Assembly (NCBI GenBank): GCA_029261355.1
Contig: JAJDBM010000061.1
Coordinates: 62,001-126,000, forward strand
DNA: 64,000 nucleotides
Reading direction: 5' to 3'
Source of the DNA: Nitrospirales bacterium
GTDB lineage: Bacteria; Nitrospirota; Nitrospiria; Nitrospirales; UBA8639
Made by a program: the position numbers and the translations under genes
Part shown: positions 1-64,000 of the stretch, piece by piece
Layout: each line of letters starts with the position of its first letter
Numbering within the stretch: position 1 is the stretch's first letter
The notes under the pieces: generated by a model
What the model saw: the letters and a program-made list of their open reading frames with translations, nothing else
Told to the model about the DNA's origin: nothing
The model's database searches: none

Positions 1-559
1 ATTCAGGTGGAAACGCTTTCCACAGTCGATGAACGAAAGTTTGAATAATTTCTTCTTCAGGAAATGAGCGCGGAAAGAAATAGGTATCAGGAAACAAATA
101 TCCTTCTAACCTCGGCACATCTAAGCCGAGACTCTTAATAAAAATAGGATCATGTGTGAGCTGAATAAACCTCTCTTGATCTACCAGTTCTTTATCCGAA
201 AGAACCATGGCAATCTGACGAATAGTATAACCTTCAGGAATGGTTACAGAATAATAGTACACTTTTCCTTCCTCTAGACGAGAAAGAATTTCACTAGGCG
301 TTAACCCGGCGTGAAACTTATATTCCCCAGGTTGAATCTTTCGATCGGCACCGGTGAGCTTGCCAACGACTCGAAACCATAGGTCATGAGCAATAAGCTC
401 GTGTTCTTGTAACTGTTCGGCCACTTGCCCCAGGGACATACCAGATTGGATATTGACGATTCGTTGATGAGTTGATTGTCCGGCAGGTTTATTCAAAACA
501 AGAACACTTGCCACAAAAGCAAGGAAAAAAAGACTGGCTATAACAAAAAGTTTCTTCAC
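1..559 (-). CDS. mltG: Endolytic murein transglycosylase MltG, C-terminus cut by window edge
   Basis: This is the N-terminal 186 codons of an MltG/YceG-family inner-membrane lytic transglycosylase, which cleaves nascent peptidoglycan strands and acts as a chain terminator. The start is a GTG at 559, preceded four codons upstream by an in-frame TGA, so no longer start exists. The protein opens with KKLFVIASLFFLAF, a single membrane anchor. A LysM-like/YceG N-domain follows (VNIQSGMSLGQVAEQL, then QPGEYKFHAGLT). The family signature LEGYLFPDTY lies near residue 160. The catalytic glutamate region is at or beyond the edge. It follows alaS on the same strand after about 180 bp that contains a run of ten G. 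The family call is firm; the C-terminal half is unseen. Confidence 0.85.
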   Translation of the reverse strand, partial: MKKLFVIASLFFLAFVASVLVLNKPAGQSTHQRIVNIQSGMSLGQVAEQLQEHELIAHDLWFRVVGKLTGADRKIQPGEYKFHAGLTPSEILSRLEEGKVYYYSVTIPEGYTIRQIAMVLSDKELVDQERFIQLTHDPIFIKSLGLDVPRLEGYLFPDTYFFPRSFPEEEIIQTFVHRLWKAFPPE

Positions 560-645
560 ACGAGGTCTTCAGTGTATTCCAACAACTCTAACGGCCAAAG
601 ATGCACCATTCAGGATATGGACATAATCAATGGGTACCTGAAGGT

Positions 646-655
646 GGGGGGGGGG
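646..655. repeat. Homopolymer run of ten G
   Basis: Ten consecutive G on the plus strand lie in the gap between alaS and mltG, about 87 bp upstream of the mltG start codon (mltG reads on the minus strand, so its leader carries a C10 run). Such runs are prone to length change during replication and sequencing. No coding frame spans it convincingly. Confidence 0.9.
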
Positions 656-742
656 TAGGATATATTGTAGTACTCGGTTGGTCTTAGGACAAATGAACCT
701 AAAACATACCAATTTCAAAACATGACATCTGGCTTCATTCTC

Positions 743-3388
743 TTAACTTCCATGTTCTCGAACGAATTCAAAGACTTGAGAAAGCGCGACTGGCAAGCCA
801 GCTGGAAAACTTCCTCCAGCTTGAGCCATATCTGGCCGACCGCCGCCAGAGCCATCGACATGGGAAGCAATAGACTTGGCAATATCTCCAGCCTTAATAC
901 GTTTGACCAAATCTTTGGTGACAATCACCAAGAGTGAAACCTTCTCATCCTTTGCAGAGCCAAGGACCAACACCCCACTTGGAACGGTGTGTCGAATTTT
1001 ATCCGAGAGCGTACGCAACTCTGCCATCGTGAGGCCATCCACTTGTTGTATCTGCACCTGTATGTCATGTATAGATTGAGATTCAACGGATGCAGCATCA
1101 AGCTCCTGAGCCACTAACTTCATTTTTAACTGTTCGAGTTCTCGCTCTGTTTCTTTTAACGTAATCAACGTTTTATGCGTTTTGGCTATCAAATCATTGG
1201 GACTGGCTTTCATCAGTTCAGCCAATTCTCGAATCTGCCCATCTATTTGTTTCGTGTAAGCCAAAGCACCAGCACCGGTTAGCGCTTCAATACGTCGCAC
1301 CCCTGCAGAAATACCGCCTTCTGAAACAATGCGAAAGATTCCTATTTCCCCTGTCTGTGCACAATGCGTCCCTCCACACAACTCCTTACTAAAGGATCCA
1401 ACACCAACGACACGAACTTCTGTCCCATACTTATCACCAAAGAAGGCTAAAGCCCCCTCATCAATAGCATCTTGAATACTCATCACGTTGGTATGAACTG
1501 GCGTATTCGCACGGATTTGTTCATTCACAAGTGATTCAATATCATCAATGTCACGAGAAGACAGTGACTTAAAATGCGCAAAATCAAATCGTAAACGATT
1601 GGGAGCCACAAGGGACCCATACTGCTTAACGTGAGGCCCTAGGAGCTCCCGTAACGCCGCATGCATAAGATGGGTGGCCGTGTGATTCCTTGCAGCATCC
1701 TGCCGAGAAGTGACCCTCACTCTAGCGGTCATGGAATCCCCCACACGGACACGGCCTTCAATGACCCGCCCTTTATGGAGAAAATACCCCAGATCATTTT
1801 TTGATGTCGTATCAACCTGTACTCGACCATCAGGACCGGTCAACATACCTTGGTCACCAACCTGCCCTCCGCCTTCAGGATAAAACGGTGAAGTCTGTAA
1901 AATGATTTCAATGGGCTCACCTGGTAGGACTTCCTGCACGAGCTGATCATCTTTGAGTATTGCCTGGATAATTCCTTCTGCCTCGCAACGATCATAGCCA
2001 ATAAACGTCGTAGAAGATGCGAGCGTTTTTAACTCATTCAGGTAGGGTTTCACCGCCGTAGCCGCAAAGGTTGCGGCTTTTCTGGCCCGTTCGCGTTGGG
2101 CATTCAAAGCACGTTGGTACCCATCGTGATCCAGCCGTAAATTCTCTTCTCGAGCTGCATCCTCTACTAAATCAACAGGAAACCCGTAGGTATCATATAG
2201 TTTGAAGACCGCTTCACCTTCAAGCACCTTCAACCCCTTAGACTTCGCTTCACTCACAAGGCTATCAAGGATAGGGGTCCCTTGCTCTAGAGTCCCAATA
2301 AATCGTTCTTCTTCTCGTTGAACAACCTCCGTCACAATAGACCCGCCTTCATTCAGTGAGGGATAGGCACCGTTCATCTCTTGCACCACGCTATCAGTGA
2401 GTTCGTATAAAAATGGTTCAGAACAACCCAACAGTCGACCATAGCGAGAGGCTCGTCGGAGAATTCTTCGCAACACATAGCCGCGCCCTTCATTAGATGG
2501 CAAAATCCCGTCGACAATCAGAAACGTCATGGCCCGCAAATGATCAGCAATCACTCTCATTGAACGATCAATGTTCACTTCTTTGCCATACGTCTGCTTC
2601 GTTCGTTCACCAATAGCTTGGAATATAGGGTGAAAGAGATCTGTGTCAAAATTAGATGTCACGCCTTGGCTCACGGCAGCCAAACGCTCTAGACCCATTC
2701 CCGTATCAATGCTCGGCTTCGGCAATGGGTGCAAAGTCCCTGACGCATCTCGGTCGTATTGCATAAAGACCAAGTTCCATATTTCCAAATATCGATCACA
2801 ATCACAGCCAACAGCACACATTGGCTGACCACACCCTAAGGCTACCCCTTGATCAATATGAATTTCAGAGCAGGGACCACAGGGACCAGTATCCCCCATT
2901 TGCCAAAAGTTATCTTTTTCACCAAGACGGATGATTCGAGAAGCAGGAACGGCCATCCGACGTTCCCAGAGATCATAGGCTTCGTCATCCTCGCGATAAA
3001 CTGTCACCCACAATTGATCAATCGGCAGCCCCACCACTTTGGTAAGATATTCCCAGCCAAAGACAATAGCCTCTTCTTTAAAGTAGTCACCAAAAGAAAA
3101 ATTACCGAGCATCTCAAAAAACGTATGATGCCGGTTGGTATAACCCACATTTTCTAAATCATTATGCTTTCCACCTGCACGCATACATTTTTGTATGCTA
3201 GTAGCTCGAGAGTAGCCACGAATTTCTTCACCGAGAAACACCCGCTTGAATTGATTCATTCCAGCGTTAGTGAAGAGAAGGGTCGGATCGGCTTGGGGGA
3301 TGAGAGACGCACTAGAAACCGAAGTATGCCCACGCTCAGAAAAGTAATCTAAAAAAGACTGTCGAAGTTCATGTCCAGAGCAAATCAT
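743..3388 (-). CDS. alaS: Alanine--tRNA ligase
   Basis: Full-length (881 aa) cytoplasmic class II synthetase that charges tRNA-Ala with alanine. The N-terminal catalytic and tRNA-recognition domains (roughly residues 1-450) begin with a typical SGHELRQSFLDYF opening. The editing domain that removes mischarged serine and glycine carries the zinc motif HTATH near residue 566 and CGGTHC near residue 670. A C-terminal coiled coil and C-Ala domain follow, with a glycine-rich GSGGGRPDMAQAGG stretch near the end. It lies 54 bp downstream of recA on the same strand. recA and alaS are often neighbours, usually with recX between them; no recX is present here. All expected motifs are intact. Confidence 0.97.
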   Translation of the reverse strand: MICSGHELRQSFLDYFSERGHTSVSSASLIPQADPTLLFTNAGMNQFKRVFLGEEIRGYSRATSIQKCMRAGGKHNDLENVGYTNRHHTFFEMLGNFSFGDYFKEEAIVFGWEYLTKVVGLPIDQLWVTVYREDDEAYDLWERRMAVPASRIIRLGEKDNFWQMGDTGPCGPCSEIHIDQGVALGCGQPMCAVGCDCDRYLEIWNLVFMQYDRDASGTLHPLPKPSIDTGMGLERLAAVSQGVTSNFDTDLFHPIFQAIGERTKQTYGKEVNIDRSMRVIADHLRAMTFLIVDGILPSNEGRGYVLRRILRRASRYGRLLGCSEPFLYELTDSVVQEMNGAYPSLNEGGSIVTEVVQREEERFIGTLEQGTPILDSLVSEAKSKGLKVLEGEAVFKLYDTYGFPVDLVEDAAREENLRLDHDGYQRALNAQRERARKAATFAATAVKPYLNELKTLASSTTFIGYDRCEAEGIIQAILKDDQLVQEVLPGEPIEIILQTSPFYPEGGGQVGDQGMLTGPDGRVQVDTTSKNDLGYFLHKGRVIEGRVRVGDSMTARVRVTSRQDAARNHTATHLMHAALRELLGPHVKQYGSLVAPNRLRFDFAHFKSLSSRDIDDIESLVNEQIRANTPVHTNVMSIQDAIDEGALAFFGDKYGTEVRVVGVGSFSKELCGGTHCAQTGEIGIFRIVSEGGISAGVRRIEALTGAGALAYTKQIDGQIRELAELMKASPNDLIAKTHKTLITLKETERELEQLKMKLVAQELDAASVESQSIHDIQVQIQQVDGLTMAELRTLSDKIRHTVPSGVLVLGSAKDEKVSLLVIVTKDLVKRIKAGDIAKSIASHVDGSGGGRPDMAQAGGSFPAGLPVALSQVFEFVREHGS

Positions 3389-3442
3389 AGAGTAATAAAA
3401 ATGTGGTGATTTATAAAAGATACCAACATGAAACGATGATCA

Positions 3443-4525
3443 TCATTTACTTCCAACAGCTTTCTTGCCTGTCCCCTTGGACTCAGCAACTGGAGATGGA
3501 GTTTTTTCCTGAGGGACAACAAGGCCCGCTGCCTCTCGAATTTGTTGCTCAATGTGTTGGGCAATATCAGGATTAGTCTTTAAAAATGTCTTCACAGCTT
3601 CACGCCCTTGCCCTAGACGCTCTTCCTTGTAGGAATACCACGCCCCTGCTTTATCAACGATTTTACGATCAACACCGAGATCGACAAGTTCTCCAACTTT
3701 TGAAATACCTTCGGAGAACATGATATCAAATTCAGCCTGCTTAAAGGGCGGCGCTGTCTTATTCTTGACGACTTTTACGCGAACGCGATTCCCCATCACC
3801 TCCTGACCATCTTTAATCGATTCAATTCGTCGTATATCAAGTCGTACCGAAGAATAGAATTTTAAAGCGTTCCCACCAGTGGTCGTTTCCGGATTTCCAA
3901 ACATCACACCAATCTTCATCCGTATTTGATTGATAAAGATAATGGTCGCATTTGATTTGGAGATCGCTCCCGTCAATTTACGAAGGGCCTGTGACATAAG
4001 CCGAGCCTGGAGACCCATATGAGAATCACCCATTTCCCCTTCAATTTCAGCCCGCGGCACCAACGCCGCCACTGAATCAACCACGATCACATCTAAGGCT
4101 CCACTTCTCACTAAAGTTTCAGTAATTTCCAGTGCTTGCTCACCAGTATCAGGCTGAGCCACGAGTAAGTCATCTGTTTCGACGCCTAACTTCTTGGCAT
4201 AGGTAATATCCAGTGCATGTTCGGCATCGATAAAGGCCGCCGCCCCCCCTGCTTTTTGGGCCTGCGCAATCACATGCAAACACAATGTGGTCTTGCCAGA
4301 TGATTCCGGCCCAAATATTTCTACCACCCGTCCTCGTGGTAATCCGCCAACACCCAAAGCTAGGTCCAGCCCCAACGACCCTGTCGGAATCGCCGGGATA
4401 TCCGCCGCCACGTCTGCACCTCCCAACTTCATAATCGCCCCTTTGCCAAAGGACTTCTCAATTTGAGTCAGGGCAAGGTCAAGAGCACGTTTTTTCCCAT
4501 CTTTTTCCGCAGTCTGGTTACTCAT
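3443..4525 (-). CDS. recA: Recombinase RecA
   Basis: A 360-aa RecA, the ATP-dependent strand-exchange protein of homologous recombination and the co-protease of the SOS response. The Walker A loop GPESSGKTT is at residues 72-80, and the L2-region motif [12 protein letters not shown] is intact. The N-terminal helix region ([21 protein letters not shown]) is canonical. The C-terminal tail is lysine-rich ([13 protein letters not shown]) rather than strongly acidic as in E. coli. The ATG at 4525 has a purine-rich AGGACCAGGA stretch just upstream. It is the first gene of a recA-alaS-mltG series. I could not identify a LexA box by eye in the upstream 200 bp. Confidence 0.98.
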
Positions 4526-4806
4526 TCCTGGTCCTTTGGTAAAATAATCGTCGTTTTGGTGTTAGATGCACGTAGAGCGCTTCATCATACCGAACCTCAG
4601 AGGAGAGGTAAATGGGTAGGATTCCAGTAATAACCACATATTCTCTCATCGAATTCCTATTTTTCCTCATTTGGAACCTATATCTAAGCCAGTGATTAAT
4701 CAGGGACATTTAAATACACAGAAATTATAGATCCCTGGAAGTTAGAGGAAGGAAAGCATTCCAATAAAAATCCACAAGCCTTGATCACGATCATTAAAGT
4801 ACGGAT

Positions 4807-5877
4807 TTACTTTTTTCCCAGGACTTCGAATGCATCAATCTTAAGCTTCGCTAGACCATCCCTTTGTAAAACCCAAAGCTCTTTTGTGATTACCCCATAA
4901 GCCTTATTCATTTCCCATTTTGATGAAAGCACAGCTGTTCTCGCATTAATGACCTCAAGCTTTGGTTCATTGTAACGAACATTGGCATACCCCTGAGATA
5001 GTAATTTCTGCCAAAATGATTGAATACTATTACGTCCAGTAAATGTCCCAAAGGGTTTCGCGGTCATCACGGCATTCACTTCATAAGCATTCGCACACCC
5101 TGCCGGATCACCATTACTGAACGCCTCAGTCCAGGATGCACTAGCTTTCTCCACGGCCTGAATTAAGGTATCCCGTTGTTCTTTTGTCAAGTCCACTACT
5201 TTTCGTCGAGGATTCAGAAAACTCTCTCCATGCCCGGGAACAATCCAGTCAGCTTGTTGCAGTACCCGTTGACGAGAGTGAATGAGCCCATTGGGATCTT
5301 CAGCTAAGGGATCTTCCTTCGGCTCAAGATTTGGCCCCCACCACAGGTGAGTAAAAGCGTACGTCCCTTCGGCTGTTTCCACCATCAAACTTGCATCCTC
5401 ATCTGTATGACCCGGTGTTCGAATAACCTTAATACCAGGAGCTATTTCATAGTTATCAGGATGATCTTCCCAGAGGTCGTCAATATATGATGCCCAGAAA
5501 TCAACAATCACCGCGTCTGGAAATAGCCCCAAGTGCGTCGTATGGTCAGGATGATGGTGGCTGATAAACACATGCGTCACGTCTTTCGGCGCAATGTTTA
5601 ATGAATGAAGGGTAGAGAAAATATTGTTCCAGACCTTCGGGGCCGCCATACCCGGATCGACAATCAACACTGTATCTTCCCCCTGAACAAGAGAGATCGT
5701 GCTTGCCACCTTGCGCGCACCATCCGTCTGTGCACCAGGGAGAAACCCCTTCCCCTCAATTGACTGAACATATCCAGGAGTCAAAACAGTCACACGATTC
5801 TCAATACTTTGGGCATATGTGGAAACACCTGTCACCGTCCAGAAGCCTACAAGAACTATCACAATCACCATTTTCAT
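4807..5877 (-). CDS. Secreted metallo-beta-lactamase-fold hydrolase with C-terminal NTF2/SnoaL-like domain
   Basis: A 356-aa exported protein. A signal peptide (residues 1-22, ending near TYAQ) precedes a metallo-beta-lactamase domain of about 200 residues. The metal motif H107-x-H109-x-D111-H112 is present, with further ligand candidates H157 (TPGHTDED) and H216 (PGHGES). Residues about 235-356 look like an NTF2/SnoaL/DUF4440 fold: an amphipathic helix with AVEKASASWTEAFSNGD, then a beta-rich stretch. Substrate is unknown. The start is set by AAGGAG eight bases upstream. It begins 12 bp after the RND pump gene and is probably the last gene of the efflux operon, so a role in detoxifying or modifying the exported compound is a plausible inference only. 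Confidence 0.82.
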   Translation of the reverse strand: MKMVIVIVLVGFWTVTGVSTYAQSIENRVTVLTPGYVQSIEGKGFLPGAQTDGARKVASTISLVQGEDTVLIVDPGMAAPKVWNNIFSTLHSLNIAPKDVTHVFISHHHPDHTTHLGLFPDAVIVDFWASYIDDLWEDHPDNYEIAPGIKVIRTPGHTDEDASLMVETAEGTYAFTHLWWGPNLEPKEDPLAEDPNGLIHSRQRVLQQADWIVPGHGESFLNPRRKVVDLTKEQRDTLIQAVEKASASWTEAFSNGDPAGCANAYEVNAVMTAKPFGTFTGRNSIQSFWQKLLSQGYANVRYNEPKLEVINARTAVLSSKWEMNKAYGVITKELWVLQRDGLAKLKIDAFEVLGKK

Positions 5878-5889
5878 AAAACCATCTCC

Positions 5890-8800
5890 TTATACATTCA
5901 TCTGCCCAGATATTTCCTGCTCTTTTCGCAGAAAAGACAAGCTAGCCAAATCTTCAAGAATGAGGTACACCGATGGAACAATCGTCAAAATGATCACCGT
6001 GCCAAACAAAATCCCAAAACCTAACGAGATGGCCATGGGAATGATAAAGCGGGCTTGCATGGCTGTTTCAAAAATCATGGGTGCAAGACCAAAAAACGTA
6101 GTCAGGGAAGTCAGGACAATGGGACGGAAACGACTCATGGCTCCCTGAATGACCGCTTCAGCAACTGTAGTGTTTTCCGTATCACGTATCCGGTTAGCAG
6201 TAACAATAAGAACCAAAGAATCATTAACCACCACTCCCGCAAGGGCAATAATGCCAAATGCACTGATGATGCTAAGGCCATACCCAAGCAACACATGACC
6301 AGCAATCGCCCCGATGATGCCAAATGGAATACAGAGCATGACAATGAGGGGTTGCACGTAACTGCGGAATGGAATTGCAAGGAGACCATAAATGAGTAAA
6401 AGCGCTAATAAGAATCCGACCTTAAGGGCAGCTAAAGACTCTTGCTGAGACGCCTGTTCCCCTTCCAACGAAAACACTAAGCCTGGGTATTTTTGTTGTA
6501 ACGCCGGCAATTCATGTTGCATCACTTCGCTAATAATCGTATTGGCATTTGATACTTGTTCATCAACATCTGCGGTTACGGCCACAATTCGTCTTCCATC
6601 TCGACGTTTGATTTGCGTGTATGCATACCCTGAATCAATTTCTGCAGCTTCCGCCAAGGCAATTTCTCCATCTTGTTCTGTTAAGAGAATCAATTCTTCA
6701 ACCGTATGGTAAGTCCGTCTCGCCTCTTCCGGTAAGCGTACCATGACTTTGACTTCGTCACGACCACGTTGTTGACGAAGCGCTTCTACCCCATAAAACG
6801 CTCCGCGCACTTGTTGGGCAAGGTCTGTTGCATTGAGACCTAAGCTTTGCGCCTCCGGACGAATCCGAAAGCTCATTTGAGGCTTGCCACGTGACACTCC
6901 ATCATCAATATCTTCCACACCTTGATAATGAGACAACACTTCCGCAAGTTCTGTTGCGGCTGATTCTAATGAAGCGCGTGATCGATGCGTCAATTGAATA
7001 TCGATCGCGGCACCACCACTTGGACCGGTTTCAGCCTGGAACGTCAACGATTCGAGTCCTGGAATCACACCAATCGTCTCTCGCCAAGCCTTTGAAAAAC
7101 CCACCCCGCTAATGGCTCGTTGATCAGACGGAACTAAAAATATTTGCATGCCCACAAGATGCCCCCCAGCAGGCCCTGCCATAGACTGATTTGGACCAAA
7201 ATTTGGCATGGTGGAGCCGATCTGTGCGTAGACCCCACGCACCATGCTTTCTCCCCCGTTATCTTGAATGGCTGTTTGTGCTGTTTCATACAAACGTTGC
7301 AACACTTCCCGTGTTGTTTCGATAGGTACGCCATAGGGAAGTGTAGCTTGAGCCGTCACAATTTCTGAATCGATACTTGGCATAAAACTAAATGGCACAT
7401 GCCCTCCAGCCACAACACCAAGAGAGAGAATCAGCATGGCCAGTCCAACAGCCATAGTAAGATAACGATGAGTGATCAATGTTCGAAGTGTTGGTTGATA
7501 AGTGTGCTTGATAAACCGATGCATTTTTTCGCTAAACCACACTCGAGGTTTACTCAGGGTGTGCCAAATTCCCGTAGTCTCATGTTTTCCCGTTAAGTGG
7601 GCTGGAAGCACAAACAATGACTCAATTAACGACACAACAAAGACAGCGACGACCACAGAGGGAATCTGCCGCATAAAGTTTCCCATGGCACCCGGCACAA
7701 AAAATAATGGCAAAAAAGCAGCAATATTGGTCAACACGGCAAAAGAGATTGGGCCTGCGATTTCCCGAGCACCAGCGATAGCTGCCTCCATGACAGGGAG
7801 TCCTTCTTCCCGTTTTTGATACACAATTTCACCCGCCATCACCGCATCGTCCACAATAATCCCCAGCGTGATGATGAATGCAAAAAGCGAGATCATGTTA
7901 ATGGATGCCCCGGTGAGGGGAATAAATAAGAAAGACCCAAGAATCGCGGTTGGTAGTCCAAGTGTCACCCAAAAGGCCAATTTAGGATCCAGAAACAACC
8001 CAAGAAGCAAAAGTACGAGCACAAGACCAATAAATGCATTCTTGAGCAGTAACTTCACACGATCGCGATAAATCTCTGATTGATCAGCCCAAACGGCCAG
8101 CCCAATAGATTCAGGTAATTCGGGCTGCAATTCATTAAGATAGGCAGACACATTATCTGAGATTGACTGGGGGGTCTCACTCCCAACTCGAAACACGTTG
8201 ACCTGGATCGCACGTTGGCCGTTATAAAAGGATTCTTGATCATCGTCTTCAAAACCGTCGGTAATCGTCGCAATATCACTGATGGTGACAGTGGCTCCAT
8301 CCGGAGTCGAGGTGAGAGAAATCCCAGCATACTCTTGAGCAAAATCTCGTCTCTCTTGAGTTCGAAGTAGCACCTCACCACTGTCGGTTTTGACGCCCCC
8401 TCCGGGTAATTCAATGGCCGTCTCACGAACCTTCTGCGCGATATTATTGAGCGTGAGGCCATAGGCCCGGAGATATCGCTGCGGAACCTCAATCGCAATT
8501 TCTCTGGAGCGCGCCATCCCCAAGTCAACAAGAGTAATTCCCGGACGTTGCAAAAGATCATCTCGAATCCGTTCAGCCACGTCGCGAAGCGTCTGCTCCT
8601 CTTCATGCCCATGCACCATAATCGTCAACACTTGATGGCGCACTTCCATTAAACTAATGATTGGACTTTCCGCTAAGTCAGGAAATGATTGAATCCCATC
8701 AATTTCATTATTGACATCTTGAAGCACACTATTCGTGTTGGCATCACTCGTCAGTTCAATTTGGACTGACGCGCTTCCTTCACTTGCGGTTGAGGTAACT

Positions 8801-9066
8801 TCGTCTACACCATCAAGCCCACGAACGGCATCTTCAATTGAGAGTATAATCCCCTGCTCCACTTCTTCAGGACTCGCTCCTGGATAGGCCACAGACACTC
8901 GGATAACATCAACTTCAAATTCTGGAAAGACTTCTTGCTTGACACGTGTACTGACCAACAAGCCACCAATGATAAAAATCACCATGACTAAATTTGCCGC
9001 AACATGATGACGGGCCATCCATGAGATTGGACCAGGTGAAGTAGAAATGGGGTTATCTGAAGCCAC
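5890..9066 (-). CDS. RND-family efflux pump, inner-membrane permease
   Basis: A 1058-aa AcrB-type resistance-nodulation-division transporter, the proton-driven pump of a tripartite export system. The N-terminus has TM1 near residues 20-40 followed by the usual EVFPEFEVDVIRVSV and YPGASPEEVEQ motifs of the first porter domain. TM4 carries the paired aspartates GIIVDDAV near residues 405-406, needed for proton relay. The second half repeats the layout, ending with GIIALAGVVVNDSLVL and MSRFRPIVLTSLTTFFGL motifs. Length is normal for the family. It sits 9 bp after its membrane-fusion partner. The substrate cannot be read from sequence; drug or hydrophobe export is more likely than metal export, since I see no heavy-metal-type signature. 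Confidence 0.93.
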   Translation of the reverse strand: MASDNPISTSPGPISWMARHHVAANLVMVIFIIGGLLVSTRVKQEVFPEFEVDVIRVSVAYPGASPEEVEQGIILSIEDAVRGLDGVDEVTSTASEGSASVQIELTSDANTNSVLQDVNNEIDGIQSFPDLAESPIISLMEVRHQVLTIMVHGHEEEQTLRDVAERIRDDLLQRPGITLVDLGMARSREIAIEVPQRYLRAYGLTLNNIAQKVRETAIELPGGGVKTDSGEVLLRTQERRDFAQEYAGISLTSTPDGATVTISDIATITDGFEDDDQESFYNGQRAIQVNVFRVGSETPQSISDNVSAYLNELQPELPESIGLAVWADQSEIYRDRVKLLLKNAFIGLVLVLLLLGLFLDPKLAFWVTLGLPTAILGSFLFIPLTGASINMISLFAFIITLGIIVDDAVMAGEIVYQKREEGLPVMEAAIAGAREIAGPISFAVLTNIAAFLPLFFVPGAMGNFMRQIPSVVVAVFVVSLIESLFVLPAHLTGKHETTGIWHTLSKPRVWFSEKMHRFIKHTYQPTLRTLITHRYLTMAVGLAMLILSLGVVAGGHVPFSFMPSIDSEIVTAQATLPYGVPIETTREVLQRLYETAQTAIQDNGGESMVRGVYAQIGSTMPNFGPNQSMAGPAGGHLVGMQIFLVPSDQRAISGVGFSKAWRETIGVIPGLESLTFQAETGPSGGAAIDIQLTHRSRASLESAATELAEVLSHYQGVEDIDDGVSRGKPQMSFRIRPEAQSLGLNATDLAQQVRGAFYGVEALRQQRGRDEVKVMVRLPEEARRTYHTVEELILLTEQDGEIALAEAAEIDSGYAYTQIKRRDGRRIVAVTADVDEQVSNANTIISEVMQHELPALQQKYPGLVFSLEGEQASQQESLAALKVGFLLALLLIYGLLAIPFRSYVQPLIVMLCIPFGIIGAIAGHVLLGYGLSIISAFGIIALAGVVVNDSLVLIVTANRIRDTENTTVAEAVIQGAMSRFRPIVLTSLTTFFGLAPMIFETAMQARFIIPMAISLGFGILFGTVIILTIVPSVYLILEDLASLSFLRKEQEISGQMNV

Positions 9067-9075
9067 TTTGAGTTG

Positions 9076-10326
9076 TTACTCCTCAGAGGATTCGAGAGAA
9101 AGGGCCGATTCAATGGATGGGACGGAAGTCTCATCATCAGCAGATATAAGCTTCAGACCGGGAATTGCAGCAGGCAATTGAGTCAGAATGACCTGATCAC
9201 CATCATTCAATCCCTGACTGACCAAGACAGAATCCTTTCGACTTAAGGCAATCTTCACTGTTCGGACTTCGAGTCTCTTTTCCTGATTTTTAACCCACAC
9301 TCGATTCCCTTCACGAATCGTACTACGTGGAAGGATAATCACGTTTTCAATCATTGGACCTTCAATTTCGACACGAACATATTCGCCCAAGAGCAATGGG
9401 TGACGTTCTCCCTTCTTCAGATTCAATTCCAAGGGATCAGGGATGGAAACCAGCACTTGTGCCATCCGACCATTTTGCGTCACTTCACCAAGAAGGTCCA
9501 CCACCACACCATTTCGTTCAAGAGGTTTTCCATTCCCGAGTTCGCGAAAGATACGTGCATGAGCCCCGGACGTCGCCCCTGACCCGGGAAATACAATCCA
9601 ATCTAATTGGTGAATGGGAATACTCACCTGGGCACGAAACTCGTCCGACCCGACCAAAGTGGCCACCGTATTTTGAACATTGATCATCTGACCCACTTCA
9701 ACAGACTCAGATAACACGACCGCATCAAAGGGGGCGGTTAAGACCGTCCGACGTAAGTCCAACTGAGCCTTCTGTAAACGACTTTTTGCCGCACTCAAAG
9801 CCGCACGTTTTTCTTGTATATGGGGAGACCGAAGAGCTAATTGCTTGCTCAGTTGACTGATTTCCCCAAATGAGGGCTCCAACAAATCCCATTCCCGTTG
9901 CGCAATGGCTTGATTTCCTAGTTCAACGGTAATATCAAATGTAGCTTTGGCAAGAGCGGCCTTTTCCTCTTCCACAGCGACCTGAAAGTCTCTGGGATCG
10001 ATTCGAAGTAAGCGAGTCCCTTTCGCAATGACCCCACCCGCGATCAGATCAGGATGATGGGCGACAACTCGGCCACCCACCTCAGGCTGGACGGTGAGTT
10101 CTTGATAGGCTTTCACCGTACCAAAGGCAGAAATCTTGGCTCGTTCATTTTGGAGTCGAGCCGTGATAACTTTGACAAATGTCGAGGTCTCTATTGGAGT
10201 GGTTTTTGGAACGGTTGGCCGAGTCGCAATGAGCGCCTGTGCCCCAAAGATTGCCAAGACAATGATCCCCACAGGGAAAAGGATTCGAAAAAATCTACCC
10301 CGTTTTTCTTGTTTCAGCAATGTCAT
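9076..10326 (-). CDS. RND efflux periplasmic adaptor (membrane fusion protein)
   Basis: A 416-aa HlyD/AcrA-type adaptor that links the inner-membrane RND pump to the outer-membrane channel. An N-terminal membrane anchor (about residues 13-34, RILFPVGIIVLAIFGAQALI) is followed by half of the lipoyl domain (GTVKAYQELTVQPEVGGRV), an alpha-helical hairpin (about residues 110-200, rich in A, K, L and Q), the other lipoyl half (TAPFDAVVLSESVEVGQ), and beta-barrel and membrane-proximal domains. The start codon overlaps the end of the upstream outer-membrane factor gene by 4 bp, indicating translational coupling. Confidence 0.93.
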   Translation of the reverse strand: MTLLKQEKRGRFFRILFPVGIIVLAIFGAQALIATRPTVPKTTPIETSTFVKVITARLQNERAKISAFGTVKAYQELTVQPEVGGRVVAHHPDLIAGGVIAKGTRLLRIDPRDFQVAVEEEKAALAKATFDITVELGNQAIAQREWDLLEPSFGEISQLSKQLALRSPHIQEKRAALSAAKSRLQKAQLDLRRTVLTAPFDAVVLSESVEVGQMINVQNTVATLVGSDEFRAQVSIPIHQLDWIVFPGSGATSGAHARIFRELGNGKPLERNGVVVDLLGEVTQNGRMAQVLVSIPDPLELNLKKGERHPLLLGEYVRVEIEGPMIENVIILPRSTIREGNRVWVKNQEKRLEVRTVKIALSRKDSVLVSQGLNDGDQVILTQLPAAIPGLKLISADDETSVPSIESALSLESSEE

Positions 10327-11804
10327 GGGTACAAATCCGTTTCCTGTGTTTTGGATTCAAGAGAAAGCGGCGTGATCTCCCAGCCTCCGCCGACTGCTTT
10401 ATAAATTTGTACGACAGCTAATAATTGATTGCGTTGGGTTTGAGCAAACGCGATCTCGACATCAAATAGCTGACGTTGTGCATCAAGCACATCAAGATAC
10501 GTGGCCTGTCCATTAAGATACTCAAGTTGAGCTAAGTGCAACGCTTCACGCGACACACGGACCAGCTCTTCTTGAGCTGCGCGAACTTCGCGCGTTTTTT
10601 GATGTCCAATCAGAGCATCCTCCACCTCTCGAAATGCTTGTTGAATCACCTGCTCATAGCTGATCACCGCTTGATCATGTCTGGCTCTGGCTACCTCCAA
10701 GTTCGCACGATTTCTCCCAGCTTGGAAAATAGGGACAGAAATAGAGGGGCCAAATGACCAAATCCGTGAAGTACCAACAAATAGATCCGAAAACTCAAGG
10801 CTTTGCGCGCCATAGTTCCCTGTCAAACTGATTTGTGGGAAAAATGCCGCTTTGGCAACACCAATTTGCGCATTAGCCGCAATTAATCGCTGCTCAGCTT
10901 CTTGAATGTCAGGACGTCTGGTGAGAAGGGAGGATGGCAGTCCAGCCGGCACTTCTGGTGGAAAGGTTTGAGTATCAAGTCCTGAGGCCCGAATCACTGT
11001 ATCAGGATTCTTGCCCACGAGGATACTCAGTTGGTTTTCTTTTTGCCCGATTTGCCGTTCAAGGTCTGGAATCACAACCTGAGCACGAACCACTTCTTGC
11101 TCCGCTCGACGAATATCCAACGTCGAACTCTGCCCCATCAACTTTCGCAACCGAATTAGTTCTAACGTTTTTTCACGAGTGTGATGGGTGAGTTTGGCAA
11201 TCTCACGTTCTACGTCTAACTCTTGGAGTTCGAAATACGCCTGGGCAATATCGCTGACAAGAGTCAGGACAACCGTTCGGCGCGCCCATTCTTGCTCCAT
11301 GAATTCAGCCTGCGCCGCTTCTGTAGCTCGTCGAAACTTCCCCCAAAGATCAAGTTCAAAGGATAGATCAAATGTCGCTTTGAACTGATTGGTTGTTGGT
11401 CCTTCCTGTGCACCACCCGGTATTCCGAATTGTCGAGCAGATGCACCAGATGTTTGACTTCGTTGAGCACTCGCATTGCCATCAACTTGAGGAAACTGAT
11501 CAGCTTTCGTCACCCCAAGTTGAGCGCGGGCTTCACGAACTCGTGCCACCGCAAGGCGTACATCTTTGTTTTCAAGCTGAGCGTAACGAATCAATGCCTG
11601 GAGGTGAGAATCCTTAAAGAGCTCCCACCAAAGAAGGTCCGCAAACGATTGATCATCTTTCTGTACGTCTTGTTGCATGCGAAATGAATCAGGTTGTTCG
11701 ATCTCAGGTCTTTGATAGTCAGGCCCTAACGCACAACCAACAAAAGAGCAGCCACTCACGAAAAGACAGAGAAATAATCGCATCACATCCATTGAACGCA
11801 TCAT
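10323..11804 (-). CDS. Efflux outer-membrane factor lipoprotein (NodT/OprM family)
   Basis: A 493-aa TolC-like outer-membrane channel component. A lipoprotein signal with cysteine at residue 24 (SFVGC) is followed by the family hallmark GPDYQRPEI. Two outer-membrane efflux (OEP) repeats follow, with long heptad-rich helices such as VREARAQLGVTKADQFPQV and YLDVLDAQRQLFDVEIAFAQ. It lies between the kinase gene (3-bp gap) and the adaptor (4-bp overlap), so the three pump components are one transcription unit under the adjoining two-component system. Confidence 0.93.
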   Translation of the reverse strand: MMRSMDVMRLFLCLFVSGCSFVGCALGPDYQRPEIEQPDSFRMQQDVQKDDQSFADLLWWELFKDSHLQALIRYAQLENKDVRLAVARVREARAQLGVTKADQFPQVDGNASAQRSQTSGASARQFGIPGGAQEGPTTNQFKATFDLSFELDLWGKFRRATEAAQAEFMEQEWARRTVVLTLVSDIAQAYFELQELDVEREIAKLTHHTREKTLELIRLRKLMGQSSTLDIRRAEQEVVRAQVVIPDLERQIGQKENQLSILVGKNPDTVIRASGLDTQTFPPEVPAGLPSSLLTRRPDIQEAEQRLIAANAQIGVAKAAFFPQISLTGNYGAQSLEFSDLFVGTSRIWSFGPSISVPIFQAGRNRANLEVARARHDQAVISYEQVIQQAFREVEDALIGHQKTREVRAAQEELVRVSREALHLAQLEYLNGQATYLDVLDAQRQLFDVEIAFAQTQRNQLLAVVQIYKAVGGGWEITPLSLESKTQETDLYP

Positions 11805-11807
11805 ATC

Positions 11808-13130
11808 TCAATCTGCCTTGATGAACGGAAACCTGAGAGTAAATGTACTTCCATGACCTAACTCACTCTGCAACGATAACTCTGCCTTATGGGCGATCAT
11901 AATTTTCCTGGCTAAACTTAACCCGAGTCCATACCCACCCGTCTTTCGGGTTCGAGAGGTATCGACACGATAGAAGGGCTCAAATATCAAGGCCTGTTCT
12001 TCGGACGATAGACCTCGACCACAATCTTTAATGGAAATCTGCACAGAAGAGGAATCTGTTTCAATACGGACTTCGATAGGCTGACTCTGCAAACTCGAAA
12101 ACTTTTTGGCATTCTGAAAAATATTACCCAACACCAGACCAACTCGTTCTCGATCTAAAGGAAGCACCACACTCGTGGGAGAGGCAACCAGTCGAACAAG
12201 AGGCTCCAGGACATGATCCGTTTCAATAATCTCGAGAACAAGTGAAACAACATCTGTCTGGGTCAACACGAGCCCCCCATACTGGCTATCCAGGCGTTCG
12301 GCTTCAAGTAACTCGGTGACCATGGCTTCCAGTTCTCGAATTTCCTCTTGTAACTTCCTCTTCGGGGCCTCCTCTTGAACAAACTCAACGGCAAGCTTCA
12401 TCCGAGTCAACGGTGAACGTAACTCATGACTCACATCAACAAGTAGGCGATCTCGTGCCTGCACCATGTCCCTCACCCGTTGAGCCATGGCATTGAATGA
12501 TTTTGACAATTCACCAAGTTCATCAGTCGAATGAACAGGAACTTGACGATCTAAATGGCCTAGAGCCATTTCGTTCACCCCTTCTGTCAGCCATTTCACA
12601 GGACGAAAAAGCCGCCGAACAACCATAAAGCTTCCCGCGATAATGGCCCCAACCACTCCGATCAATAGGGCAAAACTCCATCCTGGCAATTCGCCGAATG
12701 GCCGGTGAAGATAAAACACCACAACCTGCCAATCACCACGATCAACAATCACAAATGGATGTCGGTGATATCTTCCTACCTGCAGACCTGGCTGTGAATA
12801 GGAGGGGTCTATATTAAGTAATGAGACGTTAGGGAGAGTTGCGTCAGTCGCCCATGTTCCAGTTGAAGTGTTGGCCAGAAACTGAACACCAAGTTCATTC
12901 GCAAGTTGAATCGCACGATTCTGGTCTGGAGGAGCTCCAATTTCAGCTACCAACTGGGTCGAATACTTTACCAAGTTAACAAATAAATCAGCTTTAAAGG
13001 AATGGTTCCGGTCAATTGCGAGGAAGAAAAACCCTCGAATCACCACAAACAAAAGCAGCGCTGTGGCCAAAAAAACCACGAACAACTTGTAAAACATTGA
13101 TCGACGTGGAGGGAACTTCCAGGGCTCCAT
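11808..13130 (-). CDS. Sensor histidine kinase (CpxA-like) of the efflux operon
   Basis: A 440-aa membrane sensor kinase. TM1 is at about residues 14-36 and TM2 at about 152-171, enclosing a periplasmic sensor domain of roughly 115 residues. A HAMP domain (about 172-225) is followed by the HisKA phosphoacceptor H235 in the motif DVSHELRSPLTRMK. The ATPase domain has the N box (LGNIFQNAKKF) and G boxes (DCGRGL, GYGLGLSLA). It overlaps the regulator gene by one base. The arrangement kinase-regulator-Spy/CpxP-like protein matches envelope-stress sensors of the Cpx type, which is inference from context. Confidence 0.93.
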   Translation of the reverse strand: MEPWKFPPRRSMFYKLFVVFLATALLLFVVIRGFFFLAIDRNHSFKADLFVNLVKYSTQLVAEIGAPPDQNRAIQLANELGVQFLANTSTGTWATDATLPNVSLLNIDPSYSQPGLQVGRYHRHPFVIVDRGDWQVVVFYLHRPFGELPGWSFALLIGVVGAIIAGSFMVVRRLFRPVKWLTEGVNEMALGHLDRQVPVHSTDELGELSKSFNAMAQRVRDMVQARDRLLVDVSHELRSPLTRMKLAVEFVQEEAPKRKLQEEIRELEAMVTELLEAERLDSQYGGLVLTQTDVVSLVLEIIETDHVLEPLVRLVASPTSVVLPLDRERVGLVLGNIFQNAKKFSSLQSQPIEVRIETDSSSVQISIKDCGRGLSSEEQALIFEPFYRVDTSRTRKTGGYGLGLSLARKIMIAHKAELSLQSELGHGSTFTLRFPFIKAD

Positions 13131-13861
13131 CAGATCAAGCCATCACTTGACTCATCATTCACTGAAACTGGCATGGGCAAGAATTGATACCCAGCACCCC
13201 AAATAGTTTTGATATACCGTGGACGCTTTGGATCATCTTGCAACTTCTGCCGCAATCGACTAACTCCCACATCTATCGATCGATTGTACGCATCCCAATC
13301 AACCCCACGAATACGATCCATTATTTCATCTCTACTAAGAACAACACCGGCATTCTTTATAAAGAGAGTCAAAATCTCAAATTCCATCGTCGTCAGATCG
13401 ACCAACTCTCCTTTCAACGAAACCGTTCTTTTTCGTACATCAACTCGTAACTCATCTGCCTGAACCTGCTCAACAGGAGAAGAGGCTTCTGACAACCCTC
13501 CCCCGCGACGTAAGACGGATTGAATCCTTGCCACCAATTCCCTTGGTTCAAACGGCTTTGACAAATAATCATCCGCACCAAGTTCGAGTCCCGCCACTCG
13601 ATCAGGAAGGTCTCCTCGAGCTGTGAGCATAATAATGGGAACTGCACTTTCTTTCCGAATTTCTCGACATACTACGAATCCGTCTTTATCTGGAAGCATC
13701 AGGTCTAAGATAATTAATGAAGGTACCTGCTGTCGGAATAATGCAAGGCCATCATCGGGATGCTCTGCTGTCCGGACGATCATTTTAAATTGAGTCAAGT
13801 ACTCAGTCAGTAGCTCGTTGAGCCTTCGATCATCATCAATAATTAGGACGTTGGTGGACAT
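13130..13861 (-). CDS. OmpR-family response regulator
   Basis: A 243-aa two-domain regulator. The receiver domain has the acidic pair D10/D11, the phosphoacceptor D53 (ILDLMLPD), the switch threonine (MLTARG) and the invariant lysine in YLSKPFEP. A C-terminal winged-helix DNA-binding domain of the OmpR/PhoB type (TTMEFEILTLF, then SRDEIMDRIRG, ending SIDVGVSRLRQKL) follows. It is coupled to the kinase downstream and probably controls its own operon together with the Spy-like gene upstream. Confidence 0.95.
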   Translation of the reverse strand: MSTNVLIIDDDRRLNELLTEYLTQFKMIVRTAEHPDDGLALFRQQVPSLIILDLMLPDKDGFVVCREIRKESAVPIIMLTARGDLPDRVAGLELGADDYLSKPFEPRELVARIQSVLRRGGGLSEASSPVEQVQADELRVDVRKRTVSLKGELVDLTTMEFEILTLFIKNAGVVLSRDEIMDRIRGVDWDAYNRSIDVGVSRLRQKLQDDPKRPRYIKTIWGAGYQFLPMPVSVNDESSDGLI

Positions 13862-13882
13862 TATTTACTCACTCGACGAAAA

Positions 13883-13908
13883 GCGGGAAGAGCGATTACT
13901 CTCCCCGC
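13883..13908 (-). terminator. Hairpin with short U tract between spy-like gene and response regulator (attenuator candidate)
   Basis: On the minus-strand RNA the arms GCGGGGAGAG and CTCTTCCCGC form ten pairs including one G-U, with a six-base loop TAATCG, followed at once by four U (plus-strand A at 13879-13882). It lies in the 59-bp gap after the Spy-like gene and before the regulator gene. It looks like a partial intrinsic terminator that would let the abundant periplasmic protein be made in excess of the downstream regulator and pump genes. The pairing is seen; the function is inferred. Confidence 0.6.
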
Positions 13909-13920
13909 CATTCGATCTCA

Positions 13921-14421
13921 TTAGGCGTGCCGTTCCTTCCAATGCTCAAGACGATCTTTCCACGTCTTTATGAATTCAGCAGCCTTGGTTTTTTGATCTA
14001 AAGTGAGAACGGCGTGAAACTCAGCAATCGCAGTGATCACCGTTGGCGAAAATTCATTGACGATTGACTGATGCCGATTCACAATCTGTTGGAGCTGGTC
14101 TTGAGTTAACGTCTCACTAGAAATCAAATCAAGAACTTCGTCCATCGTTTGAAGTCGTACTTGAGAAAAGGCTTGCTTTGCATCAATCAACGATTCTTTG
14201 ACGCCTATGAGCTTTCCTTTTTGCACTTCATCCAAATCTAAGACTTTAGCAATACGATCCATTTTCTGTTGAGCATTGTGGGATTTACCCCAGTGAGACG
14301 ACATCAGCCCAGTCACATGCGACCCACATTCTTTTGAATAGCCTTGAGAAGCAGCAAAGGCAAAAGCTGCCCCAAGAACAACAACTCCAGCCGTACCAAG
14401 AATAATCATGCGCTTTTTCAT
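13921..14421 (-). CDS. Periplasmic Spy/CpxP-like stress protein
   Basis: A 166-aa exported helical protein. The start at 14421 is chosen because AGGAGG lies seven bases upstream; a longer reading frame extends to 14568 but lacks signal-peptide character. The signal peptide MKKRMIILGTAGVVVLGAAF ends near AFAAS. The mature part carries LTxxQ-type repeats of the Spy/CpxP fold: LDLDEVQKGKL, LTQDQLQQIV and LTLDQKTKAAEF. Proteins of this family act as periplasmic chaperones or as negative feedback on the sensor kinase. Its place at the head of the regulator-kinase-pump operon supports a feedback role, which remains inference. Confidence 0.85.
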   Translation of the reverse strand: MKKRMIILGTAGVVVLGAAFAFAASQGYSKECGSHVTGLMSSHWGKSHNAQQKMDRIAKVLDLDEVQKGKLIGVKESLIDAKQAFSQVRLQTMDEVLDLISSETLTQDQLQQIVNRHQSIVNEFSPTVITAIAEFHAVLTLDQKTKAAEFIKTWKDRLEHWKERHA

Positions 14422-15816
14422 ACGAAACCTCCTCTGTGTGAGAGTGAATGAATAACAATCTTCATCACACAGTCTACGACCAAACCCTATCTGAATCTTC
14501 TCACAATCGTAAGTCTTTGTAACGAATTGTAACAAGGAGACAGGAACAGGACGAATCAATGCAAACACAACGACGAATTTGACATATTCATTAAAGGAAA
14601 CTCAGCATACGACTTCAGTAAGATATTTCTCAAAAAAACATCGCTGACGACATGTTGATTGATTCACTATGTGATCGCGTAAGGCGCCGTTATTAGTTTT
14701 GCAGCTCCACTCATTCCAACTGAGCCAAGGGGTCTTCCCCTCTAAGACGAATCATCTGCAAAGGCGCAGGCAAGATATTGTCCACCAACTACCATTTCGT
14801 CAACTACGCTACTATTCCAAATATTTCATCACCCCAATGCTGTACTTGGAACCGAGCCCATGGAGTTGAGGAATAAACGCCTATGCGAGCAAATTATAGA
14901 TAATGGTGTTATATCGTGGATTTTGTTCGATGAAATATCCGATGGACGGCGACACATCAAAGCGACTCAATCTCGAGACCAGCTGTACCGTAGCTCGAGA
15001 ACAGATCTATAACCATCCATGAATTTTATAACCCTGTTAGCTCTTAGGGGATTTATGCCAGCCTGGCAACAACGCCCTAAGAAGTAAGCATCCTGACCCA
15101 CAAGAACACTTCCAAACATCCCCCGCAAAACACGACCTACGAGCTAATAACGACCATTGCCCCCATGGATATACATCTCATAAGGACGCATCTCATCACG
15201 GAAAATCCCATTAAGCATATACTTGGCATAACACCCCCTATGCTGTTGACTCACCTCCTGTCCGAAGAGGTCAAAAATTCTAAGGAAATCTGTAACATCG
15301 AAAAAGCTCACCAGCCGTCCATTCCCACCGGCTGTCACAGGTTAGAGAGCACCATCATCGTTACACTCATTGTTCTTCAACTATCCCGACAGAACAAGAC
15401 TCAAACTCGAAGATAAATCACACAACGACCCTAAACGAATGATCTCTTCCGCTTATGCGATCTATCTGGTTTGCTTTGTAGCAAACTGTCGGTCAAAAAC
15501 CTTAACTATTCAAGCCTGACTTCTTTCCTTTTACAGTCGTGTTTAAAAGTGTCAGATTTTCTAACTCTTCAGTCTGAGATTCATCATGTGTGCCCTTGCC
15601 TCATGACCTGAAATACAGGGAACAACTTCACAAAAAATAGCCCAGCTTTATTAAGCAGCGAAAGAAATCTTAGACGTTTTGACCTTATGCAAGATCTCCT
15701 TGTTCACGGCATAGAGATTGCTGTTTTGTATAAACAGCTGACAGCAGATTTCATACATCCTGTGCCTATACAGTCATTTAATATTTCATCATTTTAATAC
15801 TAAGGAGTCTCAACCC
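14422..15816. other. Long intergenic region, no supported gene
   Basis: About 1.4 kb between the divergent Spy-like gene and the PEP-CTERM gene. It must hold both promoters. Stops are frequent in all frames. A 50-codon frame (14860-15012, plus) and a 64-codon frame (15144-15338, minus) lack ribosome binding sites and recognisable similarity. I see no tRNA, clear repeat or riboswitch. It could be decayed coding DNA. Confidence 0.5.
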
Positions 15817-16458
15817 ATGAAACATTTCACAGCACTTGTTTGTACAATAGGACTCTTGATTGGTGCAGTTGGACAAGTCCAGGCAGCCGCCATTACGACA
15901 ACATTCAACTCTAACAACGGTGCAGCTGGGAACATGTTCAACATTACAACATTTGATAATGTGTTAACGGTCAACAGTATGGCCTTCAATTTAGAAACCT
16001 TTGGTGGTCCACACACAATTAACGTGTATACGAAAAGTGGCTCGTATGTAGGATTTGAAAACAATGCTTCCCACTGGACTTTGGTATCTCAATCCACAGG
16101 CATCACTTCTTCAGGACAAGATTCTCCCACGTTGGTGGATGTGTTGGATTTTAGTTTGCTTGCCAATACGGTGACCGGAATCTTCGTGACAACAGTTACT
16201 ACCTCTGGCATGGATTACACAAATGGGAGCAATACTTTTGCTAATGCAGATCTTCGATTAGAACTCGGAATTGGAAAAGGAATGGGGTTATTTGACGGTC
16301 GAACCTTTTCCCCACGAACATGGAATGGCACCATTAACTATACCGTACAAAATGGTGGTGCAGTAGGGGCTGTTCCAGAACCTGGCACTATTCTATTGAT
16401 GGGATCCGGTCTGGCTGGATTGGCACTTTGGCGGTCACGCAAAAGCACAATTCGATAA
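15817..16458 (+). CDS. PEP-CTERM sorting-domain secreted protein
   Basis: A 213-aa exported protein. The signal peptide (MKHFTALVCTIGLLIGAVG, cleavage near VQAA) is followed by a Thr/Asn/Ser-rich beta domain of about 160 residues with no family I recognise. The C-terminus is a textbook PEP-CTERM signal: VPEPGT, a hydrophobic helix (ILLMGSGLAGLALW) and a basic tail (RSRKSTIR). Such proteins are processed by an exosortase and delivered to the cell surface or extracellular matrix, so the genome should encode one elsewhere. AAGGAG lies upstream of the ATG. It is a single-gene unit closed by a strong terminator. Confidence 0.9.
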   Translation: MKHFTALVCTIGLLIGAVGQVQAAAITTTFNSNNGAAGNMFNITTFDNVLTVNSMAFNLETFGGPHTINVYTKSGSYVGFENNASHWTLVSQSTGITSSGQDSPTLVDVLDFSLLANTVTGIFVTTVTTSGMDYTNGSNTFANADLRLELGIGKGMGLFDGRTFSPRTWNGTINYTVQNGGAVGAVPEPGTILLMGSGLAGLALWRSRKSTIR

Positions 16459-16483
16459 CAAATATCACATCACCTTGACTCTT

Positions 16484-16525
16484 AAAAAAAGAGCCTGACA
16501 CCAAACAGTGTCAGGCTCTTTTTTT
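16484..16525. terminator. Intrinsic terminator, bidirectional
   Basis: Perfect 11-bp arms GAGCCTGACAC (16491-16501) and GTGTCAGGCTC (16508-16518), a six-base loop, seven T after and seven A before. It ends the PEP-CTERM gene on the plus strand and could also act on minus-strand transcripts. Confidence 0.95.
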
Positions 16526-16694
16526 ATCAATGAATTCATGACTATTTCCATTAAACAATCAGATTCATTAACCTGAGCACAATCCATTTTACCGGAAACA
16601 TTGAGTCGACTTGCTTTTGAAATTGATTCTCCGTTTTGCGCATTGTCTCATTCAGATCAAGAACAAGAAATGCCCGGATAGTAGATAGAGAGAC

Positions 16695-17975
16695 TTATGG
16701 TCGTGATTGATTCAAAAGGTAGACACGGACCATATTGAGGGCGGCTTGAGAGGCTCGCGTTTTGACATCTTGACGATCTCCATTAAACTGGAATTTTTTC
16801 GTGTGAGATCCATGCGGCCCATCGATACCAATAAACACGAGCCCCACAGGTTTTGTTACAGAACCTCCACCAGGCCCAGCAATTCCCGTCACACTTAATC
16901 CAATATCCGTATGACTTCTCTTCCGTGCTCCCACAGCCATCGCTTCAGCAACAGGTGCACTCACGGCGCCATAGCGTTCTAGCAGTTTCCTTGAAACCCC
17001 AAGAAGATCCTCCTTGGCTTGGTTGCTGTAGCACACGTACGCTCGATCGAGATATGACGAACTGCCAGAAACCTGTGTGAGACGATGCCCAATAAGACCA
17101 CCAGTGCAAGACTCAGCCAAGGCCATCGTCAATGACAAAGATGTGAGTTGTTGCCCCACAACACTTTCCATGGTCTGATTATCTTCACCGTAGACATTAT
17201 CTCCGATAGTTTGACGAACCATTGGAAGAAGTTTTTCCATTTCTGTGAACACCTGACCAATAGACGAGACATTTTTTCTTGAGACCCATTCTCGGAGTAC
17301 AATCGACACTCCTAACGCTGAAGCAAGCAGGCTTAATTGTATGAATGAAAAAGATTGAAGGATTGGTTGAAGACGTTCATCAATTTGTAATTCTGTTAGT
17401 CCAAACGTAGACAACACTTTTTGCTTCAAAACGTGTGACGAAGAAACATACCGTCCCAATCTTGGGACAACCTGAGACTCAAACATGGCCTGGGCTTCCT
17501 TAGAAACACCGGGGAGTGTCACCACAACACTACGTTTCCATTCAAGAAGAAAACCGGGAGCCGACCCCACGGGATTCTCCAGTATCTCCGCACCGGTGGG
17601 GATATAGGCTTGGCGAGATATCGCCTTAGTCAGTGGCCTACCAGATGCTGTATACCGATTCTTTAATTTTTGTAGGGCTTTGGGTCTACAGCGAAGGGAA
17701 CGACTCGTTACTGTGGCCACCGCATCTCGAGTACAATCATCAAGCGTTGACCCAAGACCACCTGTGATAATGACCACCTTCGCACGACGAACCGCCGTGC
17801 TTAACGCCAAGGCAATTGTATGTTCATTGTCCCCCACAAGTGTCTTCCACTCTACCTCAATTCCACATGTGGCTAACTCCTCAGCAAGAAAGAGGGAGTT
17901 TGATTCCGTGCGACCACCATGAAGAAATTCTGACCCAATCGCAATGATTTCCGCCTTAGGATTTGTATAGGACAT
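16695..17975 (-). CDS. cinA: CinA-like protein (competence/damage-inducible; NMN amidohydrolase domain)
   Basis: About 427 aa, two domains. Residues 1-170 are a molybdopterin-binding (MoCF/MogA) fold, here likely the COG1058 ADP-ribose pyrophosphatase-type domain, with EIIAIGSEFLHGG and VVIITGGLGSTLDD. The C-terminal 160 residues are the CinA domain that in characterised members deamidates nicotinamide mononucleotide in NAD recycling, with the motif ALAESCTGGLIGHRLTQVSGSS and IGLSVTGIAGPGG. GTG and ATG codons at 17984 and 17981 are also in frame, but AGGTG fits best to the ATG at 17975. The family call is firm, the precise start is not. Confidence 0.92.
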   Translation of the reverse strand: MSYTNPKAEIIAIGSEFLHGGRTESNSLFLAEELATCGIEVEWKTLVGDNEHTIALALSTAVRRAKVVIITGGLGSTLDDCTRDAVATVTSRSLRCRPKALQKLKNRYTASGRPLTKAISRQAYIPTGAEILENPVGSAPGFLLEWKRSVVVTLPGVSKEAQAMFESQVVPRLGRYVSSSHVLKQKVLSTFGLTELQIDERLQPILQSFSFIQLSLLASALGVSIVLREWVSRKNVSSIGQVFTEMEKLLPMVRQTIGDNVYGEDNQTMESVVGQQLTSLSLTMALAESCTGGLIGHRLTQVSGSSSYLDRAYVCYSNQAKEDLLGVSRKLLERYGAVSAPVAEAMAVGARKRSHTDIGLSVTGIAGPGGGSVTKPVGLVFIGIDGPHGSHTKKFQFNGDRQDVKTRASQAALNMVRVYLLNQSRP

Positions 17976-18037
17976 TTTCATCACCTCTAGGAGTCCAATA
18001 GTCTCACCAAAATGAACAATATCTCAGAGAACTTTGG

Positions 18038-18619
18038 TTAAGGGATAGTAGAAAAATCCAGATCAAAATTGACTTCTCCTCCCTCTCCTGGAAAAACTGA
18101 TATGATCGTTGGAACCAAAGGGTCGAACCCATCATACGGGAAAGAAGCGACGACTTTTGCTTTAAAAGATGGGGAATTTGGCCATACTATGCTCCGGTGT
18201 GCAAGGGAATCCGAACGAACTTTAGCAGGTTTGATAAGCCGCTCACCCTGCTTTAAGAGCATATAACTATCTACCGCAAAACGCGCTGATGATCCAAAAA
18301 CTATAACACTGACCTGTAAAAATCCATCTTCTAAAACTCTGTGCAAATCTTCTTCGGTAGGCCGGGCAGCGCGAAATGAAAAATGCGCAGACAAGACCGC
18401 CACCCCGCCAAGTTTTGTCATCAACATACCATGTGGCTGCAATACCTCCGATGACCCAAATCGCCAAAAAAGATGAGAAGGTGGCGTCTTTGAGTTAGCT
18501 GCAGCCTTACCCTGCTCCAATGCAAACAGGATATGTTCCTCTGTCGGACTTACCTCGATGGCATACGAAAAAGGAGGTACTCCTAAAAAAAGAATTGTAA
18601 GCAAAATGAGATATTGCAT
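18038..18619 (-). CDS. Secreted protein of unknown function
   Basis: 193 aa with a signal peptide (MQYLILLTILFLGVPPFSYA). I do not recognise the mature part. It is a mixed alpha/beta sequence with repeated beta-like strands (FLQVSVIVFGSSARFAVDSYMLL; SPSFKAKVVASFPYDGF), which suggests a soluble periplasmic domain. AGGGGG lies upstream of the ATG. It is transcribed towards cinA with a 50-bp gap and could share its transcript. No cysteines remain in the mature part. Confidence 0.72.
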   Translation of the reverse strand: MQYLILLTILFLGVPPFSYAIEVSPTEEHILFALEQGKAAANSKTPPSHLFWRFGSSEVLQPHGMLMTKLGGVAVLSAHFSFRAARPTEEDLHRVLEDGFLQVSVIVFGSSARFAVDSYMLLKQGERLIKPAKVRSDSLAHRSIVWPNSPSFKAKVVASFPYDGFDPLVPTIISVFPGEGGEVNFDLDFSTIP

Positions 18620-18931
18620 CGTCTACAGCCCCCTGACAGACTGAACCTCGAGCTTTCGTTTGAACATTAATGCGGATAGCAAATATGAAGAGGGCTGTCA
18701 ATGAACAGATTCACCATTTTATTAAAGAAAATATTTTAAAATAAATATTCACTCTGCCTTCAACAATAGAACGTTTTCTTTGAATTTTTAGTAGCATTTC
18801 CACGAAGAGTAAACATAACTAAAGGCAGAGAAACATTGACAAATTTAACAAGGAGGTGCTAGATAGGCCTTGTCTTACATGTAGCTCGTATTTCTACCAC
18901 TAATCCTGACAGTTGAGTCGGAGGAACTCTC
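18620..18931. other. Divergent promoter region
   Basis: 312 bp, AT-rich, between the divergent secreted protein and the Cld-family gene. A perfect Shine-Dalgarno-like AAGGAGGTG near 18850 is not followed by a real reading frame. I can assign no promoter with confidence. Confidence 0.4.
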
Positions 18932-19639
18932 ATGGCCAGTAGTGAAGCACCACCAAAACGTCAATTCGTCAATTTCGGTTATTACAAAGTCGACCCTCAG
19001 TGGCGACGCCTGCCTAAAGATGAACGAGACGCAGGGAAACAGGAATTCATTCAAGCCATTGAGGAGTATATTGGGAAAGTCATCGTGGTACCTTATTCAA
19101 CGATCGGCATTCGCGGTGACTGCGATTTCCTGCTCTGGCGGATAAGCTACGAACTGGAGCTCTTTCAAGAAATGTCCGCGAAGATGTTGGCGACAGGGTT
19201 AGGGAAATACTTAACCAGCCCCTACTCGTATCTCTCAATGACCAAGCGTTCCGTCTACGTTGACAATCATATCCATGAAGGCCAAGAAAGTCGCCGTCTC
19301 AAAATCACCCCTGGTCGGGCAAAGTATATTTTCGTGTACCCGTTTGAAAAAACACGTGAATGGTACCTCCTGACAAAAGCAGCTCGGCAAGGCATGATGG
19401 ATGAACATATTGAAATTGGTCATCGCTATCCATCAGTTAAGCTCAATACGACCTATTCCTTTGGACTAGACGACCAAGAGTTTGTGGTGGCATTTGAAAC
19501 CGATTCACCCGAGGACTTCTTAGATTTAGTCATGGCACTACGTGAAGCCGAAGGTAGTCGATACACAAAACGTGATATTCCAATTTTCACATGTATTATG
19601 AAAAACTTAAAAGACATGGTTGATACATTAGGCGGATAA
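18932..19639 (+). CDS. hemQ: Chlorite-dismutase-family haem protein, probably coproheme decarboxylase (ChdC/HemQ)
   Basis: 235 aa, a full-length chlorite dismutase (Cld) family protein. Seen: the second ferredoxin-like half with VYPFEKTREWYLL (Tyr136), proximal haem ligand His159 in MMDEHIEIGH, and TYSFGLDDQEFVVAFETD. True chlorite dismutases carry a distal arginine in a VKRKLYHSTG-like motif about 13 residues after the proximal histidine. Here that stretch reads VKLNTTYSFG with no arginine. Tyr136 is placed where coproheme decarboxylases have their catalytic tyrosine. I therefore favour the last step of the coproporphyrin haem pathway (decarboxylation of coproheme to haem b) over chlorite breakdown. 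GGAGG lies upstream of the ATG. It is a single gene; no other haem gene adjoins. Confidence 0.85.
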   Translation: MASSEAPPKRQFVNFGYYKVDPQWRRLPKDERDAGKQEFIQAIEEYIGKVIVVPYSTIGIRGDCDFLLWRISYELELFQEMSAKMLATGLGKYLTSPYSYLSMTKRSVYVDNHIHEGQESRRLKITPGRAKYIFVYPFEKTREWYLLTKAARQGMMDEHIEIGHRYPSVKLNTTYSFGLDDQEFVVAFETDSPEDFLDLVMALREAEGSRYTKRDIPIFTCIMKNLKDMVDTLGG

Positions 19640-19848
19640 TTTACGATCCTCCCCCTTACATTCCTTCGTTTCTATACAGTCTGAGAATCGTCAAAAAGAC
19701 ATTCTCATTCCTTTCGCTTAGCAGGCCTACCAGTCGCCAATTCGCGTAAGACCCTGTACGCAAACATTTGAAATTGATGGCGTTTCTTGAAATATAACGT
19801 CCATCACCCTACGGGGAATACCTTCTTTTTGACAGCCTTTCTGTAGGT

Positions 19849-20115
19849 GTGGTATCTAAAATTATCATATTAGGAATGGATGCGGAGACAATGGAAGAAG
19901 AAACACAAAACACCCTTCTTGTTCGACGAGATAAAGATGGAGCCATCACATTATATGCTGATGAGGATTGGGCTATTGAACGTGGAGCAGATCCTGCTGA
20001 GCTCATCACTATTCCAATCCCTAGAGAATTGTATGTCTCAGGAACTGTACAGCAACTTCGCGAGCATGCGGCAACGTATTTAGAGTCGTTAGATGGCCAA
20101 AAAGGCACCTCGTAA
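19849..20115 (+). CDS. Small protein of unknown function
   Basis: Up to 88 aa. Starts at 19849, 19876 and 19891 are all in frame. The last (MEEETQNTLLVRRD) has GGAG close upstream and removes a hydrophobic, non-helical lead. The body is acidic with LYADEDWAIERGADPAELI and ends with an amphipathic helix (TVQQLREHAATYLESL). It is soluble and has no cysteine. It lies 51 bp before the 394-aa orphan on the same strand and is probably co-transcribed with it. I do not recognise either. Confidence 0.65.
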   Translation: MVSKIIILGMDAETMEEETQNTLLVRRDKDGAITLYADEDWAIERGADPAELITIPIPRELYVSGTVQQLREHAATYLESLDGQKGTS

Positions 20116-20166
20116 GGCTAAGCACCAAACACTTTTACCATAACGGATCATAAAGAACACATCTAT

Positions 20167-21351
20167 ATGCCATCTATAGCTTATAGCCAAATTGAACAAT
20201 CAGTGAATGGACTTCCGATACAAAGTCGGACGATGATTCGCCTCCTCATGATCCAATATTTCCCGATTACTCAAGAAGAAATTGAATATATGGCGGCAGA
20301 CCAACCTGACTGCCGTTTTATGTCAGGCGAACAACCGAAAGAAAAACAAGGAAACAAAGAATCAATCTTAAATGTCACGAATCGAGCCAATCAATACCAG
20401 TTGCTATTTAGACAAAAACGCGAGCGTCCAGGCCTCCAAATTGACTGTCTTGAACAACTCCTCACTCATACGAACATGGCGATCAAGGTGGCTGAAGAAC
20501 TCATGAAGTCCGAGTTCGATGTTGATAAAGACACGCAACAGCAGACAAAGGACCAAGCACTTACCTCCTTGGTTAAACAAGCGAAACGTCAACTGACTCG
20601 CTCAATCGAACAAAGTGAAATTTCTGAGGACGAGTATCAAGTTAAACGGCTTCTCCTGGAGTATCAGATACTTCTCAGACAACAAGAGCGCCAACGTCGA
20701 CGGTTGAAGGTGGCAAAACAGGACTACCAACATGCAGGGAGCACTCCCCTACAAGACCATGAAATCGCTCATATTTGGGGAATACCTCTAGGAAGTCTCG
20801 CTGCACGAAAAGTCAAAGCCTTGCACCAATTTCTCACAACAATTCAAGACCACTGCCAGAAATCCGATACACAGGTAACGCCATCGGCGTCCAATACCTC
20901 AGACGTTCGTCCAGACTACTGGCACGAAACCTTTCAGACATTATTGACCCTTCCGTTTGAACGATCAGTGGTCCCGTATAGTGGACAAGAACGAACTGAA
21001 GACATGCTCATGGAAAAGCTTCAGGACTTTGCTACGAGAATGATGACAGATGATGAAGAAACGAAGTTTTGGGGATCAATCACCAAAATCCATGATAGTG
21101 AGCATGACGGTATGTGGATATCTCATGAGCGAGCAATTTTTTCCTTACAAAAGCTCTCTGCCATTCTCAAGGAACTTGACCTGTCTGAAGAAGCAATTGA
21201 AGAAGACCTGCGAGGTCGCATTGCTCCTCCGACAGACCAAGAACAACTCCCTGAACCAGAACTGCCTGACGAAGATCCTGAATTGAATGTAGAAGCGGCT
21301 GGAATACTTCAAAAATTGGTAGGGGAACTAGACGATAAAAGGCGTGGCTAA
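20167..21351 (+). CDS. Large charged orphan protein, partly coiled coil
   Basis: 394 aa, soluble, no signal peptide. Residues about 85-200 are long charged helices rich in Q, E, K and R (for example LLLEYQILLRQQERQRRRLKVAKQD), suggesting a coiled coil. A central segment has HEIAHIWGIPLGSLAARKVKALHQFL, a possible helix-turn-helix-like piece. The C-terminal part is acidic (EEDLRGR, then a proline/glutamate-rich linker PEPELPDEDPELN). No family is recognised. The reading frame is long and intact, so the gene is real. It pairs with the small gene upstream. Confidence 0.75.
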   Translation: MPSIAYSQIEQSVNGLPIQSRTMIRLLMIQYFPITQEEIEYMAADQPDCRFMSGEQPKEKQGNKESILNVTNRANQYQLLFRQKRERPGLQIDCLEQLLTHTNMAIKVAEELMKSEFDVDKDTQQQTKDQALTSLVKQAKRQLTRSIEQSEISEDEYQVKRLLLEYQILLRQQERQRRRLKVAKQDYQHAGSTPLQDHEIAHIWGIPLGSLAARKVKALHQFLTTIQDHCQKSDTQVTPSASNTSDVRPDYWHETFQTLLTLPFERSVVPYSGQERTEDMLMEKLQDFATRMMTDDEETKFWGSITKIHDSEHDGMWISHERAIFSLQKLSAILKELDLSEEAIEEDLRGRIAPPTDQEQLPEPELPDEDPELNVEAAGILQKLVGELDDKRRG

Positions 21352-21422
21352 CTGACCTTTCACTGAATTCGATTTAGCAAAATCCATATCGCTCTAACTT
21401 CACTTTCAACAATGTCCTTAGA

Positions 21423-22658
21423 TTACGACCGCAGACTGGAGAGAATTTGAGAGGACCATTGAATTGCTTCTAAATAAGCATGCTGAATAACGGCAAGGTC
21501 TATTTGAGTGCTTTGCACGGGTTTCCAATCACCTTGTTCAAATGCCACTACACAATCCAATACCTCACCGAGCACACCCGTTCTATCTAATAAGGCATTT
21601 CTCACGTCAGTCGACAAAGGCAAGGATTTTAATATTTCCGGCAATTCACAATCAAAGAATCCATCAAGCACTGAAAAAAGTCCAACGGTAAAATATGGCT
21701 CGATTGGTTCACAATGAAGTATTCGCCCAAGCTGTTCACACATATGGGCCCGCACCGTCGCCGTGACTAACAATTCAAATGGCTTCTCCTCCATACTGGC
21801 CAGACTCATAAGTGTTACCCACATTCTGAGCTTATCGAGACCCACCATACAAGCTGCTTGCCCAATAGAATCAACTGTTCGAGGTAACCCGCAATAAGCT
21901 GAATTGACATAACGCAATAACTTATAGCTTAAAGACACATCCGCTTTAATTTCTTTTTCAAGCTTTGATATTTCGATATCTTTTTCTTGCAATTTTGACA
22001 ACAACATCAGAATTGCTATTCGATTTGCGGGAACTCTCGTTCCTGCAATGATATTGGGCTTACAGAAAAAATACCCTTGAAAGTAATCAAAACCCATTGC
22101 TCGACAAAACTCAAAATCCTCATGAGTTTCAACCTTTTCAGCCAATAACTTGAGTGGATATTGTCTAAGCCACAAAACATGTTCCTCGATTTCATCATGT
22201 GATAAAGCCATAATATCGACTTTCACAATATTGGCAATTGCGACGAGAGGTTGTAAGGACTCATGGTAAATAAAGTCGTCAAGCGCAATGATATATCCTT
22301 GTCGGGATAAATCAGTTAACGCCTCAATAATTTCCTCTGTAGGTTCAACATTTTCTAGGACCTCTAGGACGACTTGGTCTTTTGGTAGTGTTTCACACAA
22401 TCGATCCAGAATGAGGTTCGTTGTCATATTAATAAAAGCTAATCGATTTCCAACAATCTGTTCAAGCCCAATTTCTAACATTGTATTGAGCATGACATTA
22501 GCAGTCGCAGAATCGCCATCTGAAAAGTTGGCCTGATTTACCTCGCCTCCTCGATACAATAGTTCATACGCAAAGACGTCAACATCGGCACCATAAATAG
22601 GTTGGCGGCCAACTAGAGCCGTAGTACTATTTTTCAACACTGTTTCACCGATGGGCAT
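21423..22658 (-). CDS. EAL-HDOD signalling protein (YuxH type)
   Basis: 411 aa. An N-terminal EAL-like domain (residues about 12-205) opens with VGRQPIYGADVDVFAYELLYR and contains INMTTNLIL, VLEVLENVEPT and LDDFIYHES. The EAL signature is degenerate (ELL), as usual in this subgroup, so phosphodiesterase activity is doubtful. A C-terminal HDOD domain (about 205-400) has ISKLEKEIKADVSLSYKLLRYVNSA and GLDKLRMWVTLMSLA. Proteins of this layout are regulatory, linked to motility or second-messenger sensing. A single gene, no partner nearby. Confidence 0.9.
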   Translation of the reverse strand: MPIGETVLKNSTTALVGRQPIYGADVDVFAYELLYRGGEVNQANFSDGDSATANVMLNTMLEIGLEQIVGNRLAFINMTTNLILDRLCETLPKDQVVLEVLENVEPTEEIIEALTDLSRQGYIIALDDFIYHESLQPLVAIANIVKVDIMALSHDEIEEHVLWLRQYPLKLLAEKVETHEDFEFCRAMGFDYFQGYFFCKPNIIAGTRVPANRIAILMLLSKLQEKDIEISKLEKEIKADVSLSYKLLRYVNSAYCGLPRTVDSIGQAACMVGLDKLRMWVTLMSLASMEEKPFELLVTATVRAHMCEQLGRILHCEPIEPYFTVGLFSVLDGFFDCELPEILKSLPLSTDVRNALLDRTGVLGEVLDCVVAFEQGDWKPVQSTQIDLAVIQHAYLEAIQWSSQILSSLRS

Positions 22659-23110
22659 ATTTAAAGTCCTACCTACCTAATAACAATCGCCTAAATCCTT
22701 CACGAACAACCCTTCAAGACAACTATCCGAGAGGAAAAATACCTATGACACTTTACATGCATTTGCTAGAGGAAACAGATAGACCAATATCACTGCTATT
22801 CACGCTCATTATCGGCCCTAGAAACTCCCAGCTTGAGAATAATCAAAGCATGTATACAAAGCACTGTTTCGCTCTAACGAGTTGTTGACAGTCATGGGCG
22901 CATACATACCTACAAGAATAGTGAGAACAGGGAAGCCAAACAAAGGCATTCCTTTTTCTTTTATTTTCTCACTACATGAATTGAGGGAATACCTGTCCCT
23001 GTGGTATAGAAAGGATACGTTGAGTCCATGGAACAGGTTTTCAGGTAACTGAGTTGAAGATGGACAGCAGAACTACGTATATACTTGCAAATCATTGATT
23101 TCTTTGACGT
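22659..23110. other. Intergenic region before tRNA-Met
   Basis: About 450 bp between the EAL-HDOD gene and the tRNA. No coding frame with a ribosome binding site. It must contain the promoters of both neighbours. A 61-codon minus-strand frame that runs into the tRNA is not believable. Confidence 0.45.
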
Positions 23111-23186
23111 GGCGGTGTAGCTCAGGTGGTAGAGCAGCGGACTCATAAGCCGCGGGCCGGGGGTTCAAGTCCCTCCACCGCCACCA
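23111..23186 (+). tRNA. tRNA-Met (anticodon CAT), elongator type
   Basis: Complete cloverleaf read by eye: acceptor GGCGGTG/CACCGCC, D-arm GCTC...GAGC, anticodon stem GCGGA/GCCGC (its last position mismatched) with loop CTCATAA giving anticodon CAT, T-arm GGGGG TTCAAGT CCCTC with one G-U pair, discriminator A and encoded CCA (23184-23186). G1-C72 is paired, unlike the unpaired 1-72 position of initiator tRNA, so this is elongator Met. An Ile2 (lysidine) tRNA is less likely from the acceptor sequence. Confidence 0.95.
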
Positions 23187-23278
23187 TACCTATCTACGAC
23201 TTATGAATTGAAACTCTGAGTCACCCTTCATTTGTTCCGGTTGGGTTTCGAATTCTCCTTCATATTTCTGATTAACCT

Positions 23279-23446
23279 CCCCCCCCCAAAGTGGAGCAAT
23301 GCTCTACGCTACAGCCCTTCAACATAGAAGGGGAAACCATAAAGAAGAGCAAGTATTCGGAGGAACAGATTGCCCCTGCACTACGGCACGTAAATGCTGG
23401 AACGACTGCAACCAAGCTAACTTCAGGGTACTTAGGAATTCGTTAA
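23279..23446 (+). mobile_element. Remnant of an IS3-family insertion sequence
   Basis: A run of nine C followed by AAAGTGGAGC (23279-23297) resembles the C-rich outer end of some IS3-group elements. It is followed 42 bp later by a decayed start of an OrfA-type transposase. The downstream part of the element, including OrfB and the other end, is gone. It lies about 90 bp after tRNA-Met. The protein match is seen; the end assignment is inference. Confidence 0.55.
23339..23446 (+). pseudogene. Truncated IS3-type transposase OrfA
   Basis: Codons from 23339 read I-KKSKYSEEQIAPALRHVNAG and end at TAA after 35 codons. The start corresponds to the typical OrfA opening M-KKS(R/K)(F/Y)SEEQI, a helix-turn-helix domain, but the ATG has become ATA and the frame stops before the turn helix is complete. 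It is too short and lacks a start, so it is dead. Confidence 0.7.
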
Positions 23447-23662
23447 CAGAATATTCTCAAAGCAACGCACATACATATGCAGACATACCATCACTTAATT
23501 AACCTTACTCATCTTTCTCGAAGTAAGAAGAAGTTGAAACAACAAAGTCGCACGGTGACAACATTACTCGACGAAACGTCTACTCTGCACATAGATATAT
23601 TCGGTTGAAAAAAAAGATATTCCGAAAATATTTACCTGAAATCCCAGTCCACAATATTCACA
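23447..23662. other. Intergenic remainder after IS remnant
   Basis: About 215 bp without a coding frame. Together with the IS fragment it makes a 475-bp gene-free stretch after the tRNA. Nothing else recognised. Confidence 0.4.
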
Positions 23663-24568
23663 TCAATACGAAGCTGATGTGTGTTCAACTGCTACAGGTT
23701 CAATTGGAACCTCGACATACACATGGGTCCCTTGCTTCATATCACTGTTAATCTTCAATCTCGCACCTATCTTCCTGGCACGAGCAACCATATTCCCCAA
23801 TCCATTTCCCTGAGCTTTAACCAGGTCAACTTCAAAGCCATGACCGTTATCAAAGATGTCTAAGGCCACAACATCATGTCCTCCCTTCAATCTCACTCGC
23901 CCTTTTTTCGCTTCTGCATGTTGCTGGCTATTTCGAACGGCCTCTCGGGTGATGTGCATCAACTGAATGCTCTGGTCTTTGGTAAGACGTGCCGCAGCGC
24001 CTGGATCAATATCAATCTGAATCGGCAACGATTTGACTTGGCTCATCTCTTCAATCAATGCTTGTAAGGCAATACTAAAGTCTTTTCCGACAATCAGCCC
24101 AGATTTCATATTTTCTAGAAATTCTTGAATTGTGAGGGTCAGCGCATTCACCTGCCCAATAATTGTACTAACAGGCTTCCCAATCTCCAACGCTACCTGC
24201 ACTTGCTTTAAGGATCGTAATTGATCTTCGTGCTGCTGTTCGACAATCATTTGACGATCATGTAATACCTCTCGAAGCTGAGCATTGCGACTATAAACAC
24301 GTAGTAATGGCGCAACCAAAGCCACCCCTGTCATCAAGAGCAGAGAAATCACCAAGCTCACGAATGCCTGCATAAGGCTAGGGAATGCTGTACTTAAAGT
24401 TGGAAATTCTTCTAATAAGGGCATGGCGCACTGGCCAGCCAGAAGAGTTAACGCACCAGAAATCAATACCCAAGGAAGCGCCTGTCCAGTGCTTCGAATC
24501 AAACGAATGGCAAAGATGGATGCCAATCCATAGAAGACAATTGATATGACAAGAATAATGAACGACAT
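23663..24568 (-). CDS. Membrane histidine-kinase-like protein (NarX/HisKA_3-type ATPase)
   Basis: 301 aa. Three predicted membrane helices (about 1-22, 34-50 and 66-92) are followed by a coiled coil and an HATPase_c domain with N box REAVRNSQQHA (208-218), G1 DNGHGF (240-245) and G2 GNGLGNM (254-260). This is the NarX/DegS-like kinase group. The usual phosphoacceptor motif (ELHD after an ER-R-A stretch) is not where expected; a lone VLHD at 101-104 sits in the coiled coil right after the last membrane helix. No response regulator adjoins. It may be an atypical or degenerate kinase. Confidence 0.8.
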   Translation of the reverse strand: MSFIILVISIVFYGLASIFAIRLIRSTGQALPWVLISGALTLLAGQCAMPLLEEFPTLSTAFPSLMQAFVSLVISLLLMTGVALVAPLLRVYSRNAQLREVLHDRQMIVEQQHEDQLRSLKQVQVALEIGKPVSTIIGQVNALTLTIQEFLENMKSGLIVGKDFSIALQALIEEMSQVKSLPIQIDIDPGAAARLTKDQSIQLMHITREAVRNSQQHAEAKKGRVRLKGGHDVVALDIFDNGHGFEVDLVKAQGNGLGNMVARARKIGARLKINSDMKQGTHVYVEVPIEPVAVEHTSASY

Positions 24569-24884
24569 CGACTCAAATGTATGAATAACGCACTAAGGAC
24601 ATGCATCGGCATCCTCTTAGTACACAGAGTAATCCTAAGTACAGTTTTCTCGGATATACCCCACCTCAACTTAAAACTTCATAAAAATATCTGAGTCGGC
24701 AGTCTCTGTCATGCCCACTTCTGCCTCTACAATTTATCCCTTCTTTTGAGGTATTTACCCTCAAGGCACGACACAACCAGACTAGAGAACACAAATTGAC
24801 TTCCCAGAGGATGGAGGACACCTATTCCTCTCTTATTCTTCGCCTCTTCCAATGTTTCGTTAGATCAAAGACAAACCCAACCTG
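24569..24884. other. Divergent promoter region
   Basis: 316 bp between the kinase-like gene and the small secreted protein gene. No reading frame or convincing hairpin seen. Confidence 0.4.
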
Positions 24885-25247
24885 ATGCAACAACGACTAT
24901 CACCATTGGCCTTGCACCTTAAACCTCTTTTTGCAGGAGTCGTAGGGATTCTAGCCTGGACCCTTTCTATTCACATTGTCCCAATCACACTTGAGGCTCA
25001 GCCAATCAATATCCCACAATGCGATTCAACTCACACAACACAATATATTTTTGACAGTATGGTGAATGGCATTGTTACCCAAATGTACAATGATGGAGTT
25101 CTCCTCACAATCAGCATTAGTGACGACTGGAATGCAATGTCGCATGATTCGCGACGGCACCTGTACCACATGCTTCAGTGCCTCGCTAAGCAAAAAAACG
25201 TTGCACTTCACGTTCTCCCTCTCCCTATTCACACTTCTTCACCCTGA
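24885..25247 (+). CDS. Small secreted protein of unknown function
   Basis: 120 aa. An N-terminal signal or anchor (LFAGVVGILAWTLSIHIVPITL, cleavage near LEAQP) precedes a mature domain of about 80 residues with VLLTISISDDWNAMSHDSRRHLYHMLQCLAKQKNVALHVLPL. The pattern strand-WNxMS-helix-strand suggests a compact alpha/beta fold. Cysteines at 46 and 99 could bond. No strong ribosome binding site is present. It is convergent with the methyltransferase gene. Function unknown. Confidence 0.62.
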   Translation: MQQRLSPLALHLKPLFAGVVGILAWTLSIHIVPITLEAQPINIPQCDSTHTTQYIFDSMVNGIVTQMYNDGVLLTISISDDWNAMSHDSRRHLYHMLQCLAKQKNVALHVLPLPIHTSSP

Positions 25248-25319
25248 CGACATAGTGCCACTCGCCGAAATAATGCAGTATAAAAATGAACACGAAAGAA
25301 GATTAAGGCAATGGAAGGA

Positions 25320-26816
25320 TTAGGAATTTGCAGAAACCTGCATGTCGGAGAGAGATTCGCGGTAATACCCGACTAACCAATCAGCACGTAACGCACTGGC
25401 CATGATCAACTGCCGCTGATCATACGTATTGGCCCAATACACATACATGAAAGGACCAGTCAGACCTAACTCAATGTGCATCGCACGGCCATCAGTCCCC
25501 AAAAACGTATCCTCTTCTTTAATGACGCGATCTGGGAAAGATTGCCAAATTGTTTGGGCTGCCGAAGTGTGATTTTCATACCATGGGACAGATTCATGAA
25601 GTCCAGCCGTTTCCCGTATATCCCAGATATGCTGAACCGATTCCAAGATGTCCTCTTCCGTCATGGTTTCAAAACGAGTCAAAGACTGACCAAGTAAGAC
25701 CTCATCTCGAACGCTTCCCCACATCAAACCAAAAAATCCTTGGGATGTAGACACAATCCCAAAGGTCATAACACGCCCCCAGGTTCCAAGCTGTAATTGA
25801 CTCTGTCCCGAGTGAGTATTCGGCCGAACATTATGTGAAATGGATGACGGACCAATGTCTAATACCGAGCAGATGTCCCTCGCAACTTCTCCAGAACAGA
25901 CATACAGACTTTGCCCCTCTTGCCATTCAGGCTGCTCATCCCAAGGAAAAGCTGACATTCCGCTGCCTCGAACAACCTCATAAAGGGGACCATCTTCGAT
26001 GCGCTCATCTATCAAAGTATATGTGACCATTTTCGGCTCACCTAGATTTTGAAAACCTCGATGAGCCAGCACACGCTGAAAAAAAACTCGACGCCCTAAA
26101 TGTTGAGTCTTTTCACAGAGCAACAGTTTTCCATTCTTGGTTAATGCACGACACAGAGCATCCAATCGTTCACCAACTCCCGTACGTTCTTCAATGCCTT
26201 GCTGTAAAGATCTATCCTGAGTTCGATCAAATGTCATCCAATTCGTACTCGACAAACCAGGATCCACTTCTGATTGAAATAAGACATGCGTAGAAATTAA
26301 ACAATCATAAAGGCCTCTGATGACATCGCGAGGAATGTGCGCTTGCTCAAATCGTACATTTCGCAGCTGTCGTTGGGCCGCTTGCTCCGACGCCATGGCA
26401 ATAGACTGCGGGGAACGATCAAGTCCAACAAATTCAATGTCAGGAAAGAGAGTCGCCCAGAAAGTCGTTAGAATACCGACGCCACACCCGAAATCCAGTA
26501 CACGTTTTGCCGTAGCCAGCCTCTCCGCAATCGCCACACCAAGCTCACGAAAAAAGTGATAACGCTGGCTATATAAAACGGGAAGAATCTCAGGAGTCGC
26601 AGCAAGGTCATAGAAACAAATATCCCGACTGGAATCTTCTGCCTGTTGCCGATGTTGGGAAAATTGTTGAAGAGAAGAAAGAGTAGAGACCGAAAGAACA
26701 GTTTCCTGCCACTGATAATACGCGGCTTCAGTCTGAAACTGCTTTAATCCCCACGACTGCAAGTGATCGTCAAGCTGTCGCTGAAGTACAAAACTTGGAG
26801 ATGCATTCGTGGGCAT
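25320..26816 (-). CDS. SAM-dependent methyltransferase with unknown C-terminal domain
   Basis: 498 aa, cytoplasmic. A helical lead (1-95) is followed by a class I methyltransferase core: motif I VLDFGCGVGI (107-116), motif II acidic residue in FVGLDRS, and further motifs CLISTHVLFQ and GKLLLCEKT. Residues about 300-498 form a second domain (LYVCSGEVARDICSVL; WGRVMTFGIVST; FMYVYWANTYDQRQLI) that I cannot assign. The substrate is unknown. It is a single gene downstream of the ProA homologue on the same strand after a 112-bp gap. Confidence 0.8.
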   Translation of the reverse strand: MPTNASPSFVLQRQLDDHLQSWGLKQFQTEAAYYQWQETVLSVSTLSSLQQFSQHRQQAEDSSRDICFYDLAATPEILPVLYSQRYHFFRELGVAIAERLATAKRVLDFGCGVGILTTFWATLFPDIEFVGLDRSPQSIAMASEQAAQRQLRNVRFEQAHIPRDVIRGLYDCLISTHVLFQSEVDPGLSSTNWMTFDRTQDRSLQQGIEERTGVGERLDALCRALTKNGKLLLCEKTQHLGRRVFFQRVLAHRGFQNLGEPKMVTYTLIDERIEDGPLYEVVRGSGMSAFPWDEQPEWQEGQSLYVCSGEVARDICSVLDIGPSSISHNVRPNTHSGQSQLQLGTWGRVMTFGIVSTSQGFFGLMWGSVRDEVLLGQSLTRFETMTEEDILESVQHIWDIRETAGLHESVPWYENHTSAAQTIWQSFPDRVIKEEDTFLGTDGRAMHIELGLTGPFMYVYWANTYDQRQLIMASALRADWLVGYYRESLSDMQVSANS

Positions 26817-26928
26817 GGACAGAGCAAAAGGCTCAATAAAAGAAGAAGAGTCTATTCAAAAAGTGAATCTCGCGTATCAAGAGAGCAGGCCACTCTAGGC
26901 CTACCTCCCATGATTAGATGATTTTAAA

Positions 26929-28284
26929 CTAAAACGTTGCTGACAGCATCATAGCATCTTGATACGTCACGGGCACAGGATGTGGTTGCTTCAATTGACC
27001 TGTTCCAAGCACAACAAACTTTTCAGTCGTTAATGTCTCGAGAGTCAATGGACCACGTGCATGGAAATGACTGGTATTCATACCAATTTCAGGGCCTAAA
27101 CCAAATTGCCCCCCCCCATGAAGACGTGTAGACGCATTCACAAGGACGGCACTCGAGTCTACTTCCTGTACGAATCTCATGGCCTTCGCGTAATCCCTGG
27201 TAACAATGGTGTCCGTATGTCCAGGTCCAAACTGATCAATATGAGCCAATGCTTCATCGAGGCTACTCACCACCTTAATATTCAATCCCAACGATTGATA
27301 TTTCTCACCCCAATCTTTATTGGTCGCGTCCTTAATGCCTAAATGCCCCGTCATAGCCATAATTCCCATAATAGAAACTGTTTTGGGACAGCCAGTTAAC
27401 GTGACTTTAAACTCCTCAAGCAAGCGCCGCATTAAACCTGGAAGAATATGGCGTGCCACTTTTTGATTGATGAGCACAGTATCGACAGAATTTGAGGCCT
27501 CAGGGTCTTGAACTTTTGCATTGACAACAATGGTTTGGGCTAACGGAATATCGACGTCGCCATCCACATACACATGAGAAAGTCCACCGTCATATCCAAT
27601 AACTGGCACTCTGGACTGCGCAAGAATGCCAGCACGTAATGCGGTCTTCCCACGAGGTATGATCACATCAACATATTTCGCCAACCGAACAAGTTCAAGA
27701 GCCGCTTCTGGTTGTGGACGATCGATAAACGTTAAGGCCCCTTCTGGCAACCCCGCCTCGTTCCCAGCTTTCATGAGGCAGTCGGCAATAGCTTTGTTCG
27801 TCTCAAACCATTCGGTTCCTCCTCGATAGATACAGACATTCCCTGTTTTCACACACATCGAAAAGGCTTCAAGGGCAACATGAGGAGCCAGATCAGAGAC
27901 AACCGCCACGACTCCTATGGGCGCACGTACCCGCCCCACTTGCATGCCATCCGTTGTCATCCACATCTGTGATGTCTCGCCTAAGGGGTCAGCACATTCG
28001 ACAACATGTTGAAACCATTGCCCCATCTTGTCTAATGACTCTCCGGTAATTCGAACTTTCTCTACTATCTGACGATATACTTGCTTTTCGATATTTTTTG
28101 ATATTTGATCAAGGTCCCGACGGTTGGCCTCCAGAAAAGAATCCTTGCTTTCATTGAAAGCCTGCAACATAGCCTCTAACGCTTGACCTCTTTGTAGATT
28201 TGAGAGTCGTGCCAATGGACGAGCCGCGCCTTTGGCCTTTCTTGCAAGCCCTTGGACATATAACTTTACTGGGACTTCAACCAT
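26929..28284 (-). CDS. Glutamate-5-semialdehyde dehydrogenase (ProA) homologue lacking the catalytic cysteine
   Basis: 451 aa, the normal ProA length. The start at 28284 (MVEVPVKLYVQG) is preferred to the longer frame because AAGGAG precedes it and the extension looks non-coding. The C-terminal signature EVDSSAVLVNASTR...GQFGLGPEIG and HARGPL is ProA. Known ProA has the nucleophile in a P-x-x-C-N-A-x-E-T context; here the aligned stretch (261-269) is PEASNSVDT, with Ser264 in place of cysteine. The upstream YExRPNVT-like motif is also changed (VSDLAPHVA). Reduction of glutamyl phosphate, a proline-pathway step, is therefore doubtful. There is no proB next to it. It may be a neofunctionalised or non-catalytic paralogue. 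Confidence 0.8.
   Translation of the reverse strand: MVEVPVKLYVQGLARKAKGAARPLARLSNLQRGQALEAMLQAFNESKDSFLEANRRDLDQISKNIEKQVYRQIVEKVRITGESLDKMGQWFQHVVECADPLGETSQMWMTTDGMQVGRVRAPIGVVAVVSDLAPHVALEAFSMCVKTGNVCIYRGGTEWFETNKAIADCLMKAGNEAGLPEGALTFIDRPQPEAALELVRLAKYVDVIIPRGKTALRAGILAQSRVPVIGYDGGLSHVYVDGDVDIPLAQTIVVNAKVQDPEASNSVDTVLINQKVARHILPGLMRRLLEEFKVTLTGCPKTVSIMGIMAMTGHLGIKDATNKDWGEKYQSLGLNIKVVSSLDEALAHIDQFGPGHTDTIVTRDYAKAMRFVQEVDSSAVLVNASTRLHGGGQFGLGPEIGMNTSHFHARGPLTLETLTTEKFVVLGTGQLKQPHPVPVTYQDAMMLSATF
27109..27117. repeat. Run of nine C within the ProA homologue
   Basis: Nine consecutive C on the plus strand, encoding three glycines (about residues 390-392, RLHGGGQFG) on the minus strand. A slip of one base would truncate the protein about 60 residues early. 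Confidence 0.85.
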
Positions 28285-28666
28285 ATTCGAGTGCTCCTTA
28301 CTCCAAAACGATAAGACAATCTTTGCAAAGAAAAACCTTCCGACTATACCCAGCGACAATTGCGCGAGTCAAAAGTACTGAGAAGCAAATTAATACCCCT
28401 TGAATTCCTTTATCTACACCTCAGCCTCTTCAATTGTGAAAATGAAGTATTCAGACTCATTGCCTGCTTGAATTACGTACACCTGTGTGCTAATCTTTCT
28501 AAGTTTCTGAAACTAAAAGTTTTTTACAGTACTCGCCTACTTCCTAGGCATACTTTTTTCTTTTCAGAACACTCAACCAATTTTTGAGTTTCAACTTTGT
28601 GTCACATGGTTGTGACAAACGCCGGTATTTTGACTAACACATGAAAGGGGGTGGGAAAGCTTTACT
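28285..28666. other. Divergent promoter region of the ProA homologue and rpsB
   Basis: 382 bp, AT-rich. It holds the leader of the ribosomal operon, including the palindrome listed separately. No reading frame supported. Confidence 0.45.
28600..28617. promoter_or_regulatory. Palindrome upstream of rpsB (possible operator or leader hairpin)
   Basis: Arms TGTCACA and TGTGACA with a four-base spacer TGGT, 50 bp before the rpsB start codon. It could be a protein-binding site or a leader stem used in ribosomal-protein feedback. Only the symmetry is seen. Confidence 0.35.
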
Positions 28667-29446
28667 ATGGTAACGATTAAAACCTTATTGGAAGCGGGCG
28701 TACATTTTGGACACCAGACAAATCGATGGGACCCAAAAATGAAGCCGTATATTTTTGGTGAACGAAATGGAATCTATATCATAGATCTTCAGATTACACT
28801 TCAATGTTTCAATAAAGCCTACCACTTTGTTCGTGATACGGTGGCCGCTGGAGAGTCGGTATTATTCGTGGGAACGAAACGGCAGGCCATGGACATCGTT
28901 GAAGAAGAAGCCACACGATGTGAAATGTTCTATGTCAATCAGCGATGGCTGGGAGGCATGATGACCAATTTCCAAACTTTGCGTAAAAGTATTGGACAAT
29001 TGAAAAAACTCGAAGCAGCTGAAACAGATGGAACCTACGATCGCTTGAAGAAAAAAGAAATCGTACGCATGGAAAAACAACGAGATAAGTTACAGAAATA
29101 TCTCAATGGCATCAAAAATATGGAAAATATTCCAGGCTGTATCTTTGTGCTGGATACACGAATTCAACATATTGCAGTCAAAGAGGCCAACCGCCTTGGC
29201 ATCCCGGTCATCGCCATTGTTGATACTAATTGCAACCCTCATGGCATAGACTTCCCAATCCCTGGTAATGATGATGCCATTCGCTCACTAAAACTTTTTT
29301 CAGCAAGCATTGCTGACGCATGTATTGAAGGACGCGAACTTCGGAAAAAGCAGGATCAATCCCCACAAGGTGAAGATGGGATGATGGCGGAAATGCTCTC
29401 GGCACGTGCAACGACCGACAGCACAGAAAGCGTTCAAGCTCCATAA
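28667..29446 (+). CDS. rpsB: 30S ribosomal protein S2
   Basis: 259 aa. Canonical S2 opening ([29 protein letters not shown] is split here by function: the AGVHFGHQ motif and [18 protein letters not shown]), then [22 protein letters not shown] and the C-terminal [13 protein letters not shown] and [10 protein letters not shown]. It is part of the small ribosomal subunit and needed for binding S1. A G-rich Shine-Dalgarno-like stretch (AAAGGGGGTGGG) lies somewhat far upstream. First gene of rpsB-tsf-pyrH-frr, an order conserved through most bacteria. Confidence 0.98.
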
Positions 29447-29512
29447 TCACTGAGCCTAATTTTACGACAAACAACAGTCCACAGAGACCATACTAAAAGG
29501 AGATTATCACTC

Positions 29513-30109
29513 ATGGCTAGTTCCGCTGCCTTGGTGAAAGAGCTTCGCGGCAAGACCGGGGCAGGGATCCTAGATTGCCAAAAAGCTCTTCAAGAGACTG
29601 AAAACAATATTGAAAAAGCAATTGATCATCTACGTCAAAAAGGATTGTCTGCCGCACAAAAAAAAGTGGGCCGTGAAGCCAAAGAAGGACTCATTTATTC
29701 TTATATCCATCCAGGCTCAAAAATTGGCGTCATGATTGAACTCAATTGCGAAACTGACTTTGTTGCTAGAAATGAAGAATTCCCCGCCCTTGCCAAGGAT
29801 CTCACTCTCCAAATTGCTGCGGCCAACCCAACCTACGTCAAACGGGAAGATATACCGGCTGAAATCATAGAGCGTGAAAAGTCGGTCTATGAAGGCCAAG
29901 CAAAGGAGTTAGGAAAACCAGAAGCGGCTTGGGATAAGATTGTTCAAGGAAAACTTGAAAAGTTTTATCAAGAACAATGTCTGCTGGAACAAGGATTCGT
30001 AAAAGACCCGAGCACCCAGATCAAAGAACTTCTCACGCAAAAAATTTCAAAACTTGGTGAGAATATTTTGGTCTCTCGATTTATCCGCTATCAGTTGGGA
30101 CAGGAATGA
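29513..30109 (+). CDS. tsf: Translation elongation factor Ts
   Basis: 198 aa, the short form of EF-Ts, the nucleotide exchange factor for EF-Tu. The N-terminal domain has [16 protein letters not shown], the DHLRQKGL helix and the [10 protein letters not shown] core motif that contacts EF-Tu. The second core subdomain of the long enterobacterial form is reduced, and the C-terminal part ([13 protein letters not shown], then [13 protein letters not shown]) is as in other short forms. AAGGAG lies upstream. Its stop overlaps the pyrH start. Confidence 0.97.
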
Positions 30110-30837
30110 ACCCTCCAAAATATCGGCGCATTCTCCTCAAGATTAGCGGGGAAATGTTAGCTGGTGATCAGGGCTACGGCATCCAACCATCTGTTCTCGA
30201 AAACTTGACATCTGAAATTGCAGATGTCTTGACCATGGAAGTAGAAATTGCCTTGGTCATCGGCGGCGGTAACATATTCAGAGGCCTTGCAGCCAGCGCC
30301 TCTGGAATGGAACGAGCATCGGCTGATTACATGGGTATGCTTGCCACATTACTCAACGCCTTAGCCCTTCAAAACTCTTTAGAATCGAGAAATATTACAA
30401 CCAGAGTACTTTCCGCCATTGAAATGCGACAACTGGCAGAGGGTTACATTCGTCGTCGAGCCATCCGACATTTGGAAAAAAAACGGGTCGTTATTTTCGC
30501 AGCTGGTACCGGAAACCCCTATTTCACGACCGACACAGCCGCAGCTCTTCGAGCAATGGAAATTGGCGCAGAAGTCATTCTCAAGGGCACCAAAGTCGAT
30601 GGCATTTACGATGCTGATCCAGAAACAACCCCGAATGCGACACGATTTACAGAGCTACCGTTCCTCTCTGTCTTAAATAAAAACCTCAAGGTCATGGACG
30701 CCACAGCCATAACCTTATGCATGGATAATAATCTACCCATCATTGTGTTTAACCTCACAACATCCGGCAATATACGCCGTCTGCTTGAGGGCCAAACCAT
30801 TGGAACCTTGGTTGCTCAAGATGCGACCATTCAGTAA
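30106..30837 (+). CDS. pyrH: Uridylate kinase
   Basis: 243 aa amino-acid-kinase-fold UMP kinase, making UDP from UMP and ATP in pyrimidine nucleotide synthesis. Motifs: [60 protein letters not shown] and [14 protein letters not shown]. The start codon overlaps the tsf stop (ATGA), typical of translational coupling in this cluster. Confidence 0.98.
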
Positions 30838-30851
30838 AGGGAGTTCCTGAT

Positions 30852-31409
30852 ATGGCACATCCATCGCTACAAAAAGTCACACAACTCATGGAAGGGGCTC
30901 TGGACCACCTCAAGAGAGAGTTTTCAACGTTACGAACCGGTCGTGCATCAGTCGCACTCATAGATCATATTACCGTCGACTACTATGGGACTCCAACTCC
31001 ATTAAAGCAGATAGCGAATTTGTCAGTCCCTGAAAGTCGCCTCATCCACATTCAACCGTGGGACCCTAGCAGCATTAAAGATATCGAAAGGGCTCTGACA
31101 GCCTCAGAGTTAGGCGTCACTCCATCAAACGACGGAAAAATTATCCGCCTTCCCATCCCACCCCTGAGTGAAGAACGGCGAAAAGAACTAGTCAAAATTT
31201 GCAAAAAACATGCAGAAGAGACAAAGATTCAAATTCGTGGATTCCGGCGTGAAGGGAATGAAGAACTCAAAGGTCTCCAAAAAAGTGGAGAAATTTCAGA
31301 AGATGACTTGCGTCGCGATGAAGCTGACAATCAGAAATTAACCGATGCATCTATACATAAGGTTGACGATTTGTTAAAGAAAAAAGAGGAGGAAATACTT
31401 GAAATTTAA
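30852..31409 (+). CDS. frr: Ribosome recycling factor
   Basis: 185 aa, full length. It acts with EF-G to split the ribosome after termination. The three-helix-bundle segments are plain: LKREFSTLRTGRASVALID near the start, then the beta domain (YYGTPTPLKQIANLSVPE), and VKICKKHAEETKIQIRGFRREGN-type helices later in the protein. It is 14 bp after pyrH with AAAGGGAG upstream. Confidence 0.98.
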   Translation: MAHPSLQKVTQLMEGALDHLKREFSTLRTGRASVALIDHITVDYYGTPTPLKQIANLSVPESRLIHIQPWDPSSIKDIERALTASELGVTPSNDGKIIRLPIPPLSEERRKELVKICKKHAEETKIQIRGFRREGNEELKGLQKSGEISEDDLRRDEADNQKLTDASIHKVDDLLKKKEEEILEI

Positions 31410-31420
31410 GGATTTTTCTT

Positions 31421-32584
31421 GTGACCCATTTTGCCACTACATTCTCTAGCACTTCGGCCTCCTCAGTCCTTGCTCCAATTACAGCCACAATTAACCTTTC
31501 CGCATTAGCTCATAACCTTTCTGAACTTCGTCGTTGGATTGCTCCCTCGTGTGATATTTTGGGAATAGTAAAAGCGAATGCCTATGGGCATGGATCGACA
31601 ATGATCGCTAAATCGCTTATTGACTTAGGAGTCCAGCGACTCGGAGTGGCCACAGTTCAAGAAGGAAGTCTGCTACGAAAGGAAGGCATTACCCAACCCA
31701 TTCTTGTTATGGGAGGCCTGATTCCTGAACAAATCCCAGAACTGCTACATAGTCAGCTCACACCTGTTTTGACAAATGAGGAAATCACCATACATTTAAT
31801 CGAACAACTTGGACTGCATCCTAACCCCTACCCTGTTCACATCAAAGTTGATACTGGAATGGGAAGACTTGGGTTTAGCCCAGAATCAGTCGTTTCATTT
31901 CTTGAGACATCAGCTTTCAAGAAAACACTTCAGATTGAAGGGATCATGACTCATTTATCAGACGCAGATAATACTGCACCTGAATATACATACCACCAAC
32001 TTGAACGATTTAGAGCTCTGATCAGCCACCTAACATGCTTAGGTTTTTCTATTTCGCTAATCCATGCAGCTAATAGTGCAGGGATCATGTATCACCCGAG
32101 CTCTCACTTTTCGATGGTGCGACCAGGCCTGATGTTATATGGTGGAAGCACGAGGAAAACACCCCACTCGAGTATCGTCCTACACCCAGTTATGAAAGTT
32201 TCAACACATATCGTTCATGTCCGATCTCTGATGCCAGGAGAATCCATTGGGTATGGTCGTAGCTATAAGACGACTCAACCGTCAAAAATTGCTATATTGC
32301 CCGTTGGGTATGCGCATGGATATTCTCGAAGTTTATCCAATAAAGGCTTCGTTCTCGTGCAGGGACATAAAGTTCCAATTGTAGGGAAAATATGCATGGA
32401 TATGATGCTGATTGATATAACGAACATTACACAAACCACATTAGGAGAAGAAGTGGTGTTAATTGGACAACAAGGAGGAGAAGAAATTTCAGCAGAAGAT
32501 ATCGCTGAGTGGGTAGGAACTATTTCTTATGAAATCATGTGTAATATCGGAACAGGCTCTCACCATCTCTATGAATCTCTGTGA
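31421..32584 (+). CDS. alr: Alanine racemase
   Basis: 387 aa PLP enzyme that interconverts L- and D-alanine for peptidoglycan. The start is a GTG with AAGGA eight bases upstream and 11 bp after frr. The PLP lysine is Lys51 (IVKANAYGHG); the second catalytic residue is Tyr278 in SIGYGRSY. Also seen: VHIKVDTGMGRLGF, HAANSAG and the C-terminal GKICMDMMLIDIT. A racemase directly behind frr is uncommon, since uppS or cdsA usually follow. It is probably co-transcribed with the ribosomal cluster. Confidence 0.96.
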   Translation: MTHFATTFSSTSASSVLAPITATINLSALAHNLSELRRWIAPSCDILGIVKANAYGHGSTMIAKSLIDLGVQRLGVATVQEGSLLRKEGITQPILVMGGLIPEQIPELLHSQLTPVLTNEEITIHLIEQLGLHPNPYPVHIKVDTGMGRLGFSPESVVSFLETSAFKKTLQIEGIMTHLSDADNTAPEYTYHQLERFRALISHLTCLGFSISLIHAANSAGIMYHPSSHFSMVRPGLMLYGGSTRKTPHSSIVLHPVMKVSTHIVHVRSLMPGESIGYGRSYKTTQPSKIAILPVGYAHGYSRSLSNKGFVLVQGHKVPIVGKICMDMMLIDITNITQTTLGEEVVLIGQQGGEEISAEDIAEWVGTISYEIMCNIGTGSHHLYESL

Positions 32585-32762
32585 AATTCATAGCCGAGGC
32601 CTTAAGCGTCACCTTCGCCTTCTCGGCACATGCAGGTAAAACTATGCATACTGATCCAACTCTAGATTCCAATAATTTGGTGAAAGGAAAAAGATTCTCA
32701 ATACAGAAACCTTCACCTCAGAACCAGGCTAAAATATGTGCAGGCCGACACCGTTACCCAAC

Positions 32763-32799
32763 AAAACTCAAAACATCATATCATGATGTTTTGAGTTTT
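32763..32799. terminator. Long hairpin between alr and the thiamine-binding protein gene
   Basis: Perfect 17-bp arms AAAACTCAAAACATCAT (32763-32779) and ATGATGTTTTGAGTTTT (32783-32799) with a three-base loop. It stands between convergent genes and its right arm covers the last codons of the minus-strand gene. AT-rich, so the stem is weak per base but long. Likely a bidirectional terminator. Confidence 0.75.
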
Positions 32800-33092
32800 C
32801 GTTTGAGCCGCTTTTCAACGCTAGCCACTTTCCCAGTCAGCCGTGCCTTTTTGTTTCGCCGATAATCAACTTTAATCACGCATGACACACGACCACAATC
32901 TTTGCTCATACGTTCATAACATTGCTTCACCACACCAAAAACTTCGTCCCACTCTCCTTCTAAGACCGTACCCATAGGATTCAATTGATAATCAACACCA
33001 CTCTTATCAATAATTTCGAGTGAACGTGAAACATATTTCCCAACACTTTCCCCCTTTCCAAGGGGAGACATACTAAACTCTAACAACACCAT
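32781..33092 (-). CDS. MTH1187/YqgV-family thiamine-binding protein (DUF77)
   Basis: 103 aa. Matches the DUF77 ferredoxin-like fold: MVLLEFSMSPLGKGESVGKYV at the start, YQLNPMGTVLEGEWDEVF in the centre and RVSCVIKVDYRRNK near the end. Family members bind thiamine or related small molecules. GGAGG lies upstream within the preceding gene, which it overlaps by 20 bp, so the two are co-translated. Its 3' end is part of a terminator stem. Confidence 0.9.
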   Translation of the reverse strand: MVLLEFSMSPLGKGESVGKYVSRSLEIIDKSGVDYQLNPMGTVLEGEWDEVFGVVKQCYERMSKDCGRVSCVIKVDYRRNKKARLTGKVASVEKRLKRKLKTS

Positions 33093-33747
33093 GATCTAAA
33101 CCTCCCTGCCCCGTAGAGCTCGTACTTTCTTTTTCCAACCAAGCCTTCGGATATGCAAGGGTTCCGGTCAATCCAAACCCTGCAATAACGTCCTGAAGTT
33201 GTGTGCGCCGTTTTGCATCATTGGGCTCAGATTCACGAAGGGTTTCACGAGTACGAGCAAGCCATTCCAGACATTCTACGAGTTCCTCATCAAGGATTGC
33301 CTCCAAATCTTGGCGAAGGGCCTTTGCCAAAGATGGAGAAGCCCCACTCGTACTAATTGCCACTCGTAGATGACCACGCTTAACTAATGCGGGCATTGTC
33401 AGCGATGAAAGATCTGGTTGATCGATCGACCACACAAGAAATCTCTCCGTTTTAGCAAGATCATATAAGAGTTTAGCTAGCTCATGGTCTCCGACATGCG
33501 TGTTCATGACAACAGCCACTCCATGCTGGACATCCGTTGAACGAAACGTCCTCCCACGATGAATAATTTTCCCAGAAGCCGTTAATTTCCGAAGTGGTGT
33601 TGGAAGTGTGGGATTAACCACCGTCACCTTCCCTCCCGCATCTAACAATCGTTCGATCTTTTCAATCGCTTCATCGTCAGCCCCCAACACAAGACATGAC
33701 CGACCTTCTACATTTAAGGACACTTGAAAACCAGCATTACAATCCAT
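33073..33747 (-). CDS. Precorrin-2 dehydrogenase / sirohydrochlorin ferrochelatase (SirC/Met8/CysG-N type)
   Basis: 224 aa. A Rossmann NAD-binding N-terminus (CLVLGADDEAIEKIERLLDAG) leads into VWSIDQPDLSSLTMPALVKRG, which contains the aspartate thought to be catalytic in the family, and VAISTSGASPSLAKALR. It performs the last steps to sirohaem, the cofactor of nitrite and sulfite reductases. No uroporphyrinogen methyltransferase domain is fused, unlike enterobacterial CysG. AAGGAAAGG precedes the ATG. It forms an overlapping pair with the DUF77 gene. Confidence 0.9.
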   Translation of the reverse strand: MDCNAGFQVSLNVEGRSCLVLGADDEAIEKIERLLDAGGKVTVVNPTLPTPLRKLTASGKIIHRGRTFRSTDVQHGVAVVMNTHVGDHELAKLLYDLAKTERFLVWSIDQPDLSSLTMPALVKRGHLRVAISTSGASPSLAKALRQDLEAILDEELVECLEWLARTRETLRESEPNDAKRRTQLQDVIAGFGLTGTLAYPKAWLEKESTSSTGQGGLDHGVVRV

Positions 33748-33894
33748 GGCACCTTTCCTTTCAGTTCAGCAATCTAACGAGTGCTATCTTACCTGAGAGG
33801 AAGATCCAAGGAAAAGTATTTCAAGTGAGAGATACCCTTAATCGAGGGAAAGACGGCCCATGAACTCTGGCCACAAGATGATGCCACACAGTAA

Positions 33895-34398
33895 TTACTG
33901 ATCGACCTCTCCCGTCAAACCTGGCTCAGATATAGGCATTTGAGTCTCGTCGGATGAAGATTCAGATTCCGGGAGAATAGATTCAAGGAGTGGCTGTTCA
34001 GGAGCAGTATCTGGAAAAGATTCAGGGAGTGCAACGCTTGGAATTGGCGATGAGGCAGAATTAAGTTTTTTGACGCGAAGAATCGGCGGATCATTGACAA
34101 ATGGAGCATAGGAACGAACATCTAGGGTCACCGAATCCCCTTCATCAATTAACAATGAAATCTCAGTGATTTTCTTTTGAAATATGGCTAAAAGTGCACC
34201 GTCTGGAGCAGAAATTGTCAATAATAAACGATCCTCGTCTAACTGCCTTCGGACAACAATACCTTGCACTCCGGAATGAGACGGCGTCAAACTCTTTGGG
34301 AAATAGGAGCCAAGATATTTTGGAGCAACCGACGGCGCAGCGAGACCAAATCCTATTCCAACGAGAAATATAATGAGCAGCACCCACACCTTCATCAT
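33895..34398 (-). CDS. Membrane-anchored or secreted protein of unknown function
   Basis: 167 aa. An N-terminal hydrophobic segment (VWVLLIIFLVGIGFGLAAPSVA) serves as signal or anchor. The central part (GVQGIVVRRQLDEDRLLLTISAPDGALLAIF, then VTLDVRSYAPFVNDPPILRV) looks like a small OB-type beta barrel. The last 50 residues are a Pro/Glu/Ser-rich low-complexity tail. No family recognised. Single gene, 147 bp upstream of the sirohaem gene on the same strand. Confidence 0.7.
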   Translation of the reverse strand: MMKVWVLLIIFLVGIGFGLAAPSVAPKYLGSYFPKSLTPSHSGVQGIVVRRQLDEDRLLLTISAPDGALLAIFQKKITEISLLIDEGDSVTLDVRSYAPFVNDPPILRVKKLNSASSPIPSVALPESFPDTAPEQPLLESILPESESSSDETQMPISEPGLTGEVDQ

Positions 34399-34654
34399 AA
34401 AATTATAAAAGACCGAATATAACCTGTGAATTGAATCATCGAATACATATAGTATGCTAGCGACTATTCTTCCATCCAGTGCATAAAGAATATTGACTCA
34501 TCATCTATACTCTAGCCACCAGTCCAGGAATAGGCCTGTAGTCTAGCACGATATTCAGTTTTGAAAAGAAATGCAACAGACCATCCAGGCATATCATCAC
34601 GAAATAACATCATTCTCCTTCGTCGTCAAACCGTATTTCTGATATAATGTCACC

Positions 34655-35164
34655 ATGTCAAGACGACGTATGTTTGGACAAATACTATTGATCACGGTCC
34701 TGCTTCAGGCTTGCACGTCTTCTCCGACCAATATCCCCCAGGTGCTTGAATCCCAAATTGACAAAAACCTTACATTTGCGAAGGTACTTCAAATTCCTGA
34801 GGCCCATACAGGAAAAGTGATCTTATTAGGCGGTGAAATACTCCACACTCATAGGGTTCAAGAAGACATGCAACTTGAAATCCTTCAACTCCCGCTTGAT
34901 GAATGGCAAAGCCCATCACGGCAACGAACCTCATCAAAAGGTCGTTTCCTTGCATTCATAAAAGAAACCCATGACCCGGCCACGCTTCCAATACACACAC
35001 GCCTCACCATCGTTGGCGAAGTCACGGGGTCAACCATAGCAACTCTTGATGAGAGTCAGTACCGCTATCCGATACTAAGGATTCGACATGTTCATGTATG
35101 GGACAATGTTCCGTATAAGTCGCGCAAACAATCACACCCTCGTTCGAGCCTTTTTGGAAAATGA
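34655..35164 (+). CDS. Slp-family outer-membrane lipoprotein
   Basis: 169 aa. Lipoprotein signal with Cys20 (VLLQAC). The body matches the Slp/YeaY family: NLTFAKVLQIPEAHTGKVILLGGEI, a strand-rich centre with LEILQLPLDEWQSP, FLAFIKETHDPATL and LTIVGEVTGS, and a conserved YPILRIRHVHVW near the end. In enterobacteria the family is induced by starvation or stationary phase; the exact role is unknown. Confidence 0.88.
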   Translation: MSRRRMFGQILLITVLLQACTSSPTNIPQVLESQIDKNLTFAKVLQIPEAHTGKVILLGGEILHTHRVQEDMQLEILQLPLDEWQSPSRQRTSSKGRFLAFIKETHDPATLPIHTRLTIVGEVTGSTIATLDESQYRYPILRIRHVHVWDNVPYKSRKQSHPRSSLFGK

Positions 35165-35299
35165 AGCACGTAAAGTCTAAAGAGAGGTAGAGTCGGAATA
35201 GAATTGTAAGGTAGCCTACATTATCCATTTCAGTGAAAGTACCATGATAGTTTTTCATTCCTACTCTGTGATCGCCTTCACAAATATGGAACCACAAAT

Positions 35300-35902
35300 A
35301 TGAAACCATCATTGCTCGTAACCATCCTTATCTGTAGTAGCCTTGTTCTCATACAACCAACAATTACGTTCGGTAACTTTCTGGCTGGGGAAACGGCCTA
35401 CCTTAGTAACGACTACCAAACCGCCATTCAGGAGTGGGAGCCCTTGGCCGTTCAAGGCAATGAGGAGGCACAAAACATGTTAGGTTACATGTACCGCTAC
35501 GGCCAGGGGTTTCCTCAAAATTTTGAGAAGGCTCGCTACTGGTATCGTCAAGCAGCTGACCAAGGTCATGATCGGGCTCAAAACAACTTAGGCGTCATGC
35601 ATAGACTCGGTCTCGGTGGCCCCCAAGACTATCAGAAAGCCTTTCAATGGTTTCATCGGGCAGCGGAACAAGGAAATGGCGGAGGTCAAAGCCACCTTGG
35701 GCTGATGTACTATAGAGGTGAAGGTGTCCCGAAGAATCTTGTACAAGCCTACAAATGGGCTTCGCTTGCCTCCCATCACGACTTAGATCAAGCTATTCAA
35801 GCCCTGGCGATGTTAGAACAAGAACTGACTCCTACCCAGATTGAAGAAGGGCGTCATCTAGCTGAATCTTGGAAACCCAAAGGGAAAGAAAGCGTTCTAT
35901 AA
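35300..35902 (+). CDS. Secreted Sel1-repeat (TPR-like) protein
   Basis: 200 aa. Signal peptide (about 1-25) and four Sel1 repeats: NEEAQNMLGYMYRYGQGFPQ, HDRAQNNLGVMHRLGLGGPQ, GNGGQSHLGLMYYRGEGVPK-like (residues about 128-150) and a final DLDQAIQALAMLEQ. Sel1 proteins are protein-protein interaction scaffolds, often in signalling or envelope assembly. It follows the Slp-like gene by 135 bp. Partner unknown. Confidence 0.9.
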   Translation: MKPSLLVTILICSSLVLIQPTITFGNFLAGETAYLSNDYQTAIQEWEPLAVQGNEEAQNMLGYMYRYGQGFPQNFEKARYWYRQAADQGHDRAQNNLGVMHRLGLGGPQDYQKAFQWFHRAAEQGNGGGQSHLGLMYYRGEGVPKNLVQAYKWASLASHHDLDQAIQALAMLEQELTPTQIEEGRHLAESWKPKGKESVL

Positions 35903-35995
35903 GAACTACAACAGAGCGATCTGCAGTCGCTTGACCCAAGTTTCACTAATCAAGCCTTTGCTATAGAAATAGTCTCTAGTCTAGAGTCGGACTCA

Positions 35996-38188
35996 TTAAC
36001 TGGCAGATTCGATACTCCCAACTCTATCTGACAATTCGCTGTTCGAATCTAAAAGTGGGACGTAGAATTTATCAACATACTCCTTAAGCATTCGACGCGC
36101 GCTAAATTCTGGCCCATTTGTCCGAATGGCATTTTTGACGATTGAGACCCAACCATGTGGGATGCGATCTTGATCGCATTGGTAAAAGAGAGGAATCACT
36201 TGTTCTTCCAGGACGTCGTATAAAACATTGGCATCATGATCATCTTGAGCCTGCTCATCAAGTTCCTCCGTAGTCGTGGGGAATGCCCATCCGTTGGTCC
36301 CATCATAGCCTTCCTTCCACCAGCCATCTAAAACACTGAGATTCGGTACCCCATTTAATGCCGCTTTTTGTCCACTTGTTCCACTCGCCTCAAAGGGAGC
36401 ACGAGGATTGTTCAACCACACATCGACTCCTTGGACAAGAAATTTCGCCACATGCATATCGTAATCTTCTATGAAGGCAATCCGACCACTCATGTCTCGC
36501 GACTGAGCATAGCGGTACACTTCATGGATAAGCTGTTTACCTGGCTCATCCGCCGGGTGCGCTTTGCCTGCAAAGATAAATTGGACCGGTCGCCATTGAT
36601 CTTCAAGAATGGCTCGAAGTCGATCTAGATCACGGAATAAAAGGTTAGCCCTTTTATAGGTAGCAAATCTTCGGCCAAATCCGATCGTCAGAACATACGG
36701 ATCAAAAAAAGCTCCACCAGCCAAAACTTGATCAGACTGAAAACGACCACCCGTCCAGCCCATTCGAATCCGATGTGTAATAAAATTAAGAAGTTTTCGC
36801 TTGAGGATTTGCCTGACTTCCCATATCTCAGAATCTGGGACATCAAGAATTCCCTGCCACATCGCTGGATTATCTGACTTCGTCATCCAATCCGCTCCCA
36901 GGTACTTACTGTACAAATGATTCATTTCCGAAGCGATCCAGGTCGGCACATGAACGCCATTGGTCACATGACGGATGGGAACATCTTGCTCTTGTCGGTC
37001 TGGCCACAGACATTGCCACATTCGTCGAGAAACACGGCCATGCTCAGCACTGACACCATTAACCAGAGAAGAAAAATAAATACCTAAGGCAGTCATATGA
37101 AAATGGCCCACGGAGTCATTCGGATTCTTGCCAAACTCAAAAAATTCTTGTTGAGTTAGACCACATCGCTCCCAAAATCCGGAAAAGTAGTCAGCAATAA
37201 GATGATGAGAGAAAAAATCATGTCCCGCCTCAACCGGCGTATGTGTTGTGAAAACGGAGTTTTGCCGAATATATTGGATGGCTTTCGTTATCGACACCCC
37301 GTTGCGGACAAACTCCTGAAGTCTTTCAAGGTGGAGAAATGCCGCATGACCTTCATTCGCATGCCAAGCCTTTGGATGAATACCTAATGCTCTAAGAGCC
37401 CGCACACCTCCAATCCCCAAAATCATTTCTTGCCCTAATCTGACCGACCGATCTCCCCCATACAATCGCGCCGACAAAACACGATCCTCTGGAGAATTCT
37501 CGGGTACATCAGTATCAAGCAGGTACAAGCAAGCACGTCCAACAAAAATTTTCCATACCACACATGCGACAGAACGACGATTGATCTCCACAGTCACTCG
37601 ACATTGCTCACCCGACTCAGTCAGGGCCGGCTGAATTGGCAAGTCTTTTCGATCAAGGTTTTCATACTTGGCTTCTTGGTATCCATCAAGGCCAATAACT
37701 TGGCGAAAATATGACTGTCGATACATAAAGCTGACACCAACCAAGGGTACACCAAGGTCACTTGCTTCCTTAAGATGATCACCCGCAAGGATGCCAAGAC
37801 CACCACTGTAAATGGGAACTGAGTTATGCAATCCAAATTCTGCTGAAAAATAGGCAATTGGCGAACTCGCATGAACAGAATGTTTTGTGCCAAACCAGTG
37901 ATCTTTTGCGGCCATATAGTCATCAAAGCTCTTGAACGCCTCAACATACCGTCGACGAAAGACCACATCTTCAGCTAGATGTTGAAGCCGTTCAGACTGA
38001 ATCTGCTGAAGCTGTTTGACAGGGTTATGGTGCGTCAAACGCCAAAGGGTCTGATCAAGAACCTCAAAGACCTGTCGACTTGTTGGGGTCCAACTCCACC
38101 ACAGATTATGAGATAATTGCTTCAATCGTGGAAGACAGTCTTCCAAAAACACTTCATGAGAAGAACGGGATGTTGGAAGATCGGCCAT
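35996..38188 (-). CDS. glgP: Alpha-glucan (glycogen) phosphorylase family protein
   Basis: 730 aa, the short bacterial form. A DUF3417 N-terminal region (LSHNLWWSWTPTSRQVFEVL) precedes the GT35 phosphorylase fold. The PLP-binding region is ASGTSGQKAALNGVPNLSVL with the lysine near residue 607; also IAYFSAEFGLHNSVPIYSGGLG-type motif near residue 112 and HVTNGVHVPTW. It releases glucose-1-phosphate from glycogen or maltodextrin in the cytoplasm. AAGGAG precedes the ATG. Phosphoglucomutase at 59-61 kb would take up its product. Confidence 0.95.
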   Translation of the reverse strand: MADLPTSRSSHEVFLEDCLPRLKQLSHNLWWSWTPTSRQVFEVLDQTLWRLTHHNPVKQLQQIQSERLQHLAEDVVFRRRYVEAFKSFDDYMAAKDHWFGTKHSVHASSPIAYFSAEFGLHNSVPIYSGGLGILAGDHLKEASDLGVPLVGVSFMYRQSYFRQVIGLDGYQEAKYENLDRKDLPIQPALTESGEQCRVTVEINRRSVACVVWKIFVGRACLYLLDTDVPENSPEDRVLSARLYGGDRSVRLGQEMILGIGGVRALRALGIHPKAWHANEGHAAFLHLERLQEFVRNGVSITKAIQYIRQNSVFTTHTPVEAGHDFFSHHLIADYFSGFWERCGLTQQEFFEFGKNPNDSVGHFHMTALGIYFSSLVNGVSAEHGRVSRRMWQCLWPDRQEQDVPIRHVTNGVHVPTWIASEMNHLYSKYLGADWMTKSDNPAMWQGILDVPDSEIWEVRQILKRKLLNFITHRIRMGWTGGRFQSDQVLAGGAFFDPYVLTIGFGRRFATYKRANLLFRDLDRLRAILEDQWRPVQFIFAGKAHPADEPGKQLIHEVYRYAQSRDMSGRIAFIEDYDMHVAKFLVQGVDVWLNNPRAPFEASGTSGQKAALNGVPNLSVLDGWWKEGYDGTNGWAFPTTTEELDEQAQDDHDANVLYDVLEEQVIPLFYQCDQDRIPHGWVSIVKNAIRTNGPEFSARRMLKEYVDKFYVPLLDSNSELSDRVGSIESAS

Positions 38189-39000
38189 AAACTATTTATC
38201 TCCTTAATAAGTGTATTTTTCAGCCCACAGACTGTTAATCAAACCAAGGCAGCCATTTTTTCCAATATGAAAATACAACATCAACAAATGCTGAATGGCT
38301 CACCCTTTACGTATAGCCGAACTGTCCCACGAGAACTCTGAGGAACAACGGCTTCAACTCTATCGAAAAATTATGCTAGATTACGGCGAGAGACCATTCT
38401 GATGCAACCCTAACTCCGGCAAATTTCCATCTGTTGGTGTTCATCGATCTTGGCATGTGCAGAACTCATAATGACCGCAGCCTTTTCTTACTCGATAGTG
38501 ATTATGAGTGCGAGCAGGCATAAAGACGGATAAGCTTTCAAGACAATCATTGCTAACTCACAGGAACAATCCCATTCTTTAATAGGAATATTGTCTTGTC
38601 CCCTAACCAGTATTCAATTGTCGCCATTTTCATAGCGAGATTATAAGTAGACTAATATCCATCAGCGAAGAAAAGCTTCACATGACTATTCAGTTAGTGG
38701 GTTGTAGAATCCTATTCTACCAACGACTATGTCTCTCAGTTCCAACATACCAGACATTAAGAACTGACTGACGAAGACCCAAAACTTCTTGATACTTATA
38801 CTGGTCCAATATTTTCATACATTCAGAGGAAACTGATCCTACATTTTCAGAGATACATGAGATAAGATTAGCCCCCTCGATAGGCTTACTGAAGCGGCTC
38901 TATACAGCAGCCACTAATCAGCTTGGGAATATTGAATCTCACGAACATAGAACATTGGTCTCACTAGGCAGCAGTTAATCGCTTAATATGGAGGAAGTTT
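38189..39000. other. Long intergenic region
   Basis: About 810 bp between divergent genes. No frame longer than about 70 codons and none with a ribosome binding site except the downstream gene. No tRNA, array or strong hairpin found by eye. It could hold an unrecognised small RNA. Confidence 0.45.
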
Positions 39001-39369
39001 ATGAGAACAATTGTAATAGTCAGCATACTGGGACTCATGGCCATGAGCCATCCAACCTGGGCTGCCAAAGGTGCGATATCTCAAGAATATCAAGGAATGT
39101 GGGGAGCGGGCGGATGCAGCAAGGCTAAGTATTATATGCACATCGAAGGCAGCGGCATGCAAATGTATGCGACAGATAAACGAACCCCCCTAGGCAATTG
39201 GGACGTCAGAAACGTGCAAGCCAAAGGCAACAGCATCGCCATCAATACCCAGGAAACCAACTCTAAAAAATCTACCCATATGGAACTCACCAAACTATCC
39301 AATGGCCATATCAAACTCTCCTTAAAGATTGGAGGAAATGGTGGAATTGATGAGCTAATAGGCTGTTAA
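39001..39369 (+). CDS. Small secreted protein of unknown function
   Basis: 122 aa. Signal peptide MRTIVIVSILGLMAMSHPTW with cleavage near WAAKG. The mature part of about 100 residues begins QEYQGMWGAGGCSKAKYYMHIEG and is strand-rich throughout, with Cys39 and a C-terminal Cys122 that may pair. The pattern resembles small lipocalin- or META-like periplasmic barrels, but I cannot assign one. GGAGG lies well placed before the ATG. Confidence 0.7.
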   Translation: MRTIVIVSILGLMAMSHPTWAAKGAISQEYQGMWGAGGCSKAKYYMHIEGSGMQMYATDKRTPLGNWDVRNVQAKGNSIAINTQETNSKKSTHMELTKLSNGHIKLSLKIGGNGGIDELIGC

Positions 39370-39457
39370 CGCTACAAGTTTCAGTGAGATGCATACGTTT
39401 AAATGCTCATCAGCTCATGACTCGTAGGCTATACCGAACAATGACTCAGGATCCATC

Positions 39458-39811
39458 GTGAATCACACACCACTTGACCTTGAATATTTTCGTGAGAAGT
39501 TACTATCGCTTCAACACGAAATCTTACAAGTTGAACAATCTGGGGATGAGGCTGCTCAGATCGTAGAGCTTGATCAATCCAAGGTTGGTCGGGTTTCACG
39601 AATGGATGCCCTTCAGGGTCAAGCCATGGCAAAAGAATCACAGCAACGAAGAAATATTCGAAAACAGCGCATTGAGACGGCCTTACGGCGAATAGAGAAG
39701 GAAGTCTTTGGCCTCTGCGTGCGGTGTGAAGAAGAGATTCATCCGAAACGATTAGAATTCGATCCCTCAGTCCTCCTCTGTATCTCCTGCGCCAATAATG
39801 ATGAACACTAA
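39458..39811 (+). CDS. DksA/TraR-family C4 zinc-finger protein
   Basis: 117 aa. A helical N-terminal half (FREKLLSLQHEILQVEQSG, then IRKQRIETALRRIEKEVFG) leads to a four-cysteine zinc finger, CVRC and, 17 residues on, CISC. This is the layout of DksA-like proteins, which bind RNA polymerase through its secondary channel in the ppGpp response. It is shorter than E. coli DksA (151 aa), and the acidic coiled-coil-tip motif is not obvious. The start is a GTG with AGGAT upstream. It precedes the methyltransferase by 42 bp. Confidence 0.87.
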   Translation: MNHTPLDLEYFREKLLSLQHEILQVEQSGDEAAQIVELDQSKVGRVSRMDALQGQAMAKESQQRRNIRKQRIETALRRIEKEVFGLCVRCEEEIHPKRLEFDPSVLLCISCANNDEH

Positions 39812-39853
39812 TCACCAACTCAGGCCTGACGCCCTACGATAAACCCAAGCTTT

Positions 39854-40519
39854 ATGTGTCCGCTTTGCCACGGGGTTTCCATCAATAAAACGTATCATCA
39901 GGATACTCGTAGGAATTTCCAGGCATGCACGACCTGTCAATTAGTTTTTGTTCCTCCCGAACAGTTTCTCACTGCCGAAGCTGAAAAGGCCGCCTATGAT
40001 CATCATCAGAACTCACCTGATGATGGAGCCTACCGTCAGTTCCTGAGCCGACTATTTATCCCCATGCAACAAGAGCTACAACCAGCAAGCCACGGCCTAG
40101 ACTTTGGATCTGGCCCTGGTCCAACTCTGTCAGTCATGTTTGAAGAAGCTGGACATACCGTCTCCCTCTATGATTATTTTTATGCCAATGATCCATCAGT
40201 CCTACAACAATCATATGATTTTATTACGACCTCTGAAGTCATTGAACATCTTCATCAACCCAAACGCGAATTAGAGGGATTATGGAACCTACTGAAACCA
40301 GAAGGAATCCTAGGCATCATGACGAAGCGAGTCTTAGATCAACAGGCATTTACTACCTGGCATTATAAAAACGACCTGACCCATGTCTGTTTTTTTTCTG
40401 AAACCACTTTCAGCTGGTTAGCCAAGCAATGGACGGCTAACATCACATTTGTTGCAACTGATGTCGTTCTGTTCAAAAAAACCTCCAAACATGCACCGTA
40501 CCCCAAAAACTCAGCCTAA
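39854..40519 (+). CDS. Zinc-ribbon class I methyltransferase
   Basis: 221 aa. An N-terminal zinc ribbon (C2-x2-C5 and C25-x2-C28) is joined to a Methyltransf_23-type SAM domain: HGLDFGSGPGPTLSVMFEEAGH (motif I), FITTSEVIEHLHQP and LLKPEGILGIMTKRV. The lone HYKNDLTHVCFF motif is typical of this group. Substrate unknown. It lies directly behind the DksA-like gene. Confidence 0.85.
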   Translation: MCPLCHGVSINKTYHQDTRRNFQACTTCQLVFVPPEQFLTAEAEKAAYDHHQNSPDDGAYRQFLSRLFIPMQQELQPASHGLDFGSGPGPTLSVMFEEAGHTVSLYDYFYANDPSVLQQSYDFITTSEVIEHLHQPKRELEGLWNLLKPEGILGIMTKRVLDQQAFTTWHYKNDLTHVCFFSETTFSWLAKQWTANITFVATDVVLFKKTSKHAPYPKNSA

Positions 40520-40692
40520 ACAATGTTTCAAGGGTATAAAGATTCATTGAATCGACTATAGCCATACAGGCACATAACCCCAGGTAATTACACGCAATTA
40601 TTGATTTCAATTCCTACTTCATGCTTAGATAGTTTTACCCTCTCATCCCTCTTTCAAACACAAGGAAACGTTGCCCCACTTCTTTCACCCCC

Positions 40693-41976
40693 ATGTCCCC
40701 TGATTGTCACATTGTCATCATAGGTGCAGGTGCCGCTGGACTCACAGCAGCCATCTTTGCAGCCGAAGCCCATCCTCACTTGCATGTCACAATCCTGGAT
40801 AGTGCACGCACAGTTGGAGCAAAAATATTAATATCCGGTGGGGGACGCTGTAACGTGACCAACATCACTGTGACACCAAAAGATTTTCATGCGCCAGCTC
40901 GCACGGTTGAACGAGTGTTGAAACAATTCAATGAACAGCAGACGGTTCAATGGTTTGCATCAATGGGAGTTCTGCTGAAACAAGAAACAACTGGGAAAAT
41001 GTTTCCAGTCACGAACAAGGCCAAATCGGTATTGAGTGCACTTCTCCTTCAATGTGAAAAGCTTGGCATAGAAATCAAAACGACTCACCGAGTCAAGACC
41101 ATCACCAAAGACGGCCAACTCTTTCAGATAGAAACTGATATGGGACGACTCACAGCCCATCGGGTTATCATGGCCACGGGGGGACAGTCCCTACCCAAGT
41201 CAGGGTCTGATGGTTCCGGATGGACGCTTGCCCAGGAACTTGGACATACAGTCACCTCGCGCTATCCAGCCCTCGTGCCACTCATCTTGAACAAAAGTTT
41301 TTTCCATGAGGAGCTCTCCGGTACATCTCATCAAGCCACCGTCATCACAACCGTCAATGGCAAAAGAGTCGATCGACGCACTGGAAGTTTACTCTGGACA
41401 CACTTTGGCCTGAGCGGTCCTGTCGTCATGGATGCCAGTCGATTTTGGATATCGGCCTCTGAACAAGGATGTGATCCCAGTCTTTCGATATCGTTCTTAC
41501 CCGAGCAAACATTTGAAGAAATTGACCAATGGCTTGCATTGGCTCCACAACAACCGCATCAAACAAGCGTGGGCTCGCTCCTGTCTCGGAAATTGCCTCA
41601 GCGAGTTGTCAAAATATTATGCTCATACGTGGCAAACGAACATGCCAAGACATCCTCCACACCAACAGCAGTGATTGACATTGCCTCCCTCCCCTTGAGC
41701 CAATTATCAAGGCAGCATCGGCGCCTGCTAACGCATACCTTAACGGGATTACCTCTCCCGATTGTGGCAACACGGGGATGGAATTTTGCAGAAGTCACTG
41801 CAGGGGGCATTCCCTTAGGTGAAATAAATACAAAAACTATGGCCTCGAAAAAAACATCAGGACTCTATCTAGTAGGGGAAATGCTTGACTGCGATGGACG
41901 CATCGGAGGCTTTAATTTTCAATGGGCCTGGGCAACAGGATATATCGCGGGCCGCAAAGTTGGAGCGGGGCTGTAG
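40693..41976 (+). CDS. HI0933/BaiN-family flavoprotein oxidoreductase
   Basis: 427 aa FAD-binding protein. An N-terminal dinucleotide fold (VIIGAGAAGLTAAIFAAEA), the family hallmark GGGRCNVTN, VIMATGGQSLPKSGSDGSG in the middle, and the C-terminal AEVTAGGIPLGEI and GLYLVGEMLDCDGRIGGFN. HI0933-family proteins are NAD(P)/FAD oxidoreductases of mostly unknown substrate. No ribosome binding site stands out before the ATG at 40693. Confidence 0.93.
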   Translation: MSPDCHIVIIGAGAAGLTAAIFAAEAHPHLHVTILDSARTVGAKILISGGGRCNVTNITVTPKDFHAPARTVERVLKQFNEQQTVQWFASMGVLLKQETTGKMFPVTNKAKSVLSALLLQCEKLGIEIKTTHRVKTITKDGQLFQIETDMGRLTAHRVIMATGGQSLPKSGSDGSGWTLAQELGHTVTSRYPALVPLILNKSFFHEELSGTSHQATVITTVNGKRVDRRTGSLLWTHFGLSGPVVMDASRFWISASEQGCDPSLSISFLPEQTFEEIDQWLALAPQQPHQTSVGSLLSRKLPQRVVKILCSYVANEHAKTSSTPTAVIDIASLPLSQLSRQHRRLLTHTLTGLPLPIVATRGWNFAEVTAGGIPLGEINTKTMASKKTSGLYLVGEMLDCDGRIGGFNFQWAWATGYIAGRKVGAGL

Positions 41977-42080
41977 TTCGTCATATGTCTCAACAAATTC
42001 AATCAGCGCACGCATATCGCTTAAACACAGCTATAGCCTAGAAATACAGTTTAGGACCAAGCAATTCAAAGGGATTTTGC

Positions 42081-42110
42081 TTGACAGATTTCCTCAATAA
42101 TACGTAGTAT
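42081..42110 (+). promoter_or_regulatory. Sigma-70-type promoter of the His-rich small gene
   Basis: A perfect -35 TTGACA (42081-42086), 18-bp spacer and -10 TAGTAT (42105-42110). Transcription would start near 42117, which places the ATG at 42109 outside the message and supports the ATG at 42133 as the start. Confidence 0.6.
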
Positions 42111-42132
42111 GCTCAATAAGATCATAAGCGCT

Positions 42133-42447
42133 ATGAAACGAATTCTACACCAAGCTCTCGCTCTTGCCCTTCTTACCTGCTTTCTATTTGTTAGTAGTAC
42201 CCTATCGGCTCAAGCCGCCAAACACAGCACACACCATACTCATCATAAAGCAACCACACACAGCAGCAATCTTTGTTCGTGGATGTGTGCAGCTGGGCAG
42301 GTCCTTCAAAGCGTTGACCTAGAAATACGTGAACCGTCTCTTACTAGTCTTGCCGATGATGTCAGCATCCCGGATTCAATAAAGATTGTCGACTCACACC
42401 CCTCCCAATCTCGCGGTCCCCCGAATCACATCTTCAGATCCATCTAA
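42133..42447 (+). CDS. Small secreted His-rich protein with CSWMCAAGQ motif
   Basis: 104 aa from the ATG at 42133, chosen because a consensus promoter overlaps the alternative ATG at 42109 and the shorter form has a clean signal peptide (MKRILHQALALALLTCFLFV, cleavage near SAQAA). The mature N-terminus is histidine-rich (HSTHHTHHKATTH), followed by the motif LCSWMCAAGQ with two cysteines and a methionine. The rest is unremarkable. The His cluster and C-x2-M-C look like metal ligands. It stands first in a row with a Met-rich outer-membrane protein and a cupredoxin-like protein. A copper role is inferred, not shown. Confidence 0.7.
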   Translation: MKRILHQALALALLTCFLFVSSTLSAQAAKHSTHHTHHKATTHSSNLCSWMCAAGQVLQSVDLEIREPSLTSLADDVSIPDSIKIVDSHPSQSRGPPNHIFRSI

Positions 42448-42604
42448 TTTTTCTTTGCCGTTAACAAACGAATTCACCTGACCACGGTCGGGAAAAAATT
42501 ATTTAATATTGTCTGCCTTGAGACACTATTCAGTTCATCACTGAATATGGTGTTTCTTGTTTTTATTCATAGTTTATATTTCTCACTACGTAAGGATGTT
42601 GTAC

Positions 42605-43774
42605 ATGTTTTACCACTTCACAAAATTTCGAAAAATAAGTATGGCACAGGTCAGCCTTATTTTTGCTTGCGTTTTCACCCTCTCCATTCAGAGCAGCCAA
42701 GCGTTTGCGGCTTTACTAGATGGAATGTTTGATGATTTCGAGGAAACCTTATCGCAATCACTGTCCAAAAATGGAGAGAAGCTTACAGTTGGTAATTTCT
42801 ACACACCAGAACGATCAGACTCTCACGGACCAATCGGGATGATGGGTGAACATACCCACAATGAAGGGGAATTCATGTTCTCCTACAGATACATGCAAAT
42901 GGAAATGGATGGAATCCGCGACGGAACATCGAGCCGCTCCCCAATGGATGTACGTAATCAAGGCTTTGGCGTCGTCCCGACATACATGAGAATGCAAATG
43001 CATATGTTTGGAGCCATGTATGGCGTCAATGACACGCTCACTCTTACAGCCATGCTGCCCTATATTCGTAACACTATGGATCACGTAGCTGGCATGCCTC
43101 TAGGTGCAGCAAAATTTCGGACGAAGACAGAAGGAGCCGGCGACTTAAAAATAGGATCACTTTGGCGGTTATATGCCTTCGAAGCACCGAGCATCGGTGC
43201 CCACCGTTTTCACATGAATTTCACCGTGAGTCTGCCAACAGGCGATATCACTCATAAAGGAACAACACCGGTAGGGGTCATCAGACTTCCTTATCCAATG
43301 CAATTAGGATCAGGAACGGTTGATTTAATGCCTGGGCTAACCTATGGCGGAGCAAAAGGAAATGTCTCATGGGGTTTTCAAACTCTTGGAACCTACCGAA
43401 TCGCTCGCAATAAAGCTGGGTATTCAAAAGGTGATGCCTATGAAGTTGGCGCCTATGGGGCCTATGCATGGACAAATTGGGTGAGCAACTCTATCCGATT
43501 TAAATGGAAACAGTGGTTTGACTACGATGGAGAAGATAGAAGAATTTCTCAAACATTACCCAATGGCAGTCGATCAGTATTTACCGCTGACCCAGACCGT
43601 CGAGCAGGAAAACAACTCGACATCATGGGTGGTGTGAATTTTTTACTACCTGAAATTCTCGGCCTCGAACATCGACTCGGTATCGAAGGTGGCGTGCCCA
43701 TCTACCAAAACTTAGATGGCCCTCAATTAGAAACAGACTGGGCTTTCACCATTGGATGGCAAGTCATCAATTAA
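42605..43774 (+). CDS. Met/His-rich outer-membrane protein (Phenol_MetA_deg/transporter-like barrel)
   Basis: 389 aa from the ATG at 42605, which has AAGGA upstream; longer starts at 42557 and 42596 are possible. A signal peptide (about 12-36, ending QAFA) precedes a predicted outer-membrane beta barrel of the PF13557-like type, with alternating strands to a C-terminal FTIGWQVIN. The first extracellular or periplasmic part is strikingly rich in methionine and histidine: MMGEHTHNEGEFMFSYRY, MQMEMDG, YMRMQMHMFGAM (about residues 79-138). Such motifs bind Cu(I) in known copper proteins. Flanked by His-rich and cupredoxin-like secreted genes, so metal uptake or export across the outer membrane is a reasonable guess. 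Confidence 0.78.
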   Translation: MFYHFTKFRKISMAQVSLIFACVFTLSIQSSQAFAALLDGMFDDFEETLSQSLSKNGEKLTVGNFYTPERSDSHGPIGMMGEHTHNEGEFMFSYRYMQMEMDGIRDGTSSRSPMDVRNQGFGVVPTYMRMQMHMFGAMYGVNDTLTLTAMLPYIRNTMDHVAGMPLGAAKFRTKTEGAGDLKIGSLWRLYAFEAPSIGAHRFHMNFTVSLPTGDITHKGTTPVGVIRLPYPMQLGSGTVDLMPGLTYGGAKGNVSWGFQTLGTYRIARNKAGYSKGDAYEVGAYGAYAWTNWVSNSIRFKWKQWFDYDGEDRRISQTLPNGSRSVFTADPDRRAGKQLDIMGGVNFLLPEILGLEHRLGIEGGVPIYQNLDGPQLETDWAFTIGWQVIN

Positions 43775-43834
43775 GACACCGATAGAAATATAAACGTTTG
43801 CACGGGCTAGGGCCTCGGCTAAAGGAACTCAACT

Positions 43835-44641
43835 ATGACACAGTTATTCAAAAGTGGAATGATCTGTTTGCTCATCGTTCTTGGATCATGGAATGTGGGA
43901 TTGACCTATGAAATCACCGATATTGCTCATCCAGGTATCCTGAGTGGCCAGATCACCTTTACCGGTAAGGTCCCAGCCCCGCGAACCTTTACAGTACAAA
44001 AGAATCCAGAAGTTTGTGGAGAGCAAAGATCCTTAACTAAAGTTTCGGTGAATGACGGAAAGTTACAGGGAGTCGTCTTAGCGCTAGAGGGAATACAGAG
44101 CGGCAAAGCGTACGACGAGAAACATTTTCAAGCGAACCTCCCCGGAAAAGGTGAGTTTCACTATGCCCCTGGAAAGAAACTTTCACTTGATGTGCAAACC
44201 AAAAATTGTAACTTTGGCCCATTTACTGGCGTTGTCGCTCGAGACGAACCCATTCGATTTTCGAACAATGACCCAATGAAGCACACCCTGCACACTTATG
44301 TACGAAGGGGCACAAAAGCCACCATTCTCAAGACAGTACATAATCAAGGAATCCCTCCAGCGGGCACCATCGAAAAAACCTTCCCTCACAAAAAACTGAA
44401 AACCACAGGTGTAGTTGCGGTGACCTGTGATCGGCATGACTTCATGGAAAACTGGCTCTATGTTGTCGATAACCCTTACTTTGCCATATCAGATGTAAAC
44501 GGACAATTCAGCATAGACGGAATCCCACCTGGTCACTTTCGCTTAATAGCATGGCACCCCGTTCTTGGCACGCAACAACAAGAAGTCGTGATTGAATCGA
44601 ACGGGAATGGTCATATCCAGATAGAGTTCATTAAAAACTAG
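43835..44641 (+). CDS. Secreted cupredoxin-like protein with carboxypeptidase-regulatory-like C-terminus
   Basis: 268 aa. Signal peptide (about 1-25). The middle (about 35-210) looks like a cupredoxin or plastocyanin fold with possible type-1 copper ligands His150/His153 (MKHTLH), Cys198, His201 and Met204 (TCDRHDFM). Cys61 and Cys125 may form a disulfide. Residues 215-266 form a carboxypeptidase-regulatory-like beta sandwich (DVNGQFSIDGIPPGHFRLIAWHP). A paralogue with the same layout is encoded at 50873-51658. AAGGA precedes the ATG. Probable periplasmic electron-transfer or copper-binding protein; function unproven. Confidence 0.8.
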   Translation: MTQLFKSGMICLLIVLGSWNVGLTYEITDIAHPGILSGQITFTGKVPAPRTFTVQKNPEVCGEQRSLTKVSVNDGKLQGVVLALEGIQSGKAYDEKHFQANLPGKGEFHYAPGKKLSLDVQTKNCNFGPFTGVVARDEPIRFSNNDPMKHTLHTYVRRGTKATILKTVHNQGIPPAGTIEKTFPHKKLKTTGVVAVTCDRHDFMENWLYVVDNPYFAISDVNGQFSIDGIPPGHFRLIAWHPVLGTQQQEVVIESNGNGHIQIEFIKN

Positions 44642-44947
44642 GTCAATCTGAGTGGCCCACTTCCCAGAAATCACTTTTTCGTTGTCACGTTCTGGATGAC
44701 CAATGAAAGTCCTATATAGGTTGCATGGAATAAATTCCCGTATCCCTTTTTGACTTGAACTACCCACCACATCATCGTCCATCCTCCGTATTCCTCAAAT
44801 CTTCCCATACCTCCAAACACATGTACTATGGTATAGTTGCCTCGTTAGCCAAATATCCGACTTTCATTCAATACAACTCAATAACCTGATTATGTACAGG
44901 TCCTATAAACGTTGTTGGCTTGAGACGCCTAAAAATTAGGAGGAGCT
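44642..44947. other. Intergenic region
   Basis: 306 bp between the cupredoxin-like and CBS genes on the same strand. No reading frame supported and no clear terminator found by eye. Confidence 0.4.
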
Positions 44948-45793
44948 ATGAGTGACCTATCATCAGCGCCCATCGCTGATTTCATGCAACAAGACCTTGA
45001 AATGGTCAGTGACCAATTGAGTGCTGTCGATGCCTCCACCAGAATGACTAAACAACGCATTGGATGCCTCGTGGTACATAAAGACGGACCGGACCCGGAA
45101 AAAGAACCAATTATTGGTCTGGTTTCAGAAACTGACCTCGTACGTAAAGTGATGACTCAGGAACCACATGATACTCAATTGACTGTCTCTCAAATCATGT
45201 CGAGTCCTCTCCATACAATTGCCTCGAATCGATCAATGCTTGATGCCAGTCATTTTATGGAGAAACAGGGCGTTCGCCATCTTTGTGTCGTAGAAAATGA
45301 AGAAATTGTTGGACTGATATCCATTCGGGATCTCGTCAGACATTTTGTCTATGCTGATTCAGGCCCTATTCGCGAACTTGATAATGTGTATCGCCCGCTC
45401 AGTGTGCTCATGCGTACGACCATTGAACACATCTCCGAAGAGGAAACAGCGTTCACTGTGGCCAAACGCATGGCAGATAAACAAATTGGTGCCTTACTCG
45501 TGACCAAGGACTCGGAAATGATTGGCATCGTAACCGAACGTGATCTGACTCAAAAGGTGATGGCACACAGTCTCAATGCCAACACGACTCCCGTGAGTTT
45601 AATCATGAACCATCCACTGATTGGCATAGATATCAACCGAACGGTTCATGACGCCAGCGATCTCATGGCCATGAAATGGATTCGCCACTTGCCTGTTACA
45701 GACAATGGAAAAATTGTGGGCATCCTCTCCGTCAGAGATCTCATACGAATGGTCGCACTCAGAGACCGACCTAGATTTTTAAAGCAACAATAA
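44948..45793 (+). CDS. Four-CBS-domain protein
   Basis: 281 aa composed of two Bateman modules, that is four CBS domains (about residues 8-70, 77-130, 144-200 and 209-270). Repeated signatures: GLVSETDLVRKVM, GLISIRDLVRHFV, GIVTERDLTQKVM and GILSVRDLIRMVA. CBS pairs sense adenosine nucleotides and regulate partner proteins. It is stand-alone, so its partner is unknown. AGGAGG precedes the ATG. Confidence 0.93.
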   Translation: MSDLSSAPIADFMQQDLEMVSDQLSAVDASTRMTKQRIGCLVVHKDGPDPEKEPIIGLVSETDLVRKVMTQEPHDTQLTVSQIMSSPLHTIASNRSMLDASHFMEKQGVRHLCVVENEEIVGLISIRDLVRHFVYADSGPIRELDNVYRPLSVLMRTTIEHISEEETAFTVAKRMADKQIGALLVTKDSEMIGIVTERDLTQKVMAHSLNANTTPVSLIMNHPLIGIDINRTVHDASDLMAMKWIRHLPVTDNGKIVGILSVRDLIRMVALRDRPRFLKQQ

Positions 45794-45858
45794 TAGGATA
45801 CTCTCGGATAGTATCCGACTGTTCCTAATCACCTCATCTCACAGGTAATTCACTTTCT

Positions 45859-47676
45859 ATGGCCGCACTCATATACGGAAATAAACTTGCCAAGGCATTT
45901 GGCGTCAAACAGCTATTTAACGATTTGACATTGGGAGTCTCAGAGAACGACCGCATCGGCGTCATTGGTCCGAATGGGTCTGGGAAAAGCACGTTACTCA
46001 AAATATTTGCAGGACTAGAAAAGCCTGATGATGGAACGATTACACGTCGTCAACATTTGCGCATTGCCTACGTACCTCAACAACCAAACTTTCGACCAGA
46101 GGCAACAGTGCTCGATGAAATGGAACGCGCGGCCATTGACTCTGGAGTCGACGTGCATGAAGCGAGCGTGCGTGCGCAAGAAATTTTAGGACGAACTGGT
46201 TTCGAAGACGGCTCTCAACTCACTGGACCCTTATCCGGCGGATGGCGAAAACGTCTGGCTATTGCCTGCGGGATGATCCAGGAACCAGAAGTGATGTTAC
46301 TTGACGAACCCACCAATCACCTAGACCTCGAAGGGTTGCAGTGGCTAGAGGGAATCATGTCACAAGCCCAATGGCCATGGGTGATGGTCAGTCATGATCG
46401 ATGGTTCTTAGAACATGCCACCAATACCATAGCCGAAATTAACTCACGATATGTCGATGGCCTGTTACTGGTGAATGGCACTTATAAAGAATTCTTAGTT
46501 CAACGAGAAGACCACCACCAAACACAAACACAGCAGGCACAGTCATTAGCAGGCAAAGTTCGCCGAGAAGAAGAATGGCTTCGGCGTGGACCAAAGGCAC
46601 GAACCACCAAAGCCAAATACCGCATTGATTCCGCACATGCATTGCAGGCCGAGCTTGCGGAAACGGCAACACGATTACGACAGGAGGATACGACCATTGA
46701 TTTCGTCGCCTCTGGTCGTCGAACTAAGCAACTGATTGAAATAACAGGACTCACGAAAACCTTCGGTGATCGAACAATTATTCAAGATCTGGAACTCCTA
46801 CTCTCGCCAGGAATGGCCATGGGAATCGTTGGACACAACGGTTCTGGGAAATCTACACTCCTCAAGCTGTTAGCCAAAGAACTCGAGCCGGATCAGGGAA
46901 CCGTGAGACATGCTGAAAAATTACAAATTGTCTATTTCGACCAAAACCGTGATCAACTTGATCCAGAAAAAACCCTACGCCGAACGTTATCTGATACTGG
47001 GCAATCCGTTGAATACCGTGGACGTACAGTCCATCTGACTGGATGGGCCAAGCGTTTTCGGTTTCAGCCCGAGCAATTAGATCTTCCCATCAAATTGCTT
47101 TCTGGCGGGGAGCAAGCTCGAGCCGTTATAGCACGACTCATGTTACAACCAGCTGATGTCCTCATCGTCGACGAGCCAACCAATGATCTCGACATTCCAA
47201 CACGAGAAACCTTAGAAGAAAGTCTGCTCGAATTTGCAGGTGCGCTTATTCTCGTCACGCATGACCGCTTTATGTTAACTCAGGTCTGCACGCAATTCAT
47301 CGGACTCGACGGAAATGGAGCCTTTGGGCAGTTCGCTGAATATGCCCAATGGGAATCATGGCTTCGCCGTTTGAAATCAAAAAAGAATAAGGCAGACAAG
47401 CAGGCCAAAGCAGAGGAAGGTCGACTCGAAAAAGCGAAACCTAAAAAACTCTCATTTAAAGATCAACGAGACTACGACTCTATGGAGTCAAAAATTCTTG
47501 AGGCCGAAACGGCACGCGAAGCCTGTCGCACCAAAACCGAAGATCCTGCCGTAGTAACGGATCATGTCAAGCTTCAAGAAGCCTATGACGGACTAAAGGC
47601 CGCTACTCAAGCCGTTGAACAGCTATATGCTCGGTGGACAGAATTAGAAGCGAAACGGGAAGGCAAAACACCATAA
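45859..47676 (+). CDS. ABC-F family ATPase (Uup-like)
   Basis: 605 aa soluble protein with two ABC ATPase domains and no membrane segments. Walker A: GPNGSGKS (38-45) and GHNGSGKS (about 326); signatures LSGGWRKR (about 130) and LSGGEQAR (about 413); Walker B MLLDEPTNHLDLEG and LIVDEPTNDLD. The charged linker between domains and a C-terminal lysine/glutamate-rich coiled coil (KKNKADKQAKAEEGRLEKAK, then a helical tail) fit the Uup subgroup. ABC-F proteins act on the ribosome or on DNA-related processes rather than transport. Confidence 0.95.
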   Translation: MAALIYGNKLAKAFGVKQLFNDLTLGVSENDRIGVIGPNGSGKSTLLKIFAGLEKPDDGTITRRQHLRIAYVPQQPNFRPEATVLDEMERAAIDSGVDVHEASVRAQEILGRTGFEDGSQLTGPLSGGWRKRLAIACGMIQEPEVMLLDEPTNHLDLEGLQWLEGIMSQAQWPWVMVSHDRWFLEHATNTIAEINSRYVDGLLLVNGTYKEFLVQREDHHQTQTQQAQSLAGKVRREEEWLRRGPKARTTKAKYRIDSAHALQAELAETATRLRQEDTTIDFVASGRRTKQLIEITGLTKTFGDRTIIQDLELLLSPGMAMGIVGHNGSGKSTLLKLLAKELEPDQGTVRHAEKLQIVYFDQNRDQLDPEKTLRRTLSDTGQSVEYRGRTVHLTGWAKRFRFQPEQLDLPIKLLSGGEQARAVIARLMLQPADVLIVDEPTNDLDIPTRETLEESLLEFAGALILVTHDRFMLTQVCTQFIGLDGNGAFGQFAEYAQWESWLRRLKSKKNKADKQAKAEEGRLEKAKPKKLSFKDQRDYDSMESKILEAETAREACRTKTEDPAVVTDHVKLQEAYDGLKAATQAVEQLYARWTELEAKREGKTP

Positions 47677-47714
47677 CGGTATGTGTTCGCACCGGCATAG
47701 AGCCGATTCATCAG

Positions 47715-48686
47715 TCACCAGGCATAGGCTTCTGGAGCGGCCCCTCCAGGACCAGGGAAAATTCCATCGAATTGGTTAAGGGTATCTTCGGAAAGAATAA
47801 TGTCTGTTGCTCGCATCGTTCCATTTAATTGCTCCAATGTGCGTGGACCAATAATTGGTGAAGTCACCGCCTTCTGATGAAGCAACCAGGCCAACGCCAC
47901 ATTCGCTGGCTCCTCACGTAATTCCCGACACAGTTGTTCATAGGCTTCTAATCGTGGACGATACCTCTCGACATCTTTCTTCAAGTCTTCATCTGCCCGA
48001 CGACCACTCGTGACGGAATCGAGTGCTCCAGCAAGTAAGCCTCGTGCAACAGGACTCCAAGGTATCAATCCAATACCATAGGCTTCACATGCAGGAATGA
48101 CTTCGAGTTCAATCATTCGATCGTTCAAGTTATACAAACTTTGCTCTGAAATTAGTCCAAGAAAATGACGACTCTTGGCCATTTCTTGTGCTTGCGCTAA
48201 ATGCCAACCAGCAAAGTTGCTACTTCCAACATAAAGAACTTTTCCTTCTCGGCAGAGTTGCTCTAACGCCTGCCAGACTTCCTCCCATGGTGACTTACGA
48301 TCAACATGATGCATTTGATAGAGATCAATATAGTCAGTCTGTAATCGCCGTAAACTCTCTTCACAGGCTTGCTTAATATGTCGTGCAGAGAGACGAGATT
48401 GATTCGGCCACTCCCCCATCCGGCCAAAGACTTTCGTAGCCAACACCACTTTTTCTCGTCGACCATGTCCTTGAGCTAACCACCGACCGACAATTTGTTC
48501 TGTGATCCCTTCTCCCATTTCCCAACCGTACACATTGGCTGTATCAAAAAAATTTATCCCAAGTTCTAAAGCACGATCCATGATCACGCAGCTATCAAGC
48601 TCTGAGGTTTGTGGACCAAAATTCATAGTTCCCAAACAGAGACGACTCACTTTCAGACCAGAACGTCCAAGGTGTACATATTTCAC
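47715..48686 (-). CDS. Aldo/keto reductase
   Basis: 323 aa (beta/alpha)8-barrel NADPH oxidoreductase. The catalytic tetrad is visible: Asp and Tyr in NFFDTANVYG, Lys in VVLATKVFG and His in YQMHHVD. The C-terminal cofactor-binding motif SPIIGPRTLEQLNGTM is present. The start is a GTG with AGGAG eight bases upstream. It is divergent from the zinc alcohol dehydrogenase, a pairing seen for detoxifying carbonyl reductases. Substrate unknown. Confidence 0.92.
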   Translation of the reverse strand: MKYVHLGRSGLKVSRLCLGTMNFGPQTSELDSCVIMDRALELGINFFDTANVYGWEMGEGITEQIVGRWLAQGHGRREKVVLATKVFGRMGEWPNQSRLSARHIKQACEESLRRLQTDYIDLYQMHHVDRKSPWEEVWQALEQLCREGKVLYVGSSNFAGWHLAQAQEMAKSRHFLGLISEQSLYNLNDRMIELEVIPACEAYGIGLIPWSPVARGLLAGALDSVTSGRRADEDLKKDVERYRPRLEAYEQLCRELREEPANVALAWLLHQKAVTSPIIGPRTLEQLNGTMRATDIILSEDTLNQFDGIFPGPGGAAPEAYAW

Positions 48687-48841
48687 AATTCATGCTCCTC
48701 TCAGTACAAAAATCCGTTGTTATGAATACAACATTTTCTATTTGCTCGACGAATCACCGAACATTATGTCATGATCCTATACAGCTTTCATCAATATCAC
48801 ATTCGAACACCAATCTACGTATCGTCAGGAGACCGACAACG

Positions 48842-49885
48842 ATGCTCACCACAAAAGGCTATGCGGCGTTAGAAGCTGACAAGAAACTTGAACCCTTCAA
48901 TTTTGAACGCCGATCCGTCGAGTCTCGAGATGTCCTCATTCATATTCGATATTGTGGTGTTTGCCATTCCGATATCCATCAAGCTCGAGACGAATGGGGT
49001 GGGTCCATATTCCCGATGGTCCCCGGACATGAGATTGTTGGAACGATCACCAAAATTGGATCGGGCGTTACAAAATTCAAAGAAGGTGAGGTCGTCGGTG
49101 TGGGTTGTTTTATCGACTCCTGTCGCACCTGCCATTCCTGTAAACAGGGACTCGAGCAATATTGCGAAACTGGCATGACCTTCACATACAACGGAACGGA
49201 TAAACTGGGACAACCAACCTATGGAGGCTATTCAAATCAAATCGTTGTCGATGAAAATTATCTGTTACGCATTCCTTCTGGTTTATCGTTAGCAGGGACC
49301 GCACCACTCCTTTGTGCTGGCATTACGACCTACTCTCCACTGAAACAATGGGGTGTGGGAAAAGGCCATACACTCGCAGTCGTTGGATTAGGTGGGCTTG
49401 GACATATGGCCGTTAAACTTGGACGAGCTCTTGGGGCTGAGGTCACCGTCTTGAGCCGATCAGGTAGCAAACAGCAAGAAGCCAAACGCCTTGGGGCGAT
49501 TGACTATGTCGACATGTCACAAGAAGGTGCAGGAAAACGACTTGAACGAACGTTCGACTTCATGATTGATACCGTATCTTCGCCACATGACTTGAATGCA
49601 CATTTTGAATTTTTAAAAACTGATGGAACCTTAATGTTGGTCGGAGCACCGGATCAACCTCTATCAATTGAAGCATTTTCACTAATATTACGCCGCCGCC
49701 GATTAGTAGGTTCACTCATTGGTGGGATTCAAGAAACTCAGGAAATGCTCGACTTCTGCGGGGAACATGACATCACATCAGATGTCGAAGTGATACCGAT
49801 TCAACAGATTAACGAAGCCTATGAACGTATCATTAAAGGTGATGTCCGATTTCGATTTGTGATTGACCTTGAATCGTTAGAGTAA
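48842..49885 (+). CDS. Zinc-dependent alcohol dehydrogenase (cinnamyl alcohol dehydrogenase/YahK type)
   Basis: 347 aa from the ATG at 48842 with GAG upstream; the longer frame from 48692 adds a segment with no protein character. Catalytic zinc site: CGVCHSDIH and GHEIVG. Structural zinc: CRTCHSCKQGLEQYC. The NADP-binding Rossmann fold has VGLGGLGHMAVKLGRALG followed by VLSRSGSK, whose serine-arginine favours NADPH. It reduces or oxidises primary alcohols and aldehydes of unknown identity. Divergent from the aldo/keto reductase. Confidence 0.92.
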   Translation: MLTTKGYAALEADKKLEPFNFERRSVESRDVLIHIRYCGVCHSDIHQARDEWGGSIFPMVPGHEIVGTITKIGSGVTKFKEGEVVGVGCFIDSCRTCHSCKQGLEQYCETGMTFTYNGTDKLGQPTYGGYSNQIVVDENYLLRIPSGLSLAGTAPLLCAGITTYSPLKQWGVGKGHTLAVVGLGGLGHMAVKLGRALGAEVTVLSRSGSKQQEAKRLGAIDYVDMSQEGAGKRLERTFDFMIDTVSSPHDLNAHFEFLKTDGTLMLVGAPDQPLSIEAFSLILRRRRLVGSLIGGIQETQEMLDFCGEHDITSDVEVIPIQQINEAYERIIKGDVRFRFVIDLESLE

Positions 49886-49973
49886 CCACCACATCAGCCA
49901 TCACATCTCCATTCAAGATTTTCCCAGGCTCACAAGATGCGTTTTTTCTGCAACGTGATAGGACCTACGCTTT

Positions 49974-50405
49974 TCACTTAGGTGGCAAGAGCGGACCAGC
50001 CCATTGCCCCTTGACACGTTGTACGTCGACAAGATTATTAGGAGGACCTAAATCTGCCATCAACTTCGTATCAATTCGACCGTGACTAACCTGCAGTAGT
50101 TGTGGCTCACCGACACCTGGGGCCTTAAACCAATACCATCCAGGGCAGTCCGGAATGTTGTGACTCCAATTAGGAATAACATAGCGTAATTCACGTTCAA
50201 TCTTGCTTAGGACTTGATTAGGATCATGTGCACCCAAGAAGGATTTGAGCCCATCATATAAGGCTTCAGTATGTATTCGTAGACTCATACGTTTATCAAA
50301 CCTCCGTACAAGCTGGGTAAGCAAAGAAAGATTCTTCAGAGTCATAGATCCACGATCTGTGACTCCCCCACCAACATAGTCTCTCCACTTCCCTAAGAAG
50401 ATCAA
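49974..50405 (-). CDS. Protein of unknown function, last gene of a three-gene secreted set
   Basis: Up to 143 aa from a TTG that overlaps the upstream gene's stop codon; an ATG at 50345 gives about 123 aa, and neither has a good ribosome binding site. The C-terminal half is distinctive (PDCPGWYWFKAPGVGEPQLLQV, then WAGPLLPP), a small domain with a WYW and a final WxGPL motif. No signal peptide is visible. I cannot name the family. Confidence 0.62.
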   Translation of the reverse strand: MIFLGKWRDYVGGGVTDRGSMTLKNLSLLTQLVRRFDKRMSLRIHTEALYDGLKSFLGAHDPNQVLSKIERELRYVIPNWSHNIPDCPGWYWFKAPGVGEPQLLQVSHGRIDTKLMADLGPPNNLVDVQRVKGQWAGPLLPPK

Positions 50406-50848
50406 GGAGATGACGGATAACTCTTTGAGTGGATGCTTGTCTCAAATTCATTCCCAGACACTGGTTGAGAATTGAAGGTCCCGCCACTTCGTCGATGAAG
50501 AATAAATCGAATTACTGAAAACTTATTTTCGGATTGCGTCACAGGAAATACGGCACTCTTGGTATAATTAAATTCTTTCTTGCTATCCCCGTAACGTACA
50601 AGAATATAGTAGTCGCCAGCCGACACATGAACAATTCGTGTTTCATCTCTTTGCATCTTCGCTATCGATTTTGTTGGTCCAATGATTCGGACAACCGCAT
50701 TCCTGCCAGATTGATTCTCAAACGTAATGGAATTGGGCTTTGTAGAATCAGCCCAGGCAACCACGGGAACCATCGCCAACACCCCCATCAGGAGTAGTGG
50801 CCAATACAACTTATTGATGAAACGACACTGAGAGCTCGGTAGATTCAT
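50402..50848 (-). CDS. Secreted beta-sandwich protein of unknown function
   Basis: 148 aa. Signal peptide (about 12-34, WPLLLMGVLAMVPVVAWAD). The mature domain has the pattern FENQSGRNAVVRIIGPTKS, VHVSAGDYYILVRYG, NYTKSAVFPVT and FILHRRSGG, which I recognise as a recurring periplasmic beta domain of unknown role. It is 24 bp after the cupredoxin-like paralogue and overlaps the next gene by 4 bp, so the three form an operon. Confidence 0.75.
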   Translation of the reverse strand: MNLPSSQCRFINKLYWPLLLMGVLAMVPVVAWADSTKPNSITFENQSGRNAVVRIIGPTKSIAKMQRDETRIVHVSAGDYYILVRYGDSKKEFNYTKSAVFPVTQSENKFSVIRFILHRRSGGTFNSQPVSGNEFETSIHSKSYPSSP

Positions 50849-50872
50849 GATTCAATTCCTCAACTTTTTTTT

Positions 50873-51658
50873 TTACGGTTTCGCCTTCTGAGACGTGTGA
50901 TACACAAAGGGAACCGTCTTTTTATCATTCGCGCCTACCGTCAAAGATTGTTCCAAATAACCCAGAGAAGGATGCCAAGCACTTAAGGTATAGGTCCCTG
51001 CTGGAATTGAATCAATTTGAAAATGTCCTTTGGCATCAGTCGTTGCAAAATAAGGATTCAGCGGCACGAGAACCCAGGCTTGCATATATCGATGTTGATC
51101 GCACTCGACCATGACCACCCCACTTGTCCGAGTTTTCAATTCTGTCGTCGCTTCTTTTCCATTGGGCAGGTCAGGTAAATGAAATAGAGGGATTCGTCCC
51201 TCGTTGACCATTTCCCAACCTCGCAAAGGATGGAGAACCGTATCATTCATGAGCAGGCGAAGGGGAGTTCCATTCATGCCAACCATAACGCGTTGGTCAA
51301 ACTGACATCGGTTCACGGTCAACGTGGGACCGTCAGCCGCAGCAGCCTTTCCACGCTCCAGACCTTGGATATAAATCACAACATCGGCCACAGCGTTGTT
51401 TTCAGAAACACGGGCACGAGGCAATATAACGTTGCCATCTTTATCCGCAACCGAGGCACAATGTTTGGGGTAGGCCCCCATCGTCAATTTATAAGAAAAA
51501 GGAGGAGGTGCTGGGCCAATGAGCGATATGGTCCCATGAATTGAAGCACCATCCTTGACCGTTATTTCTTCATACGCATGAGCATTACCACTTAACAGAA
51601 AAATAAATCCGACCAGAAATATCAATACCACTCGACTCACATACGTCACGTCCCTCAC
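50873..51658 (-). CDS. Secreted cupredoxin-like protein with carboxypeptidase-regulatory-like C-terminus (paralogue)
   Basis: 261 aa from a GTG at 51658, chosen for AAGGAG seven bases upstream and because it leaves a normal signal peptide (SRVVLIFLVGFIFLLSG, cleavage near AHAYE); an ATG at 51745 is also in frame. Possible copper ligands are His143 (TVLHPL), Cys186, His189 and Met192 (ECDQHRYM). Cys67 and Cys118 match the cysteine pair of the paralogue at 43835-44641. Residues 203-255 are the carboxypeptidase-regulatory-like sandwich (FATTDAKGHFQIDSIPAG). It heads a three-gene operon with two orphans. Confidence 0.8.
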   Translation of the reverse strand: MRDVTYVSRVVLIFLVGFIFLLSGNAHAYEEITVKDGASIHGTISLIGPAPPPFSYKLTMGAYPKHCASVADKDGNVILPRARVSENNAVADVVIYIQGLERGKAAAADGPTLTVNRCQFDQRVMVGMNGTPLRLLMNDTVLHPLRGWEMVNEGRIPLFHLPDLPNGKEATTELKTRTSGVVMVECDQHRYMQAWVLVPLNPYFATTDAKGHFQIDSIPAGTYTLSAWHPSLGYLEQSLTVGANDKKTVPFVYHTSQKAKP

Positions 51659-52036
51659 AGTAAAGCTCCTTCTTGAAAATAAGCCACTATCCGCTAAGCA
51701 CATAGATGGCAACCATACTCTTACATAAATATTCAACTCAAGCACCCAACAGTTCTCTGCGCCTGCTATAGAGTCAAACGCAATATTCTCAAAACTGACC
51801 GAGTTATCATTTCCATGATGACCGGTCCTGTACCAACCTGCCTACGTGTTTGCCTTTTTAGAACTGGTTCTATGGCGCGAGTCCACAATGGATATGTAAG
51901 AATCCAGAAACCCACCCAAAACCAACCCTATAGGTCTAAAATCTTGAGTCGCTAGACAGATTTTAAATTGGGTAGCAGATAAACAGTGTAGCAAAACCTC
52001 TCACTTAATTGCTGACTTCTGAGTCATGGACTAATT
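51659..52036. other. Intergenic region
   Basis: 378 bp between minus-strand genes. No supported frame. It should hold the promoter of the cupredoxin-like operon. No strong hairpin noted. Confidence 0.4.
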
Positions 52037-52420
52037 TCACCTGATTCTCCGTATGTAGAAGAACAGCAATCCATATATTCCTAGATTCAATGCTGCCACA
52101 ATGCTCCCCAATTGCGCTTGCATCAATGGAGTAAGGTTGCCTGGATAGACAAGGGGTAACAGATACGGTTCAATCACACCACCAGAAACATTCGCCTCGC
52201 CCCCAGACAGCCTGAGCCAATTTTCTAAGTAGGTGAGCGGACACATCCACCCGCCAAATTCTAGCAACACAGCCCACAATACAGCTGAAACATGAAACCA
52301 GAATACCCAGCGCCAGCGAAATACTAAGAACCCTCCAAGGAGAACAAACACAATAAATCCGAAATGAATAACCAAGACGAGATCAGCAAAGCCTCGAAAC
52401 AAAACATTTTCAGGTAACAT
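52037..52420 (-). CDS. DUF2784 small membrane protein
   Basis: About 127 aa from the ATG at 52420 (MLPENVLFRGFADLVL); a longer frame to 52516 lacks membrane-protein character. Four hydrophobic segments: DLVLVIHFGFIVFVLLGGFLV, WVFWFHVSAVLWAVLLEFGG, then a short re-entrant part with CPLTYLENWLRLSGGE, and a C-terminal helix (IVAALNLGIYGLLFFY). The WxCPLTxLEN motif defines DUF2784. Function unknown. Inner membrane. Confidence 0.85.
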   Translation of the reverse strand: MLPENVLFRGFADLVLVIHFGFIVFVLLGGFLVFRWRWVFWFHVSAVLWAVLLEFGGWMCPLTYLENWLRLSGGEANVSGGVIEPYLLPLVYPGNLTPLMQAQLGSIVAALNLGIYGLLFFYIRRIR

Positions 52421-52569
52421 TCTTCTCGTCGAACCTAGGCCCAAGCATATCCATAAATCGATGCAGTATGATGAAGGGAAGAAATGGATGTAGACGATCC
52501 GAGGAAGGGATGACACGAATCATGGCATACTGGTAAGCGAGAGACGCTAAAAGTTCTCTCTATCCTAAG

Positions 52570-53070
52570 CTATTCTTCAAGTGAACGAATGGCCCCGACC
52601 TTATTAATCACAACAGGGAATTGAACGTTTTGATTGCTTAACGTGAGATCTATCCAGGGCCTGCTCGTGGGTTTGGCCATAATTTTGCCATCTTGAACTT
52701 TTAACTTCAGGTTCTTAACGGGAGAGGAAATGACGCTTTTATGTTTCGGGGCAAAGGCTCTACCCAGAAGTCCACATTCTCCTCTGTTGAGATTTCTTCC
52801 CTGTGCGTCTGTCTTGCCCATCCCCTTGCGAAAGTGAATGGTAAGATTGGTGGCAACGATCTTATTGAGTTCTAAGTGAAATTCTGTCTGAAAGGTAATC
52901 TCTGGCCCTCCCTTACAAACCATGATGGCTTGCTCCTCTGCCAAAACACCATTTGGGACCATCACAAGACTACAAACAAGGGTAAGCCACGCAAAAGAAG
53001 CCGCCCCCTGCCGGGCCAGCGAGCGACTCTCGCTAAAATTTCCTGGAATGACTTCTTGATAGCCCTGCAT
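52570..53070 (-). CDS. Secreted protein of unknown function
   Basis: 166 aa. A late signal peptide (about 22-44, ASFAWLTLVCSLVMVPNGVL, cleavage near AEEQ). The mature domain of about 120 residues is beta-rich (FQTEFHLELNKIVATNLTIHF; LKVQDGKIMAK) and holds Cys52 and a later Cys in GECGLLGRAF that may pair. GAGG lies seven bases before the ATG. It is 150 bp upstream of the DUF2784 gene on the same strand. No family recognised. Confidence 0.68.
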   Translation of the reverse strand: MQGYQEVIPGNFSESRSLARQGAASFAWLTLVCSLVMVPNGVLAEEQAIMVCKGGPEITFQTEFHLELNKIVATNLTIHFRKGMGKTDAQGRNLNRGECGLLGRAFAPKHKSVISSPVKNLKLKVQDGKIMAKPTSRPWIDLTLSNQNVQFPVVINKVGAIRSLEE

Positions 53071-53748
53071 AAAAATACCTCACTCATGTTGTGCTTGAAA
53101 GTTCAATATCTTCTATGATGAACAGTCAAGACACACATTTAAAGATTACATAGATACTCAGACATCATCAGAATAATCCGCGTCATGAAAACTTAAGATC
53201 CGTAAAAAATGGTCGTTGATACATGGACTAATCCAGAGTTGGTGAACATTGAATCGACCATACCGGCGCCAATCTGGACTAGGCTTTCTAGACATTCCTC
53301 ACAACTTCTTGAACGGTAACAGGGGGATATCTATATATCTAGACTTTCTCGGGTAAGAAATCAAGGAAAAGTAAGGAAATCGGTAAAATCCATCCCTATC
53401 CTGACATAACCCTCCCGAGTATGTCCGATAGGAATATGAAGGAATATTCACATGATACGTGCAATAGGGACAAGAGAAAGTGCGACCTCTTTCATGCTAT
53501 GACTCTTCAAAGCTGACATCTATCATTCATGTAAAGGCACCTTAAAAACCAGTACTTTTCGGTGAGGGCAAGGACTCCACGCGCAAAAACTCTCCATGAA
53601 TAGGCACATAAGTTAGGCGTTAAGCACGAGACTGACACCGCAATCGTGGAAAAAGACGGTTTTTAGAGGCACCCTCAATTAAGAATGCTATGAGGCAACC
53701 CGATACGGATCAGAAGCTAGATGATAGTCAGGGAAGAAGGGGCAGCAT
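53071..53748. other. Long intergenic region
   Basis: About 680 bp between divergent genes. Many stops in all frames. No RNA gene or repeat recognised. Confidence 0.4.
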
Positions 53749-54297
53749 GTGAAAAAACAGACAGCAGAAGACAGGGAACCGATAGACTCCAACCTCTATC
53801 AGCAACCTATGACCGATTATGTTGGATTCATCTGGTATTGGCTTCCCTTACTCGCATATGCAGGGATCATTGCCCTACTCTCTTCCTTATCAACCCCTCG
53901 AATCCACCTCGCCACATTAGCCAATGTATTTCTTGTTGTGCCTAGCGATCAATTCACCACAATTAACGATAAATTGGTCCACATCACAGAATATACCATT
54001 TTGGGCTTACTCACCTATCGTGCCATACAGTATTCATGGGGAAACAAGCTGGGACCATTTTCAGCATTTCTTACCATCATACTCGTCGCATTCTATGGCG
54101 TAATTGATGAAATCCATCAATGGTTTATCCCTTTACGAAATATGGAAAGCATGGACCTCATGGCTGACATATTGGGAGGCCTCATCGGCATGTCGATTTG
54201 GGAATGGGCACTCACGCTACCGGCAGTCAGACTTTTTGATAAACAACTCCACCAGACATGGGAATCAATTAAAACCATGACTGCGACAAAGAGTTGA
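53749..54297 (+). CDS. VanZ-family membrane protein
   Basis: 182 aa from a GTG with AGGGG upstream; an ATG at 53809 (MTDYVGFIWYW) is an alternative. Four membrane segments: WYWLPLLAYAGIIALLSSLS, a second at ITEYTILGLLTYRAI, a third at AFLTIILVAFYGVIDEIHQWF, and a last at ILGGLIGMSIWEWAL. The pattern DKLVHITEY and DEIHQ...R.....DLMADILG is the VanZ signature. VanZ-like proteins contribute to glycopeptide tolerance in some hosts; the general function is unclear. Confidence 0.88.
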   Translation: MKKQTAEDREPIDSNLYQQPMTDYVGFIWYWLPLLAYAGIIALLSSLSTPRIHLATLANVFLVVPSDQFTTINDKLVHITEYTILGLLTYRAIQYSWGNKLGPFSAFLTIILVAFYGVIDEIHQWFIPLRNMESMDLMADILGGLIGMSIWEWALTLPAVRLFDKQLHQTWESIKTMTATKS

Positions 54298-54377
54298 TGA
54301 GCGATACAGCAAATAACCAGCTCTCAATAAAACAATGAAACCTTTGGGTATTGAATAAAATGAAGATGCCTGTTGGC

Positions 54378-54608
54378 TCAATCCTCTTCTAATTTCAGTA
54401 CGACAAATGGCGCGACATAATAGGCAATAATAGACAGAACGACTCCACAAATGGCGCCCAATAATCCTTGAACATAGACACCACCAAACGGCAGCAAAAA
54501 GACAGCAAGGATCATGGCAATGGCACAGGTTTTATGTTGTTCATAAAACTGCTGCCGCCGATCACTTCTCAAGGAATCGGAAAATGAAAGTTCGGAATGA
54601 GAAGCCAT
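54378..54608 (-). CDS. Small two-helix membrane protein of unknown function
   Basis: 76 aa. A polar N-terminal 25 residues is followed by two hydrophobic helices (CAIAMILAVFLLPFGGVYV and LLGAICGVVLSIIAYYVAPF) and an acidic tail (LKLEED). A small inner-membrane protein. No family named. Confidence 0.65.
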   Translation of the reverse strand: MASHSELSFSDSLRSDRRQQFYEQHKTCAIAMILAVFLLPFGGVYVQGLLGAICGVVLSIIAYYVAPFVVLKLEED

Positions 54609-54679
54609 TCAAATGAGGGAAGAGGAAAAAGAAATAAATATCATAAATGATCTAGGTCACCAGTACGAATGAATAGACA

Positions 54680-55045
54680 TCACTCTGCGTCACGATGAAC
54701 CGTTTCGAGGGAGAACGCCGGCACACAAACAGCAATATATTCCGCCCCACCCTGCTCAGGAGAACTATACCGAACCCATTCTCCTGCAGAACAGACAATG
54801 GACTGCCCAGCATACACATCAAATGCGCCATCTTCATGATCAACCCGTAACATCCCGGTCAAGACAACCGTCGTTTCAGTAAAATCTGGACGCTGCCCAG
54901 ATTCCACCCAACCTTGCGGCGACACCATCCTCGCCACACTGATTGACTCATCATTCGTCGCAACTCGTCCGGCATATTCTTCAATCCGTTTAGGTTTATT
55001 GCCAGCCGAAGTGATCACCGAGGGGTCTTCAATTAATCGTGGCAT
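54680..55045 (-). CDS. Cupin-domain protein
   Basis: 121 aa single-domain cupin. The core runs from VARMVSPQGWVESGQRPDFTETTVVLTG through VYAGQSIVCSAGEWVRYSSPE to YIAVCVPAF, in a conserved cupin-2 pattern close to EutQ-like small cupins. Metal-ligand histidines are mostly absent (DFTETT in place of HxHxE), so catalysis is doubtful. The ligand is unknown. It is 71 bp upstream of the small membrane protein gene on the same strand. Confidence 0.82.
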   Translation of the reverse strand: MPRLIEDPSVITSAGNKPKRIEEYAGRVATNDESISVARMVSPQGWVESGQRPDFTETTVVLTGMLRVDHEDGAFDVYAGQSIVCSAGEWVRYSSPEQGGAEYIAVCVPAFSLETVHRDAE

Positions 55046-55475
55046 CGATTGGTCCTCCCTAGAAAATATTCAACATATTCTTGGTAAGAAACCCTAATTC
55101 GCTCATGTGGAAGAGTCAAGAAGCCATTGGAAAATATTTATTGAGGATGTTGAATTTTCCACTCCGACCATCACCATATCCCAATATTGGGACCGACCAC
55201 ATAAACTGGAGGAACTGGTCAAGCAAGTCCGACCAATACGTCCGCAGCCCTTGGGCACAATCATTCAAGGAACATTTGCTTCAAAGCAACACCTATTATT
55301 GGCCATATAACTCCCAATGTACATACGATCATCGATACCCAAGAGACGCACGAAACGTACTGAGAATACGTGAACACGGCAAAAAATGAAGAACGCTGTT
55401 GGCGGATTTTTCAACATTCCTATGGTATGTTGGGACCATAAACACCTATGAACCTAACAAGGATGACGGCGGACT
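55046..55475. other. Intergenic region with conflicting short frames
   Basis: 430 bp between the divergent cupin and tex genes. Two overlapping plus-strand frames (102 and 67 codons) have no ribosome binding site and no recognisable product. The region must hold the tex promoter. Confidence 0.4.
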
Positions 55476-57629
55476 ATGAACTCAGACACACATGACAAAA
55501 TCATTGCAACAGAACTGGGCATTTCGCCCCAACAGGTCAGCACCACAGTAGAGCTATTAGATGATGGCGCCACGGTCCCGTTTCTTGCGCGCTATCGAAA
55601 AGAAAAAACTGGCGGGATCGATGAGGTCGTCATCACATCCATTCGAGATCGAGTGGCTCAACTGAGAGAATTGGATAAACGTCGTACGGCCATTGTGTCT
55701 TCGCTTGAAGAACAAGGAAAACTCACAGATGATCTTCAAGCCCAAATTCAAGGTGCAGCGACAATGACAGAGTTGGAGGACCTCTACCTACCCTATCGCC
55801 CGAAACGCCGCACACGCGCCATGATCGCCAAAGAAAAAGGGTTAGAGCCACTCGCTCAAAGTCTTTGGGCTCAAGATGCACACATGAATGTCCCTGAAGA
55901 AGCCGCAAAGTATATCAATCCCGACAAGGGAGTCGAGAGCGAAGAGGAGGCATTGGCAGGGGCTCGCGATATTATGGCCGAATGGGTCAACGAAGATCAG
56001 CAAGCTCGCGCCTCCATGCGCGCATTGTATATGGAACAAGGCCTATTCAAGACCACCGGCATGCGAGGAAAAGACCTGCAAGCAAGTAAATATCGGGATT
56101 ATGCTGAATGGGAAGAACCGGTCTCGACCGCCCCGTCGCATCGCATACTTGCCATGCGACGCGGAGAGCAAGAAGAATTCTTAAGCCTTCGTATTTTGGT
56201 TCCAGAACAGACCGCATTGTCGGTCTTACAACGCCTCTTTCTCAAAGGAAACGGGTTGGCTTCGGATCAGGTCACCTTAGCCATTCAAGACTGTTTTACT
56301 CGCCTATTATCTCTTTCAATGGAAACCGAAACTCGAGTCGTCACAAAATCTCAGGCGGATCACACCGCAATTGACGTATTTGCGCAAAACGTCCAACAAT
56401 TACTCATGGCCTCACCATTAGGCCAAAAAACCATCCTGGCTATTGATCCTGGATTTCGGACCGGATGTAAAGTGGTCTGTCTTGACCGACAAGGGAAGTT
56501 CCTTCATACGGACACAATCTATCCACACCAAGGGGCAGGATCCGCCATGAAAGCAGGTGAAACAATTATCGCGCTGTGTAAGAAATTTCAAATTGAAGCC
56601 ATCGCCATTGGCAATGGGACGGCAGGGAGAGAAACCGAAACATTTCTTCGAACGTTAAGCTTACCCACCCAGGTTCCCCTCGTGATGGTGAATGAAAGCG
56701 GGGCATCGGTCTATTCGGCTTCAGCCGTAGCCCGTGAAGAATTCCCTGATCAAGATGTGACGGTACGCGGAGCGGTCTCAATCGGTCGACGACTGATGGA
56801 TCCCTTAGCTGAACTCGTTAAGATTGATCCTAAAGCTATCGGGGTCGGACAATATCAGCATGATGTGGATCAAGCAATATTGAAACAACGTCTCCAGGAT
56901 GTGGTCATCAATTGCGTCAATCGGGTTGGAGTCGACGTCAATATGGCCAGCCCGCAACTCCTCACCGCCGTATCAGGAGTTGGGCCACAGCTCGCCACCA
57001 ACATCGTGGAGTATCGACAAGAACATGGCCCATTTTCAAGCCGAACGGCATTAAAGAAGGTCCCACGATTAGGTGCCAAAGCCTTTGAGCAGGCGGCAGG
57101 GTTTCTACGAATACCAGAGAGTGAGCACCCACTCGATGCCAGCGCGGTACATCCTGAACGCTATCCCGTAGTCACGGCCATGGCTAAAGACTTGGGCTGT
57201 ACCGTCAAAGAATTAATGAAAGACTCAGATCGACAAAGTTCAATTGACCTCAATCGATACATCACTGAAGAAGTGGGAAAACCAACCCTCACCGATATCC
57301 TCACCGAGTTGACCAAGCCCGGCCGTGATCCACGTGAGCAGTTTGAAGCTGTACACTTTGATGAAGGCGTGCAATCCATCGAACAAGTCGAAGCTGGCAT
57401 GGTTCTGACCGGTGTCGTGACAAACGTGACAGCCTTCGGTGCCTTCGTCGATATCGGCGTCCATCAAGATGGCCTTATTCATATCAGTCAACTCGCCAAT
57501 CGCTACATCAGCGATCCCAATACCGTCGTCCAGGTGAACCAACAAGTCAAAGTCTCCGTTTTAGAAGTCGACATCCCACGCAAGCGGATTTCACTGTCAA
57601 TGAAAGCCGTCCCAACCGAGAAAACCTGA
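55476..57629 (+). CDS. tex: Tex-family transcription/RNA-binding protein
   Basis: 717 aa, cytoplasmic. Order: Tex N-terminal helix-turn-helix region (LLDDGATVPFLARYRKE, then TMTELEDLYLPYRPKRRTRA), a YqgF/RNase-H-like domain (ILAIDPGFRTGCKVVCLD; AIGNGTAGRETE), helix-hairpin-helix motifs (LLTAVSGVGPQLATNIVEYR, LKKVPRLGAKAFEQAAGFLR) and a C-terminal S1 RNA-binding domain (GMVLTGVVTNVTAFGAFVDIG, ISLSMKAV). Tex affects transcription and stress tolerance in several bacteria. Length and motifs are complete. Confidence 0.96.
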   Translation: MNSDTHDKIIATELGISPQQVSTTVELLDDGATVPFLARYRKEKTGGIDEVVITSIRDRVAQLRELDKRRTAIVSSLEEQGKLTDDLQAQIQGAATMTELEDLYLPYRPKRRTRAMIAKEKGLEPLAQSLWAQDAHMNVPEEAAKYINPDKGVESEEEALAGARDIMAEWVNEDQQARASMRALYMEQGLFKTTGMRGKDLQASKYRDYAEWEEPVSTAPSHRILAMRRGEQEEFLSLRILVPEQTALSVLQRLFLKGNGLASDQVTLAIQDCFTRLLSLSMETETRVVTKSQADHTAIDVFAQNVQQLLMASPLGQKTILAIDPGFRTGCKVVCLDRQGKFLHTDTIYPHQGAGSAMKAGETIIALCKKFQIEAIAIGNGTAGRETETFLRTLSLPTQVPLVMVNESGASVYSASAVAREEFPDQDVTVRGAVSIGRRLMDPLAELVKIDPKAIGVGQYQHDVDQAILKQRLQDVVINCVNRVGVDVNMASPQLLTAVSGVGPQLATNIVEYRQEHGPFSSRTALKKVPRLGAKAFEQAAGFLRIPESEHPLDASAVHPERYPVVTAMAKDLGCTVKELMKDSDRQSSIDLNRYITEEVGKPTLTDILTELTKPGRDPREQFEAVHFDEGVQSIEQVEAGMVLTGVVTNVTAFGAFVDIGVHQDGLIHISQLANRYISDPNTVVQVNQQVKVSVLEVDIPRKRISLSMKAVPTEKT

Positions 57630-58057
57630 TTATACTTTTGACACGTACACCTGATTCAATGATATTGAATTGCCTCAATAGGGGGACTCTTTCTTTCGAC
57701 CTTGAATAAAATGCATGTCATGCCCGTTCACCAATAGATATACGCCTTTTGTCCATCACCTTTTCGATCTCTACCTGAGCAACTTGTCAGAATATAAACT
57801 CTGTGATACTTTGAAGAGTATCGTGTAAGACCTCTTTCTCTGGGACGACAGACCGCCACAAGAACACAGTAGGGCCTTACACGATTTTTTTGTTCAAACC
57901 CACCTTGATCTCCTGAAAACAGGAACAGTCCCAGCAGGATCAAAGCATAGTGTGGTAGGACAGCCAAGATTGTCGGACAGGGCCGACAACTGAACGTGTC
58001 GCGCCATATGTATAAATTATTACGTGATTCTATCGTGAACTGAAAGAAGGGTAAGTG
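57630..58057. other. Intergenic region
   Basis: 428 bp between plus-strand genes. A 131-codon minus-strand frame overlapping the next gene's start is rejected as spurious. No clear terminator seen after tex. Confidence 0.4.
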
Positions 58058-59065
58058 ATGGTAAAGAAGTTTATCGCCAACATCCGTGAGGGTATCAAAA
58101 ATGTCTCGGAGGTTGGCTATCATATTATTGTCCTCTGTCTGAGTGCCGGGATTGCCATGTCGCTCCCAACCGTTGCCACCAATTTCCTGACATTTTGGAC
58201 AAGGGTCGAGAAGGAAAAAATGTCGCTCGTGACCTTAGAAATAGGCGTCGCAGCATTACTCATTGTGATGATGACGTATATCCGGCGAAGTCGGCAGGAT
58301 CGGAAGCTAGCCAAAATGGCGATCAGTGCGGGGTTCGTGTCCTTTTTCCCCAAGCGTGCACGATTGGCAGAAGATGGAATTCGGAAGCTACGGGAATCCC
58401 AGGGTCGAGGAAGGACGGTCATGGTCATCGGGTCAAGCGGATATGACACATTGCGTGATCAAGTCGGAGATTTATCGACCGTACTCGATAAATGCCTGGG
58501 AGCCCACATCATGCTGGTCAACCCATTGAGTCAAGGCGCCAGTGCACGAATCAGAGCGATTGCGGATCCAATGATGTCAATTGAGAAATATCGAGAAGGG
58601 GTCAAGCAAAGTATCGAATTGCTCAAGAGACTTCAGGCAGTCGGAAAGTCTGTCAAACTGAAGCTCTACTCTGATCCCCCACTCCTGAAATTGGTTATTC
58701 TTGGCGATTATCTCTGGATGCAGCATTACCATACGGATCTGGATATTCAGGAAATGCCGGAATACGTGCTGCAGCACAATCCGGAAGACCATGGACTGTA
58801 CACGTTGTGTTACCAATATTTCATGCAGCGATGGGAACGGACGGAAATACCGGAGTACGATCTGGGAACGGACGAGTTAGTGTATCGGGATAAAAATGGC
58901 GGAGAAGTCAGAAGAGAACGATTCTGGCCAGAAGATGTGCCACAAATTATAGAGCAGGAAAGAGAAACTCCTGCATTGATAAGCACGCCACACACGACAA
59001 TGGGGCCTTCAACTCTGGAGCATGCAATGTGCCGGACAGGAACGGAAGGGACAGGACCGATTTAA
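58058..59065 (+). CDS. Membrane-anchored protein with PLD/DUF5919-like cytoplasmic domain
   Basis: 335 aa from the ATG at 58058 with AAGGG seven bases upstream. Two membrane helices (about 23-48 and 59-80) are followed by a cytoplasmic domain. It contains RTVMVIGSSGYDTL, HIMLVNPLSQGASAR, SVKLKLYSDPPLLKLVILGDYLWMQ (about 206-230) and VLQHNPEDHGLYTLCYQYF, which resembles the second half of PLD-like or DUF5919 domains that bind or cleave nucleotide or lipid phosphates. The classical HKD catalytic motif is not evident. The last 70 residues look disordered. Function unknown. Confidence 0.7.
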   Translation: MVKKFIANIREGIKNVSEVGYHIIVLCLSAGIAMSLPTVATNFLTFWTRVEKEKMSLVTLEIGVAALLIVMMTYIRRSRQDRKLAKMAISAGFVSFFPKRARLAEDGIRKLRESQGRGRTVMVIGSSGYDTLRDQVGDLSTVLDKCLGAHIMLVNPLSQGASARIRAIADPMMSIEKYREGVKQSIELLKRLQAVGKSVKLKLYSDPPLLKLVILGDYLWMQHYHTDLDIQEMPEYVLQHNPEDHGLYTLCYQYFMQRWERTEIPEYDLGTDELVYRDKNGGEVRRERFWPEDVPQIIEQERETPALISTPHTTMGPSTLEHAMCRTGTEGTGPI

Positions 59066-59132
59066 CTGAATAGCTAAAATAAAAAATGATCAACCTCTGA
59101 TATTGTAGTCGTCACCTGGTTCACGGCATCGA

Positions 59133-60785
59133 CTACAACGCTGTCTCTAAAACTTTTGTAATCAGTGCCTGTGCTTCTTCCTGTATTTGATGAAGATGCG
59201 ACTCGCCTTGAAAGCTCTCCGCATATATTTTATAGACATCTTCAGTGCCTGACGGGCGAGCGGCAAACCACCCGTTTTCGGTCATCACCTTCAAACCGCC
59301 AATAGCATTGTCCGTTCCCGGGGCTGAGGTCAGAATGCCAGTAATTTTTTCGCCTGCTAATTCGGATGCCTGAATTTGTTCTGGTGCAAGCTTCTTGAGA
59401 ATAGCTTTTTGCGCGGGTGTGGCCGGTGCCTCAATCCGTTGGTAAACTGGAACCCCCAATTCCTTGGTGAGATCAAGATACAGTTGACCTGGATCACGCC
59501 CGGTCTTCGCCATCATCTCAGCCGCCAACAAATCCATGATGATCCCGTCCTTATCCGTCGTCCATACAGTTCCGTCACGACGAAGAAAAGACGCACCAGC
59601 ACTTTCCTCGCCCCCAAAACCAAGAGACTCCTCAATGAGTCCATTCACAAACCATTTAAAACCAACCGGTACTTCCACGAGACGACGTCCTAACTTGGCA
59701 GCCACACGATCAATCAGACTGCTACTCACCACCGTCTTCCCAACTCCAGCATCCTGTCGCCAGCCAGCGCGTTGAGCGAAAAGATACGAGATGGCCACAG
59801 ACAGATAGTGATTGGGATTCATTAATCCAGCCGTGCGCGTGATAATCCCATGCCGATCATGATCAGTGTCGTTGGCGAACGCAATATCAAATTGATCTTT
59901 CAAGGCAATCAAACCGGCCATGGCATAGGGAGAGGAACAATCCATACGAATCTTCCCATCCCAGTCAAGATTCATAAAACGAAACGTCGGGTCGACTGCC
60001 TCATTCACTACCGTGACAGGAAATCCATACCGCTCAGAGATTGGCCCCCAGTAAGCTACCCCCGCGCCACCAAGCGGATCAACGCCAATGGAAAGCTGCC
60101 CTTGGCGAATCACCTCCATATCAATCACCGAGCCCAAATCTTCAACATACGACCCAACATAATGATGCTGGTGTGTGGACGAAGCCCGCTTGGCTTTCTC
60201 ATATGATGTACGTGTCACTCCGCGAAGGTCGTCCGCAAGAAATGCATTGGCCTGCGTTTCGATCCAAGAGGTGACATCACCATCGGCCGGACCGCCATGA
60301 GGCGGGTTGTACTTGAATCCTCCGTCTTCAGGAGGGTTGTGAGATGGCGTGATGACAATGCCGTCAGCTAAACCCGTTTTGCGGCCACGGTTGTAGGTGA
60401 GAATCGCATGGGAAATCACGGGAGTTGGGGTGTACCCATGGTCGCGATCCACCATGACCTCCACTCCATTGGCAGCCAGCACTTCAAGCGTACTGGCCAT
60501 GGCCGGTTCTGAAAGCGCATGCGTATCCATCCCTAAAAACAGTGGCCCATCGATATGCTGTTGTTGACGATACAGGCAAATGGCCTGAGTCGTAGCCAAA
60601 ATATGTGCTTCATTAAATGACAGCTTGAGAGAAGATCCACGGTGTCCGGATGTTCCAAAGGCCACTTGTTGCTCAGGCACCAAATGATCGGGGCGACCTG
60701 TATAATAGGCAGTGACCAATCGAGGTATGTTGGCAAGCATAGAAAGCTCGGTTGGTTTTCCTGCGAGCGAACTCAGGTTTTTCAT
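59133..60785 (-). CDS. pgm: Phosphoglucomutase (alpha-D-glucose phosphate-specific)
   Basis: 550 aa. It interconverts glucose-1-phosphate and glucose-6-phosphate. The N-terminal [19 protein letters not shown], the catalytic-serine loop [18 protein letters not shown] (Ser about 147), metal-binding [12 protein letters not shown], sugar-binding [12 protein letters not shown] and phosphate-binding [12 protein letters not shown] are all present. Length matches E. coli Pgm. GGAG lies just before the ATG. Together with the alpha-glucan phosphorylase at 36-38 kb it completes glycogen use. Confidence 0.97.
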
Positions 60786-61042
60786 ACATTCTCCACGTTA
60801 AGAAATGTGAGCCCATCATGACCCGGTCAATAAAGTTATCAGTCACTAGTTGGTGAAGGGCTACGAATGATGGCACCAGCGCTGGTCCCAATTTATGATG
60901 GAGCGAAAATCGGTTATCCTATAAAGTAGAAAAGCTCCATTTTCATCCTTTCAGCACATCTTTGACAAACGTCCATAGTTTCAGCATATTCTGTTTGTAA
61001 TGATTCAGACTTCGTATCAGATACTATCGTGAGGAGATTTCG

Positions 61043-61375
61043 ATGACGACATGGTTAATTCCGGCACTGAAGGCTGTTCTTCCCCATATCGGGACGATTA
61101 TTGCAACGGCAGGCCCTGTATTCACTAAAAAAGAAACTGAAACCACCCCCGCTGTATTGCAAAAGCAAATTAGCGAGCTGCAAGCCGCTGCGGCCCAAAA
61201 CGCCATGCATGTCAAAGAACTCGCCGAACAATTGCAGCGCACGGTTGCAGCCATTGAGCAGGCTGCCTTAGTGGCTAAAACCAATGATCAACGCGCCTTG
61301 CAATATGGTCTTGCTGCACTGTTCATATCTGCCATCTCCCTCGGTGCCGTCGTGATTCTAGCACTGAGACTCTAA
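61043..61375 (+). CDS. Small coiled-coil protein with C-terminal membrane helix
   Basis: 110 aa. A short hydrophobic N-terminal stretch (IPALKAVLPHIGTIIATAGPVF) is followed by a heptad-patterned alanine/glutamine-rich helix (residues about 39-83, LQKQISELQAAAAQNAMHVK then ELAEQLQRTVAAIEQAALVA) and a C-terminal transmembrane helix (AALFISAISLGAVVILALRL). AGGAG is ideally placed. Probably an inner-membrane oligomer; function unknown. Confidence 0.75.
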   Translation: MTTWLIPALKAVLPHIGTIIATAGPVFTKKETETTPAVLQKQISELQAAAAQNAMHVKELAEQLQRTVAAIEQAALVAKTNDQRALQYGLAALFISAISLGAVVILALRL

Positions 61376-61746
61376 GCCGTCCCGAATGATGTGAACGACA
61401 TTTCTTCGAAAGATTACCCACCTGACTAAATTTCGATTCCATTCTTCTTTGCAGACCATAATTTCTTCTTATTGAAATTAGATGAAAGAATAGAAAGACC
61501 AATCAGTCCATAAACGAACTCATTCGTTCATCCGACCTGTTATGTACTGATACGAGACCATGCCCCGAATAAATCCTACTTGAAAAAATTTCAGTCAATT
61601 CTAAAAAATGTTTTAGCCTATAGGAAGGTTGACTGAAGTAGGCCTCTAGAGCCTGAAATACTCTGGCCTTGAGTATAAAATGCTCACAGATAGAATTTAT
61701 AAGTGGCCCTGCGATTCACACATTAATTATTAGGCGAACGCTAAGG
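61376..61746. other. Intergenic region
   Basis: 371 bp between convergent genes, AT-rich. No frame or strong terminator recognised. Confidence 0.4.
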
Positions 61747-62937
61747 TTAAGACCTTTTAAAAATGAGCTTGTTAGCATTGACGACCCAGGGATTGCCTGA
61801 TGGGCTTACCGATATACCCACTCCTCCACCATCGATAGCGCTCCAATTGGTCCCATCCCATCGGTAAATGCCATAATCGCCATGCCCTACCGGATTGGTT
61901 CCAATCACCCAAACTGTACCGTCCGCGCCGATTCCAATATCATGAGCCGCACCGGGCTGTCGTCTCCACTGATTGCTCACTCGTTGATAAATCTCTTGAC
62001 GTGCATTGACTACCCATGGGGCACCTTGGGGATCGACCGCAATCCTGACCCCGCCACCTTCGATACCACTCCAATTGGTCCCATCCCATCGGTAAATCCC
62101 ATAATCGCCTTGCCCCACCGGATTGGTTCCAATCACCCAAATCGTACCATCCGCGCCGATTCCGATATCGTGAGCGGCACCAGGCTGCCGGCTCCACTGA
62201 TTGTTCACTCGTTGATAAATCTCTTGTCGTGCATTGACCACCCATGGGGCACCTTGAGGATCGACCGCAATCCTGATCCCGCCACCTTCAATACCACTCC
62301 AATTACTACCATCCCATCGATAAATACCAGAATCGCCATGCCCCACCGGATTCGTTCCAATCACCCAAACCGTACCGTCCGCGCCGATTCCAATATCATG
62401 AGCCGCACCGGGTACGAGATGCCAAGATCCTGGAAAATTAATGAGCCGAACAACTCCTCGCCCATACTGATCAAAACTGGAACGTGTAACATAATGCCAG
62501 TCTCGTTTCTCAGGCACAAAACGAGACGGAAAGTTATGAATCGTTTCAAGCCTGTTCAGAGAATGAGCTGGAGAACTATGAAGAAAAGGGCGACCGCTAC
62601 TAGCGGCATAGGCTTTGGTTGTTCCGAAGAAAGTCACATCAGTCTGACTTGATGCGAGGCTTCCGAATTCTGCCCCAGCCAATAATACAATTGAGAGGAA
62701 AGCCATTCCGATCACCGCAGCAGCCTTAAGAGTCCTGACCTTCCACAATTGAGCCCCACCTCCTGCACAAGCGAAAGATATCCCCGCAATAACAATACAT
62801 CCAAAAATTAACCCGCCAGCTTGCTTCATTTCATAACCACTATGGGTAAACTGCGAATACCACAGAAAAAACTGAGAAAGAAATGCTCCCAATTCCCCCT
62901 CGGAAAATACCGTAAACTCTCCAAAATCATTTAGCAT
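61747..62937 (-). CDS. Membrane protein with three tandem tectonin-like repeats
   Basis: About 396 aa from the ATG at 62937 with AAGGAG upstream; a longer frame begins at 62970. Two membrane helices (GGLIFGCIVIAGISFACAGG and AAAVIGMAFLSIVLLAGAEF) are followed by a linker and three copies of a 76-residue repeat: AAHDIGIGADGTVWVIGTNP, YRWDGTNWSGIEGGGVRIAV and DPQGAPWVVNARQEIYQRV. The alternating WVIG, IYRWDG and APWVVN motifs are those of tectonin/TECPR beta-propeller blades that bind sugars or surfaces. Copies are nearly identical in protein and DNA, suggesting recent duplication. The repeat end of the protein is likely outside the membrane. Confidence 0.82.
   Translation of the reverse strand: MLNDFGEFTVFSEGELGAFLSQFFLWYSQFTHSGYEMKQAGGLIFGCIVIAGISFACAGGGAQLWKVRTLKAAAVIGMAFLSIVLLAGAEFGSLASSQTDVTFFGTTKAYAASSGRPFLHSSPAHSLNRLETIHNFPSRFVPEKRDWHYVTRSSFDQYGRGVVRLINFPGSWHLVPGAAHDIGIGADGTVWVIGTNPVGHGDSGIYRWDGSNWSGIEGGGIRIAVDPQGAPWVVNARQEIYQRVNNQWSRQPGAAHDIGIGADGTIWVIGTNPVGQGDYGIYRWDGTNWSGIEGGGVRIAVDPQGAPWVVNARQEIYQRVSNQWRRQPGAAHDIGIGADGTVWVIGTNPVGHGDYGIYRWDGTNWSAIDGGGVGISVSPSGNPWVVNANKLIFKRS
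61750..62415. repeat. Three tandem 228-bp coding repeats
   Basis: The same landmark (TCGCC in the GIYRW/GHGD region) recurs at 61877, 62105 and 62333, exactly 228 bp apart. The copies differ at scattered positions only; the last copy in translation (lowest coordinates) diverges at its end. Confidence 0.9.
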
Positions 62938-63642
62938 AATCCAGGTCTCCTTGTTCGACCATATATTCATTGTCCTTTATCTCGACTTGAAGCTGTTTCA
63001 AAAAACCTCTGGTAGGTTGAACGATACGGAGCAATGTTTTTTTGGAAAATCAACCCTCATTCCAACGTACACAAAAACAACTGCTGTGTATACTGTGTGA
63101 TAAATAAATGGGATCTCTCACCAGCTAAATTCAAACCCCAAAATTGAGTTATATCAGACAAGGCTCGTCCAGGATTGTCTTGAAGCAAGTTCGTCTCAGT
63201 CATACACCACGACTCTGAAGCATGAATCCTATATCAGTATGAGTATGGCGCCATCACCTTGTACGATCAAAATACTTTAAGGGTCATTTCACGTTAGGCT
63301 TTTTAATCCTGCCTGAAGTGTTCACACGATGCTATCCAAGGTTTATAAAAAGTGTGCAAAAATTGATTGATTGAAATTGAAACAGATTGGAAAGGGATTG
63401 GGAAGAATGATATTCCCCCAAGTTAAAAACAGAAATAGCGGCAAAAGAGAAGGAGCGTATTTCGAAAATTGAAAAAGGCCCAGCTTACCAAATGATCAAG
63501 GTAAAAAGTTCTGCTCCTTCCTCATCATCTTCAAACTGATCATTCCACTTTTTCTATAGGGGCCAGATAATGATTCAACAAAAAAATCACCCCTATCTAT
63601 TTCAGGCTAATTGCCTCTCCTTCACCTGAAGTTAAAATCGGT
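62938..63642. other. Long intergenic region
   Basis: About 700 bp, AT-rich, between minus-strand genes. No supported reading frame and no recognised RNA gene. Confidence 0.45.
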
Positions 63643-64000
63643 CTACGTTAATCTGATTTGCCCCCGAACCCATTCATGGACGACCTTGACCATGTCCGAT
63701 GTGTGCTCGGAGAACACGTGGTCTGCACCGTCAATCTGTACAAGTTCCTTAGGTTCATTGGCTCTTTCAAAAATATCGAGCGAGTCCTGGAGTGGGATGA
63801 CGTCATCAGCGGTTCCGTGAACGAGGAGCCAGGGAATCTGGATCGATGGAGCATAGGTGATAACAGTTCCGATAGCTACCGTGTCATCAATAAAATCCTG
63901 AGACAACGGGCATGTCGGCTCATCCCACATAAAGCCCTTATCCGGTGTCACATCGCTAAACTCACGTTGCGCGAACGCTGCCGTATGGACCATTCCAGCA
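63643..64000 (-). CDS. Alpha/beta hydrolase, N-terminus cut by window edge
   Basis: The C-terminal 118 codons of an alpha/beta hydrolase. The frame stays open to the window edge (AGMVHTAAF), so the N-terminal nucleophile serine lies outside. Visible: IQIPWLLVHGTADDVIPLQDS, which contains the acid residue region, and VQIDGADHVFSEHT with the catalytic histidine near the end. The pattern matches serine-type acyl or dienelactone-like hydrolases acting on small esters. Substrate unknown. Confidence 0.85.
   Translation of the reverse strand, partial: AGMVHTAAFAQREFSDVTPDKGFMWDEPTCPLSQDFIDDTVAIGTVITYAPSIQIPWLLVHGTADDVIPLQDSLDIFERANEPKELVQIDGADHVFSEHTSDMVKVVHEWVRGQIRLT

Follow-up and report, generated by a model that had tools for sequence, protein, structure and literature searches.

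Background

The closest described relatives of the locus reported here are operons that begin with a small exported protein, a copper-responsive arrest leader (PMC9426467, PMC9973294, PMC12992588). In CruR of Bordetella pertussis 45 residues separate the Cys pair from the C-terminal end motif, a spacing that varies by no more than one or two, and the Rho site is a C-over-G bubble within an unstructured stretch (PMC9426467). The CutF leader of Rhodobacter capsulatus is a second case, and CutF-like leaders may sense metals other than copper (PMC9973294), a point that we count against a copper reading of the locus reported here. RAPP and RGPP have been reported as strong arrest motifs that are avoided in proteomes (PMC12992588).

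Little is known about copper passage across outer membranes in environmental bacteria. Nitrifiers, like their relatives, rely on copper enzymes. Here a three-gene cluster (A, B and C) of a Nitrospirales bacterium, one that resembles nitrite oxidisers, is compared with these systems. The window is the whole 64,000-nucleotide stretch of DNA that was analysed, from a genome of 4.6 Mb. With a probability of about 0.6, we consider A-B-C to be a copper-acquisition operon attenuated through leader A.

Results and discussion

A conserved three-gene operon

The ORF list and translations place A, B and C on the + strand. The features of the locus, in window positions, are:

42081 to 42110, + strand: weak sigma-70-like promoter site (TTGACA-18-TAGTAT, 10/12) just before leader A
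42133 to 42447, + strand: leader A, 104 aa, with export signal, His stretch, CxxxC, 41-residue linker and C-terminal RGPP
42274 to 42288, + strand: CSWMC (CxxxC), candidate metal-sensing motif of A
42412 to 42423, + strand: RGPP (CGC GGT CCC CCG), candidate arrest motif, 7 residues from the end of A
42380 to 42457, + strand: C-over-G bubble (C 0.35, G 0.12) at the 3' end of A, candidate Rho loading site
42448 to 42604, + strand: A-B intergenic region, 157 nt
42605 to 43774, + strand: B, exported outer-membrane beta-barrel with Met-rich first strands, Phenol_MetA_deg/COG4313/FapF-like
42872 to 43090, + strand: three Met-rich strands of B with conserved Met (residues 78-150, 377-aa numbering)
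43835 to 44641, + strand: C, exported, with a plastocyanin/amicyanin-like domain (residues about 113-212) and a C-terminal carboxypeptidase-regulatory-like domain
44282 to 44446, + strand: span of the type-1 copper ligand set of C (H150, 44282-44284; C198, 44426-44428; H201, 44435-44437; M204, 44444-44446)

Sigma-70-like sites are no commoner here than by chance, and that at 42081-42110 is the only one near A. As a 112-aa reading of A from 42109 begins inside this promoter-like site, the ATG at 42133 is the preferred start. For B, the ATG at 42605 was taken instead of the ORF finder's TTG at 42557 because of an upstream AAGGA and a better fit to relatives.

The nearest named relative of B is in Nitrospirales bacterium NPIRA04 (79% protein identity), and strong matches to B occur in about forty of the 147 genomes of the order, nearly all from one family. 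C lies downstream of B, within 500 nt, at 36 of the 37 B loci examined, the sole exception being in a genome with a completeness rating of 78%. A is found no more than 500 nt upstream of B at every one of the 36 Nitrospirota loci whose contig extends far enough upstream for it to be counted. Since this order is kept across genomes, the cluster is not a product of chance, and as the flanking genes vary while the trio is constant, it is held together by selection rather than by general synteny. Judged by gene order, A-B-C is a conserved operon. The original prediction, which had grouped the three adjacent same-strand genes as a set, named the lack of a conserved neighbourhood across relatives as grounds for refutation; it is not refuted on this count, the trio being conserved.

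Gene A encodes a candidate copper-sensing leader

Neither A nor B could be usefully named from NCBIfam and Pfam scans of the window proteins. The His cluster and CSWMCAAGQ earlier reported for the 104-residue A protein are both present. A first set of 44 homologues was picked on similarity alone. A single His and the Cys pair of CxxxC do not vary across this set, and R.PP is kept in 43 (R, P and P each in 43). A second set was selected by motif, from all loci, as CxxxC followed by R[AGSD]PP at any spacing from 20 to 60 residues. Its 86 distinct ORFs have a spacing of 41 (70 ORFs), 42 (14) or 44 (2) residues, and R.PP lies 1 to 11 residues from the C-terminus in all but one of them; the export signals of leaders were judged by eye. 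The 41-residue linkers share a mean identity of 21%, with 64% of pairs under 20%. Such a near-fixed length, with the sequence free to vary, would be needed by a nascent chain that reaches through the ribosome tunnel.

Among 923 other, neighbouring genes, only 5 encode R[AG]PP. In three of these it is C-terminal, and the three encode small proteins resembling degenerate leaders in which one Cys is lost, two of them in the same genome as the window. Leader-like ORFs of that genome at 7636-7938 of L129, flanked by a PepSY gene and an ExbB-like gene, and at 8508-8813 of L130 have kept R[AG]PP and lost one Cys of CxxxC.

A thus carries a Cys pair at a near-fixed distance from a C-terminal R[AG]PP in a small exported ORF, and is the first gene before transporter/copper genes and a long intergenic region. 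From its anatomy, A is probably a copper-sensing leader and not a metal carrier, its own translation being paused to switch on B and C. The original prediction had described the set as having no sensor; this is not supported, as A, with CxxxC and a C-terminal arrest motif typical of a nascent-chain leader, resembles one.

On a reading that follows the same prediction, A would be a mature metal-binding protein of the periplasm that passes copper between B and C. The export signal, the His stretch and the two conserved Cys would suit such a carrier, but it would have no need of a low-identity linker of near-constant length (41-44 residues) or of a terminal R[AG]PP, a motif otherwise almost absent from neighbouring genes. 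Furthermore, CruR was undetected by proteomics (PMC9426467) and exported CutF is rapidly degraded (PMC9973294), so a carrier role for A is improbable. What stands of the proposed copper-handling system is the conserved unit and features that point to copper; what does not is A as a metal-handling protein.

A Pfam scan of A gave no match to DUF2946 (PF11162), the leader profile of CruR and CutF. Among the leaders DUF2946 is matched more often than any other Pfam family, though always weakly (9 of 45 with E no higher than 1; best E 5.8e-4). With ten members scanned singly the best score was 18.3 bits, against a Pfam cut-off of 23.7 bits, which was passed in none of the 148 genomes of the phylum. 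As the cut-off is not reached, A is not filed as DUF2946; it is likened by its anatomy to CruR and CutF, and would work as they do. No paper joining Nitrospira with DUF2946 leaders was found in the literature searched, which took in a minority of the subscription journals.

The 3' end of A and the A-B gap

Of 200 shuffles of the region 42330-42460, 196 are more folded than the native sequence (z +2.0). Leader ends have a C minus G of about +0.175, compared with about -0.02 (sd 0.10) for other genes. Much of this excess follows from amino-acid content, which explains about 0.12 of it and leaves 0.05 (0.07 in the family of A); the leaders are mutually related, so that the p-values of this last analysis overstate the independence of the data. 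The 45 nt downstream of leader stop codons are also shifted in C-over-G. No intrinsic terminator was found on the + strand between A and B. Since the end of A has a C-over-G bubble in an unstructured stretch, as at CruR, it is a reasonable inference that Rho acts there.

A family of leaders in the Nitrospirales

A-type leaders were detected at a loose threshold in 145 of the 147 genomes of the order, with five in the genome of the window. Genes headed by the leaders read out encode TonB receptors, TonB, AhpC/SCO-like redoxins, lipoprotein-like proteins and barrels, a range similar to the genes listed for CruR homologues (PMC9426467). Two further leaders of the window's own genome lie at 43.9 and 45.1 kb of C5 (L128), one directly after genes resembling TonB-ExbB-ExbD and the other before a gene for a 249-aa exported-looking protein with no Pfam match. 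At five loci (L096, L100, L108, L143 and L146) at least three leaders stand in series, most with their own downstream gene; these clusters include an unnamed barrel family with the mature start SCGxVxCFVVIGSQQQ.

RAPP/RGPP leaders are frequently found upstream of sec genes (PMC10987492), and secA adjoins a leader cluster in one f3 locus checked, as might be expected if A were a secretion monitor of the SecM/ApdP type rather than a metal sensor. However, this secA is on the opposite strand and is not headed by a leader; being divergent from the leader cluster, its closeness was set aside as a sign of such a function. The genes that leaders do head are outer-membrane and redox genes, and it is hard to see what a pure secretion monitor would do with the invariant CxxxC and His. 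It is therefore very improbable that A monitors secretion.

B is a Met-rich outer-membrane barrel

The Met-rich stretch claimed for B was recovered: 14 of its 21 Met lie within residues 60-150 (377-aa numbering of the model; hypergeometric p = 2.5e-5). The Met within any one of the first three predicted strands (4, 5 and 2 residues) have the same parity, for which the chance is roughly 1 in 256. M85, M87, M89, M116, M118, M120, M138 and M146 are kept in all eight aligned homologues, which come from SAR92, Opitutia and other Nitrospirota.

Structure models of B and C were built on shallow alignments (5 and 3 rows) of sequences from the window and related loci. That of B is a beta-barrel with an N-terminal segment, of low confidence (mean pLDDT 62), and its best matches among solved folds are the COG4313 channel and FapF (4rl8, 5o65). 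Sequence searches of the PDB found no usable relatives. B itself gave no match to Phenol_MetA_deg (PF13557), which is matched by 16 of 23 B homologues (best E 2.9e-9). CopB (PF05275) is absent among the Pfam matches of B at E up to 1 and of the 23 homologues at E up to 0.1. B is probably a distant barrel of the Phenol_MetA/COG4313/FapF type.

A B-type barrel with an N-terminal NosL domain is encoded in four other Nitrospirota genomes (L131-L134; E 6e-17 to 4e-12). As NosL is described as a Cu(I) chaperone (PMC6530538), no other single observation ties B to copper as well as this fusion does. B-type Met-rich barrels are also encoded in SAR92/Cellvibrionales (L003 and L004). That of L003, from SAR92, adjoins sarcosine oxidase genes, with no copper genes there, which we count against a copper reading. 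Also counted against it is that no match to a haem-copper oxidase was found in the genome of the window, where there is a 356-aa open frame of multicopper-oxidase type.

C has the ligand set of a type-1 copper protein

The cupredoxin-like pattern attributed to C, a His followed by Cys-x2-His-x2-Met, corresponds to H150, C198, H201 and M204, which are invariant in 19 of 19 orthologues and are also kept in the six paralogues aligned from its own genome. C therefore has the His-Cys-His-Met ligand set of a type-1 copper protein. The C-x2-H-x2-M spacing is that of amicyanin. Residues 113-212 of the C model align to plastocyanins and amicyanin (1aaj, 7pcy) with Z up to 7.7; the model is of low confidence (mean pLDDT 50), and although the top VIA matches are mostly cupredoxins, Z below 8 can be reached by unrelated folds. 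The C-terminal part resembles carboxypeptidase-regulatory domains, and PDB sequence searches with C gave mainly short matches to this part. The genome contains 13 stretches matching C, in about eleven genes; one paralogue in the window (50873-51745, - strand) has the same His, Cys, His and Met set.

Proposed mechanism and direction of control

We propose that leader A is translated and its export begun. When copper is low, the ribosome would stall on the C-terminal RGPP and shield the C-rich 3' end of the A mRNA from Rho, so that RNA polymerase could continue into B and C. Copper binding to CxxxC of the emerging chain, with His, would release the stall; Rho could then terminate transcription in the 157-nt A-B gap, shutting off B and C. 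Copper would cross the outer membrane through the channel B, passed along by its Met/His-rich first strands, and would be taken up in the periplasm by C, acting as a type-1 copper protein.

Control may conceivably have the opposite sign, copper causing or prolonging the stall, which would open the downstream gene and induce B and C for detoxification, as with R. capsulatus CutF. A shares CxxxC with CutF, CruR having CXXC (PMC9973294, PMC9426467), and the gap (42448-42597) folds better than shuffles (z -2.7), as a masking stem-loop needs. However, no conserved fold of the leader end or the gap emerged from an alignment of four close relatives, which was poor and about half identical even within the genus. 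The CruR type is the better fit for a C-over-G bubble and a gap of 157 nt. Elsewhere in the A family the genes headed by leaders include those for TonB and TonB receptors, which serve import. Copper induction of B and C is thus unlikely. Import, with repression by copper, is preferred because the sister leaders head TonB-type uptake genes and the CruR-like features point to copper repression.

A wider picture is put forward tentatively, as somewhat less likely than not. The Nitrospirales may have a copper attenuation network, with their own leader family, invisible to DUF2946 and with several members per genome, through which nascent chains that sense copper would govern how strongly outer-membrane channels and redox proteins are expressed. 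B may in addition be a TonB-independent outer-membrane copper port with a Met ladder, linked to NosL in relatives. If the operon is read correctly, it would reveal a family of outer-membrane channels linked to copper, recognisable from their regulator and from NosL fusion, and would extend nascent-chain metal sensing to a phylum in which the standard profile finds none. A His stretch, CxxxC, 41 or 42 residues and R[AG]PP could then serve as a marker for other copper-linked genes.

Comparison with known systems

CruR of the B. pertussis operon cruR-bfrG-bp2921 (PMC9426467) is one of the closest known counterparts of A. Both are small exported first ORFs with a Cys pair at a near-fixed spacing from a C-terminal end motif (RAPP in CruR, RGPP in A), followed by a long intergenic region (162 nt and 157 nt, respectively). 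Both have a C-over-G bubble at the leader end, which in CruR belongs to a Rho-dependent terminator, and the second gene of both operons encodes an outer-membrane protein, a transporter in the case of CruR. They differ in that CruR has CXXC and 45 residues, whereas A has CxxxC and 41 and falls short of the DUF2946 cut-off. The second gene encodes a TonB receptor in the CruR operon and a Met-rich barrel here; the third encodes PepSY_TM and a cupredoxin, respectively.

CutF (PMC9973294) resembles A as an exported leader with CxxxC, a Pro-rich C-terminus and a gene for a periplasmic copper protein downstream. CutF induces its operon with copper by means of a stem-loop, whereas none is evident as a conserved element in the A-B gap, and its leader is followed by a multicopper oxidase gene rather than a barrel gene.

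The RAPP/RGPP arrest peptides (PMC12992588, PMC10951233) are likewise encoded by small exported ORFs that lie upstream of metal and redox genes and carry R[AG]PP close to their end. The A family is defined for Nitrospirales and has in addition the His stretch and CxxxC, with arrest in A predicted. COG4313/Phenol_MetA_deg and FapF barrels are the best fold matches of B, which differs in its Met-rich first strands and in the NosL fusion of its relatives. C shares with amicyanin and plastocyanin the H, C-x2-H-x2-M ligand set and, to judge from a match of its weak model, may share the fold; unlike them it is extended at the N-terminus and ends in a carboxypeptidase-regulatory-like domain.
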